From the NCBI RefSeq assembly GCF_002554795.1, contig NZ_PDEQ01000007.1, positions 124,001-188,000 on the forward strand: a stretch of 64,000 nt of DNA. Direction: 5' to 3'. Origin of the DNA: Longibacter salinarum (GTDB taxonomy: Bacteria > Bacteroidota > Rhodothermia > Rhodothermales > Salinibacteraceae). Both the position numbers and the translations under genes were made by a program. Below the pieces are notes generated by a model. It saw only the letters and a program-made list of their open reading frames with translations, did not search any database and was not told the origin of the DNA. Positions within the stretch are counted from its first letter, which is position 1; each line of letters starts with the position of its first letter. This document shows positions 1-64,000 of the stretch, one piece after another.

Positions 1-2
1 CC

Positions 3-659
3 CTCAGCTTTTTTGGGTCGGAAACCCTCCGCGACTACAAGAAAACGCACCTCACCTTCGAGCCGCTCGACGCTCCAGACTTTGCAGACGCGATCACGGA
101 CGTGTTCGAGATGTACGACTGGGAAATCACGCAGGCGCAGCTCAACCTGCTGGACAGTCACGACATGGGGCGGGCCCTGTGGATCATGGGCGAGGATACA
201 GATGCCCTTCGGCTGTCGGTCCTGTTCCAGATGACCGTTCCGGGCGCTCCATGCATTTACTACGGCGACGAAATCGGCATGTCCGCCGGCGACGATCCGC
301 ACTGCCGCGAGGCGTTTCCGTGGGATGAGCACGACACGTGGGATGAGGACCTGCTGGAGCATTACCGGAACGCCGTCGCCCTCCGGCACGACCACGAGGT
401 TCTGCGGACGGGGAGCATCGACATCTTTTACGCAGAAGAGAGCGTCATCGGCTTTCGGCGAGAACTGGATGATACCGTGGCGATCTGCCTATTTAACGCG
501 GGACCGTCATCGGCCGTCATCGACCTCGATGCAGAGGATGTCGGGGTGCCGCTCCGTCGCTACGAATCCGCCTGGCCAGAAGGCGATGCGCCGCTGGATC
601 TAGACGATGGATTGGTGACCACGACGCTGCCGGCGCAATCCGCGCGGATCTGGACTTGA
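3..659 (+). CDS. GH13 alpha-amylase-family glycosidase, C-terminal part
   Basis: The last 218 residues of a glycoside hydrolase whose start lies before the window. The reading frame is open from base 3. The motif NLLDSHDMGRAL near residue 47 of the fragment matches conserved region IV of GH13 enzymes (the His-Asp next to the active site). PGAPCIYYGDEIGM, which follows, is the usual end of the GH13 barrel. The remaining residues form a small beta-rich C-terminal domain. The family hydrolyses or rearranges alpha-1,4/1,6-glucans. The convergent glucan phosphorylase next door suggests a glycogen or maltodextrin role. Exact specificity (cyclomaltodextrinase, neopullulanase, amylase) cannot be fixed from this fragment. 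Confidence 0.9.
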   Translation, partial: LSFFGSETLRDYKKTHLTFEPLDAPDFADAITDVFEMYDWEITQAQLNLLDSHDMGRALWIMGEDTDALRLSVLFQMTVPGAPCIYYGDEIGMSAGDDPHCREAFPWDEHDTWDEDLLEHYRNAVALRHDHEVLRTGSIDIFYAEESVIGFRRELDDTVAICLFNAGPSSAVIDLDAEDVGVPLRRYESAWPEGDAPLDLDDGLVTTTLPAQSARIWT

Positions 660-745
660 ATATAGTTCAGAGTTCAGGGTTCAGAGTTCAACGTGTTAAC
701 GCATCAACGCCCCAACGTTCTAACGCTCCAACGCGTCAACGCCCA
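660..745. repeat. short degenerate intergenic repeats (TTCAGRG and AACGNN types)
   Basis: After the amylase stop codon, four to five heptamers of the type TTCAGAG/TTCAGGG/TTCAACG run head to tail. They are followed by a second quasi-periodic tract built on AACGC/CAACG words (about 690-745). Similar heptamer tracts recur at 5571-5629, 5846-5873, 6024-6053, 7952-7993 and 8961-8974. They look like slippage-prone non-coding spacer DNA. Confidence 0.8.
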
Positions 746-780
746 CCGCATTTCGCATTTCAAATTCCGCATTTCGCACT

Positions 781-816
781 AAAAAGCGCCGCCTCCCCGG
801 TCGGGAAAGGCGGCGC
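781..816 (-). terminator. rho-independent terminator of the glucan phosphorylase gene
   Basis: Read on the minus strand, a 9-bp perfect stem (GCGCCGCCT at 786-794 against AGGCGGCGC at 808-816) is followed directly by five T. It sits 30 bases beyond the phosphorylase stop codon, in the right orientation for it. Confidence 0.85.
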
Positions 817-845
817 GAATGCTCAACCGGGTATGGTAGAGGCGA

Positions 846-2918
846 TTAGCTCTCGACCGGCTCCGGGAGGTACATTCTGTTGACGTAGTCGATCACCATG
901 CGCTTGGCCGAGAACGGAGCGGGGAGGCCGGTCATGACCTCGCGCATCATGTTCACCCATTCTGTCGGGACGCCGTAGGCGTCGCGATCGTAGAACGTCG
1001 GGATGACGCTGTTCTCCAGCTGTTCGTAGAGCGATGCGGCATCCTCGCGATCCTGCACGGCAGGGTCTTCGGTGCCGTAGTCGCCCGAGGGCTGCGGGCC
1101 GATCGCCCAACCGTTCTTGCCTTTGCCGGTGTCGCCGTCGAACCCTTCCGGCCACCAGCCGTCGAGGACCGACAGGTTGAGTCCGCCGTGGGCCGCGATC
1201 TTCTGGCCCGACGTTCCGGATGCTTCGAGCGGGCGACGCGGGTTGTTCAGCCACACATCGGAGCCGGAGACGAGCATCCGGCCGATCTCCATGTCGTAGT
1301 TCTCCAGGAAGATGACGTTGCCTTCGAAGCCGTCCTGCTTGCTGATCTCGAAGATGCGCTGGATGAAGCGCTTGCCGCCGTCATCGGCCGGGTGGGCCTT
1401 GCCGGCGTAAATGAGATGTACCGGACGGTCGGCTTGCGAGAAGAGGGCGCGGGCGCGTTCGAGATCGCTGAAGATCAGCGGGGCGCGCTTGTACGTGGCG
1501 AAGCGGCGCGCGAAGCCGATCGTGAGAGCATCCGGATCGAGTTCCGGCGTCATCGGGAGGCTCTGCGTGCGCACCTTCGTATTGATGTAGTCGTGCAGGC
1601 GCGTGCGGAGCATCGTGCGGTACTGCCACAGAACCTCGTCGTCGAGGTCCGCCAGGGCGTGCCAGGCGTCTTCCTCGTGGCGCTTATCGAGCCAGTCGCC
1701 GCCCAGGTGATCCGCGAGAAAGTCGCGGGCGGGCTGACACGTCCAGGTCGGCAGGTGGACACCGTTTGTGATGGAGCCGATCGGTACATCATCGAGCTCG
1801 CGGTCCGGGTACATGCCTTCCCACTGCTGGCGTGCGACGTGACCGTTCAGCTTCGATACGCCGTTGGAGGCGCGGGCCATCTTCAGGCCGAGAACCGTCA
1901 TGGTGAACGGCTCCGAGTGGTCGCCCGGGTGGACGCGGCCATACTTCATCAGTTCGTCGACGGACAGGCCGAGCGACTCGCGGAAGGTGTTCATTTCCTT
2001 CGCGAAGAGGTCCGGGCTGAAGCGGTCGTGTCCGGCCGGAACCGGCGTATGCGTCGTGAAGACGCAGTGGTCGCGGACCCACTGTTCAGCTTCGACGCGA
2101 AGCTCGCCCTGCTCCAGGCGTTCGCGCAGGAGCTCGAGCATGAGGAACGCGCAGTGGCCTTCGTTGGCGTGGTAGACATCCGACTCGATGCCCAGCTCGC
2201 GGAGGAGACGCAGGCCGGCGATGCCGAGCACGACCTCCTGGCGAATGCGCTGCTGGTTGCCACCCTGGTAGAGGCGACGGGTCAGCTTGCGGAGCTCCGT
2301 CGGGTTGGCGTCGAAGTCCGTGTCGAGCAGGTAGAGGTCCGTGCGACCGAGGTTGAGCTTCCAGGCGCGGACGTGAATCGGCTGCTCTCCCGCATGCACA
2401 TCGATGATCAGGCGGTCGCCGTTCTCGTCCGTGACGGGCGTCACCGGATGATGGTCCGGGTTGAGCGGCTTGTACGTGGCCTGCTGCCATCCGTCCGCAT
2501 CGAACGACTGGTGGAAGTAGCCTTCGCGCAAGAACATACCGACCGCCGTGAAGGGAAGGCCGAGGTCCGAGGCTGCCTTCGTGTGGTCACCGGCGAGCAC
2601 GCCGAGTCCACCGGAGTAGAGCTGCATGCTTTCGTGCAGGCCGTACTCCATGCAGAAGTAGGCCGTGCGCGGGGCATCATCGAAATGCGGCTCCTGGTCC
2701 ATGTACGTCTGGAACTCATCGTACACGGAATCGACATCCGACTGAAACTCCGCGTCATCCAGAACATCCTCGTCGGCTGCGGCAAGCGCTGCCTTTGGAT
2801 TGTTGTCGGTCTGCGCGTAGATCAGCGGATTGAGCTGTTCGAACAGCGTCCGGGCTTTCGGACTCCAGCTCCACCACATGTTGCCGGATAGAGCGTCGAG
2901 CTTTTCGCGGGTCGTCAT
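846..2918 (-). CDS. glgP: alpha-glucan phosphorylase (GT35)
   Basis: A PLP-dependent enzyme that removes glucose from glycogen or maltodextrin as glucose-1-phosphate in the cytoplasm. At about 690 residues it fits the shorter non-classical (Thermotoga/mycobacterial-type) phosphorylases. The PLP-binding region EASGTSGQK is present, with the Schiff-base lysine near residue 573, followed by GLNLSVLDGWW. The N-terminal NMWWSWSPKAR and the TAYFCMEYGLHE segment are also typical. The chosen start (MTTREKL) follows an AT-rich stretch. In-frame starts at 2960 and 3032 would add 14 or 38 residues, of which the outermost look unlike the family. The gene converges on the GH13 gene, which probably acts on the same substrate. 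Confidence 0.93.
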   Translation of the reverse strand: MTTREKLDALSGNMWWSWSPKARTLFEQLNPLIYAQTDNNPKAALAAADEDVLDDAEFQSDVDSVYDEFQTYMDQEPHFDDAPRTAYFCMEYGLHESMQLYSGGLGVLAGDHTKAASDLGLPFTAVGMFLREGYFHQSFDADGWQQATYKPLNPDHHPVTPVTDENGDRLIIDVHAGEQPIHVRAWKLNLGRTDLYLLDTDFDANPTELRKLTRRLYQGGNQQRIRQEVVLGIAGLRLLRELGIESDVYHANEGHCAFLMLELLRERLEQGELRVEAEQWVRDHCVFTTHTPVPAGHDRFSPDLFAKEMNTFRESLGLSVDELMKYGRVHPGDHSEPFTMTVLGLKMARASNGVSKLNGHVARQQWEGMYPDRELDDVPIGSITNGVHLPTWTCQPARDFLADHLGGDWLDKRHEEDAWHALADLDDEVLWQYRTMLRTRLHDYINTKVRTQSLPMTPELDPDALTIGFARRFATYKRAPLIFSDLERARALFSQADRPVHLIYAGKAHPADDGGKRFIQRIFEISKQDGFEGNVIFLENYDMEIGRMLVSGSDVWLNNPRRPLEASGTSGQKIAAHGGLNLSVLDGWWPEGFDGDTGKGKNGWAIGPQPSGDYGTEDPAVQDREDAASLYEQLENSVIPTFYDRDAYGVPTEWVNMMREVMTGLPAPFSAKRMVIDYVNRMYLPEPVES

Positions 2919-3592
2919 TCGATCTGAAAGATTATTTGGGCTAAACGATGTACGGCGCATGGCGATAAGGTCGCCGTTCAGCCGCACGAAGACATGCGTG
3001 CCGGGCCCCGCCCGTGTCAGCACGGGTGCCAAAGCGACGTACAGAATTCGGGCGCGCGTCTATCCGCGACCCGAGATAGCGTGTGTAGGCTGCAAGCACA
3101 AGGGAAAGAGCAGACGGTGATGTCAAACCTCCGTCGAGCCAAACCCGCTTGCAGCAGAGTGGGTGTGCGTGGATGGGCGATACAGGTGGACTCGGAGGAC
3201 GCCGCATGTAACTACATTGCGCACGCCCGGGTCGTGTGCTAGTGAACCACACCGAACCGGCGATCCCTGGTTTCGCGCACACCTTCACGTTCTATCAACA
3301 GGTAATCATGATTCGGCTTCAATCGATGGAATTCAAGCAGTCTGGAAGAAGAATCGACGGGTTTCCAGTGCAGTACTGGATCGAAAGCGCTTCCACGGTT
3401 ATAATTCTTCGATTGTGAATAAGTCCACGTTCAATTTACATCCGCAGGAAGCGTCAAAAGGTGTCGTCATTGCTGCTTCGGTTTTGGAAGAGAGATCGTA
3501 GACGGACGATCGCTTCCCTTGAACCTCAGTCGACTGCTCGCGTAGCCCTGTGCGGCGAAAATCTCGTGGTTGTCTGAGAAACCGTTCTTCCG
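2919..3592. other. intergenic region, divergent promoters
   Basis: About 670 bases between the divergent phosphorylase and TonB-receptor genes, so it should carry both promoters. I see no convincing gene. The BtuB-like neighbour prompted a search for a cobalamin riboswitch, and its conserved core was not found. Confidence 0.5.
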
Positions 3593-5560
3593 ATGTATCA
3601 CCTTCTCCCTTCTCTTCGGGTCGCCGTCCTTGCGGCGAGCCTGCTCGTGTTTGTCTCTAGCCGGTCTGTCGCAGCTCAGTCCGACGACACGGCCGAACGC
3701 GACACCTCCGAGGTCGCGATGTACGTTCAGATGCCGGATTCGGTCGTCGTGACCGCCTCCCGCTATGCCGAGCCCAGCCAGACCACCGGCCGCCGCGTGC
3801 AGGTGTGGACCCGTCGTGATATTGCGGAAATGCCGATCACGACGGTCGATCAGCTGCTGGAGGTGACGGCGGGACTGGACGTGCGCTCTCGCGGTGCCTT
3901 CGGCGTGCAAAGCGACCTGTCGCTTCGCGGCTCCACGTTCAACGGTGTACTCCTGTTGGTCGACGGTGCGCGCGTCAACGATCCGATGACGGGGCACTTC
4001 CTGATGGACATCCCGATTCCGCTGCCGGAGATCGAGCGGATCGAGGTTCTCCGCGGCCCGGCGACGGCCCTCTACGGCCCGGATGCGCTCGGTGGCGTCG
4101 TGCAGATCTTTACGCGAGCGGCGATGGCCCCCGTTCAGAATACAGAGAACGGCGTGGGCGGTGATGTCATCGGTCAGTACGGCGACTACAGCCTGTATGG
4201 CACCGAAGGACAGCTTCGCGTGGCCAGGGAGCACTGGCGCATCAGCGTCGCAGGGACCGCGCAGGGATCGAACGGCCAGCCGATTACGAACGACCAGGGC
4301 GACGTCATCGAAAGCTCGCGCGGCGAGGAACGAACGGATTTTGAGCGCTACGCCGGGACAGCCGCCGCCAAGACCAAGCTGGGCGACGGGTCGATCTATG
4401 CTCGCATCGGCATCGACGATAGAGATTTTAGCGCCTATCACTACTACGCTGTAGCGGGCGACACCGCGCGCGAATCCACGCAGACGCTGTGGGCACAGAT
4501 CCGTGCGCAGGGCGATCCGCGAGCCGACACGCGGTGGACGGCGCAGGTGGCGAGTAAGCTGCACGACGATAATTACCGGTACAACCCGCAGGCGTCTCCC
4601 AGCATCCACACCAGCCGTCTGACGACCGTGCAGGCAGAGGTCTCACGCACCCTTTCTCCAGAGTGGACCGTCAACGGCGGGGTGTCCGGACAGGTCCGCG
4701 GCATCGACTCGAATACGCTCGGCGACCGCGCGGACGTGGCGGGCGGGGTCTTCGCCAGCGCACGGTATCGTCCGACGAAGCCATTCGTTTTGAACGGAAG
4801 CCTGCGACTCGACGGCGACCCGCTCTATGGCCTGGAGCCGACGCCCCAGCTCTTCGCATCGTACTCGCTAAGTACCGTGACGCTGCGCGCCGGCGTCGGG
4901 CGGGCCGTTCGCGCACCGAACTACGTCGAGCGCTACATCGACCTCCCGACGACGAAGGGCAGCCCCGACCTGAACGCCGAGCGAAGCTGGTCGGCCGAGG
5001 CGGGGACCGATATCTACGTGACGCCGGAACTGACGCTTCGCCTGACGGGCTTCGGGCGCCGCACGACCGGACTTATCGACTATGCGAAAGTTGACGAAAA
5101 CGACGCGGCCTACGTCGCTCGTAACCTGAATGAGGTGGAAACCCTCGGCCTCGAAACCGAGGCATCGTTTCGTCAGACGATCCAGGGCGTCCGCGTGCTG
5201 CTCGATGGGAGCTACACGCTCATGGATCAGACTCTGACCTCGCAGCGGCCGGTTGCTGATGCAAGGTACGCCCTCTCCAGCCCGCGACACATGCTTCAGG
5301 GCCGGGCGGCGATTTCGTACGGCCAGATCACCGGCAGCGTCAACGCGTCGTATCTCGACCGGACGGGCAACCGCGAGATCCCGACCGACCACTACGGATT
5401 GATCCACGTCCGTCTCGCCTACGGATGGCAGATGACCGAAGGCAAGCACGTCGCCGTGTCCGCCGAGGTCCGCAACCTGCGCGACCGCGAGTACTCCGAT
5501 GTCCTCGACGCGCCGATGCCGGGCCGGACGTTTCTCGTTAGCCTCCGTTTCTGGCTGTAA
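3593..5560 (+). CDS. TonB-dependent outer-membrane receptor, BtuB-like
   Basis: A 655-residue outer-membrane receptor that would import a scarce ligand using TonB energy. A signal peptide covers about residues 1-29, ending at VAAQ. A TonB-box-like stretch, DSVVVTASR, is near residue 50. The plug domain follows, with TTVDQLLEVTAGLDVRSRG, LRGSTFNGVLLLVDGARVN and IERIEVLRGPATALYGPDALGG. The rest is a beta-barrel ending in an aromatic residue (FLVSLRFWL), as expected for BAM-inserted proteins. Size and plug resemble the vitamin B12/small-molecule type rather than SusC. There is no SusD partner, and no riboswitch was found to confirm cobalamin as the ligand. Confidence 0.9.
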   Translation: MYHLLPSLRVAVLAASLLVFVSSRSVAAQSDDTAERDTSEVAMYVQMPDSVVVTASRYAEPSQTTGRRVQVWTRRDIAEMPITTVDQLLEVTAGLDVRSRGAFGVQSDLSLRGSTFNGVLLLVDGARVNDPMTGHFLMDIPIPLPEIERIEVLRGPATALYGPDALGGVVQIFTRAAMAPVQNTENGVGGDVIGQYGDYSLYGTEGQLRVAREHWRISVAGTAQGSNGQPITNDQGDVIESSRGEERTDFERYAGTAAAKTKLGDGSIYARIGIDDRDFSAYHYYAVAGDTARESTQTLWAQIRAQGDPRADTRWTAQVASKLHDDNYRYNPQASPSIHTSRLTTVQAEVSRTLSPEWTVNGGVSGQVRGIDSNTLGDRADVAGGVFASARYRPTKPFVLNGSLRLDGDPLYGLEPTPQLFASYSLSTVTLRAGVGRAVRAPNYVERYIDLPTTKGSPDLNAERSWSAEAGTDIYVTPELTLRLTGFGRRTTGLIDYAKVDENDAAYVARNLNEVETLGLETEASFRQTIQGVRVLLDGSYTLMDQTLTSQRPVADARYALSSPRHMLQGRAAISYGQITGSVNASYLDRTGNREIPTDHYGLIHVRLAYGWQMTEGKHVAVSAEVRNLRDREYSDVLDAPMPGRTFLVSLRFWL

Positions 5561-5570
5561 ACGGCTAGTT

Positions 5571-5873
5571 CAGAGTTCAACGTTCAGGGTTCAGCGAACA
5601 GTTCAAAGTTCAGGGTTCAAGGTTCAGGGCTAGGTACCGGACAGTTTGATTCCACCACGGAATGGTTCCGTGCGACTTCGAGAAACGGACCGCGTCAGCC
5701 TCACACGTCTCGGAAACGAGGCGTCATCGTCGAGAAATGACGCACTCTCACACTCCCATACCCACATACTCCCGTCCATGTCGGAGCAGCCGCGCCGGGG
5801 AATGTCGAAGTGACGCAAGTACCAGCGAAAGTGTCCGGTAGCTAGGGTTCAGGGTTCAAGGTTCAGGGTTCTC
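5571..5873. repeat. TTCAGGG-type heptamer array, interrupted by a MITE
   Basis: Head-to-tail heptamers (TTCAGAG, TTCAACG, TTCAGGG, TTCAAAG, TTCAAGG) occupy 5571-5629 and resume at 5846-5873. The intervening 208 bases are a separate element that appears to have inserted into the array. Confidence 0.8.
5634..5841. mobile_element. MITE-like element with CTAG target duplication
   Basis: A 208-bp non-coding segment with terminal inverted repeats: left GTACCGGACA, right end reading CTACCGGACA on the other strand. It is bounded on both sides by CTAG (5630-5633 and 5842-5845). Removing it together with one CTAG restores a continuous heptamer array. It encodes no transposase, so it would depend on one supplied elsewhere. 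No other full copy was seen in this window. Confidence 0.65.
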
Positions 5874-6023
5874 TTGCTATCCGGTCGTTCCGCATGTGTC
5901 GAAGGGGTGAGCGTGTTCTGTGGGCGATCTCATGATAGAACGTGAGATTGTTGCATCTCCTCGCTCGATGTACGCCGACACGTTCATCGTTTGCTGCGTT
6001 GCTCGACCTCAGCAGCAATAAAC

Positions 6024-6053
6024 GTTGAACTCTGAACTCTGAACTTTGAACAG
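6024..6053. repeat. heptamer array in the opposite orientation
   Basis: On the plus strand this reads GTTGAAC/TCTGAAC units, the reverse complement of the TTCAGAG/TTCAACG heptamers found elsewhere. It lies about 110 bases before the DUF4019 gene. Confidence 0.7.
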
Positions 6054-6165
6054 CGTGGTCCCCGGTCGGTATGTTCGACTGTATGTGGCGCCAGACCGCT
6101 GCCGTAATCGGTCGTTTCTGGTCGGCGCTCGCTTCATTTTCTCCCTTTATAGTTGCTCAATGCAT

Positions 6166-6672
6166 ATGAAACGCATCGTGCGCAGTACGTTTGCTTTCGC
6201 AATGAGTCTTCTTCTTTTCGTCGGAGCGCCGGTTATGGCCCAGGATTCTGGGGCGGCGACCGACACGGCAGCGGCCAAGGAGTCGGCCCGCGCAGTCGCG
6301 CAGGAATGGCTGAAAACCAACGACGAGGGTCAATTCGATGCCAGCTATCAGGCTGCGGCGTCGATGATGCAGGACCAGGTCGAACAGAAGGTCTGGGCGC
6401 AGAAGAACAAGCAGAAGCAGAGCCAACTCGGCGACGTGAAGTCTCGCGAGTTCGCCGAAGCTCAGTATCGTGAGTCCCTACCGCAGGTGGAGGGCGGTCC
6501 GTTCGTCGTGATTCGCTACGAGGCCGAGTACAACCCCGCCACGTTCAACGAGGTCGTTCTGACGACTCAGGAGGACGGCGAGTGGAAGGTAGCTAGCTAT
6601 GCTGTGCAACCCATGCGTCCGGCCGCTCCGCCGCAGGGCGGTAACGGTGGACCGGGAGGAGGCGGCAAGTAA
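6166..6672 (+). CDS. DUF4019 domain-containing exported protein
   Basis: A 168-residue protein with a signal peptide (MKRIVRSTFAFAMSLLLFVG, cleavage likely after PVMAQ). The body carries AREWL/EGQFDASY-like features and a C-terminal FVVIRYEAEYN...EDGEWKVASY strand pattern typical of DUF4019, whose role is unknown. The tail is a Pro/Gly-rich linker ending GGPGGGGK. A start two codons upstream (6160) is possible, and a longer reading from 6046 would bury the signal peptide. The gene stands alone and has its own terminator. Confidence 0.8.
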   Translation: MKRIVRSTFAFAMSLLLFVGAPVMAQDSGAATDTAAAKESARAVAQEWLKTNDEGQFDASYQAAASMMQDQVEQKVWAQKNKQKQSQLGDVKSREFAEAQYRESLPQVEGGPFVVIRYEAEYNPATFNEVVLTTQEDGEWKVASYAVQPMRPAAPPQGGNGGPGGGGK

Positions 6673-6726
6673 CGCCACCCTTGTTCCCGACAACCGGTTG
6701 CGACGAGCAGCCGGCCGAACGGTTTA

Positions 6727-6765
6727 CGACCCTCGTCTTCCTAACCGAAGGCGAGGGTCGTTTTC
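6727..6765 (+). terminator. rho-independent terminator after the DUF4019 gene
   Basis: A 9-bp stem, CGACCCTCG (6727-6735) with CGAGGGTCG (6752-6760), followed by TTTTC. It lies 55 bases after the stop codon. Confidence 0.85.
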
Positions 6766-7083
6766 ATTCATCGAGCCGTTGTGATACTGAACCCAAATGA
6801 TCGTGCCCGGATGCCGTGCATCGGATATGGGGTCGATTCGATCGAAAAAAGTAAGAGACGCAGGAATCAACGTTTTCTGGCACCTTCAAGCCTGCGAAAC
6901 GCGTCCACAGACGATCGTGACCCCGACATTGTCATTTGGATTTGGTATGAGGTGGGAAAAGGTCGATTTTCCTGGCGATTCTGAGGATTCGCCTTGCGAA
7001 CGTGAGGAGACGCTGGTTTCTTGGCATGAAGATGATGTGATCGTCAGGTCCGCCGGATTGTCTCACTTAGTCGCCCGAGAGAA
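6766..7083. other. intergenic region
   Basis: About 320 bases between the DUF4019 terminator and the acetamidase gene. An open frame covers part of it but has no recognisable features. Nothing else is evident. Confidence 0.4.
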
Positions 7084-7953
7084 ATGAAGGAGCACGTCAT
7101 TACCACAGAGCATCGCACGGCCACCTTCAATCGAGAACACGAACCGGCGATGCAGATCGAGCCGGGAGATGTCGTGACGTTCGAGACCGGGGACGTCGCC
7201 TACGAGCGGCTTCATAGCGGCGAGTCGGTCGAAGACATCGGCCTGGAAACGTTCAACTTGGTGACGGGGCCGGTGGCTGTGAACGGAGCCGAGCCCGGCG
7301 ACGCGCTCGTTATTGACGTTCTGGATGTCGAAATCCGGCGCGCGTGGTCGGTGTGGATGCCGGAGTTCGGCGGACTCGGCAAGCGGACCGGCGAGACGAG
7401 GACGCGGCAGATCAACATCGAGGGCGATGAGCTTCGAATCAGCGACGAGCTGACCGTGCCGCTCGAGCCGATGATCGGATGCATCGGCGTGGCGCCCGCG
7501 GAGGGAGAGGGATCGACCTTTCAGCCGGCCTACCGCTTCGGCGGCAACATGGACCTGCGCGAGCTTTCCCCCGGTGCGACGATCCGGCTTCCCGTCGAGG
7601 TCGATGGGGGACGCCTGTCGGTAGGCGACCTGCACGCAGCGATGGGGCGAGGCGAGCCGACGTGGGTCGCTATTGAAGCGGCGGGGCGGGCGCGCCTTCG
7701 CGTGGGACTGGAGAAGGACGCCGCACCCCCGACGCCGCGCGTTCGCATCGGCACCACGACACTCTGTATGGGCATCGCCGACACGCTCGAGGAAGCCCAC
7801 CAGTCGGCCCTCGACCAGGCGTTTGACCTGCTGATCACGCAGCACGGACTCGACCCGTTCGACGCGAACGCCTACGCCAGCGCCCGGGTCGGCATGCGCC
7901 TCGGCGGACCCTGCTGCCCGATCGTCATGGCCGAAGTCCCGGATCCTGTTTAA
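7084..7953 (+). CDS. acetamidase/formamidase family amidohydrolase
   Basis: A 289-residue cytoplasmic enzyme of the FmdA/AmdA family, which hydrolyses small amides such as formamide or acetamide to the acid and ammonia. Family hallmarks are the NLVTGPVAVNGAEPGDAL segment (near residue 60), GCIGVAPAEGE, the GGNMD stretch, and SVGDLHAAMGRGEP near residue 180. The last corresponds to the conserved GDLH metal/active-site region. Length is normal for the compact members. It is monocistronic, with heptamers and a MITE behind it. The true substrate cannot be read from the sequence. Confidence 0.9.
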   Translation: MKEHVITTEHRTATFNREHEPAMQIEPGDVVTFETGDVAYERLHSGESVEDIGLETFNLVTGPVAVNGAEPGDALVIDVLDVEIRRAWSVWMPEFGGLGKRTGETRTRQINIEGDELRISDELTVPLEPMIGCIGVAPAEGEGSTFQPAYRFGGNMDLRELSPGATIRLPVEVDGGRLSVGDLHAAMGRGEPTWVAIEAAGRARLRVGLEKDAAPPTPRVRIGTTTLCMGIADTLEEAHQSALDQAFDLLITQHGLDPFDANAYASARVGMRLGGPCCPIVMAEVPDPV

Positions 7954-7993
7954 GTTCAGAGTTCAGGGTTCAACGTTCAGGGTTCATCGTTCA
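7952..7993. repeat. heptamer array (TTCAGAG/TTCAGGG/TTCAACG)
   Basis: Four to five heptamer units start at the acetamidase stop codon, with the same words and orientation as at 660 and 5571. Confidence 0.75.
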
Positions 7994-8035
7994 ACGGGCT
8001 GCCGAATAACCTGAAGGGAATGCCACTGAGATCGT

Positions 8036-8068
8036 AAAAAAAAACCGTCGCACGGCCGTGCGACGGTT
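8036..8068 (-). terminator. strong palindrome with U-tract on the minus strand
   Basis: AACCGTCGCACGG (8043-8055) is followed immediately by its exact complement, a 26-bp perfect palindrome. On the minus strand it runs into nine T (8044-8036), the form of an intrinsic terminator. No minus-strand gene is recognisable just upstream of it, so its client transcript is unknown. Confidence 0.6.
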
Positions 8069-8192
8069 GGTGCCTTCGAAAACAACGAGGGCCGAGCACC
8101 GAACCGGAAAAGACGAGTCAGAACGGTCCTGAGGTGTTACCCGTGTTGCCGAGGCAGAGTGTTGCCGATGTTGCCGGGGCCACAGGGTTCAA

Positions 8193-8391
8193 AACCTGTT
8201 TGGCGGACAGCCTTCGGCACCCCAACGGTACGGACCTCCCGTTGGGCGGTCCTTGGGACGCTCTCAGCACAAGGCTTGGTTGATCCCGCGCATCGTGTCA
8301 ACTGCGTCCGTGCACTAAGATGACCAGCAGGCACATGACCAGGCATGAACGGCTGCATGTACTTTATCACGCTTCATCCGCCAAACAGGTT
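8193..8391 (+). mobile_element. MITE-like repeat, copy A
   Basis: A 199-bp element with long terminal inverted repeats: left AACCTGTTTGGCGGA, right ATCCGCCAAACAGGTT. Internal words shared with copies B and C include ACAGCCTTC, GGTTGATC, CGCGCA and CTGCGTCC. It is non-coding; the open frames across it are not conserved between copies. Confidence 0.8.
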
Positions 8392-8532
8392 GTCAGTGTT
8401 CAGAGAAGGAGCACCGGTCTTCCCGTGAGAGGTTCGCAATTCGAAATCCGCCCTTCGAATTTCCTCTCACACCCCCATACATTCTGTCCCCCCACTCACC
8501 CTTTCCCCCTTTCCCTTTCCCAAACGTCGCCT

Positions 8533-8961
8533 ATGCCGAACATACTCGAGCGTCTCCGTGAGCGCGTGCCTGCAGATGCCGACCTTCAGCTTCCGCCACC
8601 GTGCTACGAAGAGATGGAAGCCGAGGCGGTCTCGTTCGACGCGGGCGCTGAGGTTCTGGTCGTGCGGCTACCCGTCCAGCAGCGGTACCAAAATCCGCTC
8701 GGGCTGATGCAGGGAGGCTTCATCGCAGCCGCGATCGACAACACGCTGGGTCCGCTCAGTTTCCTCGTCGCCCCGCCGAGTGTCACGACGCAGATGTCGA
8801 CGCAGTACCTCCGCCCCGTTCCCCCGTCGGTCGACTACATTGAGGTCGAGGGCCGCGTCGCCGAGCGCGCAGGACGGCAACTCTTCCTCGAGGCCACCGT
8901 CCGCCTTCCCAACGGCAAAACCGCCGCCCGCGCCCAGGCGACGTGTCAGATACGGCGATGA
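8533..8961 (+). CDS. PaaI-like hotdog-fold thioesterase
   Basis: A 142-residue protein. The 4HBT signature appears as NPLGLMQGGFIAAAIDNTLGPL (about residues 55-76), where the GG and the Asp belong to the hotdog active site. MSTQYLRPVPPS and the EATVRLPNGKTAARAQATCQ ending are typical of PaaI-type thioesterases. The family hydrolyses acyl- or aryl-CoA thioesters, and the substrate here is unknown. I chose the start MPNILERL; a longer reading begins inside MITE copy A and is implausible. The gene sits between MITE copies A and B, which lie in direct orientation. Confidence 0.85.
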   Translation: MPNILERLRERVPADADLQLPPPCYEEMEAEAVSFDAGAEVLVVRLPVQQRYQNPLGLMQGGFIAAAIDNTLGPLSFLVAPPSVTTQMSTQYLRPVPPSVDYIEVEGRVAERAGRQLFLEATVRLPNGKTAARAQATCQIRR

Positions 8962-8974
8962 GTTCAGGGTTCAG

Positions 8975-9171
8975 AACCTGTTTGGCGGACAGCCTCCGGC
9001 CATCCAGCGGTACGGACCTCCCGGCGGTCGGTCCTCGCGAATCTCGCCAAACTGAGATGTCGTGGAGCTCGGGCACCGTGTCTACTGCGTCCGCATTAAC
9101 AGCTGCCATTTGATCTTACCGGAGACCAGACCTCCTGCTCGTGCTTTTTCGCTCGATCCGCCAAACAGGTT
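8975..9171 (+). mobile_element. MITE-like repeat, copy B
   Basis: A 197-bp element with the same ends as copy A: AACCTGTTTGGCGGAC on the left and GATCCGCCAAACAGGTT on the right, with related interior and the same orientation. It is preceded directly by a heptamer (TTCAGGG) at the thioesterase stop codon. Confidence 0.8.
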
Positions 9172-9285
9172 ATCATACCTTCATACTCCTCTCCCTTATG
9201 CTTTCACCCTCTCAAACGTCCACACTTCCAAACATTTACGCCCGCTCGACGGCATATTTTTAACTTTTCGCAACAGGTTGCCTAA

Positions 9286-10257
9286 ATGAATAGTATCGAC
9301 TCCCAGACAACGTTGCCCGACACGAATTCGCTCGATGACGTTCTTCCGTTATGCCGGTCGCCGCGAACCGGTGCCCAATTGCAGCGCGAAGGAGGGCATC
9401 TCGTATCGATTGCCGATTCCGAAGATCGATACCCGGTTGTTGAAGGTATCCCGGTGCTAATCAATGAAGACGAAAGTCTTTTTTCCGTTGATCAGTTCGA
9501 GCAGAAAACCGAAACCACCGTTCCGGAAACATCGCGACTAGTGCAGCGGGTAGCCCGGCTTCTGCCCTCGCTCAACTTAAATGTGCGGGCTGAGGACAAT
9601 TTTCAGCGGTTCGTTGACGAATTGCCTTCCCCTGCTCGCGTGCTCGTTGTCGGGGGGCGCACCCGAGGGGAGGGCTCCGACGTTCTGTATGAAAGTCCCT
9701 CCATCAAAATTTTCTCTACGGACGTAGCGTTTGGGCCCGAAACTGATTTGATCTGCGATGCACACGACCTGCCGTTTCAAGATGGAGCCTTCGACGGGGT
9801 CGTTGCACAGGCGGTTTTGGAACACGTGGCGGATCCGCAACGATGCGTGGGAGAAATGCACCGTGTTCTCGCCCCGAACGGCATTGTTCATGCGGAAACG
9901 CCGTTCCTTCAGGCGATGCATATGAAGCCGTACGACTTCACCCGGTTTACGATGGTCGGCTACCGGAGACTCTTCTCAAGTTTTGACGTGGTCGGCATCG
10001 GTCCGACCTGCGGGCCCGGGATGGCGCTGGCGTGGGCATATCGGGGCTTCTTGAGGAGCTTCGGCCGATCAGCTGCTACACAAAGAGCCCTGGCTGCCAT
10101 CGCGCACCTAACGGCATTTCCCCTGAAGTACCTTGACCACTGGCTGATTGATCGTCCCGGCGCCCGGGACGCCGCGTCAGGATACTATTTTACCGGAAGA
10201 AAGCGGCAAACGCCTCTCTCCGATGAGGACGTCATCTCCTGGTTCCATTCCTTGTAG
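9286..10257 (+). CDS. class I SAM-dependent methyltransferase with Trm112-like N-terminus
   Basis: A 323-residue protein. Residues about 20-55 resemble a Trm112p/zinc-ribbon-like leader (LCRSPRTGAQL...RYPVVEGIPVLI). The methyltransferase core follows, with VLVVGGRTRGEGSD as motif I, DLICDAHDLPFQDGAFDGVVAQAVLEH as the post-I/IV region, and EMHRVLAPNGIVHAETP. This is the Methyltransf_11 pattern often seen near glycan or lipid genes. The target molecule is unknown. The gene converges with the HAD nucleotidase gene, about 40 bases away, with no obvious terminator between them. Confidence 0.85.
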   Translation: MNSIDSQTTLPDTNSLDDVLPLCRSPRTGAQLQREGGHLVSIADSEDRYPVVEGIPVLINEDESLFSVDQFEQKTETTVPETSRLVQRVARLLPSLNLNVRAEDNFQRFVDELPSPARVLVVGGRTRGEGSDVLYESPSIKIFSTDVAFGPETDLICDAHDLPFQDGAFDGVVAQAVLEHVADPQRCVGEMHRVLAPNGIVHAETPFLQAMHMKPYDFTRFTMVGYRRLFSSFDVVGIGPTCGPGMALAWAYRGFLRSFGRSAATQRALAAIAHLTAFPLKYLDHWLIDRPGARDAASGYYFTGRKRQTPLSDEDVISWFHSL

Positions 10258-10297
10258 ACGGCGATTTACACCTCCCCACTTCCATACTTTCACACAT

Positions 10298-11791
10298 TCA
10301 GCCTCTTTCCTTCGCCGTCGTCTCGTCCCACTCGTAGCCGGACGTGCTGATCGTGTAGGCGCCATCCTCGCTGGCGGCATCGTCGTGCGGGAGGCTGCCG
10401 CGGTGGGAGCGGAGGTAGATGAACGGCGTGTGGTGCAGGAAATTGCTGACGCGGCCGGTGTAGACGTCGGCGTAGCGCTCGACCTGGCGCGCGAACATGC
10501 TTTTGTCTTTGCCGGTGCGGAGGAGCGGTCCCCAGTTTTCATTCACGAGACGACTCGATTCCTTTGCTAGAGGAGCAATGCGTTCGTCCAGAGCGACCAG
10601 ATCATCGCGCAGGCCACTCATCTCGTTCTCGATGACCTCCGGCGGGCGCTGCGAGTTTGGTCCATAGCCGTCGCGTGCCCGCTGAAGTTGCAGGCGGAGG
10701 GCGGAGTAGTCTGCCTCCATGCTCTCCTTCTGTCGCATGAGGTCCGTGAGTTCATCCTGCTTATCAGAGAACTCCCGAAACGCCTCGATTTCCCCCTCTA
10801 GCTCGCGGACGACGAGCGCCGTGCGCCAGCGAAGGACTTTCTTCGAAATGTTGACGTCGACGAACAGGTGGTCGCCGATGTACAGAATCTCCTCTCCGCG
10901 CAGCCCCAGCGTTTCTTCTACGAGCGACGCGTTCCCGCCGACGTAGACGCAGTCCTCCTTCAGCGGCCCCGACTTGTGCTCCCGTAGCAACCCGTCGTCG
11001 TTGACGACGCGAAACGCCGGCATGCGGACCGAGAAAAAGTCCGGTTTTCGCGCCCCGACAATCGACAGGTCGAACAGGTCTCGCCACGTCATGCCGTCGG
11101 GCAGAAACTCGTTGAATGCGTACTCCAGCATCGGCTGCGCGTAGTCCCACTCGGAGTTCGTGATCAGCAGGAGCTTCTTCCCCGCCCGCTTCTGATCGAG
11201 CAGCGCCAGCGGCATCTCCGGATCCAGGTTGACAAAGCGGGATGGCTCGTTGATGATCTCCTGCTTGAGGCGCCCCTCCATATGGGCCTCGTCGAGCGTA
11301 TGCTGGACCTCCTCGTAAAGGTCGTGATAGCCCATCGAGCCCTCCAGTTCGTCTGCATCCAGCAAGTCGACGAGCTGCATGTACATGCATGCCGACGAGA
11401 TGCCGAAGAGCGTGTTGATGAAGTGCCAGCGAGCCTCGGACAGGTCGACGAGTGTGCGCTGGTAGAACTCCTTCTGCTGACGATACCCGAGCGGCTCCGT
11501 GCCGTGGAAGGTGCGCTTGACATAGCCGAAGCGGTTCGCCTTCACAACATTGCCGTACTCAGTGTCGATCACCAGACCGCGAATGACGAGGTCCGGCTCA
11601 AACGTGAGGTGATCGATCGGCCATCCCTTCGCAAGCAGCCCCTCCTTGATAAAGGTGTAGGCCCGCTGCTCCCACTCCCGCATGTGGTAGTGAACGAGCG
11701 TATAATCCATGTCATAGCCAATCGCCTGAATCCCTCGGAGGTTGAGGGTCCGGTTGCAAAACAGGCCACGAACGTCGTCAGAAGCGTCCAT
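10298..11791 (-). CDS. HAD-IG family 5'-nucleotidase
   Basis: A 497-residue protein of the HAD superfamily, cN-II-like (HAD-IG) group, which dephosphorylates nucleoside 5'-monophosphates. The nucleophile motif is DMDYT (Asp27 and Asp29). Motif II is LLLITNSEWDY near residue 210, and motif IV is ILYIGDHLFVDV near residue 300. A helical, coiled-coil-prone region follows (about 330-420). The C-terminal part, MFARQVERYADVYTGRVSNFL, is also characteristic. Full length; the start is clear. Confidence 0.92.
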   Translation of the reverse strand: MDASDDVRGLFCNRTLNLRGIQAIGYDMDYTLVHYHMREWEQRAYTFIKEGLLAKGWPIDHLTFEPDLVIRGLVIDTEYGNVVKANRFGYVKRTFHGTEPLGYRQQKEFYQRTLVDLSEARWHFINTLFGISSACMYMQLVDLLDADELEGSMGYHDLYEEVQHTLDEAHMEGRLKQEIINEPSRFVNLDPEMPLALLDQKRAGKKLLLITNSEWDYAQPMLEYAFNEFLPDGMTWRDLFDLSIVGARKPDFFSVRMPAFRVVNDDGLLREHKSGPLKEDCVYVGGNASLVEETLGLRGEEILYIGDHLFVDVNISKKVLRWRTALVVRELEGEIEAFREFSDKQDELTDLMRQKESMEADYSALRLQLQRARDGYGPNSQRPPEVIENEMSGLRDDLVALDERIAPLAKESSRLVNENWGPLLRTGKDKSMFARQVERYADVYTGRVSNFLHHTPFIYLRSHRGSLPHDDAASEDGAYTISTSGYEWDETTAKERG

Positions 11792-11879
11792 ACAAACAAA
11801 TTCGATCTAGAAAAAACGATCCCACTCTTTCAGCAGGACCACTGTGTACGACCGCAACGCCGAATGCTTCCCGGTCCGG

Positions 11880-12060
11880 TTTATTGATTGGATTACGGAT
11901 TGACAATTACGGATTTAGGATGACCGATTGGGGATTGCTGCGTTGAAACGTTACTGCGTTGGATTTTGAAACGTTGGAACGTTGCACGTTAATACGTTGA
12001 CACGTTTTACGTTTAGTCGTTGTGCGTTTGGGCGTAGAACGTTGGCACGTCTTACGTCCT
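11880..12060. repeat. degenerate GATTACGGATT and ACGTTG repeat tracts
   Basis: Two quasi-periodic tracts upstream of the nucleotidase gene. 11885-11935 has GATTGG/GATTACGG words. 11937-12055 has about ten ACGTT/CGTTG-centred words spaced 7-12 bases apart (AAACGTT, GAACGTT, CACGTTAA, GACACGTTT). Non-coding. Confidence 0.65.
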
Positions 12061-12109
12061 CCGGGTGGCGCAGTTGTTTTGACTTGTGGACTATGGCATG
12101 TATCCGGTG

Positions 12110-12323
12110 ATCGGAGATCACACCCACGACAGCTTCCGGCGCCAGATCCCCGTCCTTTAGAAGTTCGGCGTCCCGGAAGGCGAAGAGAGCGAGTGCCCGA
12201 ACGAATCGCTGTCTGAGCGAAGCGAGTTTCGATTCGTTCAGCGAGCAGAACGTAGCCTCCAGCCGAAGTTCTAACCGACGGGCGACTTTTTCCGTCCTGT
12301 TTTTGGTCGTTCAAAAACAGGAC
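12110..12323 (-). repeat. structured repeat family, copy 3 (short, inverted)
   Basis: Read on the minus strand this matches the 5' half of the long structured repeats at 55.87-57.01 kb. It begins with a perfect 12-bp hairpin, GTCCTGTTTTTG/CAAAAACAGGAC (12294-12323), followed by AAAAAGTCGCC. A second perfect stem, GAACGAATCG/CGATTCGTTC (12230-12239 with 12199-12208), closes a loop containing AAACTCGC and CTCAGACAG, also seen in copies 1 and 2. The downstream hairpin of the long copies is missing. No protein-coding signal. Confidence 0.7.
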
Positions 12324-12483
12324 AAAGAGTGATGGTCGAAGCACCACCCTATGGAAAGAAGAGCCCGATCAAAATCCGAGGAGCTTGACCTTCACCCTCC
12401 ACCACGCCCAACTTGGACCGTCGATTGCTCCAGATCTGATCGACCTCCCGCCGACTCGCCCGCCCTCCGACCTCCCCGTCCGC

Positions 12484-14205
12484 ATGCACACACCTCTACG
12501 GTTCCTGTCCGTCGTCTTTCTTCTGGCCCTCGCGCTGGTGTCAATCATGACACAGCCCGTCAGCGCCCAGACCGACGGCGTGCTGTTCATCGACGGACCG
12601 GCACAGCGCTTCCTGGAGCGCCAGAAGACCCTCGGCCGTCTGCCGAACACGTTTGTGTCAAACCGTCCGCTCTCGGCGTACGAGATGCAGGCAGCGCTGG
12701 ACAGCCTGACGGCAAACTACGGAGACGAGCTATCCGCCGAGGAGGAGCGCTGGGTCGCCCGGCTCCGCAACGAGGAGCCACAGCCGGGAGCCGGCCTCGC
12801 GCAGTCGATCTGGGGACGCCTCTACCCAAACGGGCGTGACATGGCAGCCGTGACGGGCGACGGATATGCCCTGCAGGTCAACCCGCTACTCTACGCGAGT
12901 GTCGGGCAGGCCCGCTTCTCCGACTCGACGAATGTAACCACCTGGCGCAACACGCGGGGCGTCCGCGCCTCCGGCCACATCGGCCCGATCTTCTTCGAAA
13001 GCCGCCTGACTGAGAACCAGGAGCGCCCGTCCCAGGTGCAGTTTGTATCGCAGGGGGACGGACGGATTTTAGACGAGGCAGCGCAGGGTACAGCGCCTGG
13101 GCTTGGAAATGTACTGCTGCAGGATCAAGAAGTGTACGATTATTTTACGGCGACTGGAGTCGTAGGCTTCCGCTCCCGGTTTTTTGAAGTGCGGTTCGGT
13201 AGAGACCAAAATAGCTGGGGCTTCGGTCGAGAGAGCCTGAATGTCTCTGATGCCGCGTCTGCTTACGATCAGTTGCAGATCCGGACGAATGTCTGGCGTC
13301 TGGAATACACGAATCTCTTCGCGCGATACACGGAGCTAAACCGCATACGTACCCCGCAGCGGGGCGGCAATACAGCGTATCCGAGCCGATATGGTGCGCA
13401 TCACCGACTGGCCATGCACGTCACCGATCGGTTTCAACTCGAGGTGTTCGAGTCGATCCGGTTCGCTCCGCAGACCGATTCGATCGTCAATCGCTCCAAC
13501 TTTGAGCTCGGCTATTTAAACCCGGTTATCTTCTATCGTGCCGTGGAACGCGACATCGGAAGCCCGGACAATGCGATGCTCGGTATTGGCGGATCGTGGA
13601 TAGCTATCGACGGCGCTCGCTTCTACGGTCAGTTTCTGCTGGATGAGCTCCGCGTGAGCGAGATCGGCAGCGGCTGGTGGGGTAACAAGTGGGGATGGAT
13701 CCTCGGCGCAGACATAGCTGGCGTCGGCTCCGATCACCTGTCGCTACAGGCAGAGGTCGCTCGGCTCCGACCGTTTCTCTACAACCACTTCTACACGCCG
13801 AACGCCTACGTCCACTACCGCGACCCGCTCGGCCACCCTGCCGGGCCGAATGCGTACGACGTGACGCTGTCCGCCCAGTTCGACCCGCCGAGCCGCTGGC
13901 AGGCCGGGCTGACAACGCGGTGGACGCAACGCGGTCGCAACCCTGCGGGTGAGAACATCGGAGCCGATCCAACATTGTCGAGCCGAACCCGGAGTCGAGG
14001 GTATGTTGACATGCTCTCCGGCGTGCTAGAGACACAGTGGACGGTGGATGCACATGCCGGAGCGGAGATTCTACCGCAGCTGTTTGTGGAAGCGGCTCTT
14101 CGGGTGGAGTCGACGGATGACGAGGTGCTCGGGACGACGCGTATTGTTCAGCCCTACGTGCTCCTTCGATGGGGACTGCCGTTCGATGCTCCGGGTCTTC
14201 GATAG
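12484..14205 (+). CDS. Wzi-like capsule assembly outer-membrane protein
   Basis: A 573-residue protein with a signal peptide (about 1-24, ending PVSAQ) and a long beta-barrel-like sequence. Segments such as FEVRFGRDQNSWGFGRESL, RLEYTNLFARYTE and HRLAMHVTDRFQLEVFESIRF resemble the capsule-assembly Wzi family, which helps anchor surface polysaccharide at the outer membrane. I chose MHTPLRFL as start because it begins the signal peptide; a frame opening at 12385 would add 33 residues before it. It lies at one end of the polysaccharide locus and converges with the initiating transferase. Confidence 0.85.
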   Translation: MHTPLRFLSVVFLLALALVSIMTQPVSAQTDGVLFIDGPAQRFLERQKTLGRLPNTFVSNRPLSAYEMQAALDSLTANYGDELSAEEERWVARLRNEEPQPGAGLAQSIWGRLYPNGRDMAAVTGDGYALQVNPLLYASVGQARFSDSTNVTTWRNTRGVRASGHIGPIFFESRLTENQERPSQVQFVSQGDGRILDEAAQGTAPGLGNVLLQDQEVYDYFTATGVVGFRSRFFEVRFGRDQNSWGFGRESLNVSDAASAYDQLQIRTNVWRLEYTNLFARYTELNRIRTPQRGGNTAYPSRYGAHHRLAMHVTDRFQLEVFESIRFAPQTDSIVNRSNFELGYLNPVIFYRAVERDIGSPDNAMLGIGGSWIAIDGARFYGQFLLDELRVSEIGSGWWGNKWGWILGADIAGVGSDHLSLQAEVARLRPFLYNHFYTPNAYVHYRDPLGHPAGPNAYDVTLSAQFDPPSRWQAGLTTRWTQRGRNPAGENIGADPTLSSRTRSRGYVDMLSGVLETQWTVDAHAGAEILPQLFVEAALRVESTDDEVLGTTRIVQPYVLLRWGLPFDAPGLR

Positions 14206-14227
14206 ACGGTAAAGACCACCGGGCTAC

Positions 14228-16201
14228 TTATGAGGAGCGCGACGACATGTGGGGCAGATCCGTACGGGAGGCTCCGTCGCCCGATGACAGTGAGGCATTG
14301 CCGCTTTCGGGATGCGGGTCAAGCGAGACCGAGAAATAGCGGCACGTCACCCCATGTGCGATGCATTCACGCTGGATGATCTCTTTCTCCTCAGATGAGA
14401 GGTTGGGGGCCGTGACGATCACCTCGTCAATGTCGTACTGAGTGCAGGTCTCCGGCAGGTGATCGAGCGTGCCGAGGATGCTGAGTCCCTGCGTGTGTAG
14501 GCCCTGCTGGTCGGGTTCATCCGAGAGGAAACCGACGATTGTGCGATCGATCTCGGTGTCCGGCTGGCGGAAATACCGCACGGCAAGAAGGGCTGTTGGA
14601 TCATTACCGTAGATGACCGCGCGCGGGCCTTCTGTCCGATGCGACGCGAAGTACTGCCGTAGACCACGGAAGCCAAACCGGAGGAGTCCGATGGCACCGG
14701 TTGTAAGCATCCAGTCGATTACGACCACAGCGGGGGCAATCGTATTAGCACCAAAAGCGATGATCAGGCCAAGATACGTGATCAGCGATGCCAGTGTTGA
14801 AGCGCCCACGAGTCGCACCAACTCCGGGGTGCCTGCATGCCGCCAGATGCCATGGTAGAGATTTGCGATGTAGAAAATGGCGATTTTGAGACCGATCACC
14901 GCCGGCAGGGCGGTAAGCATTACTTCATAGACGTCTCCGGGTGGGGTTGCGCCGAAGCGAAGGTGATGCGCCGCGATAAACGTGGCAGCTACCAGAAGTA
15001 AATCAGCAACGGTGCCGACGAAAGATTTCCAACCGGCTCCACCGAACATGGCGCGCATAACCGCACCGAACCGCTGAGTAAAGACAGGTTCGGGTTGTCC
15101 GGTCGTCTTTGGGTGGGCGGACCAGAGATACATACCGAACCCAACGAGCCCCACGATAGCCAGGAGCGCAAGGGCGTAAAACAGAGAAGCCGTAGATTGA
15201 TAGACCGCGAGTGTCGAGAGGCCGAAGATGGCGCTCACGGTATACAACAGCAGGACCGTTCGCCGCTCCGAGAGACCAAGCGTGACCAGGCGATGCATCG
15301 TATGGTCTGTCCCGCCCTGCGTGACCGGCACGCCATTTAAGATACGTGTGATCGTCACGAACGTCGTGTCGAAGATCGGAACGGCGAGCACGACAATCGG
15401 GACGAGCGTTGCCGCAAACGGTCCGCCTTTTCCTTGAACTGTCAGCGCGAGCGTCGCGAGCGTGAAACCCAAAAACATGCTCCCGCAATCGCCCATGAAG
15501 ATGCGGGCCGGCTGGAAGTTGAAGATCAGGAATCCGGCAGCGGCTCCAGCAACTGCTCCAGCAACGACAGCGACCTGTGTGATGCCGATCATCCACGCGA
15601 CGAGCCCGATAATGGACGCCGCGATCGCGGCGAGACCGGCTGCAAGACCATCCATCCCGTCGATCAGGTTAACCGCATTCGTGACGCCAATCACCCAGAG
15701 AAACGTGAGAGGTACCGACAGCCAGAACGGGCCGCCGCGCCAGAATGCGAACCCTGCATAGAGTAGAAGGACCGTCGCCAGAATCTGGACGACGAGTTTG
15801 GCTTCCGGACGAATGTCATACAGGTCATCCGCCAGCCCGGCAAAAAACACGAGTCCACCGGCTAGCCAGACAGGCCACGAATAAAACTCGTACGCTCCGG
15901 AGAGGGTAACGGCAACAACGCTGGATCCGAAGATGGCGATGCCGCCCATGAGAGCGACCGGACGGTCGTGCCAGCGGTCCTCCTGAGGAAACGCGACCCA
16001 GCCCAACTGCTTCGCGAGGCGAATGACGAGCGGCGTCAGAAGCATCATGCACAAAATACCAATGCCTACCGTGACGGCAATCATCCAGCTTTCGGGCGTC
16101 GAGTCCAAAGCTGGAAGGAAGGCAAAGAGACTACCCGTCACGTCGTATCCCATCGATGTAAGTGACGCCGAAGCGCGTTCCATGTACAGTACTGCTCGCA
16201 A
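14228..16201 (-). CDS. MraY/WecA-family HexNAc-1-P transferase fused to a CapD-type TM/Rossmann domain
   Basis: A 657-residue membrane protein in two parts. Residues about 35-350 are a polyprenyl-phosphate HexNAc-1-phosphate transferase with ten or so TM helices, NAVNLIDGMDGLAAG (catalytic Asp loop), FMGDCGSMFLGF and GGTDHTMHRLVTLG. This enzyme starts lipid-linked glycan synthesis. Residues about 385-500 add four more TM helices (TVADLLLVAATFIAAHHLRFG onward). The C-terminal 130 residues form a nucleotide-binding-like domain (RAVIYGNDPTALLAVRYF, IVGFLSDEP, IDEVIVTAPNLSSEEK), as in the N-terminal half of CapD/FlaA1-type proteins. The catalytic dehydratase half is absent. Starts at 16183 and 16153 are possible alternatives. 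Confidence 0.88.
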   Translation of the reverse strand: MRAVLYMERASASLTSMGYDVTGSLFAFLPALDSTPESWMIAVTVGIGILCMMLLTPLVIRLAKQLGWVAFPQEDRWHDRPVALMGGIAIFGSSVVAVTLSGAYEFYSWPVWLAGGLVFFAGLADDLYDIRPEAKLVVQILATVLLLYAGFAFWRGGPFWLSVPLTFLWVIGVTNAVNLIDGMDGLAAGLAAIAASIIGLVAWMIGITQVAVVAGAVAGAAAGFLIFNFQPARIFMGDCGSMFLGFTLATLALTVQGKGGPFAATLVPIVVLAVPIFDTTFVTITRILNGVPVTQGGTDHTMHRLVTLGLSERRTVLLLYTVSAIFGLSTLAVYQSTASLFYALALLAIVGLVGFGMYLWSAHPKTTGQPEPVFTQRFGAVMRAMFGGAGWKSFVGTVADLLLVAATFIAAHHLRFGATPPGDVYEVMLTALPAVIGLKIAIFYIANLYHGIWRHAGTPELVRLVGASTLASLITYLGLIIAFGANTIAPAVVVIDWMLTTGAIGLLRFGFRGLRQYFASHRTEGPRAVIYGNDPTALLAVRYFRQPDTEIDRTIVGFLSDEPDQQGLHTQGLSILGTLDHLPETCTQYDIDEVIVTAPNLSSEEKEIIQRECIAHGVTCRYFSVSLDPHPESGNASLSSGDGASRTDLPHMSSRSS

Positions 16202-16604
16202 CGGAGCGGGAAGGATGAACAGACCAGATCAACACCGGCCCGCAAGTGCTCATCGAGATGTTTAACTTCTCTTGTAGCCCATAAACCTATTGGGCGCGAC
16301 GGTCAAAAAAATGATGCTGATGTAAAGACTGTTTACCGAAATCGCTTCCAGGGCGCTGATGCCCCCATATTGCTACGAAAGACATAGGCCGACGGGCACA
16401 GGATGACCCGTAGTGCACCGAAAATGATGCACTGTAATGTCAGAAACGACCGAGGTCGTTCACCAAAAGCGGGAGCAGGGGACGATTCCGTTCGACGTCT
16501 CGTTACAAAATGTCTGCGTCAAAAATAATGCCGCCGCGGAATAGATAGGTTGGCCTGGACCGACGATTGTTCTCCAATGGCAGAAGAAGACCGGACTCTA
16601 TGGT
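16202..16604. other. intergenic region within the polysaccharide locus
   Basis: About 400 bases between two minus-strand genes, probably holding the promoter of the initiating transferase gene. It is less GC-rich than the flanking genes. I see no gene, clear terminator or repeat. Confidence 0.4.
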
Positions 16605-17843
16605 TTACGGCTCGATCGACGCCGGGAGTGCGCGAATAGACGGGACGCGTTCGCGACTCGCAACGGATCGGAGAATCCGGTCGAACGCATCGACGGCGCG
16701 ATCGAATCCATCCTCGACGGCCGAACGAGCACGACGGCCCGCTGACTCGATATCGGGACGGCCGTACCATGAGCGGATCGCATTGGCCAGCCGTGTGCCG
16801 GTGGGGTGGGCAAGGGCGGTCCCGCAGTCATGCTCCTCGACGAGGCGTGCCGCTTCACTGCCCGTGGGACCAAGAAACAGCGCCGGACGCCCAGCGGAGA
16901 GCGCGCCGTACATCTTGCTCGGCACGACCAGTCCTTCTGCCTCTTCTTCCATCGTCACGAGGTGCAGGTCGGCGGCACTCAAGCTCTGGTCCAGTTCCTC
17001 GTACGGCTGGAACGGGAGAAAAGTGACGTTACCGAGTCCGCGCCGCTCCGTTTGCTGCTGGAGGTCGGATTTCCGCGGCCCTTCTCCCACGAATACGAAC
17101 TGGATGTCATCGTGAGTCGCAAGAAGCTCGTCGGCCGCATCGAGGACCGCGTCGAACGGATGCGCGAGACCCATATTACCCGAGTACATCACCACGAACT
17201 TGCCCTGCAGGTCATGCTGCCCGCGGAACGGGTTGTCCTCATGCGGCACCGGATGGACGGACGACGGTGGCCAGTTGGGCACGATCGAAATATCGTTTGC
17301 GGCGAGTCCACGTGCCACGATTCGCTCCTTCATGCACCGTCCGACGGCCACGACGTGATCGTGAGTCTCGAGCGAGGAGGTCGAGACGCGGCGCAGGAGG
17401 CGGGCCAGTGAGCCGTTTTCCGGAATGACACCGAGCGCCTCCGCGATCTCCGGATATAGATCCTGTGCCCAGTGCACGGCCGGCACGCCCGTGATCTTGT
17501 GAACGAGCGCGCCGAGAACGAGCTGGAGCGGCGGATCCGTCTTCGTCACGAGAACGTCCGGGCGCGGAAGGCGAAGCACCCGCGTGAGCATCGCCGGATA
17601 GTGCGACAGGTACGCCAACGCCCGCTTCCACGTGCTGGCCCTCGTAAACCGCAGCGCCCCTACCCGCTCGACGCGAACGCCGGCCTCCGTGACCTCCGAC
17701 TCCGGCGCCCCGTCTGCCGGGCCCGTCACGACCGTAACGTCCCACCCGCGATCAACCAGAGCCACGGCCATTTCCGCCAGCACCGCACCCGTGGCGCCGG
17801 GGGCTGGAGGATAGACGCGATTCGTGAAGAGAACAGACGGCAT
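16605..17843 (-). CDS. glycosyltransferase family 4 (WbuB-like)
   Basis: A 412-residue GT-B glycosyltransferase. The N-terminal domain starts NRVYPPAPGATGAVLAEMA. The C-terminal nucleotide-sugar domain begins at about residue 215 with VVMYSGNMGLAHPFDAVLDAA and continues FVFVGEGPRKSDL. AEGLVVPSKMYGALSAGRP is the donor-binding loop, in the form typical of WbuB/WcaI-type GT4 enzymes. It adds a sugar to a lipid-linked intermediate; donor and acceptor are unknown. It lies upstream of the initiating transferase in the transcription direction, with a 400-base gap. Confidence 0.9.
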   Translation of the reverse strand: MPSVLFTNRVYPPAPGATGAVLAEMAVALVDRGWDVTVVTGPADGAPESEVTEAGVRVERVGALRFTRASTWKRALAYLSHYPAMLTRVLRLPRPDVLVTKTDPPLQLVLGALVHKITGVPAVHWAQDLYPEIAEALGVIPENGSLARLLRRVSTSSLETHDHVVAVGRCMKERIVARGLAANDISIVPNWPPSSVHPVPHEDNPFRGQHDLQGKFVVMYSGNMGLAHPFDAVLDAADELLATHDDIQFVFVGEGPRKSDLQQQTERRGLGNVTFLPFQPYEELDQSLSAADLHLVTMEEEAEGLVVPSKMYGALSAGRPALFLGPTGSEAARLVEEHDCGTALAHPTGTRLANAIRSWYGRPDIESAGRRARSAVEDGFDRAVDAFDRILRSVASRERVPSIRALPASIEP

Positions 17844-18096
17844 TTGTGGGGTTTGAGGTTTGGGGTGTGAGGGAAGGGGTAAGCGCGAACGGGAGAGAGG
17901 GCGCGGGCGATAGGGGAATGGGGGATTTGTGGGAGCCGTATATCCCGGAGGATTAGAGGTCGAGAGTTCGCTCGCAGGAATATGAGATCAGTAATGCGTT
18001 ATCTCAATCCTCCGTACGTTTCGCAATTCGCACTGCCTTGTCCAATCCACAATCCACGATTGACAATCAACGACCCGCTATTAACATATCCGAACC

Positions 18097-18717
18097 CTAC
18101 AGGGACCGTACGACCCGTGCGGGGTTACCGGCTACGATGGTTCGGGGAGGCACGTCTTGAGAGACAACGCTACCGGCACCGACGACGCTGCCGTCTCCGA
18201 TCGTGACGCCCTTCAGGATGATGCTGTTCATTCCAATGAAAACATCGTCCCCGATAGAGATCGGGCGAGATGCCCCTGCGTTGATATTTCTCCGGCGTTC
18301 GTCGGGGTCGAGTGGGTGGAAGTCGGTATCAACGATTTGAGCGTTTCCTCCAGCAAGTACGCGGTCACCGATGGTAACTTTTGTTTCGGCGACCACGACG
18401 GCCCCGGTAAACCCGCACTCATCGCCAATAGTGATCTCTGCGGACGCACTCCGTGTGGATAGCACGACGGGATGCGTCGGGGCCAACGGGTTTGAGTCTG
18501 TCCATGAGCGAAGGACCAGATCTCTCCCCGCCTTTAATGTGCTTCCGCGATGGCGCTGAATAATCGGACGACCAAAGATGCGCCAGTTCGAGCCCCACTC
18601 GATCCCGTGCCAGGCGAATTGCATACGGATGACGGGCCATGCGAGGCGACGACGTAGCTCGAGACGGGCAAGCCATGGCATGTCGCGAGCTTTCTGCACT
18701 GCCGACGGTCTACTCAT
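18097..18717 (-). CDS. hexapeptide-repeat acyltransferase
   Basis: A 206-residue left-handed beta-helix acyltransferase. Hexapeptide repeats fill the C-terminal half (VTIGDRVLAGGNAQIVD, ISIGDDVFIGMNSIILKG, VTIGDGSVVGAGSVVS), ending DVPPRTIVAGNPARVVRSL as in maltose/galactoside O-acetyltransferases. THPVVLSTRSASAEITIG marks the beginning of the helix. It probably O-acetylates a sugar of the polysaccharide. The stop codon of the sulfotransferase gene lies 2 bases upstream of its start codon, so the two are co-transcribed. Confidence 0.88.
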   Translation of the reverse strand: MSRPSAVQKARDMPWLARLELRRRLAWPVIRMQFAWHGIEWGSNWRIFGRPIIQRHRGSTLKAGRDLVLRSWTDSNPLAPTHPVVLSTRSASAEITIGDECGFTGAVVVAETKVTIGDRVLAGGNAQIVDTDFHPLDPDERRRNINAGASRPISIGDDVFIGMNSIILKGVTIGDGSVVGAGSVVSQDVPPRTIVAGNPARVVRSL

Positions 18718-18719
18718 GG

Positions 18720-19478
18720 TTATGAATTCGCGTGTAGAGAAGACATGCTGATCCAGCGCTCGTAGAGACGTGTTGCATCTGACAAACGTGCTTTAACGGT
18801 CGGGTTTGAATCAGCCTGACGTTCAAAAGCGGATCGAACGCCCTCTTTGATCGCAGATCTTTGCTTACTGGGACCAGCATGATATCCACGCTCCTGATGA
18901 AGCGCCGCCACGTTCTCTGAGGTGTGCTCGAACAAATCGAAGTCTGTTCCGAATTCTTTGTTCAGTGCTGCGGTTACAACACCGATGTCTCCAATCACCG
19001 TCTCAAACGGTGCAATAACATATCGATCGCGATGACGAAGAAGCGAATCGTAAAATGCAATCCAGGCATTTATCTGAAGAGCAAAAGAGATCGCTGGAGA
19101 TTCCGCGGCCTGACTGGGTGAAACGTTGCGGGTTTGATGCCTCAATGCCGTTAGTGATGTAATTGCATCGAAAGGGTCTCTGATTAGAATAAGCGTTGGT
19201 ACACCCAGCTGGCAGGCTCGAATCGCATTCGCGGGGACGTGCGTGTGATGTGCTATTCGAATATTCCCAGTCTGTGCTGCTGAGATTGCGCTTACCGTAA
19301 AGCTATTCGCCGATCGAGGAAATCCCTCAACACAGAGATCGGTGTCTTTGTTGACGAGTAGGTCAGAGTGCCTATTCTTGAAGCGATAAATCGGAAAGTA
19401 CAAACTGGGTCGGGTTCCGAGAAATGTCTTAACACGAAACCGCAATTCTTTTACTCGTCGAGCCAGTATTCGAGACAT
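18720..19478 (-). CDS. sulfotransferase family protein
   Basis: A 252-residue protein with the PAPS-binding P-loop-like motif EGFPRSANSFT near residue 50 and the 3'-phosphate-binding region LILIRDPFDAITSLTALR near residue 95. These mark a cytosolic sulfotransferase that moves sulfate from PAPS to a hydroxyl or amine, here presumably on a glycan. The C-terminal segment (ERGYHAGPSKQRSAIKEGVR) resembles the K-x-G-x-x-G-like region of the family. It is the smallest of five sulfotransferases in the locus. Confidence 0.82.
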   Translation of the reverse strand: MSRILARRVKELRFRVKTFLGTRPSLYFPIYRFKNRHSDLLVNKDTDLCVEGFPRSANSFTVSAISAAQTGNIRIAHHTHVPANAIRACQLGVPTLILIRDPFDAITSLTALRHQTRNVSPSQAAESPAISFALQINAWIAFYDSLLRHRDRYVIAPFETVIGDIGVVTAALNKEFGTDFDLFEHTSENVAALHQERGYHAGPSKQRSAIKEGVRSAFERQADSNPTVKARLSDATRLYERWISMSSLHANS

Positions 19479-19646
19479 AGGTTATGCAGAAGAGTCCAAA
19501 ATAATGGTTCCGGCAGAACGTCGCGAGAATCGTACAGATTCCTCCGCGCTGAATAAAGTTCGATTTGTAGCCTCGGATGCAGCCGAACACGGTTTGCATC
19601 TATATCGTAGCACGGACTCGAATATTCCCGTCCACATACAATATAT

Positions 19647-20753
19647 ATGCGGATTCTCGCGCTTTACACCGACGCATTCGGAGGGTACGGGGGCATTGCA
19701 GCAGCCAATCGTCACTTTCTTCGTGGGCTTTGCGCTTATCCGGGCGTCGAAGAACTCGTCGCTTTGCCGCTGCTTCAACCCGAGCCTATCACTTCGTCGT
19801 TACCTGGCTGCCTTGACCATCGGACAGAGGGGATTGGAGGCAAAAGCACATATCTTCGTGCGCTCACGAAGGTTCTTCTGAAAGATCGAGATTTCGATTT
19901 GGTCTGGTGCGGACACATTCACCTCACACCGATTGCTCTGGTAGCTAAAGCCCTACTTGGTGCTCCGCTCCTCCTTAATATCCATGGTGTGGACGCCTGG
20001 ACGCCTACCCATCGTCGCCTTGTAAACTGGAGCGTGCCGCATATAGATCATGTTATCAGTGTTGCCGATGTAACGAAACGGCGGTTTATCAGGTGGAGCG
20101 GCGTTTCGCCACAAAATGTGGACGTTCTGCCAAACACAATTGACTTCTCCGGTCTAACTCCGGGACCGAAAAGTGACGAGTTAATCGACCGGTACAATTT
20201 GGGCGACGGCCCCGTGTTGATGACGATGGGTCGTTTGGTCGGGCGGGATCGTCGAAAAGGCTTTGATCGGGTACTCGAGGTAATGCCCGAATTGCTGAAT
20301 GAATATCCCGGCCTGACGTACTTAATCGCAGGCAAAGGCCCGGACCGAGAGCGGCTGGAACAGAAAGCGACCGATCTTGGCGTTCGCGATCGTGTTGTTT
20401 TTGCCGGATACGTACCAGAATCGGAGAAGGCAGAGCACTTTCGACTGGCGGATGCATACGTGATGCCAAGCGAAGGCGAAGGATTCGGTCTGGTTATACT
20501 CGAAGCTCTCGCCTGTGGCGTCCCGGCAATCGGTAGCACGTCCGATGGGACGTCCGAGGCACTGCAGCATGGACGGTTCGGTTCGGTTGTCGATCCGGCC
20601 GATCAGGATGCATTGATGTCGGCAATTCGCTCCACTCTCGATGCAAATACATCGGTTGAGTCGGCCGCTGTTCGTTCTTATTACGGTAAAGAGGCTTACC
20701 GAGAGCGACAGCACGCGCTTCTGGACAAAATCCTAGAACCAGACTCGACATGA
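19647..20753 (+). CDS. glycosyltransferase family 4
   Basis: A 368-residue GT-B enzyme and the only plus-strand gene inside the otherwise minus-strand polysaccharide locus. It starts MRILALYTDAFGGYGGIAAAN. The donor domain has LMTMGRLVGRDRRKGFDRVLE near residue 190 and the E-x7-E motif in PSEGEGFGLVILEALACGVPA near residue 275. Such enzymes are retaining transferases using nucleotide sugars. The inverted orientation suggests insertion or rearrangement within the cluster. It converges with the next GT4 gene, 35 bases away. Confidence 0.92.
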   Translation: MRILALYTDAFGGYGGIAAANRHFLRGLCAYPGVEELVALPLLQPEPITSSLPGCLDHRTEGIGGKSTYLRALTKVLLKDRDFDLVWCGHIHLTPIALVAKALLGAPLLLNIHGVDAWTPTHRRLVNWSVPHIDHVISVADVTKRRFIRWSGVSPQNVDVLPNTIDFSGLTPGPKSDELIDRYNLGDGPVLMTMGRLVGRDRRKGFDRVLEVMPELLNEYPGLTYLIAGKGPDRERLEQKATDLGVRDRVVFAGYVPESEKAEHFRLADAYVMPSEGEGFGLVILEALACGVPAIGSTSDGTSEALQHGRFGSVVDPADQDALMSAIRSTLDANTSVESAAVRSYYGKEAYRERQHALLDKILEPDST

Positions 20754-20788
20754 GAGTGGCTAATGACGACTGCGTACGGGTTGATCTC

Positions 20789-21919
20789 CTACGAAATCGC
20801 TTCGTACATCGCTTTTAACTGTTTGCCAATTTGCTCAAGTGAAAATTGGTCTGCCACGATGGTTGGTGCTCGTTTAGCACGATCTGAAAGCCACTTAGGA
20901 TCGTCAAGCGCGGTAGTCAGGGCGGAGCTAATCGCGGGTGTCTCGCGAGGCACGACCTTGCCGAGGTCGTTTGCAGTTACGAAGGCATCTAGCTGGACCG
21001 CGTCTGATATGACCACGGGCAGACCGGCAGCCAGCGCTTCCAGGACAGCTACCCCAAAGTTTTCCTGGTGAGAGGGCAGGACGAAGAGCCAACTCGTTTT
21101 GAGAAGGCGAGCCTTGTCCTCTCCGGTCACGAACCCCGGGAACGATACGCTGTGCTCAATTCCGAGGTCTCTGACCCTGGCATGTAGCATGTCGACGTAT
21201 TCGTCCTCTCCGGATCCCGCGATAATCAATTCTGCTCGTGGGTGCTCTTGCGAAACGTTTTGCCACGCTTCGAGCAGGCCCAGGACGTTTTTCTTCGGGT
21301 GGAGACGTGACATGAACAGCACTGTCGGGTGCTTGGTCTTGTCATCTTGATCTATTTCTTCGATGTCCCCACGCCAAGGAGGTGGAATGACGTGAGATCG
21401 CCCAGTCATAGAAAGATTATGTCGCTTTGCCTCTTCCCGCTCGGCTTCGGTTGTGAAATGAATGGTGTTGGCCTGCAGGAGGGCGGGACGATCCAGTAGA
21501 CGGAAGTATAGATTCTTGAGTTTCGAACGCCTTGAGAACGTGTATTTGGATAAGGTTCCAAACGGCCGCATGACGAGCGGCATGTCACGTGCAGCTGCGA
21601 TTCGCGCCGATATGCTACTGATCGGGTTGAATAACCCGTGCACATGCACGGCATCGAAGCGGTGGCCATTTATGACAAGCCACGTCCATAGTCCTGGTGC
21701 GACCACCCATGCGTGGCGCCCCAGCGAAGTGAATTCGTGTAGGGTGGCGGATGGAGGGAGAGCATTGACAAGCCACTCGCGATCTTCGTTGCCCACACCG
21801 GGCGCAGCGATGTGGGCCGTGATTCCCTGCGTCGACGCGGCCGAGACATAGCCGATCAGAGATTCGGTGGGTCCGCCAAATGCCCGCGAGACATTGGGCA
21901 TCACGTGGAGAACAGTCAT
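20789..21919 (-). CDS. glycosyltransferase family 4
   Basis: A 376-residue GT-B enzyme. The N-terminus HVMPNVSRAFGGPTESLIGY is typical of GT4 proteins that act on O-antigen or capsule units. The donor domain starts at VLFMSRLHPKKNVLGLLEAW (near residue 195), and the E-x7-E motif is in PSHQENFGVAVLEALAAGLP (near 285). Its start codon overlaps the stop of the upstream GT4 gene by 4 bases (ATGA), so translation is probably coupled. It is the last gene of the long minus-strand run that starts near 32 kb or earlier. Confidence 0.92.
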   Translation of the reverse strand: MTVLHVMPNVSRAFGGPTESLIGYVSAASTQGITAHIAAPGVGNEDREWLVNALPPSATLHEFTSLGRHAWVVAPGLWTWLVINGHRFDAVHVHGLFNPISSISARIAAARDMPLVMRPFGTLSKYTFSRRSKLKNLYFRLLDRPALLQANTIHFTTEAEREEAKRHNLSMTGRSHVIPPPWRGDIEEIDQDDKTKHPTVLFMSRLHPKKNVLGLLEAWQNVSQEHPRAELIIAGSGEDEYVDMLHARVRDLGIEHSVSFPGFVTGEDKARLLKTSWLFVLPSHQENFGVAVLEALAAGLPVVISDAVQLDAFVTANDLGKVVPRETPAISSALTTALDDPKWLSDRAKRAPTIVADQFSLEQIGKQLKAMYEAIS

Positions 21920-23121
21920 GAGGGGACGTGCGAATCCATAAGCAGGTCAGTGAGGTGGGCGGTCACGCGCTGCCGGTATCGTTCCCAGGAGTAGGGTTGT
22001 GCATCCCGTCGGGCCTTCGGGGCCATGGAGGCGACATCGTCGCGATGATGAATGCACCAGGTCATTCGGTCAACCCAGGCGTCTGTGTCTTCGGCCGGAA
22101 GGATCCATCCGGACTCGTTCTCCGATATTGCCTGTTTTGCTCCTGTCTGCTCACTCACCATGGCCGGACAACCCGTGGCGAGGGCCTCGACGACGACCAT
22201 CCCGAAGGAGTCGTGCCGGGAAGGCAGGACGAGAGCATCTGCCCGTTGAAATCTTTGGGCCAGTTCCTCATGCGTCAGGCGCCCTAATCGTTCGAGAGAT
22301 GGGGCCTGATTCCACGGGATGTTCGGGTCTTCGCCTCCAGCAACCCATATCTGGTGGTTAATTCCCTGCTGGTCGAGCCGCCGGGAGGCTTCGATCAACG
22401 TATCGATCCCTTTGCGGAGCCCGGCATGCCCTGCAAAGATGAACGTGAAGGGATCATGGGAATGCTTTTCTTGGGCTCCCTCCGTGGAGTGTGAGAATCG
22501 CTCAAGATCGCAGCCTACAGGGATGGCGGCGACCCGGACTGGATCAAAGCCGGCGTCGATATAACTTTGTCGGGCAAGCTCGGATACGGTGAGGACGTAA
22601 TCAGCCTGCTCGATTTCGGCGTCCTTGTGCTCGGTGATGCGCCTGTGTACCGCATCCGACTCCGGATAGTCGTAGTGGCGGTCCTGCCACGCATGGTGAA
22701 AGCTGGCCGCGTCCAGAATGGTCGCCATATCTTGACGGTGAGCTGCCCGAAACGTATGCAGGGCAGCATTCTCATAGCATATAACGGCACCAACGTCGTT
22801 CAGGCTGCTCACGCGGTTAGCACACCACCGGTCGAACCAACGCATGCTGCGGTGCATCCAGTCGACGGTGTGTGCGTGCGGAAGAAGCTTTGCAACTCGC
22901 CGAACGACGGGGGCGACGACGTTGTGTCGAACGGCTTCATCCGGTAGCGGAAGCAGAGAATGCTTCTCCAGAAGGCGGCTCAACGGTTGCAGCCAGGACC
23001 GGGGTGTGAGCGGACGTGCCGGTACACCGGTCCAGTACCCGGCCAGTTGATTCTCGTTGTGCAACGCGAGAGCCAACTGGTGCGAATGCTGACGGTTTGG
23101 GTGTGTGACGAGGAAAGGCAC
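21916..23121 (-). CDS. glycosyltransferase family 4
   Basis: A 401-residue protein. The N-terminal half is divergent (HPNRQHSHQLALALHNENQL). The C-terminal half has FIFAGHAGLRKGIDTLIEASRRL near residue 230 and the donor loop PSRHDSFGMVVVEALATGCPA near 305. The first Glu of the usual E-x7-E is replaced by Asp, which some GT4 members tolerate. It lies 3 bases after the Wzy-like gene and overlaps the next GT by 4 bases. Confidence 0.9.
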   Translation of the reverse strand: MPFLVTHPNRQHSHQLALALHNENQLAGYWTGVPARPLTPRSWLQPLSRLLEKHSLLPLPDEAVRHNVVAPVVRRVAKLLPHAHTVDWMHRSMRWFDRWCANRVSSLNDVGAVICYENAALHTFRAAHRQDMATILDAASFHHAWQDRHYDYPESDAVHRRITEHKDAEIEQADYVLTVSELARQSYIDAGFDPVRVAAIPVGCDLERFSHSTEGAQEKHSHDPFTFIFAGHAGLRKGIDTLIEASRRLDQQGINHQIWVAGGEDPNIPWNQAPSLERLGRLTHEELAQRFQRADALVLPSRHDSFGMVVVEALATGCPAMVSEQTGAKQAISENESGWILPAEDTDAWVDRMTWCIHHRDDVASMAPKARRDAQPYSWERYRQRVTAHLTDLLMDSHVPS

Positions 23122-23124
23122 CTA

Positions 23125-24510
23125 CTATCTAGCCGGTTTTTGAGGACGGTGATGCCGGAGGTAGACTTCTTGTTTGCTCCAGAGCCATACCGCAATCCCA
23201 GCGCAAAGCCAGTAAATGGCTCCATTTATATGGTTGAAGACAATCATTCCGGATACGACGGGTAGAAGGACGACGCTGAATGTCAACACCGCCAGTAACG
23301 TATGCCAGGCATTGTTCGCACGCTTGAGGGCCTGCCATGCAAGCCAGGCGAGGATCACTTTCAGAAACAGGTAAAGGAGTCCGCCCACAATGCCTAATTC
23401 GACAATCACGCGGCCAAATTCTCCTTCATAGTATACACCCGGAATATCGATGCGTCCGCCCGGGGCCAGCGCTCCGGCTCCTTGATGGGTCGCCCCCGTT
23501 CCGTAGCCGAAGAGCCCGCCTACGGACAATTTTTTAGCCGGGTCGGTCAGCATCGACGTAATGCGCGTATCACGGTCGCTGGCTGTTGTTGCTCGCTCCT
23601 CCAGATTGATCCATCCCTCGGATGCCCATGTACTCTGCCCAATTGCGTAGCCTGCAAGGAGGACTAAAATGCTCAAGCCCACCACGGCTGCCCTTCCCCG
23701 CCGATCTTTGAATAGAGCGTACAGGACAAAAGGGAGAGGAACGAGCGCGCCGAGGACCACACTTCTTGAGCCATTCATCGGAGCCACAACAATAGCAAGT
23801 CCGAGTACAGCCACTCCAACCCATTTATACCAGCGATGCTTGTGGAGAAGTCCTGCCAGCGTGGTAGCAAGACCGAAAAACAGGCTGAAGGTAAGAAAAG
23901 CCCCCATCCCTCCTACGTAGCTGAAGGTTCCGGTGATGCGGGGACGGCCAGCTACAGCGGCGAGTTCTTGGTCGTCCCGTACATACTGATTGATCCAGGC
24001 GTCGAGGGGCTGATTGTACTGGTACATCCCGAGTAGCAGTACGGGGACGATGATGCACAATGCAATTGCGATGATCCACCGCTCGGGTCGTCGAACATGC
24101 TCCATGGCTACGGGCATGAGCACGAGAAGCAATGAGTACAGCAGGTAACTGCGAACGCCTACCGCACTCCCGATGACGGTCGGAAAGTTGAAGTTGAACG
24201 CCTGTGCAATCACGACAATAGCGAAGAGCCCCCAGACGGAGGGAAGAACCGTACGCTTGATCGGAGTCGGCAGTCGAAAGTCGCTCCACGTCCCGAATAA
24301 CACAACGGCTCCAATCAGTGCTACATCTTTAGCTACATATAGAGGCGTCGAGAGTCCGGGTAGCCACCATTTGCGGAGCGCACCCTGGAGAATGATTAAG
24401 ACGGAAAACAGCCCAAGCATCCACATCCATCCCGGCACGGATCGGAATCCCGTACGTGTATACGATCGATGTTGCCTCGATCGATTATATGTAGCGCGGG
24501 ACTCCGGCAT
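23125..24510 (-). CDS. O-antigen ligase/polymerase-like membrane protein (Wzy/WaaL type)
   Basis: A 461-residue integral membrane protein with about eleven TM segments. One large periplasmic loop (about residues 300-375, from AIGQSTWASEGWINLEERATT to DIPGVYYEGEFGRVIVELG) precedes the last TM helices. This layout, with VGGMGAFLTF and NGSRSVVLGA segments, fits the Wzy polymerase/WaaL ligase superfamily. In this locus it most likely polymerises flipped repeat units, although a ligase role cannot be excluded. It lies directly upstream of, and 3 bases from, the GT4 gene. The start is placed at the first Met; a start nearer the first TM helix is possible. Confidence 0.8.
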   Translation of the reverse strand: MPESRATYNRSRQHRSYTRTGFRSVPGWMWMLGLFSVLIILQGALRKWWLPGLSTPLYVAKDVALIGAVVLFGTWSDFRLPTPIKRTVLPSVWGLFAIVVIAQAFNFNFPTVIGSAVGVRSYLLYSLLLVLMPVAMEHVRRPERWIIAIALCIIVPVLLLGMYQYNQPLDAWINQYVRDDQELAAVAGRPRITGTFSYVGGMGAFLTFSLFFGLATTLAGLLHKHRWYKWVGVAVLGLAIVVAPMNGSRSVVLGALVPLPFVLYALFKDRRGRAAVVGLSILVLLAGYAIGQSTWASEGWINLEERATTASDRDTRITSMLTDPAKKLSVGGLFGYGTGATHQGAGALAPGGRIDIPGVYYEGEFGRVIVELGIVGGLLYLFLKVILAWLAWQALKRANNAWHTLLAVLTFSVVLLPVVSGMIVFNHINGAIYWLCAGIAVWLWSKQEVYLRHHRPQKPAR

Positions 24511-24756
24511 CCTGATGGGTTATCGTCGGATGGCATTCATGCCACGGGCAAAGAAGAGGTGACGAATGTATGCCCGGCGGGAGGGGTTGATCCTCCTACC
24601 AAAGGCGTACGCACCGCAAGCGATACGCCAGGTGCACGAAGGCACCAGGATTTGCGGATAACTACATTTTTCTACGGAAGGGGCAGCTTCTACTCCCTGT
24701 CTAGTCCGGGGCGAACGTAGCAGAAAGTACAGAGAGGCGTCTGCACGGTTTTATCT

Positions 24757-25752
24757 CTACCCGCATACAGCTTGCGAAAACACATCTAGATATTGATCGG
24801 CAATCGTGTCGATATGAAAGTGCCGGAGGTGTTCCTGGCGATGCGAAAGAAGCTGACTTCGATTCGCCGCGGCGTGGTGAATGGCTTCCGCGAATGTGCC
24901 CGAATCATTCGGAGAAACCAGAACGCCGCAGGGGCCGACAGCTTCCGGAAGACCACCAGTATCTGCGGCGACAATAGCACACCCTGCTGCGATGCCTTCG
25001 AGTGCAACAATACCGAATGGCTCGTATCGGGATGGGATGAGTTGAATCGCTGCGGCCTGAGCGAGAGGTGCGAGATCTTGATGATCAACCCAGCCGTGGA
25101 AGGTTACGCGATCTGCGATTTTCAGCCGGTGAGCGAGTTCCTCCAGAGCATCGCGCTCCGGACCTTCGCCACATATGTCGAGAATGTACCGCTCGTCGAG
25201 TTCGGCTATAGCACGCAAAGCGATATCAGCCCCTTTTACGGACACCAGCCGTCCAACAAATAATAGGCGATGGGATTCGACATCCTGACCCGAGTCTGAG
25301 AAGCTGGGTTCGAATGGGTTGTGAATGACGCTGGTTTGGTCGCGGGGGAGGTCGTTAGCTACTGCTTCGCTGACCGCGATATTCTCGGAAAATCGTGAAG
25401 CAACTCGCTTCATTCCGTTTCGAACACCAATCGTCGAACCCTTCAGTGGAAGCATATTATGGTGAATGACCACCATAGGGGTTTGTGTTATCCATCCGAG
25501 CGGTAGGGTTTTCAGGGAGATGCCACTCTGAACGTATACGTCAGCATTGGATAGCAGGCGCAACCGCGTTGACAAAGAGGGAAGACGATACACCTCGCAC
25601 GCTCTCACCTCCTCGGCGGAACCGATCGGGGTTTGCGTCGCAATCTGCACATCGTGTCCACGGCGCACCCAGGCTTCGGCAAGCTGACGAGCAACGGTTT
25701 CCATGCCGCCAACGGAGGGGTGGAAGACACGGCTTTCCAGCAGTATGTTCAC
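24757..25752 (-). CDS. glycosyltransferase family 4
   Basis: A 331-residue, compact GT-B enzyme. N-terminal SRVFHPSVGGMETVARQLAEA binds the acceptor side. LLFVGRLVSVKGADIALRAI (near residue 165) and PSRYEPFGIVALEGIAAGC with the E-x7-E motif (near 240) form the donor site. It sits 5 bases after the sulfotransferase gene in the same transcript. About 245 unexplained bases separate it from the Wzy-like gene, where I see no gene. Confidence 0.92.
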   Translation of the reverse strand: MNILLESRVFHPSVGGMETVARQLAEAWVRRGHDVQIATQTPIGSAEEVRACEVYRLPSLSTRLRLLSNADVYVQSGISLKTLPLGWITQTPMVVIHHNMLPLKGSTIGVRNGMKRVASRFSENIAVSEAVANDLPRDQTSVIHNPFEPSFSDSGQDVESHRLLFVGRLVSVKGADIALRAIAELDERYILDICGEGPERDALEELAHRLKIADRVTFHGWVDHQDLAPLAQAAAIQLIPSRYEPFGIVALEGIAAGCAIVAADTGGLPEAVGPCGVLVSPNDSGTFAEAIHHAAANRSQLLSHRQEHLRHFHIDTIADQYLDVFSQAVCG

Positions 25753-25757
25753 ATCAT

Positions 25758-26600
25758 CTAAGTCCAGTGAGAGAAATCGAGGTCTGTTATCTTTTCAAGA
25801 CGCTTAATATGAGGGGTGTACACCTCGCTGAGGTGCGATTGAACAGAATCCGAGATGGTGGGGCGCTCCTGGGTAGAGGTGAGGGCGCGTACGCGCGACC
25901 GCAATGTATCAGTAAAGACAGGAAATCTGGATTCTACCTTGTCCTTAACAGGGCGCCAGAGAGCGCGTGCAACCCTGTACAGTCCTCGCTTCTCGATGTA
26001 GCGAGTTTGGTTGTATTGCGGATACTCATCAACCGTCTTATCGGGATCAACACGAATAAAGCGTGCCACGTCTTTTAAGACGGACTGAGTAGATTTCCGT
26101 AGATCTCGACTGAGCAAAATGAGAATCTGCTCTCGATCGAACCGCTCCGTGAATCGTTTGAGCTGCTCATCATAGAAGCCCATTTCAATAATGTCACGCT
26201 CGGCCGTCGTTTGAGGTTCGTGCACTACCTCTTCAAAGGTGCGGTGGGGTTCTATGAGTCCGCAGCGGAGGTCATAGTAATACTGGGAAAACGCCCTTGA
26301 AACGGGATCTCGAAGAACGAAGATGAGCCGGGCATTTGGCAGTGTATCGTGAATACGTCGTGCTGCACGTGGGGCATACATATTCCAGACGGATGCCTCG
26401 CCCACAGCTGTCTCTCCATCATAGTGCTCGTAATGAGCAGAAAGCCACTCAATCCCTTTCTCGTAGTGGTCACGAAAATAGTTCGTTTCCTTCGGGTGGC
26501 TGATAATTACGTCCGGGTGCTCGCGAAGATAATTCGCTAAGGCCGTCGTTCCCGCTTTCTTGGCACCGCAGATGAGAAATGTCGGACGTATGGTCTTCAT
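25758..26600 (-). CDS. sulfotransferase, heparan-sulfotransferase-like
   Basis: A 280-residue PAPS-dependent sulfotransferase. The 5'-phosphosulfate-binding loop CGAKKAGTTALANYLREHP is near residue 12. HPKETNYF follows, and the 3'-phosphate motif LIFVLRDPVSRAFSQYYYDLR is near residue 95. This arrangement matches the Sulfotransfer_1 proteins related to heparan N-/O-sulfotransferases, which act on polysaccharides. It overlaps the upstream gene by one base, so it is tightly coupled in the operon. Confidence 0.9.
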   Translation of the reverse strand: MKTIRPTFLICGAKKAGTTALANYLREHPDVIISHPKETNYFRDHYEKGIEWLSAHYEHYDGETAVGEASVWNMYAPRAARRIHDTLPNARLIFVLRDPVSRAFSQYYYDLRCGLIEPHRTFEEVVHEPQTTAERDIIEMGFYDEQLKRFTERFDREQILILLSRDLRKSTQSVLKDVARFIRVDPDKTVDEYPQYNQTRYIEKRGLYRVARALWRPVKDKVESRFPVFTDTLRSRVRALTSTQERPTISDSVQSHLSEVYTPHIKRLEKITDLDFSHWT

Positions 26601-27703
26601 CAGCGTGCAACGGATTGAATGATTTGAAGGAACGTACGGGCAGCGACCTGCGAAGAGGCCTGTTCTTCATACCAGAATCGAGCGTTATTCGCTACTCGTG
26701 CCGCTTCATTCCGTGGAATACGTTTTCTGTTTTCTTTCAGCCGGATGAAGTGCTCATCTTCTTGTATCACGGCCGTTGGCTTTGCTTCCGACAGCACCAG
26801 AGGCAGAACGCCATGAGCGATGTAGCTGCTCCAGATGCCCGACTTGGTGAGATAATCCGCGGGATACGAGAGAAGTCCGGCGCGTGCCTGTTTGAACAGA
26901 GATCCGATTTCGTCTACGGTAGCAATGCCACGTTCCTGAACTGCGATATCTCCTATTTGGTCAGGGGCTGCACCGGGCGGACCGATATCAATGACGAGCT
27001 TCACCCCCAGGGACTGTAACTGCAGGACGCGAGCTTTGTCGAGGTGTTTGTAGAGCCTCTCTTTCTTGTTTCGTCCACCGAACACGACTGCATACGAACT
27101 CCGCGCTCCCCAATCTGGTACGGAGTCCGGTTCACCCACGTTGGAAAATACGGGTTGAACGTGTACAGGTATTTCAGACCGGGTGTGTCGGCGAAGCCAG
27201 GTTGCAGAGCCGAACCGGTTCGTGATGACAGCTTGACTGACTTGGGCCAAACGGGCGGCGATGTATCGTTGGATAGGGGAAAGCCAAAAGGCGCTCGTCC
27301 AGGGCGGTCCCGAAGCGTACAACTCATGAAACATCGTAACGATAGGAATCCCTGTCTGAGAGGCAGCACTCAACCCTTTCAATAGCCAGTACGGGGCGCC
27401 GCGTTTTGCATATCCATACCCAGAGTACTCGAGCAAGAGCAGATTAGGCCCCGCTGTGGTTTGCGAACTCTTCCATATACTTTTCTCCAGCTGTGAAGAG
27501 CTCTTACATCCAGCAATGTCGATTACATGAAACTCTGTTTCCGGCGCTGATTCGTTATACGTTCCGGCTCGGATGAGCACGGGAACGACAACGCCACGCG
27601 ATTTTGCTACCAGCCGTTTTGAAAGAAGAGTTGTATAGTCTGCAATTCCGCCTACGGTCGGGGGTAATTCGGGCGCGATATGGATTAGCCGCAAGGATGT
27701 CAT
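26600..27703 (-). CDS. divergent GT4-like glycosyltransferase
   Basis: A 367-residue protein. The N-terminus LIHIAPELPPTVGGIADYTTLLSKRLV is a clear GT4-type start, and IPIVTMFHELYASGPPW is another acceptor-domain element. The C-terminal domain is divergent: instead of the classical E-x7-E loop it has SYPADYLTKSGIWSSYIAHGVLP, and GRNKKERLYKHLDKARVLQ replaces the usual donor-domain beginning. The fold is therefore likely but activity is less sure. It overlaps both neighbours by one base. Confidence 0.75.
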   Translation of the reverse strand: MTSLRLIHIAPELPPTVGGIADYTTLLSKRLVAKSRGVVVPVLIRAGTYNESAPETEFHVIDIAGCKSSSQLEKSIWKSSQTTAGPNLLLLEYSGYGYAKRGAPYWLLKGLSAASQTGIPIVTMFHELYASGPPWTSAFWLSPIQRYIAARLAQVSQAVITNRFGSATWLRRHTRSEIPVHVQPVFSNVGEPDSVPDWGARSSYAVVFGGRNKKERLYKHLDKARVLQLQSLGVKLVIDIGPPGAAPDQIGDIAVQERGIATVDEIGSLFKQARAGLLSYPADYLTKSGIWSSYIAHGVLPLVLSEAKPTAVIQEDEHFIRLKENRKRIPRNEAARVANNARFWYEEQASSQVAARTFLQIIQSVAR

Positions 27704-28773
27704 CAGTTACTTGGCAGCAAGTCTATCGCATTTGATATGTTTGAACGAACATCTTTTTGAATACGACTGTTTTTGTCTCTTGATACGGTAAAGCCCTCCT
27801 TGTTTATGTTGACGTGGCTTCCGCTCGAGATCTGCTGGTACGTTGCACACACATCCTCGGGGATGTCGAGATCTTGTTGGAGGTAATCGCACTTCGGAGC
27901 GTAGCTGATCGATATTAATGGAGTTCGAGTTCGTAAGGCAAAGACATGCGCATGATAACGGGAGGCAATGAAGCGCTTGGTCTTCGCAACCGCCCCGAGT
28001 ACTTTGCTCACTCGATACTGATACGGAAGCATCTGTACCGGAAGGCCTTCGAAAACAAAATTAGCATACTGACTATCCGAATGCGTAAAGGGAATATGCT
28101 GAACCTCCCACCCCTTGCGAATGTGAGACTCCACGAGGTCGCGAACTATATTTATGTACGTAGGGCCAAAATTCGAGTCCTCGGAAGGGACAAAATAGGA
28201 ATCATCTATGCGTTTCATGTTACGGCTAACCACGTTGACGCCGAGCACTGGAGTAGGTCGAGTTGGTTTTTCTTGAGCAGGATTCGTCGGGAGCGCAAAA
28301 GCATTGTCAAACGCGAAATGAACATTTTGGAAACCGGCGTTCTTCAGGTACTTCATGTCCTTCCTGTTTCGGCATGAGATGTATTTGCACGCACGCAGGA
28401 AGTCCATGCTTTCGGTAGACAGGTCGTCCGAAGACCAAAATGACATACCGAGAAGAGCCACGCGCTCAGGGTAATCCCCAAATTTTTCAGCGAGCAGTTG
28501 GATTCTTTTCTCTCGCCCGAGTGCTCCACCCGCTACGATCGTTCCCGTCTTGCCAAAGGGCCATCTTCTTAAACCAAGAGCCCCCTCGCCAAGCAGTTGA
28601 AGTCCGGGCCGAAAACCCATCTCGCGGGCGACTCCCGCTATGGAGCGACTTAAAGCCATATCCCCGACATTCTCGCGGTGTACGGAGCCTACAACTGCGA
28701 TATCAGGAGGGCGAACATGCTGGGACAAAAGGTCTCTAAGAACCGGAAATTTCCGAATGTAGTAGGAGATCAC
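27703..28773 (-). CDS. polysaccharide pyruvyl transferase family protein
   Basis: A 356-residue protein of the PS_pyruv_trans family (CsaB/WcaK type), which adds ketal-linked pyruvate from PEP to sugars. Supporting segments are VGSVHRENVGDMALSRSIAG near residue 30, GTIVAGGALG, ISCRNRKDMKYLKNAGF with the conserved Arg/Asp pattern near 150, VNVVSRNMKR, and the C-terminal ASRYHAHVFALRTRTPLISISYAPK near 295. The latter resembles the conserved R-x-H segment of the family. Pyruvylation would add negative charge to the glycan. It overlaps the upstream GT gene by 4 bases. Confidence 0.87.
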   Translation of the reverse strand: MISYYIRKFPVLRDLLSQHVRPPDIAVVGSVHRENVGDMALSRSIAGVAREMGFRPGLQLLGEGALGLRRWPFGKTGTIVAGGALGREKRIQLLAEKFGDYPERVALLGMSFWSSDDLSTESMDFLRACKYISCRNRKDMKYLKNAGFQNVHFAFDNAFALPTNPAQEKPTRPTPVLGVNVVSRNMKRIDDSYFVPSEDSNFGPTYINIVRDLVESHIRKGWEVQHIPFTHSDSQYANFVFEGLPVQMLPYQYRVSKVLGAVAKTKRFIASRYHAHVFALRTRTPLISISYAPKCDYLQQDLDIPEDVCATYQQISSGSHVNINKEGFTVSRDKNSRIQKDVRSNISNAIDLLPSN

Positions 28774-29996
28774 GCGGATTCCAATTTAGTAGTATATGCC
28801 GCTAATGTCTCTTCTGCAATTTGGTCCCATTTGAACCTCTGTGCTCGACTTAGAGCTTCTTGTTTGAGACGGGATAGAGTCTGCCGGTCATGCAGCAAGC
28901 GTGTTGCAGAATCAGCTAGCCCCTTCCAGTCGCCGCGCTCGCTGAGCCATTCACCCGGTAGCATTTCGGGAGGGCCGGGGCTGTGATAGGCAAACACCGG
29001 AAGCCCTGCGGCCAACATTTCGAGGACACCAAAAGGGAAACCCTCATACCGTGAAGGGAAGATACCAAGGGTACTACCCAAAAGCAGCTCCGGAAGGGTA
29101 TCTGGGTCGTATCTGGGAACCACTTCGACGCGACTCTGGACTCGTGGGGCAAAGTGAGATAGCACCTCGCGCTCGCTTACAAACAGTCCTCGGGTTCCGA
29201 GCAAGCGCATCTTCACTTCAGGATGTTCGGATAATACTTGATCGACGATTCGAGGGATATCAGTCGCGCCACCTTTCCGAAAATCAAATGTACCCACGAA
29301 GGTGATAGTGGGGGTGCCTGTCGAATTGCCAGCCACTCTAACTAGTTGGTTCCGTCGTTCATCTGTTAAGCCGAAGGGAAGTTTAGTAATGTTGGACTTA
29401 GAGATCCCCTCTCGCACAAGCGCGTCAACATCGTGCTGATTGCTGACAATGATAAGGTCAGCGGCACGTAATTCTATATTTACACGTCTTACTCGATCTT
29501 GTCGAGCCTTTTGACTGAGTTCGTAGCGTACGGCGGTCCCGACATGCTTTTTCAGAACGGAAATATAGTCTTTTAACACGAGTCGGGAGTCGTCGAAGTC
29601 CCCTGCAATATGTCGCATGACGTTACGAAAGATGTTCGTAAGTCCTCTCCATACTGGCCATCTGATGTCTCGGGCATGGTGGGCTAGTAGTACCGATCGA
29701 CTCACTAATATGACGTCAGAAGCGAAATCAGAACGCGGGTACGGCAAATGCGAATGCTCGTACTCAATCACGTCGAACTCATGTGCATGAGCGTTGATGT
29801 AGTCTTTTAGACACTTCTGGTAGTAGGGCGCTTGCTGCTTTTTGGGTATTCTACCGATATCTGGGGCGACATCGTCTTTGCCGACCACGGTACACTGACA
29901 ACCAGCTTTTTCCAGCGCTCCTGAAAGCTCTACATAAACCTTTGGCTTCCCAAGTTCGGACGTAATCGATTCGGGGACACAAAATAAAACGCGCAA
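28770..29996 (-). CDS. glycosyltransferase family 4
   Basis: A 408-residue GT-B protein. The N-terminus is MRVLFCVPESITSELGKPKVY. The long acceptor domain includes DVIEYEHSHLPYP. The donor domain has ITFVGTFDFRKGGATDIPRIV near residue 230 and PSRYEGFPFGVLEMLAAGLPV with E-x7-E near 315. The C-terminal RAQRFKWDQIAEETLAAY is usual. It overlaps the pyruvyltransferase gene by 4 bases. Donor sugar unknown. Confidence 0.9.
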   Translation of the reverse strand: MRVLFCVPESITSELGKPKVYVELSGALEKAGCQCTVVGKDDVAPDIGRIPKKQQAPYYQKCLKDYINAHAHEFDVIEYEHSHLPYPRSDFASDVILVSRSVLLAHHARDIRWPVWRGLTNIFRNVMRHIAGDFDDSRLVLKDYISVLKKHVGTAVRYELSQKARQDRVRRVNIELRAADLIIVSNQHDVDALVREGISKSNITKLPFGLTDERRNQLVRVAGNSTGTPTITFVGTFDFRKGGATDIPRIVDQVLSEHPEVKMRLLGTRGLFVSEREVLSHFAPRVQSRVEVVPRYDPDTLPELLLGSTLGIFPSRYEGFPFGVLEMLAAGLPVFAYHSPGPPEMLPGEWLSERGDWKGLADSATRLLHDRQTLSRLKQEALSRAQRFKWDQIAEETLAAYTTKLESA

Positions 29997-30004
29997 AACA
30001 GTAT

Positions 30005-31177
30005 TCAGTCCAGTATAGAGTAGTATATATCTTCGACCCGGTCAATCACGCGGTCCCAATCATAGACTTCCTCCGCAATTTTCCGGTTGTAGGCCCCCAT
30101 TCTCTCTCGTTTCTCTTCCGACCCGAGGAGGTCAAGTAGAGCCTCGGAGAGGGCCTCGGTGTTCCTGGGTGGAACTTGATGTCCGCCCTCGTCGGGGACG
30201 AGATGTTGCAGGCCCCCGGCTTTGGTCGCTACGACCGGCTTGCCCGTTGCCATGGCTTCCAGTGCACTAAGCCCGAACGGCTCTCCGTGGGACGGCATAC
30301 AGAAGATGTCACATTCGCGGATTCTGTCCGGGACATCGTCGCGTTCAATGTGTCCGAGAAGCTTGATTCTGTCGGAATAAGGCATTGAAGCGACTTTCTT
30401 CTTCACCTCCCTTTCGGCCGGCCCGCTACCGGCGATGTGTATCACGGAGGACGGTTCTTGCCTCAATACTTCAGGAAGGGCATCAAGCAACGTGAAAATT
30501 CCTTTCTCTTCGTGCAGTCGTGCCAGGAATAAAATGACCTCTCCGGTTTGGCTTTTGCTGTCTTCCGTAAATCGGCCCACATCAATGCCGTAAGGGATGA
30601 TCTTTGTTCGAGCCCGGAAAGACCGTGGACTGTGCAGGCGGCTGCGTGCCGCCTCCGTGGATAATAACAGGGCATCCGCCCGCCGTTGTTGGATACGGTC
30701 TGCCGCTTTCATTATTGCGCCGGCTCCACGTTCGAGGAGTGAAGACGGTTGTTTTGTCGGTTGAGAGGGCCAGCTGGGTACGTAAAGCCCGAGTACCAGA
30801 GGTACGTCATCGCGCGACAGCAGTGCACTCAGGCCCGGTCGAACCGGATTGAGCTGGTGGATAACGTCTACCTTGGAATCACGGGCGACGCGTCGGTATA
30901 CGTTACGAACGCGGAGTGCATATTCCACGTGCCGGAGACTATCTGCGGGCGTTTGTTTCTTGATGTCGTGGAAGGTCACCGACGGAGGTAGAGGGCCCCG
31001 AATGTTGGTCCCTTGTACGCATACGTGCAGACGATGACCACGATGAGCCAGCCGGGTAATGAATTCGAATGCTGCTAATCCATCCCCGTGAGGGTCGCAG
31101 TCCGTGAGATGGTACGACGGATGCGAAACGAAAATTGAAAGTGATCCTCTAGTCACTCGACTGCTGTCTAAGCTCAA
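30005..31177 (-). CDS. glycosyltransferase family 4
   Basis: A 390-residue GT-B enzyme. It has HRGHRLHVCVQG-like acceptor-domain segments, DVIHQLNPVRPGL, the donor-domain start VILFLARLHEEKGIFTLLDAL near residue 215, and PSHGEPFGLSALEAMATGKP with E-x7-E near 300. It ends YDWDRVIDRVEDIYYSIL. It lies 8 bases upstream of the next GT4 gene and overlaps the preceding one by 4 bases, so it belongs to the same transcript. Confidence 0.92.
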   Translation of the reverse strand: MSLDSSRVTRGSLSIFVSHPSYHLTDCDPHGDGLAAFEFITRLAHRGHRLHVCVQGTNIRGPLPPSVTFHDIKKQTPADSLRHVEYALRVRNVYRRVARDSKVDVIHQLNPVRPGLSALLSRDDVPLVLGLYVPSWPSQPTKQPSSLLERGAGAIMKAADRIQQRRADALLLSTEAARSRLHSPRSFRARTKIIPYGIDVGRFTEDSKSQTGEVILFLARLHEEKGIFTLLDALPEVLRQEPSSVIHIAGSGPAEREVKKKVASMPYSDRIKLLGHIERDDVPDRIRECDIFCMPSHGEPFGLSALEAMATGKPVVATKAGGLQHLVPDEGGHQVPPRNTEALSEALLDLLGSEEKRERMGAYNRKIAEEVYDWDRVIDRVEDIYYSILD

Positions 31178-32316
31178 ATCTTATTCTCTTGAATACTGCG
31201 GTACATCGACATATAATCCTCTTTGAGAACTTGCCAGTCGAACATCTGCCTCGCTCTCTGCTGATTGACCTGTGAGGTGTCTCGCTGTAAAGATGGGTCG
31301 TTCGCAAACACTTTGATTCTGTCGGCGAGGGCAGATGGCTGGTCCATCTCTACGAGTCCAGGGTTGTCCTCGCCGAGAATCCAATTTGTATTTCCGGTGG
31401 GATGAGCAAGAACGGGACGTTGTGATGCCATTGCCTCAATGTATACGCGGCCAAATCCTTCATGAAGACTGGAGAGCACGAAGAGATCAGCTGCACGATA
31501 GACGGCGGGCATCCGGTCATAGCTGAACGTGTCAAAGCGAAAGCCATCTGCACATAATTTCTCTTCGGCGAGTTGCTCGACGACTCGGGTCTCAGGCCCC
31601 TCTTTCTGTCCTACCATCCACAAAAAGTACTCCGATTCATCCAGGCGGGCAACCTCTTCCACCAACCAGTCCATTCGTTTGTGGTGGGTGTTGATAGCGC
31701 CTACTGATAGAAGAATCGTTCGGTCCTTCGGAAGATCGAATTGCTCTCGCAACTCTGGGGAAGGTGCAACGCGCTCAGCATCGAAGATGGATGTATCTAG
31801 GCCATAGGGGACCAAAAATAATCGCTCCTTCGGGTATCCTGCTTCAAGCGCCTGCCGCCGTTGCATTGGGGTAAGCACCTGAACGTAGTCGAATCGCATG
31901 TAATGCTCGGGTGCAACCGGTCCCCCATTCGAAAACAGAAGGGTGAAGTCGCCGCCGAACTGCTGTCGCAGTTTGTATAGTAAACGAGCAGGGACACTCT
32001 CACTGAAGTGAATAATCGGCCTTTCTTGCTGATAGGCGGCCTTGATAAGTGGGAGGCTGAAGGCCAGGTTCTCGATTAGATATCGGCGCCCGAGCGGTAC
32101 CTCATACGGCAGTAGATTATACACCGATGCATTTCGGCGCGGTGCCCGCACGACTCGACTTCCGTCTACAATGTCATCGCCCTGCCCCTGAAAGAGCGTA
32201 ACAGCAAGCTCAGGCGCTTCATGGACGGCCTCGTACAACTCGCGCGTGAAGGTTTCCAGTCCCCGGTTGATGTATCCGAGACCGGGGGAGTAGAGGATGA
32301 GATCCACTGTTTTCAT
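31174..32316 (-). CDS. glycosyltransferase family 4
   Basis: A 380-residue GT-B enzyme. The N-terminal ILYSPGLGYINRGLETFTREL, donor-domain ILLSVGAINTHHKRMDWLVEE near residue 205 and the E-x7-E loop in SSLHEGFGRVYIEAMASQRPV near 285 support the assignment. FDWQVLKEDYMSMYRSIQ closes the protein. Overlap of 4 bases with the downstream GT4 gene indicates coupling; 36 bases separate it from the upstream sulfotransferase gene. Confidence 0.92.
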   Translation of the reverse strand: MKTVDLILYSPGLGYINRGLETFTRELYEAVHEAPELAVTLFQGQGDDIVDGSRVVRAPRRNASVYNLLPYEVPLGRRYLIENLAFSLPLIKAAYQQERPIIHFSESVPARLLYKLRQQFGGDFTLLFSNGGPVAPEHYMRFDYVQVLTPMQRRQALEAGYPKERLFLVPYGLDTSIFDAERVAPSPELREQFDLPKDRTILLSVGAINTHHKRMDWLVEEVARLDESEYFLWMVGQKEGPETRVVEQLAEEKLCADGFRFDTFSYDRMPAVYRAADLFVLSSLHEGFGRVYIEAMASQRPVLAHPTGNTNWILGEDNPGLVEMDQPSALADRIKVFANDPSLQRDTSQVNQQRARQMFDWQVLKEDYMSMYRSIQENKI

Positions 32317-32352
32317 TTATATACACCAGACTTAAAATTCATGAGACCAGAC

Positions 32353-33417
32353 TTAAGACCTGTCGATTAAGCTATCACTCATTCCAACCATACCTACAGC
32401 GGCCTCCACATTCCTGATCTCGGTTGGACTCATCTCGCTTTTCCAGCCCCAGATTCTATCTTTGGCTTTTTCGTTCGAAGACCGATTTGACGTATGGCTC
32501 TCTCGACTGAGGGTCCCTGACTCAATCTGCACCCCGGTATTCATGTGTGAGAACACATCATTCAAATAATCGGCACCTTCCAGGCATAGGCGTTCATAGC
32601 TTACAAGCGCTATGTCACTTTCTTCTTTGTGTTGATCGACGTACCACTCTGTAAGCGCCCAGTATCCAGCAACACGAGCCGCATACCCCATTTCGTCAAT
32701 CTTGTTTATTTCGTCTCCCCACCTCTGAAAAATGTCTCGTCGCCCATCATTTGGACTCAGAAGAAGGTCATGCAATGCAGAGTCTTCCATCCAGTCCGTC
32801 CATGCTTGCCGTTTGTAGCTTGCGACAACGGCTCTTGGATCACGACGAACATGCAAGATCGAAGGGTTGAACTCATCAACGATGAGAGGTAAAATCAGCG
32901 CTCCCCTAACTAATTTTACTACCACCTGCCGACATAGCGCCTCTTGAATCCGATAATTGAGGCGAGCCATCCGGCTGTCTGTTTCTTCACCTCTCTTTTT
33001 GCTTTCACGCACCATTCGGACAAAGTGACTGGGAAGCGCACCAACCAGCATATTCTCGAGGTGGAGGCGCAAACCGGGAAACTCGTCCAGAATGTTAGCA
33101 CAATACGGCATTACGCCGTCTGGTTTCACCCTTTTGCTGAATGTCGATGCCGGATAACGCTTCTGAAATGCTTGCTCATAGGATCCGATGTGAGGAAGAA
33201 GCGGCTCGAAGAGTGATTTCGCACCCAAAGAGTTAGCAACAGACTGCAACAACCATGTCGTTCCACTCCGCCAAAACCCGCTGATTACAATCGCATCATT
33301 AGGGTTGAGGGTTGCCCCGATGGCTGCATCAACAAGCCATTCGGGATATCGAAGCAACGCTGCTAACGGTTCTTCTCTTAGTATGTAGTTCACACTTCGA
33401 ATCAACTTACTCATCAA
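32353..33417 (-). CDS. sulfotransferase family protein
   Basis: A 354-residue protein with the PAPS loop ISGFWRSGTTWLLQSVANSL near residue 45 and the 3'-phosphate motif PSILHVRRDPRAVVASYKRQ near residue 185. The RSGTTW form is typical of carbohydrate sulfotransferases. WALTEWYVDQH and ALVSYERLCL follow in the usual order. It overlaps the upstream sulfotransferase-like gene by 11 bases, and codon use is somewhat more AT-rich than in genes outside the locus. Confidence 0.88.
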   Translation of the reverse strand: MMSKLIRSVNYILREEPLAALLRYPEWLVDAAIGATLNPNDAIVISGFWRSGTTWLLQSVANSLGAKSLFEPLLPHIGSYEQAFQKRYPASTFSKRVKPDGVMPYCANILDEFPGLRLHLENMLVGALPSHFVRMVRESKKRGEETDSRMARLNYRIQEALCRQVVVKLVRGALILPLIVDEFNPSILHVRRDPRAVVASYKRQAWTDWMEDSALHDLLLSPNDGRRDIFQRWGDEINKIDEMGYAARVAGYWALTEWYVDQHKEESDIALVSYERLCLEGADYLNDVFSHMNTGVQIESGTLSRESHTSNRSSNEKAKDRIWGWKSEMSPTEIRNVEAAVGMVGMSDSLIDRS

Positions 33418-34360
33418 TCACATACCCGTACTCTTTTACATGTATTTTTGAGTCTAAGCATTGATTTGAGGATTTGTACTTGCTGAGTATTTTCCTTGAT
33501 AAGGCAGGAGTCATCTCGATCTTTTTGCTTCTGAAGGGGTCCGGAATATTAATTTTTGGGTCAATACCCAACTTATAGAAAAGTCTTCCTGGCCGTAGCC
33601 ACAATGACCTTTCCTTGTAAGGAGCAATTTTCCATTCTGAGTTTGAGAGCGACTTCCTGTTATGTGTCTTACTTTGCCAGTTTATCGTATCCACCTCAAT
33701 GAACTTTGCTACTTCGCCTATAAAACTCCCTGGATCTGATTTTAGAAGCTCATATGGAATCATTTTAACGTTGTGAGCTGGGATGAACCTTGTGACTTCA
33801 GCGAGTAGACTACTATAATCGAGTCGTATTCCTCGTCCCCAGAAGTACTTTTTATTATAGCTTATTTGTTCTTTGATCCATCTCTCAAAGTGGCCTTGGG
33901 ACGCTTGTTTAAATTTTGAACATATCTCTGCATATGCTGAAGCAAGCCACGTATCTTGGCGCCGGATTACGATCAGGACTTTGAGTTCGTCGAATTGCTC
34001 TCGCATGACAGACTGGATTTTTTTCAGGTGTACCGCCATCCTCTGAGGATCGTTGCGATGCCACCCGAATGGCCCCTGTTCATCGGAGATAAGCAAATCT
34101 CCGCCTTCGCTTGAACTTCGTCCAGCCTCCTTGTTTGCCCGGTTAAAGAATACGTCACCCATCTCGTCCCAGACACCTGTGTTGCTCGCCATGAAACGAG
34201 CCAGAGAAGTTGGATCAGTATAGTCTGAGATCAGGCTCCAGTCAGGCTTATTTAGGAAGTAGAGACCCTTCGCATTTGGGAAAACTTCTTTTTGGAGAAA
34301 GTTTGATCCAGTCTTATGGAGACCGAGGTGAAGGTAAAGTGTTGATTTTTCGCTACTCAT
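33407..34360 (-). CDS. sulfotransferase-like protein
   Basis: A 317-residue protein. The N-terminal LHLGLHKTGSNFLQKEVFP is a P-loop-like PAPS-binding motif, and VLIVIRRQDTWLASAYAEIC near residue 130 takes the place of the 3'-phosphate motif. The rest (WGRGIRLDYSSLLAEV, VKMIPYELLKSDPGSFIGEVAKFI) matches bacterial sulfotransferase-like proteins of glycan loci. The gene is distinctly AT-rich compared with the window, as is the 3' part of the following GT2 gene, suggesting recent acquisition. Confidence 0.8.
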   Translation of the reverse strand: MSSEKSTLYLHLGLHKTGSNFLQKEVFPNAKGLYFLNKPDWSLISDYTDPTSLARFMASNTGVWDEMGDVFFNRANKEAGRSSSEGGDLLISDEQGPFGWHRNDPQRMAVHLKKIQSVMREQFDELKVLIVIRRQDTWLASAYAEICSKFKQASQGHFERWIKEQISYNKKYFWGRGIRLDYSSLLAEVTRFIPAHNVKMIPYELLKSDPGSFIGEVAKFIEVDTINWQSKTHNRKSLSNSEWKIAPYKERSLWLRPGRLFYKLGIDPKINIPDPFRSKKIEMTPALSRKILSKYKSSNQCLDSKIHVKEYGYVIDE

Positions 34361-35414
34361 TTTTACTCAGTCTTAGTGATCCAAGAAACATAGTCATCGA
34401 GTGCTTTAGGAAAAGAAGTAGTTTACCAAACTCGCCTTCTTTCACCATTAGGCTAATTGACTTAAACCAATAAGAAGAGGCATTTTTATATTCTTTTTTT
34501 CTTAAACTATATGAGTACATCCCTGTGAGTAGCATTTTTTTGTGGTGATTATAAATTTCGTGCTTTTTTATTTTTCGAAAATATTTTTTTAATTCTTTTG
34601 TCGTTACAAGAAGTCTTTTTTTCATTTGTATCCATGGGAGAGAATTCCAAGACGCCTCTCGATGTTCTCTATATGCTGAAACTTCGACTTCCTGTTGAAA
34701 TTTCCCCCTTCCGAACTGCCCAATGAACCCAACTAAAAATATATCTTCATTCACACATTTTACTATTGAATCAGGCATCTTTTTAACGATATTTCTAAAT
34801 AGTAGAGACGCCGTTATTAAAAAAGGGGCCTTCATCAATTCCATTGATGACTGGTCGTGCTTTCTTTTATTCGGGAGTTGGGATTTATTTTTCACTTTCC
34901 CACTAGCATCGACCACACAGCCATCATGGTACGATAAAACATAGTCTTTATTTTCTTCAAGTAGGCTGACTTGCTTATGCAGCTTCAACGGATCCGTCCA
35001 GTAATCATCCCCCGATAGAATGGCAATGTACTCACCCCGCGCACTGAACGTGTTATACCAGTACTGGAAGAGGTGTGTGGGTCCACCGTGTAAGTGAATG
35101 TTGTTCTCCCGGTGATGCAACTGCAACCGGATCAGATCCGGGTATTGCTTGGCGTATTCAATGCAGATCTCTCGCGTGCCGTCTGAGGAGTCATCATCTC
35201 CCAATACGATCTCCATTGGAAAGTCGACCTCCTGCATGAGGACACTCTCGATGGCTTCCTCGACATATTCCGCGTGGTTATACGTCAGAAGGTGAACAGA
35301 TACCACGGGTTCAGGTACGGCCTCCCGTACCCGGTTCGGATACTCTTCGACAGGGACTTTCTCGTAGCGCTCCTTGAATGCTCCAAAATCCAGCATTTCT
35401 ACTTCTTCAGGCAT
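34353..35414 (-). CDS. glycosyltransferase family 2
   Basis: A 353-residue GT-A enzyme. The nucleotide-binding start VVSVHLLTYNHAEYVEEAIES is near residue 33, EIVLGDDDSSDGTREIC near 68 and the metal-binding D-x-D-like region ILSGDDYWTDPLKLHKQ near 133. The first ~170 codons have normal GC-rich composition. The 3' half (about 34370-34930) is strongly AT-rich with long A and T runs, so the gene looks like a mosaic. The family transfers sugars with inversion; donor unknown. It overlaps the next gene by 8 bases. Confidence 0.9.
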   Translation of the reverse strand: MPEEVEMLDFGAFKERYEKVPVEEYPNRVREAVPEPVVSVHLLTYNHAEYVEEAIESVLMQEVDFPMEIVLGDDDSSDGTREICIEYAKQYPDLIRLQLHHRENNIHLHGGPTHLFQYWYNTFSARGEYIAILSGDDYWTDPLKLHKQVSLLEENKDYVLSYHDGCVVDASGKVKNKSQLPNKRKHDQSSMELMKAPFLITASLLFRNIVKKMPDSIVKCVNEDIFLVGFIGQFGRGKFQQEVEVSAYREHREASWNSLPWIQMKKRLLVTTKELKKYFRKIKKHEIYNHHKKMLLTGMYSYSLRKKEYKNASSYWFKSISLMVKEGEFGKLLLFLKHSMTMFLGSLRLSKNE

Positions 35415-35431
35415 ACGTACAACTGGAATTG

Positions 35432-36601
35432 CTAGGGAGTTGGATAATTGTTGACAGCATCGATCACTTTCCCTGCTTCACCATCCGTAAGGTGCGGTCC
35501 CATCGGCAAGCTTAGCACCTCCGCATGAATTTGCTCGGTCAGAGGAAGGTTCTTCTCACCCCAGTTTTGGTATGCTTCCTGGTGGTGCGGCGGGATCGGG
35601 TAGTGAATCAGCGTTTGTACTCCATGGGCATCCAGGTGGTCACGGAGTGCGTCGCGGTTGGCGTGTTGCACGACGAACAGATGCCACACGTGCGAATCGA
35701 CCTCCGTCGCCGGAGTGTGCGATGGGTCGATGGGGATGAGGTTATCGCCGGTAGACGCGTTGAAGTCGTAAAGCGTAGGGAGCGTTATCGCCGGGTGGTC
35801 GATACCTTCAAGGTATGCTTGTGCAATCTGGCGTCGCCGCTGATTCTGTGCGTCGAGGTGGCGAAGACGAACGCGTAGCATAGCCGCCTGCAGTTCGTCC
35901 AGACGTGTGTTATAACCCTGATAGCGGTTGTGGTATTTTTTCTGCGACCCGTAGTTGGCAAGGGTTCGACACGTCTCGGCCAGGTGGGCGTTATCGGTCG
36001 TGATGGCACCTGCGTCACCCAGGGCGCCGAGGTTCTTTCCGGGGTAGAAGCTAAAACCTGCGGCATCACCTATGCTTCCGGCCCGCTCATCGCGAAAATA
36101 CGCACCGTGAGACTGTGCCACGTCTTCAATTAGTTTGAGGTCGTAGGTCTCACAAAGTTCGCCAATCTGATCGGCGTAGGCGTTCTGGCCGTACAGGTGA
36201 ACAAGCATGACCGCCCGTGTCCGGTCGGTGATCTTCGCTTCTACGCGCTTTGGGTCGAGATTGTACGATAGCGGGTCCGGCTCAACGAGCACCGGTGTCA
36301 AGTCATTGTCTGTGATGCTGAGGATCGATGCGATGTACGTGTTCGCTGGCACGATCACCTCGTCGCCGTTCTCTATCACGCCCAACTCTTTGTACGCTCG
36401 CAGAATGACACGAAGTGCATCCAGCCCATTGCCTACGCCAATCGTGTGCCTGACACCAATATAGTTCGAATACTCCTTCTCGAAAGCGTCCACTTCTTCG
36501 CCAAGAAGATACCAACCCGAGTCAATGACCCGCTGCGACGCTTCATGTAGCTCCTCAGCGTAGGATTCGTTGATGGCTTGCAGGTCCAAAAACTTGATCA
36601 T
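35432..36601 (-). CDS. DegT/DnrJ/EryC1/StrS sugar aminotransferase (FdtB/QdtB-like)
   Basis: A 389-residue PLP enzyme that transaminates a keto-sugar nucleotide. The start [18 protein letters not shown] is the family's usual one. The upstream reading frame to 36955 is only the shadow of the acyltransferase gene. The ATG overlaps that gene's stop by 4 bases. Motifs: [45 protein letters not shown], and the PLP lysine in [17 protein letters not shown] near residue 188. With two FdtA-like ketoisomerases and RmlA nearby, the best guess is 3-amination of a dTDP-3-keto-6-deoxyhexose. Confidence 0.92.
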
Positions 36602-37137
36602 TGGCGGACGGGGATGTCCTGTTCGAGCATATACGAGTTTCCGTCCTCGTCGGTAAGGTCGAGGCCGAGCAGAATGCTGTCTTCCGTGACATAGCCACGG
36701 TGCTGGGCTGGGTTGCCAAACCAAACGGTGTGTGGCGGGGCGTTTTTCGTGAGCACCGACCCTGCGCCGATCATGGCGTGATGTCCAATCTCCAGCCCCG
36801 GCAAGAGCGTTGCATTTGCCCCGATGGAGGCCCCCTCCCGTACAACCGTTCGAGAAAACGAATCCGGGTGTTGCTTCGAGCGAGGAGAGGGGTCGTTCGT
36901 AAACGTGGCATTCGGGCCGACAAACACATCGTCTTCGAGTGTGATGCCGTCCCACACCTGCACGCCGCTCTTAACCGTCACATTATCGCCGATCACGACA
37001 TCGTTCTCGATGAAGACGTGACAGTTAATATTGCAATTCGCCCCAATCTGTGCACCCGGCAACACGACACAAAACTGCCAGATCACCGTGTTTTCTCCGA
37101 TGGCTTTGCTCTGGACGTCCGCCGTTTCATGAATCAT
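36598..37137 (-). CDS. hexapeptide sugar N-acyltransferase (FdtC/QdtC/WxcM-N-like)
   Basis: A 179-residue left-handed beta-helix protein beginning [22 protein letters not shown]. Hexapeptide repeats run through about residue 140 ([50 protein letters not shown]). The [12 protein letters not shown] region contains the Asn-Asp-x-x-P-R pattern seen in NDP-3-aminosugar acetyltransferases. It probably acetylates the amino sugar made by the adjacent aminotransferase. It is flanked by 4-base overlaps on both sides. Confidence 0.88.
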
Positions 37138-37565
37138 ACCGAGTCCTCAAACGAGTCTACATACGCCCGAAATTTGTCGTAGTCGCGAATATAATCGTCT
37201 TCGTCGAATGGGTGTGAGGCCAATACAAGGCAGACCGACCCGGCAGAAAAATCCCGCTCGCCGGCCCATATGCCAGGAGGAATGTGCAGTCCGTAGTCGG
37301 GGCGTCGGAGTTCCACGGTTCTGGTATTGTACCCGTCGTCAAGCGAAACTCGAAAGCTGCCACTAATAGCAACGAGAAACTGATGGCAGAGTCGGTGAGC
37401 GTGCTTACCACGGCTACGGCCACTGGGAATGTCGTAAATGTAGAAGACCCGCTTTACGTCAAACGGCAGCACAGATTGGTTTTCCACAAAGCTTAGGTTA
37501 CCGCGACGGTCCTCCACTCGAGGCATGTGCAAAACTCTGCACTGATTGAGATGACCTGGACTCAT
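37134..37565 (-). CDS. FdtA/QdtA-like sugar 3,4-ketoisomerase, paralog 1
   Basis: A 143-residue cupin of the WxcM/FdtA family, which isomerises dTDP-4-keto-6-deoxyglucose to the 3-keto sugar. Signature segments are VEDRRGNLSFVENQSVLPFDVKRVFYIYDIP, RGKHAHRLCHQFLVAISGSFRV (cupin His residues) and LHIPPGIWAGERDFSAGSVCLVLAS. I chose MSPGHLNQ as start; a frame from 37604 would overlap the upstream sulfotransferase gene by 28 bases. Its 3' end overlaps the acyltransferase gene by 4 bases. Confidence 0.9.
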   Translation of the reverse strand: MSPGHLNQCRVLHMPRVEDRRGNLSFVENQSVLPFDVKRVFYIYDIPSGRSRGKHAHRLCHQFLVAISGSFRVSLDDGYNTRTVELRRPDYGLHIPPGIWAGERDFSAGSVCLVLASHPFDEDDYIRDYDKFRAYVDSFEDSV

Positions 37566-37576
37566 AGATCTTTTGC

Positions 37577-38443
37577 TCACAGATATTTCCGCGTTGTCGT
37601 CCATCTGTCGGATAAGATTCCCAGATTGTTCTGGAGACGGAGATCAGGCTCCAGAAGTTGAAAAACTAGACGCTCTTCTTCAGGGCCAAACGTTTGCGGT
37701 TCGTACGTCTCCGTAAACCACGAACGCACGCGGTTCCGTGGAAAGATGTTTACCAGTGCATCCGGTAGGAATGTGCGAAGCCGCATCATGAATCCTGGGT
37801 ATCGTGTCACATCATTCGTCTTGGTAACATTTCGACGACCCTTGTCCACATTCCCGAGTTGAGGCAGCTCCAGAAAGTTGAAGCAGCGGTCCAGAACGCG
37901 ATCTGCGTTCTCCTTTAGCTCTTCCGTGGTAAGATAGAGTATACGGTCACGAGAGAATGTGTCTACATATCGCTGAAACTGTCTTCCGTAGCGAGAAAAC
38001 TCAACATAGTACTTGTAATTCCCTCTATCGTGGCAACTCGGGTCGAAGGCGCGGTCGTCCCAATAGCGAATCTCCTTTTCAAAGCTATTTTCGATTCTTC
38101 CCAAACACCATAGCCAGTTATAGTGTGAGAAGACTCGCTCAATCGGGTCACGGGCCAGTATGATGATCTTACACTGTGGGGCCGTCTCAGCAATTCGAGA
38201 AGGAGCCTCCCGGGAAATCATATAAGTCGTGCTTGCATCAAGCCGATACTGATAAGAATCCTCCAGGTCAAACCCTTTCTGACAAACCTCTTGCCACCGA
38301 GAGTATCTTTCCGGCTTTGAGAAAATGTGGGGTTCTTTCCCGTAGATACCGTTAATGTCAGGATGCTGATCGAGATAATAATAAAGGCTGCTGGTCCCGC
38401 TCTTGGGAAAACCAGGGACGATAAGGTTGGGATAAACCTTCAT
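37577..38443 (-). CDS. sulfotransferase family protein
   Basis: A 288-residue protein with the PAPS loop PGFPKSGTSSLYYYLDQHP near residue 10, the HPDINGIYGKEPHIF segment, and the 3'-phosphate motif IIILARDPIERVFSHYNWLW near residue 95. This is the polysaccharide sulfotransferase pattern. The start MKVYPNLIV was chosen because its ATG overlaps the stop of the upstream ketoisomerase gene by 4 bases; a longer frame to 38557 lies inside that gene. It is placed between the two FdtA paralogs. Confidence 0.9.
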   Translation of the reverse strand: MKVYPNLIVPGFPKSGTSSLYYYLDQHPDINGIYGKEPHIFSKPERYSRWQEVCQKGFDLEDSYQYRLDASTTYMISREAPSRIAETAPQCKIIILARDPIERVFSHYNWLWCLGRIENSFEKEIRYWDDRAFDPSCHDRGNYKYYVEFSRYGRQFQRYVDTFSRDRILYLTTEELKENADRVLDRCFNFLELPQLGNVDKGRRNVTKTNDVTRYPGFMMRLRTFLPDALVNIFPRNRVRSWFTETYEPQTFGPEEERLVFQLLEPDLRLQNNLGILSDRWTTTRKYL

Positions 38444-38838
38444 TGAGCAATGGATTTGAAGCTTTCGAAATCGCGGATATAGTCGCCTGAGTCGTAGTGT
38501 GTAGAGGCAATTACGAGAGCAACGGCATTTGTGCTGAAGTTCTCCATGTGTCGCCACAGCAAGTTCGGAACGTGCAATGCCCGGTAGGACCGGTTGAGAT
38601 GGTACCTGTGTTTATCCACCCCGTCGTGCACGACCACGTCGAAGCTTCCGGAGAGAGCGATGATGACTTCTTTTTGTTGATGAAATGCATGTCCGCCACG
38701 CTTCTGCCCACCCGGAACGTCATAAATCCAGTACAGACGCTTGATCTCAAACGGGAGGTGTCCGTTTTCCACGAACGTCAGGTTTCCACGCTGGTCCTCA
38801 ATCTTAGGAAGGTCGAGAAGAGCAGGAACGTTTGACAT
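38440..38838 (-). CDS. FdtA/QdtA-like sugar 3,4-ketoisomerase, paralog 2
   Basis: A 132-residue cupin with the same layout as paralog 1: IEDQRGNLTFVENGHLPFEIKRLYWIYDVPGG, RGGHAFHQQKEVIIALSGSFDV and LHVPNLLWRHMENFSTNAVALVIAST. The HAH triplet of paralog 1 is HAF here, and the following His is retained. Starts at 38838 or 38877 are both possible; the frame beyond 38877 is a shadow of rmlA. The two paralogs may differ in product (dTDP-3-keto-glucose or -galactose configuration). Confidence 0.88.
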   Translation of the reverse strand: MSNVPALLDLPKIEDQRGNLTFVENGHLPFEIKRLYWIYDVPGGQKRGGHAFHQQKEVIIALSGSFDVVVHDGVDKHRYHLNRSYRALHVPNLLWRHMENFSTNAVALVIASTHYDSGDYIRDFESFKSIAQ

Positions 38839-38894
38839 GGCAAAAGAAGGTGGACGTGAGTGAATCGGCCGAGACATATTCTGTGCCCGCTCAC

Positions 38895-39764
38895 CTACGC
38901 ATCGTTCAATAGTTGATAGAGGTATTGTCCGTAGCTGCTCTTGTGGAGCGCTGCTGCGCGCTCTTCTAGATCGGAGTCGTATATCCAGCCTTGGCGCCAG
39001 GCAATTTCCTCTAGGCACGCAACTTTGAGTCCCTGACGTTTCTCGATGATCTCGACGAAGCGCGACGCTTGCCCCATCGCAGAATGCGTGCCTGTGTCGA
39101 GCCACGCATATCCTCGCCCCAGGGTCTGAACATTGAGTGCTCCTGCATCGAGATATCGACGATTTACCGACGTGATCTCCAGTTCGCCCCGATCCGATGG
39201 TGTGATCGTCTTGGCGATGTCGATAACGCGATTATCGTAGAAGTAGAGGCCGGTGACAGCAACGTCGCTCTTCGGCTGCTCGGGTTTCTCTTCGATGGAG
39301 AGTGCCCGCCCGTTATCATCCACCTCCACCACGCCGAACCGCTTCGGATCATTCACGCGGTACCCAAACACCGTTGCACCTGAAAGCGAAGAGACCGTGT
39401 CCCTGAGAATGGAGCGGAAGCCTGTTCCGTAAAAGATATTATCGCCAAGGATCAGGCATACGTCGTCTTCTCCGATAAAATCTTCCCCAATCAGGAACGC
39501 CTGCGCTAAACCTTCGGGACGAGGCTGCACCGCATATTCGAGGTTGATGCCGAATTTTGTCCCATCCGCTAACAATCGCTGGAAGGCCGCCTGGTCGTGT
39601 GGAGTCGTTATAACCAGGATATCCCGGATACCCGCCAGCATAAGAACCGACAGCGGGTAGTAGATCATCGGCTTGTCGTGAACCGGGAGCAACTGTTTGG
39701 AAACAGCCTGGGTCACGGGATAAAGCCTCGTTCCACTACCGCCGGCGAGAACAATCCCTTTCAC
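38895..39764 (-). CDS. rfbA: glucose-1-phosphate thymidylyltransferase
   Basis: A 289-residue enzyme (also called RmlA) that joins dTTP and glucose-1-phosphate to dTDP-glucose, the entry to all dTDP-deoxysugars. The nucleotide loop [26 protein letters not shown] is at the N-terminus. [53 protein letters not shown], and [19 protein letters not shown] are all conserved. Length is standard. RmlB, the next enzyme in the pathway, is not in this window and must be encoded elsewhere. Confidence 0.96.
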
Positions 39765-39824
39765 GTAAGATCTAGATCTTTTGTCTATATGGACGAATAG
39801 GCAATCGGAGAATACAGTCGTCTG

Positions 39825-41627
39825 CTACAGACTCTGCATCTCAACCATGGATCGGAACCGAGACTCATCCCGGTAGCGGAGATCTTCATAGCTACCTGCC
39901 TCCACGACCTGCCCCTCCTCCATGACGTAGACCCGATCTACGTTTTTGATCGTCGACAGGCGGTGGGCGATGATCAGGACGGTCATCTCGCCCTTCAGGG
40001 CGTCGATGCTGTCCTGGATGTAGCGCTCGGACTCGGTGTCGAGTGCACTCGTCGCCTCATCAAGGATGAGCAGATTCGGTTGCTTGAACAGCTCTCGGGC
40101 GATGAAGAGCCGCTGACGCTGCCCCCCCGAAAGGCGGACGCCACGATCACCGACGGTCGTCTGGTATCCATCGGGTAAGTCCTGGATGAAGTGATCTGCA
40201 TGAGCTCTGCGCGCGGCATCTTGTACCCGTTCGCGGAGCGCCTCATCTTCCTCAATATCGCCCGCCCAAAGGCAAATGTTATTCGCGATCGTATCGTCGA
40301 ACACAACCGTTTCCTGGGATACGTAGCCGATTTGTGATCGCCACGACGCGAGGTCAATTTCGTTCGACGGCGTACCGTCAATGAGCAGTTTGCCTTCCTG
40401 GGGCTTGAGCATACATGTAACGAGATCGACCAGCGTCGACTTCCCCGCTCCGGATTCGCCAACGAACGCTACTGTCGTATTGGCCGGAATTGTCAGATTA
40501 ATATCCCGAAGCACCGGCCCTTCGGATTCGTCGTACGAAAAGGTTGCGTTCTCGAAGGATATAGACGACTCGAGAGGAGCTAAGCGATGTTCTCCCTGTG
40601 GCTCTTGATGGTGTTGTACCTCCTTAAACTCATCATCGACCATCTCAACCGCTCCCGCCCGGTCCATCATCGCCTGGAATCCGGACTGCATGCTGATCAA
40701 CGCCTGCATACCCCGGTGGAAGAGAAGCAACGCAACAAAGATCGGAGCCACCGGAGCCTCGAAGACGGTCACTTGAATAGCGATGAGGCCAACAATGAGG
40801 AGAACCGAAAACGGCTCTTTAAGAGCACTCGTAAATGCGCCGGCGATTCGCTGGCGGAAGATGTAATGCGTAAGCCGCCGGATGCTCTCCGTCACGCCAG
40901 AGCGAAGATGCCCCCCCTGATTTGTAGAAGCAATGTACTTGAAGGACTGCAGTCCCTGAACAAGCAATTTGTTCAGCTGGCTCATTTCGCTCGACCGCTT
41001 CCTCGACAGCTCGCGGACGTACACATTCAGGCGACGAAACAGTCCAAACAGAATGAGACCGACACCAATCGCCATCAGCGAAAACTTCCAGGTGATCGCA
41101 AAGGCAAAGGCAAAGTAACTGATCGTCGTGACGACCTGCGTAAGAAAACTCGCGAAACTGCTGAACGAGCTAAAGAACAGATTGACCTGTTGATTGATGA
41201 CATTGATGAAGTGTCCGGTATTCCGCTCAATGTAATACCGGTAATCCATCCGCTGGTAGGCATCGAAGAGTTTCCGCTTCAGTTCGCGGAGAAGCCGCGA
41301 CTGCAGGTAGCCCTGATAGCCGCCATTTGCGAACTGGAGCAAGCCCTTCCCGATAAAGACCACGGCGATAAACCCGAGGATGCCCGTCATCGAGTCGGCG
41401 ATTCCCATCCACTGCAGCAGGTCCTGCAGAAGGCGCTCCGCCGTGCTCATGTTCTCTGGCGAACCGCTGGTCGTCTGGGATGCCTGGAGAAGCGGGAGAA
41501 GCAGCGTAATGCCGAACCCCTGTGCCAGCGCCGTCGCCACTGTGAGAACAAAAACCAGGTACATCCGCCGCCCGATATAGCGACGGTAGATCCTCAGGTA
41601 CCGGACAATGTCTTGGATGGTGCGCAC
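39825..41627 (-). CDS. ABC exporter, MsbA/PglK-like (candidate glycolipid flippase)
   Basis: A 600-residue half-transporter. Six TM helices lie in about residues 20-310, and the ATPase domain in 350-600. Walker A is FVGESGAGKSTLV (Lys396), the Q-loop is IGYVSQETVVFDD, the signature is LSGGQRQRLFIARE, Walker B is LLILDEATSALD and the switch His is in IIAHRLSTIKN. Proteins of this kind flip lipid-linked sugars (PglK) or lipid A (MsbA). As no Wzx flippase is seen in the locus, this is the best candidate to flip the polyprenyl-linked repeat unit. It lies between rmlA and wzc. Confidence 0.88.
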   Translation of the reverse strand: MRTIQDIVRYLRIYRRYIGRRMYLVFVLTVATALAQGFGITLLLPLLQASQTTSGSPENMSTAERLLQDLLQWMGIADSMTGILGFIAVVFIGKGLLQFANGGYQGYLQSRLLRELKRKLFDAYQRMDYRYYIERNTGHFINVINQQVNLFFSSFSSFASFLTQVVTTISYFAFAFAITWKFSLMAIGVGLILFGLFRRLNVYVRELSRKRSSEMSQLNKLLVQGLQSFKYIASTNQGGHLRSGVTESIRRLTHYIFRQRIAGAFTSALKEPFSVLLIVGLIAIQVTVFEAPVAPIFVALLLFHRGMQALISMQSGFQAMMDRAGAVEMVDDEFKEVQHHQEPQGEHRLAPLESSISFENATFSYDESEGPVLRDINLTIPANTTVAFVGESGAGKSTLVDLVTCMLKPQEGKLLIDGTPSNEIDLASWRSQIGYVSQETVVFDDTIANNICLWAGDIEEDEALRERVQDAARRAHADHFIQDLPDGYQTTVGDRGVRLSGGQRQRLFIARELFKQPNLLILDEATSALDTESERYIQDSIDALKGEMTVLIIAHRLSTIKNVDRVYVMEEGQVVEAGSYEDLRYRDESRFRSMVEMQSL

Positions 41628-41758
41628 GGGCTATGCTGTGATGCAAATTGGAGTGAGCAAGAGCGCAGGACGATCGCGAGAAGGCCGTTGTTCAGCGGTC
41701 GTCGTCCGGCTCAGCGACTATTGCAGGATTGTCTCCTGCAGGTTGGGGAAGTGGGGAT

Positions 41759-44170
41759 TTAGAGCTTGTGGAGCCAGGAGAATCGTCCGCCGGTGTTCGG
41801 GTCTTCCGCGTAGTGTTCTTCCAGACGCTTGTAGCTGTGGGCGTATCCGTAATTATAGCCGTATCCCTGCAAGAAGGAGGAGGCGTCGTAACGGTTAAGT
41901 ACGCAGCCGATGGTGTCGGCTTCCACATCGTGAAGGAGGTCAACCGCATGATCGAACGCTCTACCATCCGTCCGGTTGGCAGATGCTACGAGAATCGTGC
42001 CGTCGCAGTGCGAGGCAAGAGCGAGGGCATCGCTGAAGAGCAAAACGGGTGGCGTGTCGAACAGGATGTAGTCAAACCGCTCGCGCAGGTTCTCGATCAC
42101 GTCCTGCATCCGTTCCGAGCCGAGCAGCTCGGCGGGGTTGGGGACGGATTCCCCGGCCGGAAGCACCCAGAGCCGGTCGATTTCCGTTTCGAAGTCATCA
42201 ACCTCCACTTCGTCATCGTAAAGAAGATGTGAGAGCCCGGGTGAGCGCGACAGTCCCATTAGTTCATGGGCGCGCGGGCGACGAAGATCGGCATCGACCA
42301 GCAGCGTATCTTTTCCGGCGCTGGCCAGCGCAAGGGCGAGATTCGATGAGGTCGTGGATTTTCCCTCCCCTTTCTCCGCGCTGCTGATCGCCAGCGTGCG
42401 CAGCTCTTTGTCTGGCCGGGAAAACTGGAGGTTTGTACGAATCCGCCGGTATGACTCCGCGACGGCCGACATTGGGCTCACGAGCATGGCGAGAGACGTT
42501 TGAATCTCTTGCCCGTCAATCAATATCGTGCTCTGGCCCTCGAACTCTCCCTCGATCAGTTGATCCATCGATGGAACCACGCCGACGATCTGATGCCCGT
42601 GGCGGCGCAGGTCATCCGGTTGCTGGATTCGTGTGTCGAGCTGCTCGCGGACTAATACGATGCCGCCACCGAGGACGAGACCGATCATGAAGGAGTACAG
42701 CAGGTTCGTGCGCGTACTCGGTGAAACGGGGGTACCATAACCGGCGGGACGGATCACTTCGGCATACCCCATTTCCGACTCTTCCGCTAGGCGGGTTTCC
42801 TGAAGTTTTTCCTGAACCATCCCGTAGATGCGCTCCGTCGATCGGCGTTCTCGCTGAAGTTGGGCGAGCACCATCGACTGCTCGGGAATATTTTTGAGTG
42901 CCGCGCGACGCTGTTCGAGTTGGTTCTGGATCGCGTCGAGGCGGGCCTCCAGTCCGCTTACCTCGATTCGGTGTTGCGCAATCGCACGACGTTGTTCGAC
43001 AACATAGGTCAGACTGCGACTGTTCTCACCAGACTGAGAACCCACGCCGCCTGCAGCGAGACTCTCGTTCACGTATTTGCTGGCGAGCGAGTCCGCACGC
43101 TCTTGCAGGCGGCTGACCCTCTCTTTCATGCGTCGGAGGTCACGCTGTAGGGTCCCCCCCGCACCGAGGTTCGGGTTCTCACGCTCAATTTGATCGATTC
43201 GGGCCTGAAGGCGGGCCTTCTCTTCCTGGACCGACTCTAGTACGTCTCCGGTCGTAGACGAAAGGCGGTCGGAGATTTGAGGTTCGATTTTCTCAAGTTC
43301 ACTCCGCTTTTCATCGAGCGATGTTCGCGCGAGTTGCAATTCGATCTGTAGCTGACGCTGTTCTGCCTCCATCTGGGCAATGTCACTGACGATGCGCCCG
43401 GACTCCTGGTCTAATGCAATGGCGCCTTCACGCTGCATGTAGTTCTCGATTTCACCTTCGGCCGCCTGGACCTCTGCCTTCAGTTTTTCCGCCTGGCGTT
43501 CGAGGAAGTCACGCGAGGCCTGCAGGCTTTCACGTGCTTTCTCCTTTGTCCGCCGGATGTATTCGTCGGCGTAAATGTTGGCTACGAGGGCGACATCGGC
43601 CGCGTCGCGCCCCGTTGCGACGATACGGATGGCATCGAACTGCTCCCCGTAGGTGCCGGCACGGATCGAGCCGCGAACCCTGTGTGCAATTTGATTTTGA
43701 CTCAGGCGATTTCCCTCTACGTCCGAAAGCATCTGAATGGGGCGCCCCGTTTCGGGGTGCCTTCCAAGGGCCAGCAAGCTGTCCGCAACACGATTGGGAA
43801 TTGTCATGGACTGCTGTAGCACGAACAGCTCGTTCTGTAGTGTTCGGCTCTCGGCCGAGTAGGGGGAAAGGCCACGGCTGCTGAGTTGAGCGACGACGCC
43901 TCCACTCTGGCTTTGCTTATCGACGAGCAAGAGGCTCGACGTCCGGTAGGTTGTCGGAATGCTTAGTGTGTAAGCAGTCCCTGCGGCAAGAACAACGATA
44001 AGTACGCCGAGGATTATCCACTTGCCACGCCAGAGCGTGCCGAGCAGTTCGTGGAGTTGCGATCCGCGCTGCGGATTGTCGTCGTAGAAGAGGGACGCCC
44101 CGGCGATACCATTCACGGGCCCACCGGCGGGACGGTGTCCATTTGATGACATGTTCGACGAGGGCGACAT
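41759..44170 (-). CDS. Wzc-type polysaccharide co-polymerase and tyrosine autokinase
   Basis: An 803-residue inner-membrane protein controlling polysaccharide length and export. The N-terminal Wzz domain follows a TM helix at IILGVLIVVLAAGTAYTLS. A long periplasmic coiled coil spans about 195-455. The second TM is near residue 500 (LLYSFMIGLVLGGGIVL). The C-terminal BY-kinase has Walker A SAEKGEGKSTTSSN (Lys604), A' LLVDADLRRP and Walker B FDTPPVLLFSDA. A tyrosine-rich tail (YGYNYGYAHSYKRLEEHY) is the autophosphorylation cluster. The ATG at 44170 is preferred; a TTG five codons earlier is possible. Confidence 0.94.
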   Translation of the reverse strand: MSPSSNMSSNGHRPAGGPVNGIAGASLFYDDNPQRGSQLHELLGTLWRGKWIILGVLIVVLAAGTAYTLSIPTTYRTSSLLLVDKQSQSGGVVAQLSSRGLSPYSAESRTLQNELFVLQQSMTIPNRVADSLLALGRHPETGRPIQMLSDVEGNRLSQNQIAHRVRGSIRAGTYGEQFDAIRIVATGRDAADVALVANIYADEYIRRTKEKARESLQASRDFLERQAEKLKAEVQAAEGEIENYMQREGAIALDQESGRIVSDIAQMEAEQRQLQIELQLARTSLDEKRSELEKIEPQISDRLSSTTGDVLESVQEEKARLQARIDQIERENPNLGAGGTLQRDLRRMKERVSRLQERADSLASKYVNESLAAGGVGSQSGENSRSLTYVVEQRRAIAQHRIEVSGLEARLDAIQNQLEQRRAALKNIPEQSMVLAQLQRERRSTERIYGMVQEKLQETRLAEESEMGYAEVIRPAGYGTPVSPSTRTNLLYSFMIGLVLGGGIVLVREQLDTRIQQPDDLRRHGHQIVGVVPSMDQLIEGEFEGQSTILIDGQEIQTSLAMLVSPMSAVAESYRRIRTNLQFSRPDKELRTLAISSAEKGEGKSTTSSNLALALASAGKDTLLVDADLRRPRAHELMGLSRSPGLSHLLYDDEVEVDDFETEIDRLWVLPAGESVPNPAELLGSERMQDVIENLRERFDYILFDTPPVLLFSDALALASHCDGTILVASANRTDGRAFDHAVDLLHDVEADTIGCVLNRYDASSFLQGYGYNYGYAHSYKRLEEHYAEDPNTGGRFSWLHKL

Positions 44171-44220
44171 GAAGAGACAATCCAAACAGGTAGGAAGTGG
44201 AAGACCTGTCGGTCACTATG

Positions 44221-44802
44221 TTAACGGCGACCGAAGATGCGGAGGGCGAGTAACGTAAGCGTACCGGCACTCGACAAGACAGAAATTGCATCTCGCCACG
44301 TAAAGCGTTGGCGGGGGAGAATGGTTTCCACGACGATGATATCGTCATCCCGAAGCGTCGGGTAGACTACGCTCCCATTTAGCATCTCGTCAAGCTTCGC
44401 CTCGAACTGAAGGGTCCTGTCACTTTCAGGCGACGTACCCGTCGTGCTATTCGGTCGGTATACTCGCACCGTGATCGTGGCCGGGTCTCGTTTCGCCTGC
44501 CGCGGTTCGACCGGAGCTCCGCCGGCCATTGTCAGCAACTTGTCGAGGTCCGTGCTGTCGGAGACCTCGTAAATACCCGGGCGAGGAATCGTGCCCCAGA
44601 CGGAAACCTGAACGGTCGCTTCTCCCGGCTGAGCGTGATAAAAGTATGCCACGTTGGACTGCGTATCCTCGATTCGGCCGAACCGTTGAGCAGATGCGTC
44701 GGCGGTCGAGAGAAGGCACGCAAAAAGAAGAACCCAGGCCCAGAATTCGCACGAGCGCGTCGCGGTCATTCCGGAAACAGCGGTGGGTCGGAGAACGGAC
44801 AT
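44221..44802 (-). CDS. small SLBB-domain protein of the polysaccharide export family
   Basis: A 193-residue exported protein. A signal peptide is clear (CEFWAWVLLFACLLSTADASAQ). One SLBB domain follows (VQVSVWGTIPRPGIYEVSDSTD, LDKLLTMAGGAPVEPRQ, LRDDDIIVVET). A C-terminal hydrophobic helix (SVLSSAGTLTLLALRIFG) may be a membrane anchor. It is much shorter than Wza and lacks the N-terminal polysaccharide-export domain, so it is probably an accessory of the export channel. Start choices are 44802 or 44769; a longer frame to 44865 is less likely. It lies directly upstream of wzc. Confidence 0.8.
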   Translation of the reverse strand: MSVLRPTAVSGMTATRSCEFWAWVLLFACLLSTADASAQRFGRIEDTQSNVAYFYHAQPGEATVQVSVWGTIPRPGIYEVSDSTDLDKLLTMAGGAPVEPRQAKRDPATITVRVYRPNSTTGTSPESDRTLQFEAKLDEMLNGSVVYPTLRDDDIIVVETILPRQRFTWRDAISVLSSAGTLTLLALRIFGRR

Positions 44803-45217
44803 ATCGTGGTGAGGAAATGGAAGGGCTCCGTCTGATTCGAGCCGTGTCGTCTCGCCAGCAGACATGACTTGTCTAGACTACTCTGCTGAAGACATACAGC
44901 GTCATCTCATTGTAGAAAAAAGATGCCAGAGTGCCCGAAAATCTACGCCGTGGGACGAAGCATTGAGGAAGATGGGGGGCCGAGGAAGATGGGAACCCTG
45001 GTCTCGGGGTGCACGGGTGTGTCCCGGTGTATCAGCTGGGCCTTTGGTGTGTCTTTCGTGATACACTGAAGGCGTCGGGCGCTACGGCGTACATTTTGAC
45101 GGGTATAGGGTGCTGGTGTGCTGAAATGAGTGACCGATGTTGGGATCACCGGTACCCAACGGTCGTATCGCGACGACCCGTGTGACCAGCATGTGTTCAC
45201 CCACAAGAGCAATTCTA
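44803..45217. promoter_or_regulatory. divergent promoter region of the polysaccharide operon and exosortase
   Basis: About 415 bases between divergent genes, which must contain the leftward promoter of the wzc-led operon and the rightward one of the exosortase. It holds an 8-bp perfect inverted repeat, GTGTATCA (45027-45034) with TGATACAC (45059-45066), either an operator or a hairpin. No gene is convincing here. Confidence 0.5.
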
Positions 45218-45757
45218 ATGTCTTCCTCATCCTCCCGCCAGATTTGGACATTTGTAGGCAAGGCCCTCGCCATCTACGGAATGTGGTATGTCGCGTATGA
45301 CCTGTGGCTGCTACCGGACGGCCGTCTCGATGCCTGGTTGTCGAAAAATGTCGCTTGGATGACGGACATGGTAATGACGGCTTTCGGCTTTGATGTCTTT
45401 AGTTCGGGTAGGTATGTAGTCCCTGCGGGAGCCGGTGGGGTTGAAATTGCAAACGGATGCAACGGACTAACGACAGTCGGCCTCTTTATCGGGTTCGTTG
45501 TGGCTTATCCGGGACGATGGTGGCGTCGAATGATTTTTATCCCACTCGGTATATTGGCAATTTATGCTACCAACGTGTTTCGAATTGTAATCATGCTACT
45601 GGCTCAGTTGTACTGGCCTGCTGCATTCGACCCACTTCACGGTTTCGGGCTGACGACCATTTTCTATGTTGCAGTATTCGGACTCTGGGTTGTCTGGGTG
45701 AATTATGGAGGAGCCACGAAATCCCTCTCTTCTCAGCTTGAATCTGCTCCGGCGTGA
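45218..45757 (+). CDS. exosortase/archaeosortase family transpeptidase
   Basis: A 179-residue multi-pass membrane protein. All three expected catalytic residues are present: Cys81 in VEIANGCNGLTTVGLF, Arg122 in YATNVFRIVIMLL and His141 in FDPLHGFGLTTIFYV. Exosortases cleave and probably re-attach proteins bearing a C-terminal sorting signal, often in bacteria with exopolysaccharide clusters, as here. The start MSSSSSRQIW was chosen because it precedes the first TM helix. The stop overlaps a GTG start of the next gene (GTGA). No obvious C-terminally signalled substrate (motif, TM, basic tail) was seen in the window. Confidence 0.87.
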   Translation: MSSSSSRQIWTFVGKALAIYGMWYVAYDLWLLPDGRLDAWLSKNVAWMTDMVMTAFGFDVFSSGRYVVPAGAGGVEIANGCNGLTTVGLFIGFVVAYPGRWWRRMIFIPLGILAIYATNVFRIVIMLLAQLYWPAAFDPLHGFGLTTIFYVAVFGLWVVWVNYGGATKSLSSQLESAPA

Positions 45758-46272
45758 TACATACATCCCAACCGTACACGTACGGACCGCAGCCCTCGGC
45801 GATGGCGAAATGGACATTACGGCTCACTGTGATGTCTTTGATTGTCGTTTCGTATTTTGCGTTATGGCAGCCAGTGCGTAACGGTTGGGGGAATAGAGTC
45901 GTCTACCCAGTGCTTTCGGAAATTGCGGAGGCGTATCCCGGTGCAACGGTGAAAACCAGTGGTCGGGGCGTACGGGTGACCCGAAAAAGCGTCGAAGGCC
46001 CTCTTAACTCCATTGTAACGCGCCCGCCCGCCGGCGTCAAATTCTTGCTGCCGGCGCTCTTTGTCGTCGGAATTGCACCAGATCGGCCTTGGTGGTTGGG
46101 CTTCTTTGCTGGACATATTCTGCTGGCGGTTCTCGTCGCTCTCTCCTTGGCTGGGTTCATTGTAGGGTTAACCTTCTTCGGCTACTTCGGACACGGAGTC
46201 CAGTTGTATGCTCTGGATGCATACAGTCTCGGTTTTCCGATCTTTGCATATGTAAAGCGTATTGGTTTGTGA
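45754..46272 (+). CDS. exosortase-associated small membrane protein
   Basis: A 172-residue protein with three predicted TM helices: one near the N-terminus (LRLTVMSLIVVSYFALWQPV) and two in the C-terminal half (VKFLLPALFVVGIAP and ILLAVLVALSLAGFIVGLTFF). The soluble stretch between them (residues about 45-90) would face the periplasm. It starts with GTG overlapping the exosortase stop, so translation is coupled and a joint function is likely. I do not recognise the family; the pairing itself is the main clue. A Met start at residue 17 is also possible. Confidence 0.7.
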   Translation: MIHTSQPYTYGPQPSAMAKWTLRLTVMSLIVVSYFALWQPVRNGWGNRVVYPVLSEIAEAYPGATVKTSGRGVRVTRKSVEGPLNSIVTRPPAGVKFLLPALFVVGIAPDRPWWLGFFAGHILLAVLVALSLAGFIVGLTFFGYFGHGVQLYALDAYSLGFPIFAYVKRIGL

Positions 46273-46506
46273 GTGTGCTAGCCCGGCTTGATCTCACTGT
46301 CCAAGGACGTTATGTTGCGGACTGAATTGCTATTTTGCCAACGCAACTCCGCGGTGCTCCGACTCCCACAAACTCGATAGAGCACGCAGGACGATCCAGT
46401 CATCGGTTCGATGGTCTATTTCTTGCGTAGATAGTTATTGGTTTGTAGGCCGACTAGCTTTCAACGCGATCGCGCCGTTCATCAGTCAAGATTCCCGCAG
46501 ACTCAA

Positions 46507-49500
46507 ATGAGACAATCAGCTACAAATATACCAATCAAGGTCCGGAGCTCTGTCTTCGGAGGCGTTCCATCCATGGGGCCCCTCGCACTGGTCGTACTTC
46601 TCGGTGTCCTGTTTGCGCTTGGTGGCCAGACCACCCAGGCACAGGCGACATTTGAAAGCGATGCCCAGGCATCCTCATGTGATGGGACATGGACGGATGT
46701 TCAGTGTTGGGATGTGACATCCGGCTCTGATAATGGAGATGGGTATCCGAGCGCTGCAAATGAGGATGTCACCATTTTAGAGGGGGATGTGATTCAGGTT
46801 ACAACTTCGGGCCTGGATGTCGGTGCCATAACGATCAACAATACCGACGGTGATGCCACCAACGATGGAATTGTTTTTATAAATGGAGGGTCAGGTTCAA
46901 GCTTTACGGTTAATGGATCTGTATCAAATAGCGGTAGCTTCACACTTGATCTCTCACCTGTTGGGTCTGGTAATGTTACGATAACCGGTGGGTTAACAAA
47001 CTCGGCTGGTGCAGAAACTACAGTGGGACGTCGCACACTCAGTGTGGGTTTTAGTCTGACAAATTCCGGAACGGTAACGATTGGTGAAAATGGCGTATTA
47101 GAGGTTGGCGGTAATTTCTCCAATACCGGAACTTTCACCGCCACTAATTCCGGGAACGGTTCAACCGTTACTTTCAATGGCGATTCTGATTTGATCACGC
47201 AGTCGTTAAGCGGGTCCTTCTCTGGGGGTAATAGTTTTTCAAATCTCACAGTGGCAGGGAGTGCTGCTGTAAACCCAGATGGAGCCCTTTCTGGATCGAC
47301 TCCAGTGGAGGTACAGGGAGACCTGACGGTTGAGTCTGGTGGCCAATACGGAACGCCTGGTGGAGAAGACTCAGAGATGAAGTACGGGGGGTTTGACTTT
47401 TCAATTATTGGTACGGCGGGCTTTGACACGAACAAGCTAACCTTCAATAACGGGGGGTCTACGTCATCCAAACCTTTACTGGCCAGTGGAGAGGTGTTCA
47501 GTGAGGTTCAGATTACTGGTAACACCTACGTTCGCATTAGTACTCTTTTCGAGGTGAATGGCTTCCTTTCGATCGAAAGCGAAGAACTGAATGTGCAGTC
47601 TGGGGGATCGCTGATCATCAACGATGACTTTAGTGTTGGTGTTAGTGCTACGTATTCGCCGTCTACATCAAGTTCAACAATATTCACGGGACAGACAAAT
47701 ACTGGGAGTGGAGGAACGTACGATCCGTCTGAGTCAACATGCACGTCAAATGGCGGCGAGTCGACTTCAGACGGTGACTGCGAGCAAGATGTCCGTGCGC
47801 TCGGTGCCTTAGATTTGGGTCCTGTAGAAGTTGATGATCAGGACACACGCGTCGTCATCGCAACCGACGAAGGAAACACCAATATACCCAACGTGACAAG
47901 CCTGGATATTGACCCAGGCAGTGATGATAGTAATGTCCAGTTCGTCCTGAACAACACCGACATTATTATTACGGGGGATGTGGTGAATAACGGCATTTTT
48001 CTCCCCGGTGGGAAACGCGTCTTCTTTAAGGGCACCTCCCAGTCGATCACCTCGACGGAGCCACTCGAATTCTTTGATGTGACGGTTGAGAGTACGGGAT
48101 CATCAGATATTGATGTCTCAATTAATCCGGGTGCGGACATTACCGTCGAAAACCAGCTAGATATCGTTCAAGGTGGTCTAGGGTTCGCTGGTACAGTAAG
48201 CGATGACGCTTCCGTGACGCTCCTGAATCAGCTCAAAATGTCTGGTGGAATCCTAGATACCGAGCGTGGATCAGTGACGCTTGTGTCGAAGGGTGCCGAG
48301 ACAGGCGTTGATGATGCTGAAGCATTCGTGACGTATATAGATGACGACTTGAGCGGAGCAGGTGATGGGAATCTGGATGGTGAAATTCGAGGTGACATTG
48401 TCAAGCAGCGTGAACTGACGGGTCCTTCCAGCTGGTATTTTATCGGAAGTCCAGCTAGTACGGGCACAAACGACACGTTCGAAGCATTTTTGGAGCTCGG
48501 TACCGGTACGAATGACCTCTGGACTCAGGGTTTTGTCGGCTCCGATGGTGAAAATGCTCCCGCTTCTGCGTCGAATGTTCGCATCATGGACGAGTCGCAG
48601 CCAGGCATTGATGATAACGGTTACGTTTCTATCGGTGCAATTTCGGATGCGACCGTCTCCGGACGCGGATACCTTGTGTACGTATACGGCGATGACAATT
48701 TTGACGGCTCCGTAACGGCCGGGGAGACGTTCCCGAAGCTCTTAGACTCTGACCTTGAGCCATACAACGGCAAATCATTTGATTACACCGCTGATGGCCC
48801 GGGGATTTCCGTTACGGACAATGGCGATGGAGCTCAAGCTGGAAACGATCAGGTGGATATCGATGAGGGATGGAATCTTCTCAGCAATCCATATCTCGCG
48901 ACGATATCCTGGGATGCACTGACGAAAACCAACCTTGACGATGCAGTCTATGTTTGGGATCCAATTAACCGGCAATTCCTTACGTACTCGGGAGGGTCGG
49001 GGGATCTTACAAACGGTTACATCGCGCCTCAGCAGTCTTTTTTGGTGAAGGCAACGGATAATACGAGTCTTCCAGCGACGTTCAATCTTGCGATCGACGA
49101 TATCACGACGGCTCAAGCAAATACATCCGACTTCTTTCAAAAGTCTGAAACCTTCGAGCCACCGGTGATCAAAATTGCAGGAGAGATGGCAGGCCAAGAA
49201 CGATCAGCCTATCTCACCCTCCTTGACGGAGGAACGATCCAAAAAGACCGGTATGACGCGTATGAACTAGGCGCTCCGGTTAGCGGATCGCGCGGAGCAT
49301 TCTCTATCTTTACGACGCTGGATAATGGTACAGGACTGAGTATCAACGCCTTGCCGTCCGAGATCACGAAAGAGACTTCAATTCCACTTGAGACCGTTGC
49401 ACGCGGATGTGTGGGAGGACTTCCTTTCAGCGGCACCGTTACCCTCACGTGGCCAGAGATTAAAAACCTTCCGGACAAGGTTGGTCTCACGCTTCGCGAT

Positions 49501-50277
49501 ACCGAGACGGGTGATGTGATTGATCTACGGTCTCAAAATGATTACCAGTTCCAGCTTACGGCTAACACGACGTGCTCGAATGCTGTTGCTAAGTCATCTT
49601 CGGATCTTCAGGCTGCTCCAACGCCTCAGATCATGACGGCCTCGGCCTCTAAGTCTACTCCCGGGACTCGGTTCGAGTTGGTGATCTCGCCCAACGGAGT
49701 GCTACCTGTTGAGATCGGCTCCTTCACGGGCTCGCTCGATGGTGAATCTGCTGCTATTATGGAGTGGACGACGCTGAGCGAGACGAGCAACAGCGGGTTC
49801 TACGTCGAGCAGAAGGTCGACGGCAGCTACCAGACGGTCTCCTCGCTGATTGAAGGCGCGGGCACCACGACGGAGCAGCAGTCCTACCGCTTCCGCGTGG
49901 AGGACCTCGAGGAAGGCACGACGCACACGTTCCGCCTCCGCCAGGTGGATGTGGACGGCGCGACGTCCTACTCGGAGACAGTCGACGTGAAGGTCGGCAT
50001 CCAGGATGCGTACAAGCTAGAAGCTTACCCGAATCCGGTCGCCAACGGTCAGCAGCCGACGGTGCGCTTCGCAGTCGATAAGAGCCAGCCCGTTACGATC
50101 GAGCTGTACAACACGCTCGGTCAGCGCGTGCGGACGCTCTACAACGACACGCCGCGGGTCACGGGCGAATTCCAGAAGGTGCAGGTGGACGTGAACAGCC
50201 TCGCAAGTGGCGTCTACTTCATCCGGATGCGCGGCGAAAGCTTCGCGACGACGAAGAAGCTAGTCGTGGTTCGCTAA
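46507..50277 (+). CDS. large T9SS-secreted surface protein
   Basis: A 1256-residue protein. The long N-terminal leader ends in a signal peptide (ALVVLLGVLFALGGQTTQAQA). Residues about 55-560 are repetitive Gly/Ser/Thr/Asn-rich strands (such as NSGTVTIGENGVLEVGGNFSNTGT), consistent with a parallel beta-helix. A WNLLSNPY module follows near residue 805. The C-terminal ~190 residues contain a fibronectin-like segment (EWTTLSETSNSGFYVEQK) and a type A sorting domain (YPNPVANGQQPTVRF, SGVYFIRMRG, KLVVVR). The body is less GC-rich than the tail. It would be exported by Sec and then the type IX system; function of the body is unknown. Confidence 0.88.
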   Translation: MRQSATNIPIKVRSSVFGGVPSMGPLALVVLLGVLFALGGQTTQAQATFESDAQASSCDGTWTDVQCWDVTSGSDNGDGYPSAANEDVTILEGDVIQVTTSGLDVGAITINNTDGDATNDGIVFINGGSGSSFTVNGSVSNSGSFTLDLSPVGSGNVTITGGLTNSAGAETTVGRRTLSVGFSLTNSGTVTIGENGVLEVGGNFSNTGTFTATNSGNGSTVTFNGDSDLITQSLSGSFSGGNSFSNLTVAGSAAVNPDGALSGSTPVEVQGDLTVESGGQYGTPGGEDSEMKYGGFDFSIIGTAGFDTNKLTFNNGGSTSSKPLLASGEVFSEVQITGNTYVRISTLFEVNGFLSIESEELNVQSGGSLIINDDFSVGVSATYSPSTSSSTIFTGQTNTGSGGTYDPSESTCTSNGGESTSDGDCEQDVRALGALDLGPVEVDDQDTRVVIATDEGNTNIPNVTSLDIDPGSDDSNVQFVLNNTDIIITGDVVNNGIFLPGGKRVFFKGTSQSITSTEPLEFFDVTVESTGSSDIDVSINPGADITVENQLDIVQGGLGFAGTVSDDASVTLLNQLKMSGGILDTERGSVTLVSKGAETGVDDAEAFVTYIDDDLSGAGDGNLDGEIRGDIVKQRELTGPSSWYFIGSPASTGTNDTFEAFLELGTGTNDLWTQGFVGSDGENAPASASNVRIMDESQPGIDDNGYVSIGAISDATVSGRGYLVYVYGDDNFDGSVTAGETFPKLLDSDLEPYNGKSFDYTADGPGISVTDNGDGAQAGNDQVDIDEGWNLLSNPYLATISWDALTKTNLDDAVYVWDPINRQFLTYSGGSGDLTNGYIAPQQSFLVKATDNTSLPATFNLAIDDITTAQANTSDFFQKSETFEPPVIKIAGEMAGQERSAYLTLLDGGTIQKDRYDAYELGAPVSGSRGAFSIFTTLDNGTGLSINALPSEITKETSIPLETVARGCVGGLPFSGTVTLTWPEIKNLPDKVGLTLRDTETGDVIDLRSQNDYQFQLTANTTCSNAVAKSSSDLQAAPTPQIMTASASKSTPGTRFELVISPNGVLPVEIGSFTGSLDGESAAIMEWTTLSETSNSGFYVEQKVDGSYQTVSSLIEGAGTTTEQQSYRFRVEDLEEGTTHTFRLRQVDVDGATSYSETVDVKVGIQDAYKLEAYPNPVANGQQPTVRFAVDKSQPVTIELYNTLGQRVRTLYNDTPRVTGEFQKVQVDVNSLASGVYFIRMRGESFATTKKLVVVR

Positions 50278-50305
50278 ACATCAAGTATAGTCTCAATTCA
50301 TAACA

Positions 50306-50341
50306 AAGGGGTCGCTTCCTTCGGGGGAGCGACCCTTTTAT
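50306..50341 (+). terminator. rho-independent terminator
   Basis: GGGTCGCT (50308-50315) pairs with AGCGACCC (50328-50335), followed by TTTTA. It lies 30 bases after the first T9SS protein gene. Confidence 0.85.
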
Positions 50342-50640
50342 GCTGCGTGACGGTCTGTTGTAGTCTCATACATTTATAGTGTCGAGATGAACTGAAACTT
50401 TGTTTTTTCTGTTGAGGATAGTAAATTCTTGTTGTGTTCAGGAGTCGGATTGTGTAAATGAAACCGCGATATGATGAACGGATGCTGTATAGTGTCCGCC
50501 TCCGTGATGAAAAAGGTGGATCTGGGAGGTTGATGATGTTGGTTTAAAGAAATGTTATTTACGTGGTCCATTGCATAATGTACTCCGACCTCGGCGCACC
50601 AAATCCTCGAATTGCGTACCGCTAACAACGCAAAGATGAT
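50342..50640. other. AT-rich spacer before the second T9SS gene
   Basis: About 300 bases, clearly more AT-rich than the surroundings, presumably carrying the promoter of the next gene. A minus-strand open frame crosses it but has no recognisable features. Nothing else seen. Confidence 0.4.
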
Positions 50641-53508
50641 ATGAGCTCGATTGTGACGACTGTATTTTCGCGCACCTTATCAGTTTTTTTTGTTGTCCTT
50701 TTATCTGTTTTTGGGATGGGGGGAGGACTGCTGTTTGCTCAGTCTACGTATAACGTCGATTCTAGTGGAGATGAGGCAGATGCTTCCGTAGGGGATGGCG
50801 TATGTGCTAGTACGTTAGGCACCTGTACTTTCAGGGCGGCACTTCAAGAGGCGAACAGTGACCCCGTTCAAGATATTATAGATTTCTCATCGATTCCTAC
50901 AGGTGCCGGTGGGGTGGCAAGAATTAATGTCTCAACGGAGTTGGACATAAATAATCCGGTCCAAATTTTGGGGCGTTCCGCCCCGGGATACGCGACGAAT
51001 CAGCAACCCGTCATTGTCTTGGACGGGGGAGGCACGCCATCGGGGACAGACGGATTAGAGATAGGCTCAGATGATGTTGTGATAGAAGCGCTATCTCTCG
51101 TTGATTTTGCAGATGATGGTATCGACGTTCGAGCCGGAACCAACGTGCGCATATCATACAGTCATATTGGACTTGAGCCAGATGGGGTCACTGTCTCAGG
51201 GAATGCGAATAATGGTATCGAGGTTCAGGGCAACGGCGTCGTAATTGGAGCGACTGATGCTCACCCAAATGGAGGAAACGTCATTTCAGGGAATAGCGGT
51301 AACGGGGTATTTCTCAATGGACCTGACCCACGCGTTCGCCTTGGTGGCAATATCATCGGGTTGGATGCATCTGCCTCCCAAGACCGTGGTAACTCTGCTT
51401 TTGGGATTTTGATACCGTCTGGTACTGGTTCTGAGATTGGGTATACTAGCAGCAGTGGGGTTACGTACGGCAACGTTATAAGTGGAAACGGAACAACGGG
51501 AATCGCTCTTGAGAGCACCGGTCACATGGTGGTTGGCAACGTGATCGGCCTGGATGGTTCTGAGTCGGTGGCAATCCCCAATCGAATAGGTGTATTTTTA
51601 GAGGTCGGGTCCAATGTTGTGGGGGGCGCTAGCCGAGGTGAAAAGAGCAATATCATTGCAGGAAACGACGAAGAAGGTATACGTATAGGACGCGCGAACC
51701 AATCCACTTCTAACGGGAACCATGTTCGCAATAACTATATCGGCGTCTCTTCTACGTCTGTCTCTTTCCCAAACTCGACTGGGATCCAAGTTGAGTTCGG
51801 ATCTGATAATGTGATTGACAGTAATGTAATCGGCGGAAATAGTATTGGGGTGACGATCGATAATGACAGTGCAAGAAATCAAGTTTTCCGTAACTTGATT
51901 GGGGCTTCGGCTTCAGGCAACAACATTGGTAATTCTTCCGGTGGTATCCGGGTAGCTTCGTCGCCTGCGGATTTGGCCGATGCAAACCGAGTCGGTGGCT
52001 CTCTCCTAGCCGACGCCAACATTATTGGCTTCAACAGCAGTTACGGCATTGCTATCGAAGGTGAGCGTAACGTCATTGCGGCGAACTATGTGGGGACGGA
52101 CGATGCCGCTAATGACCTGTCAAACGACGGCCCCGGTATTCGAATTACCGCCTCGAACGTCATCGTTGGTGAGGCAGCCGGCGGGGGGAGCGTCGTCGGT
52201 TTCAACGCTGGTGATGGCATTCTTGTCCAGAATGCGAGTAGCGTGAGCGTGGCAGCGAATTACGTCGGACAGACGCTCGCCGGCGATAACGTCGGAAATG
52301 GAGGCAACGGCGTAGGCATTGTTGCAACGAGTGGGAATACGGCGTCCGGTAACACCGTCGGTTATGCCTATGGAGGCACGGTTCCGGGAGACCCGTCGCC
52401 CTCCAGCGGGGCCGGGAATGTGGTAGCGAATAACAATGGTGCCGGTGTCGCCGTGCGAGGCGCAGGTACCGTGGAGGGAAATGCGATGCGAGGCAATAGC
52501 ATCTTCGCGAACGCTGCCGTTGGTATCGACCTCGGTAATGATGGGCAGACCGCCAACGACGCTCAGGATAGCGACACCGGGCCGAACCAGCTTCAGAACT
52601 TTCCGGAGCTGAGCGCTGCTGAGACGGAGCTCACGCAATCCGGGGATATTCAGGTTCGGTATCAGGTCGACTGCGATCCAGCGAATTGCGACTTCGGTAC
52701 GAATGGTCTGGCGATCGACCTGTATCGAACGTCCGGCGGCGGCGCGACGCAGGGACGTACGTTCCTCGGGTCGACGTTCTATGCCGAGGCAGATGCCGGC
52801 ACGTTCGTAACGGCGACGATTACCCCGCCAAGTTCGGTGACGGTCGAAGAAACGGACGAGGTCGTTGCTCTCGCCACGGACGCTTCCGGTAACACGAGTG
52901 AGTTCACATCGACGCCAGACGTTCTTCCGGTCGAACTGGCCTTTTTCAACGGTACCCGGGAAGGTGTAGACACCGTCCTCCTCGAATGGACGACGCTGAG
53001 CGAAAGCAACAACAGCGGGTTCTACGTCGAGCAGAAGGTCGACGGCAGCTACCAGACGGTCTCCTCGCTCGTCGCATCGCAGGCGCCAAACGGCACCACG
53101 ACGGAGCAGCAGTCCTACCGCTTCCGCGTGGAGGACCTCGAGGAAGGCACGACGCACACGTTCCGCCTCCGCCAGGTGGATGTGGACGGGAAGACATCCT
53201 ACTCGGAGACGGTCGATGTGAAGGTCGGCATCCAGGATGCGTACAAGCTGGAAGCCTACCCGAACCCGGTCGCCAATGGTCAGCAGCCGACGGTGCGCTT
53301 CGCGGTTGATAAGAGCCAGCCCGTTACGATCGAGCTGTACAACACGCTCGGTCAGCGCGTACGGACGCTCTACAACGACACGCCGCGGGTCACGGGCGAA
53401 TTCCAGAAGGTGCAGGTGGACGTGAACAGCCTCGCAAGCGGCGTCTACTTCATCCGGATGCGCGGCGAAAGCTTCGCGACGACGAAGAAGCTAGTCGTGG
53501 TTCGCTAA
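50641..53508 (+). CDS. T9SS-secreted parallel beta-helix protein with CSLREA-like start
   Basis: A 955-residue protein. The signal peptide ends at GLLFAQ (about residue 35). VDSSGDEADASVGDGVCAS and GTCTFRAALQEAN form a CSLREA-like motif typical of secreted beta-helix proteins. Residues about 100-680 are right-handed beta-helix coils with repeated NVISGN, GNVIGLD and NYIGV motifs. Then come a VRYQVDCDPANC module, a fibronectin-like segment and the T9SS type A sorting domain ending KKLVVVR. The last ~175 codons are nearly identical at the DNA level to those of the preceding gene. A polysaccharide-binding or adhesin role is plausible but unproven. Confidence 0.9.
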   Translation: MSSIVTTVFSRTLSVFFVVLLSVFGMGGGLLFAQSTYNVDSSGDEADASVGDGVCASTLGTCTFRAALQEANSDPVQDIIDFSSIPTGAGGVARINVSTELDINNPVQILGRSAPGYATNQQPVIVLDGGGTPSGTDGLEIGSDDVVIEALSLVDFADDGIDVRAGTNVRISYSHIGLEPDGVTVSGNANNGIEVQGNGVVIGATDAHPNGGNVISGNSGNGVFLNGPDPRVRLGGNIIGLDASASQDRGNSAFGILIPSGTGSEIGYTSSSGVTYGNVISGNGTTGIALESTGHMVVGNVIGLDGSESVAIPNRIGVFLEVGSNVVGGASRGEKSNIIAGNDEEGIRIGRANQSTSNGNHVRNNYIGVSSTSVSFPNSTGIQVEFGSDNVIDSNVIGGNSIGVTIDNDSARNQVFRNLIGASASGNNIGNSSGGIRVASSPADLADANRVGGSLLADANIIGFNSSYGIAIEGERNVIAANYVGTDDAANDLSNDGPGIRITASNVIVGEAAGGGSVVGFNAGDGILVQNASSVSVAANYVGQTLAGDNVGNGGNGVGIVATSGNTASGNTVGYAYGGTVPGDPSPSSGAGNVVANNNGAGVAVRGAGTVEGNAMRGNSIFANAAVGIDLGNDGQTANDAQDSDTGPNQLQNFPELSAAETELTQSGDIQVRYQVDCDPANCDFGTNGLAIDLYRTSGGGATQGRTFLGSTFYAEADAGTFVTATITPPSSVTVEETDEVVALATDASGNTSEFTSTPDVLPVELAFFNGTREGVDTVLLEWTTLSESNNSGFYVEQKVDGSYQTVSSLVASQAPNGTTTEQQSYRFRVEDLEEGTTHTFRLRQVDVDGKTSYSETVDVKVGIQDAYKLEAYPNPVANGQQPTVRFAVDKSQPVTIELYNTLGQRVRTLYNDTPRVTGEFQKVQVDVNSLASGVYFIRMRGESFATTKKLVVVR

Positions 53509-53572
53509 CCGCTGCTCCTCAGACCCTGTCCTGGCGCCGCCTCGTGCGGTGCCTTTGGGCAGTCACATAGCC

Positions 53573-53611
53573 AAGCGGCCGATCCCCTCACGGAGATCGG
53601 CCGCTTTTTTA
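53573..53611 (+). terminator. strong rho-independent terminator
   Basis: A 12-bp perfect stem, AAGCGGCCGATC (53573-53584) with GATCGGCCGCTT (53595-53606), running into a T tract. It lies 65 bases after the second T9SS gene. Confidence 0.9.
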
Positions 53612-54048
53612 TTTGCCAGCTCGCATGTAGAAGGATTCCAGACTGCACCCACAGACTGCGTGGCCGTCGGGTCGTTTCACATACGGGTGTAGGATGACCC
53701 CATTATGAACGAACGTAGCGGACGGCCTTGTCTTTTGCTGGCATGGGGCTCACGGGGTGTTCTTCTCACCCAAGCATCCCCGATTCGATAGCTGCTCGGA
53801 AGGTTGGGGTGGGCATGCGCAGCGTTGGAGACGCAGAGCGTGCGCTGGATTCATGTGGCCCATGCGTGTCTTCCGCCAGGCGGCTGGAGACGTGGCCCGC
53901 TTCCGGCGCAACGCTACGGATGTACGAGGTCATTTAGCGCCTATACGCATCTGGATCGATGGCGTGGTGGTTTCGGGCAGCAGGGTGGGTCGAAGAGAGG
54001 GAGGACAGAGAGGCGGGGGTAAGCGTCGCGAAATGGGCTCTCATCGGT
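53612..54048. other. intergenic region without recognisable gene
   Basis: About 440 bases between the T9SS gene terminator and a convergent minus-strand gene. Several overlapping plus-strand frames exist, but none has family features or a consistent start. It could be decayed coding DNA. Confidence 0.4.
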
Positions 54049-54387
54049 CTAGGACGGCGATGGGGGCTGGCGGATCTCCTTGATGGCCGTCATGAAGTCC
54101 TCCTGTGATATCGTCTGGCGGCGTACGACAAAGGATTCCTCATCCTCGACGCGGAATTGCCCGCTGAAGACAAAGTTGTCGTCATCGTGCGGGGCCGTCA
54201 GTCGGCATTTAGGGGACCCGTCGTTGTAGAGGCCCCACACGTTGTAGACCATTCCTTCGAGCGGTGTGTCGGATTCCTGGCTCTCTTCGATGATCGACAG
54301 GGCGATCCCCTTGGCCGCCACCTCCGCCTCGTCCACGCTGACGTTGAGGGAGCGTAACGCGGCTTTGACATCTTCGCTGATGGTCAT
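54049..54387 (-). CDS. small acidic protein of unknown function
   Basis: A 112-residue soluble protein, rich in Glu and Asp, starting MTISEDVKAALRSLNVSVDE. It has an N-terminal helical part (about 1-40) followed by a beta-rich part (GMVYNVWGLYNDGSPKCRL, FVFSGQFRVEDEESFVVRR). No signal peptide or TM segment. I do not recognise the family. The longer frame to 54519 adds a Cys/Phe-rich leader unlike the rest, so the shorter start is preferred. It stands alone. Confidence 0.6.
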   Translation of the reverse strand: MTISEDVKAALRSLNVSVDEAEVAAKGIALSIIEESQESDTPLEGMVYNVWGLYNDGSPKCRLTAPHDDDNFVFSGQFRVEDEESFVVRRQTISQEDFMTAIKEIRQPPSPS

Positions 54388-54839
54388 GGCACTCGATGGC
54401 AGACAGTGGAATGAAGTTTGGAAATAGATAACACGTGCCTGCATCGGCCCGTTCGGTTGCCACGACATGATCAACAGTATCGTTATACCGTTCTGGAAGA
54501 CGTTTCGTCGTGGAGACAATCTGAACGGACGTCACCTGCACATTGGCTCTGCGCGAAGATGCGCTCTCTTTATATTGGATTATGTGGTGCGTCTCTTTTG
54601 GCGCATTAACAGAGAGATGACGAGGTATTTGGGATCATCTACGCGTCACAGGCTTAATCCATAACGCACGCAAACCCTTAATCCACATACTCACCAAGGT
54701 GTAAGTCGCTGGTGAGCCGACAGTTACAGTCCGCTCGCATTCCAGTCAGTGACGACCGCAGTCTTGCTCTCGGTGATACGTGGCCCCGATATCGGTCTGC
54801 GTTGCTCCGGTCGTTTTTCGCCTCAACCCCCTTTGATTC
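54388..54839. other. divergent intergenic region
   Basis: About 450 bases between divergent small genes, expected to hold both promoters. TTAATCCACA at about 54678 resembles a DnaA box with one extra base. No gene or repeat is evident. Confidence 0.35.
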
Positions 54840-55394
54840 ATGCGACGATTCTTACAACATACTCTCTCCTTTGCCTTACTCACGCTGCTGATTGCCGGCC
54901 CGGCTGTAGCGCAGGTCACCGATGAGGTCAGCAGCTACACGAAGGTTCGTCGGGTAAAAAGTGCCGAACTGAAGGATATTGACATTAAGAAGTATCCGGG
55001 CAACGACGCCGCGCTGATGGCGGAGTTCGAGTCGGACCCGGAGTCGAGTGAGAGCACATGGGCGCTTTCCTTTTACGGGTTTACCGCTGAGCCGACGTCG
55101 ATGAGTTCCGCGCAGGAAATCATCATTGTCGTTGACGGAAGCCCGGTGCAACCGCTTCGAATCGAGAGCAAATCTCGCTCGATCGACGGCGATATTATTG
55201 AAATCAAGAAGGCGTTCTTCTCGCGCCCAATCTTCCAGCGCCTCGCGTCGGCAGAAGCGATGAAGGTCACGATCGGCGCCGCGGTTTTTGAGGTGCCCAA
55301 GCGGGCCCGCGAAGACATGCAGACGATCCTGGACAAGATTCCGGCGAAGGACGGTCGCCGCACTGCGAGCACCGACGGCAGCAACCGCCGTTAG
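54840..55394 (+). CDS. exported protein of unknown function
   Basis: A 184-residue protein with a clear signal peptide (FALLTLLIAGPAVAQ, cleavage near residue 25). The mature part is beta-rich and acidic, with DIDIKKYPGNDAALMAEFESD, TWALSFYGFTAEPTSMS, EIIIVVDGSPVQPLRIESKSR and a C-terminal helix before a basic Ser/Thr/Arg tail. The even strand pattern suggests a small periplasmic or surface domain. I do not recognise a family. It directly precedes the non-coding DnaA-box and structured-repeat block. Confidence 0.65.
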   Translation: MRRFLQHTLSFALLTLLIAGPAVAQVTDEVSSYTKVRRVKSAELKDIDIKKYPGNDAALMAEFESDPESSESTWALSFYGFTAEPTSMSSAQEIIIVVDGSPVQPLRIESKSRSIDGDIIEIKKAFFSRPIFQRLASAEAMKVTIGAAVFEVPKRAREDMQTILDKIPAKDGRRTASTDGSNRR

Positions 55395-55594
55395 CGCCGG
55401 ATACCTGCTTTACTGCAGCTCGCCAGGCAGATGAGGCGTTGCCGGCGACGCATTTGCACGCGTCGCACGACTCTCAGAATCGCTCCAGCAACGGAGTACG
55501 ATTCGGGAGACGTGCGGCGCGTTCTCTATTTGTATCAATATCGGCTATCCATTTCGAGGCGTCTGGCCCAACGCCCCACAGCGCCGCTCAGAAG

Positions 55595-55751
55595 TTATCC
55601 ACATCGGGTAGACCGCCCTTTACGGAAAAGAGTAATAACGGAAATAGCCTGTTGCGACCCTTTTCGTCATCACGGTACAGAATCCCATGCCTTATATCTG
55701 TTATTGGCCCTGTTTGTGGGTGGTGATCGCTCGTCGGAAAAGTTATCCACA
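55595..55751 (+). promoter_or_regulatory. two perfect DnaA boxes
   Basis: TTATCCACA occurs exactly at 55595-55603 and 55743-55751, both on the plus strand, 148 bases apart in a non-coding region. GGCTATCCATT at about 55542 is a weaker relative. This could be a DnaA-titration or regulatory cluster, or part of an origin, though dnaA itself is not in the window. Confidence 0.5.
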
Positions 55752-55869
55752 CTCCGTGAACAGTGAGGGATGGGGTTTGGAGTGCGGGGGATGTGGGAAA
55801 GGGGGAGTGGGAGAATGGGGGCTCCATTTTTCGAACTTAGCGCCTTGGGCCGATCGTTCTGCTCCTGGT

Positions 55870-56389
55870 GTCTCATTTTTTGGATCGCCAAAAAACGAGA
55901 CGCAAAAATCGCCACAGGCACTACCTCGCTTCGCTCGGGGCGGCTCCCCGGCGGTCCGCGCTTCTTCTAGCGCTACGCCGTCGCCACTGAACGAACCCAA
56001 ACTCGCGAGACCAGCTCGCTCAGACAGGGGTTCGTTCTTGTCGTGGCTCCGCCTTCGCGCTCAAGACGACGAACCGCGCAAGGCCGGGAGACAGAACTCT
56101 CGCTTCAGCAATCTTGTTTGCGTCGTTTCGGCCCTTGCGAAGATCGGCGCCCGGAGGGACCGGGAAGCGGAGCGACCCATTAGCTGGATCAGTCGTAGGG
56201 TAGCGAAATCGGTTGGCGGGGAAATTCTTCTTGTTTGAGCCCCTGAAGCGCTGAGGTCTATAATTAGTGAACTGCTTTTAGAAGGGGCGAGTTTGAAGAA
56301 TTTCAGCGAAGCGGAGCGGGCACTCACCCGATCTTCGGACAGGCCTTGACTTTTTTCTCGCCGGTTTTTTGGTCAAGCAAAAAACCGGC
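55870..56389 (+). repeat. structured repeat family, copy 1
   Basis: About 520 bases of non-coding DNA. It is bounded by hairpins at 55870-55901 (GTCTCATTTTTTGG against CCAAAAAACGAGAC) and 56360-56389 (GCCGGTTTTTTG against CAAAAAACCGGC). Internal stems: CGGGG/CCCCG near 55939, GCGCT/AGCGC near 55965, GAACGAACCC (55989-55998) with GGGTTCGTTC (56028-56037), and CGCAAGG (56077-56083) with CCTTGCG (56133-56139). It is tandem with copy 2. The frames crossing it give low-complexity peptides and are probably not genes. Confidence 0.8.
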
Positions 56390-56423
56390 ACCACCGGATC
56401 GGAGAAGGATTCCACTCTTGATT

Positions 56424-57009
56424 GTCTCATTTTTTGGATCGCCAAAAAACGAGACACAAAAATCACCACAGGCACTACCTCGCTTCTCTCGGGTCGGCGA
56501 CCCGTCTGTCTGCGCTTCGTCTAGCGCTCCCTCTCCGCCACTCAACGAATCTAAAGGGCCCGTAGGGTCATCCTGTGGACTCGCCCGCACGGCGGGCTCA
56601 GACAGAGATTCGTTCGGGTCGTGGCTTCGTCTCCGCGCACCACGGGCACTAACTCGCGATGCTCATGTCGCTCGAGACGACGAACCGCGCAAGGCCGGGA
56701 GCACAGCGACCTTCGTCTGGGCTCTGGATGCTACGAGCGCAGGGCGTTTCGGCCCTTGCGAAGATCGGCGCTCGGAGGATTTAGAAAGCGGAGCGTCCCA
56801 TCATTTCCATCGATTGCAGATCAGCACGTCGCTTCGGCGGGGAAATTCTCTTTGTTTGAGGCCTCGTAGCACTTCATCATGCGTCTAGCAGAATATTAGT
56901 AGAGAGGCCGAGTTCAGAGAATTTCAGCGGAGTGATCCGGATCCTCAGCCGATCTTCGGACAGGCCTTGACTTTTTTCCACCGGTTTTTTGGTCAAGCAA
57001 AAAACCGGT
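56424..57009 (+). repeat. structured repeat family, copy 2
   Basis: About 586 bases, colinear with copy 1 and starting 34 bases after its end. The first hairpin (56424-56455) is identical; the last (56980-57009) has ACCGGTTTTTTG against CAAAAAACCGGT. The internal stem is AACGAATCT (56544-56552) with AGATTCGTT (56606-56614). Relative to copy 1 the loop of that stem is enlarged and carries its own CGCCCGC/GCGGGC hairpin. Sequence between stems has diverged, while the stems are kept. Confidence 0.8.
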
Positions 57010-57078
57010 ATCACCGGCGGGGGACGGATGCCGGTCCTCTGCCCCACTTCAAGGGCTGAACACAGAGCGACACCAGCA

Positions 57079-58308
57079 TCACGGAGAAGCCGCCACGTCG
57101 GCCCGCCGCGAGCGGAGGAGCAACCACCCGCTGATAGAGGCCGCTGCGAGCGCGACGCCCGAGAGCACGACAAACAGGGTCATCGCACTCGACACATCCA
57201 GGAGCCAGCCGGCGAGCGGTGCGCCGATCGCCCCAATTCCAAAGACACCGAGGTAGGTGAAGCCGTACGACAGGCCGCGAGCCCGCGCCGGCGTGTACTC
57301 GGCGACGGTTGCCTGGTAGAGGGGCTGGACGAGAAAGAGGAAGAAGCCGAGCACGGCGCTCCCCGCGAGGACGGCGACGGTGCCGAGCTGGACGACGGGC
57401 AGGAAGGCGAGAGCAATGAGAGACAGGGTCGTCAGGGCGGCGAGCATGCTGATCTCCGTCGGGTAGCGATCCGTCAGTTTGCCACCGACGAACTGCCCCA
57501 GCATCCCGATCATCAAGATGCCGGCGTAGACGTAGTGCTCGGACTCAAGGCCGAGCGGAAGCTGGAAGGTGATGACCTCGCCAAGCATGTCGGGCAGAAA
57601 GGTGAGCACGCCGCGGTAGTAGAGGCCCGACAGCATGACGATGGCGAACACGCCGGCGAAGGCCGTGGCGAAGAGCTGGCGGGACGTTTTCCCAAGCCGC
57701 TTGACGACATGCTCCGAAGAGTCCTCGGCGGTTTCCTCGGGCGTCTCGGCAGCGTGCTCATCGAACGAGGAGGTGAGCGCGTACGCTGTGGCGAGGGCTG
57801 CCGGAACAGCCAGGATAAATGCGACCCACTGCCAGTCGCCGATCCAGGCGAGCAGGAGGGCGGTGGCGAGCGGGCCGAAGGCAATCCCTGCGTTGCCGGC
57901 CATGCCGTGGAGCGCGAGCGCCCGGCCCCGCTGCGTCACGCCCTTGCTGATGAGGGAAAGTCCGGCCGGGTGATATACGCTCGCGGCGATGCCCCACGCC
58001 GCCATCGAGGCCGTTAGCGCCCACGGACTGGACGAGATGCTGAGCAGCGCAAACGAGCCGCCCATGCCGGCAAGACACACGGCGATGAGGCCGCGCGATC
58101 CGATCCGGTCGGACAGGATCCCACCCGGGATCGCCCCTAGCCCGAACAGCGCGTACCCGACGCCCACCATCAGCCCCAGCTCTTTCGTCGGGATCGACAG
58201 CGCATCGGTCCACACCGTGACGAATATCGGGATCGATAGCTCGTACGTGTGGACCATGGCGTGAGCGATCGCGACGAGCCCAACGATGGATCGGTCGTTC
58301 GAGGTCAT
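57079..58308 (-). CDS. MFS transporter
   Basis: A 409-residue membrane protein with twelve predicted TM helices. The N-terminal half has GYALFGLGAIPGGILSDRIGSRG, the MFS loop 2-3 signature, near residue 50. The central cytoplasmic loop (about 200-220, DEHAAETPEETAEDSSEH) is very acidic. The C-terminal half includes GQFVGGKLTDRYPTEIS and LYQATVAEYTPARARGLSYG. The family moves small solutes using ion gradients; substrate unknown. The start MTSNDRSIVGLVAIAHAMVH fits the first helix. Confidence 0.9.
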   Translation of the reverse strand: MTSNDRSIVGLVAIAHAMVHTYELSIPIFVTVWTDALSIPTKELGLMVGVGYALFGLGAIPGGILSDRIGSRGLIAVCLAGMGGSFALLSISSSPWALTASMAAWGIAASVYHPAGLSLISKGVTQRGRALALHGMAGNAGIAFGPLATALLLAWIGDWQWVAFILAVPAALATAYALTSSFDEHAAETPEETAEDSSEHVVKRLGKTSRQLFATAFAGVFAIVMLSGLYYRGVLTFLPDMLGEVITFQLPLGLESEHYVYAGILMIGMLGQFVGGKLTDRYPTEISMLAALTTLSLIALAFLPVVQLGTVAVLAGSAVLGFFLFLVQPLYQATVAEYTPARARGLSYGFTYLGVFGIGAIGAPLAGWLLDVSSAMTLFVVLSGVALAAASISGWLLLRSRRADVAASP

Positions 58309-58398
58309 GACGTGCGGTAGTGTGCGAGAGACCGTGGAGGAAGGCGTACGAGGACCGGAGTTGCCAGATCCTCAGGAGGCAGCGTTAGGTTTTGGAGA

Positions 58399-58432
58399 GC
58401 GGTAAGGGCGCATTGCAATGCGCCCTTACCGC
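58399..58432. repeat. 34-bp perfect palindrome
   Basis: GCGGTAAGGGCGCATTG is followed directly by its exact complement with no loop. A further half-site, GCGCCCTTACGG, lies about 20 bases downstream. It is in the 217-base divergent space between the MFS and DUF2461 genes, so it may be a regulator site or a REP-like repeat. Confidence 0.75.
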
Positions 58433-58525
58433 AACGATGCTGACGCGCCCTTACGGTTTTGGGCGTAGTCGCCTTAGGTTTACGTAGACACATGTACGTT
58501 CTGCCTGACTCAATCTGCCCACCGC

Positions 58526-59233
58526 ATGACCGACCTGATGGCGTATCCGCCCTTCCCGGGCTTTCGGGACGAGGCATTCGACTTTCTCCGAAAGCTTGAG
58601 GACAACAACGACCGGGACTGGTTCAAGCCGCGGAAGGAGACGTACGTAGACGAGCTGCGCGGGCCGCTGGAATGCCTCATCGCTGATGTGGCACGTCGAC
58701 TGCACGATGCGGGTCTGCCCCTCACGGGCGATCCGAAGAAGTCGCGTTTCCGAATCTATCGCGACACCCGGTTTTCGGAGGACAAACGGCCGTACAAGAC
58801 GAACGTCGGCTGCGTCTTCGACCGGAGCGGAAGCAAGGACAAGAACGGTGTCATTTACGTTCACGTGGAGCCCGGTGCGTCCTTCATGGCGGGTGGCTTT
58901 TACCGCCCGGAGGTAAAATACTTGCGTCCCGTTCGGGAGCGCATCGCGAGCTCGCCAGCGGTCTTTTTCGAATTGCTGGCGCGGATGGAGGAATGTGGGC
59001 TTCCCGTGCATAGCCGGGACGATACGCTGACGGGCATGCCGCGAGGCTTTTCGCAATACAAGGACGACGAGGAGGTGGCCAACGTGCTCCGGTGGAAGCA
59101 CTACCTCGTGACCCGCGATGTCAGCGACGACGACCTGCAGACGCCTGCGTTTGCAGAGCAGGTTGTGGCGATGGCTGAAGATGCGCGTCCGCTCCTGGAG
59201 TTCGTGTGGGATGCGGCAGAAGGCGGGGCGTAA
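58526..59233 (+). CDS. DUF2461 domain-containing protein
   Basis: A 235-residue cytoplasmic protein. The family pattern is clear: FDFLRKLEDNNDRDWFKPRKETY near residue 20, SRFRIYRDTRFSEDKRPYKTNVG near 75, and YVHVEPGASFMAGGFYRPEVK near 113. The closing RWKHYLVTRDVSDDDL is also typical. The biochemical role of DUF2461 proteins is not known. Length is standard and the start is placed at the first Met; a start five codons later (MAYPPFPGF) is equally possible. Confidence 0.9.
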   Translation: MTDLMAYPPFPGFRDEAFDFLRKLEDNNDRDWFKPRKETYVDELRGPLECLIADVARRLHDAGLPLTGDPKKSRFRIYRDTRFSEDKRPYKTNVGCVFDRSGSKDKNGVIYVHVEPGASFMAGGFYRPEVKYLRPVRERIASSPAVFFELLARMEECGLPVHSRDDTLTGMPRGFSQYKDDEEVANVLRWKHYLVTRDVSDDDLQTPAFAEQVVAMAEDARPLLEFVWDAAEGGA

Positions 59234-59369
59234 GGCGATGAGGTTACAATGAGACGTGCCCGGGCGTGTATCGACCGGACCGGTTTTTGCCCTGGAAATC
59301 CATATCTCCCGCGGCTAAACAGGTTGTTTTTTTGGGACCGGAATCGCGAGTCAGATTCGCCAGAGCGTC

Positions 59370-59714
59370 ATGTCACAATCACTTCACCCGCTGATCGACA
59401 CGTTTTTCGAGGCCAACGTCTTGAAGGCCGATGGACCGGTGTTCGTTGACTTCTGGGAGCCGCGATGTCGGGCCTGTCAGGCCACGCGCTCCGATCTCGA
59501 TCGTCTGGAACGCGAACTCGGTGAGAAAGCGAGGGTCATTTCTCTAAACGTCAACAGCTACCCCGACCTCGCCCACACGTTCGGCGTGTCGGCCGTCCCG
59601 ACGCTGCTCGTCTTTCGCGAGGGCAGCGTCACGGCCCGACTGCAGGGCGCCCGAAAGGTTGCTGCTCTCGTCGACCGCGTTACCGAAGCCGTTTCCCGCA
59701 AGCAGGCGGCGTAA
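59370..59714 (+). CDS. thioredoxin-family protein
   Basis: A 114-residue thioredoxin-fold protein. The redox motif is FWEPRCRACQATRSDL (Cys-Arg-Ala-Cys, about residues 34-37), unlike the Cys-Gly-Pro-Cys of classical thioredoxin. The cis-proline loop SAVPTLLVFREG near residue 72 is intact. There is no signal peptide, so it is cytoplasmic. It probably reduces disulfides or acts in oxidative stress, but the altered motif implies a different redox potential or partner. MITE copy C follows about 65 bases after the stop. Confidence 0.9.
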   Translation: MSQSLHPLIDTFFEANVLKADGPVFVDFWEPRCRACQATRSDLDRLERELGEKARVISLNVNSYPDLAHTFGVSAVPTLLVFREGSVTARLQGARKVAALVDRVTEAVSRKQAA

Positions 59715-59780
59715 GTCGACGTTCGCGAGATGCGACGGCGGTAATCGCACGTTGGGTTGAAAACCGAATGACGGGGTCAT

Positions 59781-59979
59781 AACCTGTTTGGCAGACAGCC
59801 TTCACCGATCCGGCGGCATGGAGCTCTCGACGATCGGTCCTCGCTGTGCTCACGACACAAGGCGTGGTTGATCTCGCGCACCGGATCCACTACGTCCTTA
59901 CGAAAGGATCACCTTCAGGCGTGCGAATAGACATGAACGACCGCGCTTACGTTTTTGCGTTCCATCCGCCCCAGAGGTT
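59781..59979 (+). mobile_element. MITE-like repeat, copy C
   Basis: A 199-bp element related to copies A and B. The left end is AACCTGTTTGGCAGACAG and the right ATCCGCCCCAGAGGTT, the latter more decayed. Interior words are shared with copy A (ACAGCCTTC, ACACAAGGCGTGGTTGATC, TCGCGCA). It lies between the thioredoxin and SLC13 genes and is the oldest-looking of the three. Confidence 0.75.
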
Positions 59980-60031
59980 GTAAGCGTATCTGGCGTTTTC
60001 CATTTCCCGCGGGTTCTTGCGCAGCGGATCC

Positions 60032-61873
60032 ATGGCCCTTCTCTATTCGCTACTCTTGCTCGGACAATCGGGGCCGGCTCTGACCACCGACATGCTCGTC
60101 GTGCTCGGCGTCATCGCGGTCGCATTGGTGTTCTTCGTCACGGAAGTCGTTCCGATTGACGTCACCGCGATCGGCATCATGGTGGCCATGATTGTGCTGG
60201 AGCCCTGGACGCAGATCAGTCCGGCTGATGGCCTCGCTGGATTCTCTAGTCCGGCCACGATCACCGTGCTCGCCATGTTCATCATGAGCGAAGGCGTTCG
60301 CCGAACAGGGTTGCTGCGGATCCTCGGCGATCGCATCGTAGAATGGGGCCGCGGGAGCTTTTTTCGCCAGTACGCGACCGTGATGGGGCTGGCGGGTGGC
60401 AGCGCGGGCGTCATCAACAACACCCCGGTGGTGGCGATGATGATTCCGATGGTGATGAACATCGCCCAGCGAACGCGCACCTCGCCGTCGAAGCTGTTGA
60501 TGCCCCTGTCCTTCATGGCGATGATGGGGGGAATGCTAACGCTCATCGGGACCTCAACGAGCATCCTCGCGAGCGACGTGTCAGCGCGCCTCATCGGGCA
60601 GCCGTTTTCGATGTTCGAGTTTACACACCTGGGAGCGCTTGTCACCGCGGCGGGGGGAGCGTACTTGCTGTTCGTCGGGTACCGCCTGATTCCCGAGCGC
60701 GTGAAGCCGACGGACGACCTCACCGATGATTTCCAGATGGGTGAGTTCCTCAGCGAGGTCGTGGTGCGAGAAGATTCGCCTCTCGTCGGGCAGACCGTCG
60801 GGCGCGTGTTCGAGAAGCTTCATCTGGATGTCGACATCGTCCAGATTATCCGTGATAGACAGCCGTTTCCGGCTCCCGTCATCAACAAAGAGTTTCGAGC
60901 GGGAGACGTGCTCATGCTGCGCACGAATCGTCCGACCCTTGTTGACCTGATGGCGTCGCAGAAACTTGACTCGCTCGCCCAGGTGAAGATCACCGACGAA
61001 GATTTTGGCGCGGGGGAGAGCAGTGAGGTACTGGTGGAGCTGGTGCTTCTCTCGGATAACCCGCTCGTCGGGGAAACGCTGCGCTCGGTTCGCTTCGCCC
61101 AGCGATACGACGCGTTGGTTCTGGCGATCCGGCGGAGCGGGGCCACCATCCAGGAGCGAATCGACGAGATGGTGCTGGAAGGCGGCGACACCCTTCTCGT
61201 ACAGGCGTCTCCATCGGCGATGGCGCGGTTTACGCAGAACCGAACCTTCATCGTCGTGCAGGACCGTGCGCCGGATGTGCGTCGGGAGAAGATCGGCATC
61301 GCTCTGGCCGTATTCGCTGGCGTGATCGTCGTTGCGGCGCTGGACCTTCTACCGATCGTCGTTGCGGCGCTCGTAGGCGTTCCCGCGATGCTGGCGACGG
61401 GGTGCATTCGGCCGACCGAGCTCTACGGCGCGGTGGATTGGAGCGTGATTTTTCTTCTAGCCGGCGTCATTCCTCTCGGTATGGCATTGGAGCGAACAGG
61501 GGGAGCGGCGTACCTGGCCCATCTTTTCGCGGGACTGGGAGAGAACTGGCCGCCCTTCCTTCTGCTGCTCCTGTTTTACCTTTTCACTGCGCTCATCACG
61601 GAGGTCATTTCCAATAATGCGAGTGTGGTGCTGATGATACCGGTCGCTGTGGACGCGGCGGTGCTGACGGGAGCCAATCCATTCGCATTCGTGATGGCGG
61701 TCACGTTTGCCGCGTCAACGGCCATGCTCACGCCGGTCGGGTATCAGACCAACCTGATGGTGTACGGCCCGGGCGGCTACCACTTTACTGACTTCTTCCG
61801 GGTTGGCGGGCCGCTGCAGGTGTTGCTGGCGATCGTAACGTGTGGTGGGATTTACATGATCTGGGGACTGTAA
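60032..61873 (+). CDS. SLC13-family permease with two TrkA-C domains
   Basis: A 613-residue membrane transporter of the DASS/ArsB-NhaD type, for an anion such as sulfate or a dicarboxylate. The N-terminal half has TM helices and the GVINNTPVVAMMIPMVM and LTLIGTSTSILAS signature loops (near residues 130 and 175). Two soluble RCK_C/TrkA-C domains follow at about 225-310 and 320-405 (LVGQTVGRVFEKLHLDV, LVGETLRSVRFAQRYDA). A second TM half has EVISNNASVVLMIPVAV and LTPVGYQTNLMVYGPGGY. ATG at 60032 is preferred; a TTG five codons earlier is possible. Confidence 0.9.
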   Translation: MALLYSLLLLGQSGPALTTDMLVVLGVIAVALVFFVTEVVPIDVTAIGIMVAMIVLEPWTQISPADGLAGFSSPATITVLAMFIMSEGVRRTGLLRILGDRIVEWGRGSFFRQYATVMGLAGGSAGVINNTPVVAMMIPMVMNIAQRTRTSPSKLLMPLSFMAMMGGMLTLIGTSTSILASDVSARLIGQPFSMFEFTHLGALVTAAGGAYLLFVGYRLIPERVKPTDDLTDDFQMGEFLSEVVVREDSPLVGQTVGRVFEKLHLDVDIVQIIRDRQPFPAPVINKEFRAGDVLMLRTNRPTLVDLMASQKLDSLAQVKITDEDFGAGESSEVLVELVLLSDNPLVGETLRSVRFAQRYDALVLAIRRSGATIQERIDEMVLEGGDTLLVQASPSAMARFTQNRTFIVVQDRAPDVRREKIGIALAVFAGVIVVAALDLLPIVVAALVGVPAMLATGCIRPTELYGAVDWSVIFLLAGVIPLGMALERTGGAAYLAHLFAGLGENWPPFLLLLLFYLFTALITEVISNNASVVLMIPVAVDAAVLTGANPFAFVMAVTFAASTAMLTPVGYQTNLMVYGPGGYHFTDFFRVGGPLQVLLAIVTCGGIYMIWGL

Positions 61874-61977
61874 CCCGGCGAGCGGCCGGCACACGGTCTC
61901 GCCCATTGAGACGAAGGTCGTTGCGCCGTATACTTTCGAACGGATCGTTCTTCCCCTGACTTCCTCCCGGTTCTCTT

Positions 61978-62976
61978 ATGCAAACCCGATCGTTCGGCTC
62001 AACCGGCCTCACCGTCACCTCGATTGGCCTGGGCCTTGCCGCGCTGGGACGACCTGGCTACATCAACCTCGGTCATGGCGATGACCTTGAGGGGCGCCGC
62101 GAGGTCGAGGCGCTCGAGCAGCACACGCACGATATGCTCGATGCGGCGTGGGATCTTGGGATTCGCTACTTCGACGCGGCTCGCTCCTACGGAAAAGCGG
62201 AATCGTTCCTCGGGTCCTGGTTGCGGTTGCGAGGACGTGCCGGGGAGGACGCTACCGTGGGGTCGAAATGGGGCTACACGTACACGGCCGACTGGCAGGT
62301 CGATGCCGACGTGCATGAGGTGAAGGATCACTCGCTAAGCGTGCTACAGCGCCAGTGGCCCGAGAGTCGGGAACGGCTGGGCGAACACCTCGATCTCTAC
62401 CAGATTCACTCGGCAACGCTCTCGACCGGCGTGCTCGAGGACGACCAAGTGATGGGAGAACTCGCCCGCCTGAAGCACAACGAGGGCATTGCGATCGGGT
62501 TATCGCTCAGTGGCCCGAACCAGGCCGACACGCTCGAGCGGGCGCTGGAGGTGAAGGTCGACGGGGAGCAACTGTTCGATGCAGTGCAGGCGACCTGGAA
62601 TCTGCTGGAGCCGTCGGCCGAAACGATGCTCCAGGCCGCGAGCGATGCTGGCCTCGGCGTCATCGTCAAAGAAGTGCTTGCAAACGGTCGATTGACACCA
62701 CGAAACGATCGGGAAATATTTTCGGATCGATTTTCGCTGTTAAAGAGAGAAGCCAGCCGCCTGGATACGACGGTCGATGCACTGGCTATGGCCGCTGTTA
62801 TCGCGCAGCCGTGGGTCGACGTCGCCCTGAGCGGAGCCGCGACGACCTCCCAACTTCGCTCGAATGTGGCGGCGCTGGACGTGCATTGGGATGACACGGC
62901 TTCAAACGCTCTGGCTGTTCTCGCTGAGGAGCCGTCCCAGTACTGGGACACACGCGGAAATCTACCCTGGAATTGA
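61978..62976 (+). CDS. aldo/keto reductase
   Basis: A 332-residue NADPH-dependent oxidoreductase with the (beta/alpha)8 fold. Catalytic residues are recognisable: Asp and Tyr in RYFDAARSYGKAESFL (near residue 63), Lys in VGSKWGYTY (near 93) and His in LYQIHSATLS (near 142). The cofactor end includes ANGRLTPRNDREIF and DVALSGAATTSQLRSN. The substrate is unknown. It stands alone, starting about 100 bases after the SLC13 gene. Confidence 0.92.
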   Translation: MQTRSFGSTGLTVTSIGLGLAALGRPGYINLGHGDDLEGRREVEALEQHTHDMLDAAWDLGIRYFDAARSYGKAESFLGSWLRLRGRAGEDATVGSKWGYTYTADWQVDADVHEVKDHSLSVLQRQWPESRERLGEHLDLYQIHSATLSTGVLEDDQVMGELARLKHNEGIAIGLSLSGPNQADTLERALEVKVDGEQLFDAVQATWNLLEPSAETMLQAASDAGLGVIVKEVLANGRLTPRNDREIFSDRFSLLKREASRLDTTVDALAMAAVIAQPWVDVALSGAATTSQLRSNVAALDVHWDDTASNALAVLAEEPSQYWDTRGNLPWN

Positions 62977-63374
62977 GGGCGATAGATTTGCGGCTCGCGG
63001 CCGAGATCCCGGCTTTATCTTAGAATTTCCTTTCTTCACCCAACATGCATGATGATGTTGGATATGTGACGGAAGTCAAGGGAACGTCGTACCGTAATAG
63101 GGCTTACGATTTCTCCATGAGCGAGAAGATCACACAAGCTTGATCCAACAGCGCATAGAAGCCGACCCTCGGGCTCTCGTCTTCCGCTCGACGCACCGTC
63201 CCCGGCTCCATCATCCTGGTATGAGAGGAGGTGAGTCGAAGCGTCGAGTGCTCAATTGTACGCCTCGTGGAGCGTGCTCAAAACGAGCCTCCCTGCTGCT
63301 CGACGGTTCCCGCGACGTTCCCTGAAACGCGCTCTCTCTAGTTCCCCCCTCTCCACCATTTCGCTCCCGGCCCC
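62977..63374. other. intergenic region
   Basis: About 400 bases with no convincing gene. A small hairpin, CCAACAT/ATGTTGG, is near 63040-63060. The rest is presumably the promoter of the DivIVA-like gene. Confidence 0.4.
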
Positions 63375-64000
63375 ATGGACCTGACCCCATCTGACGTACG
63401 AAATCATTCGTTCTCCCGAGCCCTTCGGGGATTTGATGCTGAGGAGGTCAAATCGTATCTCCAGACCGTCGCCGACGAACTCGACACGCTGTCCGGTGAA
63501 CGGAACGAGATGAAGTCTCGAATCGAGAAGCTCGAGAGCAAGGTCGAGCGGTATGGAGCCGTGGCTCGCGTGCTGGACGAAACGATTGACGACACGAACC
63601 GCTCGACGGAGGAACTCGTCCGCGATGTGAAGGCGAAGCTGGATGCGGCGAAGGAGGACGCAGAGGAGGTGGCGCGGAATGCGGAGGAGCAGGCGCGCGC
63701 GATCCGTCGCAAGACGGCGCAGCTCCACGAACGGATTCGGCAGGAGGCCGACGAGGTCACCGAGCAGCGCCGCGACCTGGCCCGCCGACAGCAGAAGCTG
63801 ATGCAGATTACGGCCCAGCTCACAGAGCTGGCTGGTGGGCAGATCGACGCGGAGGCATCCTCTAGCGACGGGGCGGCGAACACCTCCACGACGCCGCCGA
63901 CGCTCTACTCGGGTGGCCGCCCGCAGGAGGAGGCGGGGCAGAAGGAGAAGAAAGAGAAGACGAAGCAGGAGTGGATCGACTCGCTCTTCCCGAACCGCCT
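63375..64000 (+). CDS. DivIVA-domain coiled-coil protein, N-terminal part
   Basis: The first 208 codons of a gene that runs off the window. It starts MDLTPSDVRNHSFSRALRGF and continues DAEEVKSYLQTVADELD, the conserved N-terminal membrane-curvature-binding segment of DivIVA/GpsB-like proteins (DI.N..F....RGY..EEVD in the family). A long heptad coiled coil covers residues about 30-155, then a Ser/Thr/Pro-rich linker and a Lys/Glu-rich stretch. DivIVA proteins mark poles or septa and recruit cell-envelope machinery. The role in this lineage is inferred only from the domain. Confidence 0.85.
   Translation, partial: MDLTPSDVRNHSFSRALRGFDAEEVKSYLQTVADELDTLSGERNEMKSRIEKLESKVERYGAVARVLDETIDDTNRSTEELVRDVKAKLDAAKEDAEEVARNAEEQARAIRRKTAQLHERIRQEADEVTEQRRDLARRQQKLMQITAQLTELAGGQIDAEASSSDGAANTSTTPPTLYSGGRPQEEAGQKEKKEKTKQEWIDSLFPNR

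Follow-up and report, generated by a model that had tools for sequence, protein, structure and literature searches.

Short, structured, multicopy intergenic repeats, which occur singly or as inverted or tandem pairs, are known from the REP and BIME sequences and their RAYT (TnpA_REP) transposases, including subclass 2.6 of the Bacteroidetes, whose TnpA_REP are flanked by “atypical secondary structures” (PMC6006769). The H-type pseudoknots with a major-groove triplex (telomerase RNA, the SAM-V and guanidine-III riboswitches, and preQ1-II) run from stem 1 through a U-rich loop 1 to stem 2, with the loop lying in the deep groove. The GOLLD, ROOL, and HEARO RNAs are long, ornate, intergenic, and sometimes repeated. 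The ENE and dENE triplexes of transposon and long non-coding RNAs are found near the RNA 3' end, in selfish elements as well, and clamp a poly(A) tail.

The locus considered here lies in Longibacter salinarum, in a window of 64,000 nucleotides (the whole stretch of DNA analysed), which is part of a 4.4-Mb genome. It holds two tandem units of approximately 70% identity, W1 (55869-56400, plus strand) and W2 (56423-57020, plus strand), which are made up of copies of a smaller element, here denominated E. This element is best read as a non-coding, non-autonomous interspersed repeat of the Bacteroidota that may work as folded nucleic acid, most likely RNA, a reading to which a probability of roughly one half is given.

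The tandem units and the element E

Two tandem non-coding units with the same order of hairpins, as described in an earlier sequence-only reading, are indeed present in the sequence, but the treatment of each unit of 520-590 nt as a single RNA does not hold, given that W1 and W2 are each two inverted copies of E, divergent, with their tails pointing outward. The covariance model R1, which derives from the 3' halves of the units and from their relatives, matches the plus strand of W1 and W2 at 162-165 bits. Its matches to the 5' halves are weaker and on the minus strand (55967-56039 at 24.8 bits, and up to 60 bits elsewhere in the genome), and each unit is therefore a pair of back-to-back E copies. 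W1 combines an X-type E on the minus strand (tail 55870-55901) with a Y-type E on the plus strand (tail 56345-56389), an arrangement repeated in W2, which has additional modules in the P2 loop and in the middle.

The element is roughly 100-260 nt long, and is formed, in order, by a helix, H1 (foot GGCCT..GCC), the motif CTTGAY (K5), a pyrimidine tract (L1), and a hairpin, H2, with the loop RTCAAG (K3); the conserved foot reads GGCCT..GCC-TTGA. Often there is also an inner stem, whose TGTYTGAG/CGAGTT internal loop is conserved. The interior of H1 is replaceable and can be short, as at loci L152 and L163, so that the H1 foot and the tail represent the core of E.

In the Y-type E of W1 (plus strand throughout), the two arms of the H1 outer helix lie at 56130-56147 (5') and 56328-56345 (3'), and the inner stem GAAATTCTTC/GAAGAATTTC, with the internal loop TTGTTTGAG/CGAGTTT, at 56221-56304. 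These are followed by K5 (CTTGAC, 56345-56350), which pairs with the hairpin loop, by L1 (TTTTTT, 56351-56356), a third strand whose predicted place is the H2 major groove, and by H2 itself (56360-56389), with K3 (GTCAAG) in the loop at 56372-56377 and the purine strand at 56379-56384. The Y-type E of W2, on the same strand, has its H1 arms at 56751-56768 and 56948-56966, K5 (CTTGAC) at 56966-56971, the third strand L1 (TTTTTT) at 56972-56977, and H2 at 56980-57009, with K3 at 56992-56997. In the X-type E of W1, on the minus strand, the tail hairpin (55870-55901) reads GTCTC A TTTTTTGG..CCAAAAAA C GAGAC, and looks degenerate because its loop pairs weakly with the upstream partner; the X-type tails of both W1 and W2 keep the T/A stem, with poor K5/K3 pairing. 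The stem previously denominated P2 (55989-56037) is, on the minus strand, the inner stem of this X-type E, with the internal loop TGTYTGAGC..GCGAGTTT, and lies within the R1 minus-strand match at 55967-56039.

A search of the DNA of the whole genome returned 26 matches, which gave 14 aligned units (including W1 and W2) on three contigs, either single or two to three in tandem. Next to the same MFS gene, the sister species (G001) has one unit and the window genome two, and the tandem pair thus looks like a copy-number state. The lengths of the indels between the units are not divisible by three, and the frames of the stops vary; the units are therefore no shared coding sequence, and this DNA is not translated. 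A third copy was located at approximately 12157-12323 on the plus strand; this lone, unpaired E is matched by R1 at 61.9 bits, and has an H1 (TTAGAAGTTCGGC/GCCGAAGTTCTAA), an inner stem, and the tail GCGAC-TTTTT-..GTTTTTG-GTCGT-TCAAAAAC.

Other features of the window may be recorded here. Positions 12385-37000 hold a surface-glycan region, with the capsule assembly protein Wzi, several glycosyltransferases, a sulfotransferase, and a DegT aminotransferase, while 46438-53508 encode two large proteins, each bearing a Por secretion C-terminal sorting domain; one of the two proteins also has a NosD repeat region. Two exact TTATCCACA sites, which are DnaA-box-like, lie just upstream of W1 (55595-55603 and 55743-55751), and the flank bearing the second of these aligns to the sister species (L032); the window has five TTWTNCACA sites, against 1.8 expected. 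A perfect, loopless inverted repeat of 17 nt (GCGGTAAGGGCGCATTG/CAATGCGCCCTTACCGC) is found at 58399-58432.

Paired strands and the predicted third strand

The paired changes between the units from which selection for structure had been proposed are all found in the sequence, that is, in P2 (GAACGAACCC/GGGTTCGTTC versus AACGAATCT/AGATTCGTT), in the 3' hairpin (GCCGG/CCGGC versus ACCGG/CCGGT), and in a small stem (CGGGG/CCCCG versus CGGGT/ACCCG). One helix is swapped whole between the units (GGCCCTTGCGAAGATCGG/CCGATCTTCGGACAGGCC versus GGCCCTTGGAGACGTTCGCC/GGCGAAGGTCTCCCTGGCC), and two sequence-specific hairpins each occur twice in the window and in none of 100 shuffles. At the 3' hairpin, the earlier description was right about the paired changes, but missed the pseudoknot, formed with the CTTGAC partner and the T-run that lie just upstream.

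The proposed selection gains strong support from covariation once many homologues are aligned. In 16 elements of the family, paired cells make up 92.6% of the total, and 15 pairs have changed on both sides. The covariation score of 0.271 compares with 0.122 in shuffles, none of which (0/500) reaches the observed value; shifting the partner by one to three columns destroys the covariation. In 49 distinct tails of fixed layout, drawn from many genera, the proportion of paired cells rises to 98.3% and the score to 0.357, against 0.087 in the shuffles (again 0/500). Between K5 and the H2 loop, 99.3% of the cells pair, including pairs that changed on both sides, the 0/500 result referring here to the structure as a whole. 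The variants observed for K5/K3 are CTTGAC/GTCAAG, CTTGAT/ATCAAG, CTTGAA/TTCAAG, CTTGGC/GCCAAG, and GGTGAC/GTCACC, and H1 varies in sequence yet pairs in 107 distinct helices. In the stems, G.T is commoner than A.C, by 46 to 17, which is what plus-strand RNA would lead one to expect. At the level of sequence comparison, this establishes that H1, K5, L1, and H2 form a fold in which K3 pairs with K5.

The evidence for a third strand comes from L1, which starts directly after K5 and, read 5' to 3', is placed in a register where L1[i] faces R[i+1], R being the strand after K3. In this register, the letters of L1 follow, in parallel, the Hoogsteen code for the purine arm of H2 (T over A, C over G), with 337 matches and four mismatches among the pyrimidine-purine cells of 64 distinct elements, at letters fixed by no search pattern, although many elements within a genus are related and the element counts are not independent events. 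When R is swapped among the 64 elements, the match to the code averages 83.7%, with a maximum of 89.2%, and none of the 2000 swaps reaches the observed level. Examples of facing L1 and R strands are TTTTTCTCTTT over AAAAAGAGAAA, TTTTCCTTT over AAAAGGAAA, TTTCTCTTT over (C)AAGAGAAA, and CTTTC over GAAAG. In the asymmetric cases, L1 is the mirror, rather than a repeat, of the pyrimidine arm, which points to a parallel Hoogsteen strand, given that this requires the mirror form, whereas a competing Watson-Crick arm would not.

An independent genome search in which both facing letters were left free returned T/A 15 times, C/G eight times, T/G once, and C/A never (Fisher p = 1.2e-5). A search that fixed only a C in L1 recovered five distinct hairpin-bearing tails, including one from a genome new to the set, with G opposite in all five; the other matches (f27 and a few singles) had no such hairpin, and were mostly one repeated, coding-looking sequence. 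The geometry of the tail is steady in 176 tails, with mostly four to six triples, four to five base pairs below them, and a linker of 1 nt. Taken together, these comparisons strongly support a triplex pseudoknot as the predicted form of the tail of E.

Distribution and genomic context

The suggestion that this might be a widespread repeat lacking a name is borne out by the distribution of E, with R1 matches in 22 of the 27 genomes of the window's family and in 77 of the 296 sampled genomes of the phylum Bacteroidota. The tail pattern is found in 63 of these 296 genomes, with up to 31 copies per genome, while the reversed pattern has zero matches in all 296. In a scan of named genomes, nearly all of the matches listed (80 of at least 120) are from Bacteroidota, and the two exceptions among them are metagenome-assembled genomes labelled Williamsia and SR1. 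Most genomes carry E in its single, unpaired form, and the divergent pair is also found in two further genera of the family (loci L161 and L162), making three in all. Carriage by phages or plasmids was considered and rejected, given that E has three matches in viral contigs, one partial match in plasmids, and none in the phages searched, while a plasmid search for W1 and W2 returned none.

No Rfam 15 family matches the units, or E in other genera, at the gathering threshold, which agrees with the earlier remark that no named RNA class has this layout; the sole Rfam match in the loci searched is a group II intron elsewhere in L217. No description of E was found in the open (as distinct from subscription) literature, searched by motif letters and by topic.

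Of the 125 copies examined in AT-rich loci, five are inside a called ORF, and 130 adjacent ORFs yielded no enriched family as a common neighbour (top count three), these gene calls following a simple ORF rule rather than annotation. Near-identical copies are dispersed with unrelated flanks, in the manner of MITEs, and in some genomes the sequence upstream of E is unlike between copies. One locus was studied in genus g39, where sister species have different whole gene modules beyond a conserved gene, and identity between two of them begins at the H2 end of an E. The search for a clean empty site with a target duplication, which covered this one locus, found none, presence or absence there spanning whole gene modules.

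The hypervariable site of g39, with different gene modules in different species, was observed at L331 and its relatives, and these genomes also have a very common short repeat (query 739-769). At locus L108 (G277), toxin-antitoxin-like, Fic, and ATPase genes are split by near-identical E copies on the same strand, and one ATPase-E module is duplicated. Same-strand clusters of this kind suggested integron-like cassettes, a candidate that was rejected on gene content, the genes there being ordinary surface-glycan or toxin-antitoxin genes. A tie to the 23S-IVP four-helix-bundle genes was also rejected, there being no above-chance similarity to W1 or W2 around them.

Possible modes of action and comparison with described systems

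The main rival to a folded RNA is a less probable reading in which E acts as single-stranded DNA; a recombinase or HUH nuclease would move it as a miniature hairpin element (REP-, IS200-, or attC-like), and the pseudoknot and triplex would form in DNA during replication or transfer. The dispersal and clustering of the copies, the abrupt boundary between sister species at the H2 end, the tail-to-tail and head-to-head pairs (as in REP/BIME arrays), the intergenic location with no significant bias of orientation, and the atypical structures flanking TnpA_REP subclass 2.6 of the Bacteroidetes (PMC6006769) would all be consistent with this. Against it, Y1 transposase genes (PF01797, IS200/RAYT) are absent from the window genome (G000), G012, and G015, all of which carry E, and in 18 of the 19 Y1 loci examined the flanks have no E-like pseudoknot. 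At the remaining locus (L332:1100-1900, in G140), an ordinary IS200 copy, its transposase broken by a stop, lies inside an E; this is an insertion, because the IS is also present without E elsewhere in that genome (L357), and a tie between E and RAYT/IS200 was rejected. No enzyme partner of E was found among the neighbouring genes or the Y1 transposases. The excess of G.T over A.C in the stems also weighs against DNA, and a linker of 1 nt across four to five pairs would better fit the narrow deep groove of RNA.

It is improbable that E is a cis-acting element of adjacent genes, which terminates transcription and stabilises the mRNA at its 3' end, even though H1 and the U-tract after it look like an intrinsic terminator and some copies lie directly after a stop codon. 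The gene upstream of E shares its strand in 64 of 118 copies and lies on the opposite strand in 54, and the flanking orientations (++ 43, -- 28, -+ 26, +- 21) are not significantly biased, which makes a gene-bound terminator role ill-suited. Still less probable is a single large structured RNA of the GOLLD, ROOL, or HEARO sort occupying the whole 520-590-nt unit. The length of the unit, its long stems, and plus-strand folding z-scores of -3.0 and -2.8 would suit such an RNA, but the minus strand folds at least as well (-4.2), the unit resolves into two inverted copies of an element that most genomes carry singly, and Rfam returns no match. An origin of the pattern in protein coding, or in simple A/T-rich sequence, can be dismissed almost entirely, because the open frames of up to approximately 180 aa that cross the units have no Pfam match and are not kept between units, the reversed pattern is missing from the 296 genomes, and the covariation already refutes it.

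The preferred reading is that of a non-autonomous mobile repeat that would act as folded RNA, a statement that is strong as regards the structure and conditional as regards the function. The fold would act in RNA because G.T exceeds A.C in the stems and the length of the linker suits the deep groove of A-form RNA. If E is transcribed, H1 and the triplex pseudoknot could cap the 3' end against 3'-5' exonucleases, and might also serve as the handle by which a putative enzyme copies or moves the element, both roles being modelled on the pseudoknots and triplexes at the 3' ends of other selfish RNAs. By this analogy, the likeliest role of E would be to provide the protected, recognisable 3' end of a selfish, non-autonomous repeat. 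More doubtful is the specific proposal of a bacterial SINE-like RNA, spread by the putative enzyme, with a triple-helix pseudoknot at its 3' end and a third strand under selection.

Covariation of three strands, recurring in many families within one phylum, would give evidence of unusual directness for selection of a triple helix in living cells, and E supplies many natural variants for testing the rules of triplex formation. The element is carried by many Bacteroidota, including gut genera, and is named by no annotation found; at least one copy lies at a site of hypervariable gene content.

Structured repeats that are interspersed in genomes are a known kind, as are triplex pseudoknots; no description was found of the two in combination, with a covarying third strand. 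In comparison with the REP/BIME-RAYT systems, E is much larger, has a covarying pseudoknot and triplex tail, and needs no RAYT gene in the window genome, while the Y1 genes examined are not flanked by E, except for the one IS200 inserted inside a copy. The units W1 and W2 differ from GOLLD, ROOL, and HEARO in being two inverted copies of a smaller element with no Rfam match. In contrast with the ENE and dENE triplexes, the purine strand of E belongs to a hairpin, and the host is a bacterium. With the H-type triplex pseudoknots, finally, E shares the topology, but its predicted triplex forms the 3' terminus of an intergenic repeat in many copies, and its third strand itself covaries, with T changing to C as A-U changes to G-C.
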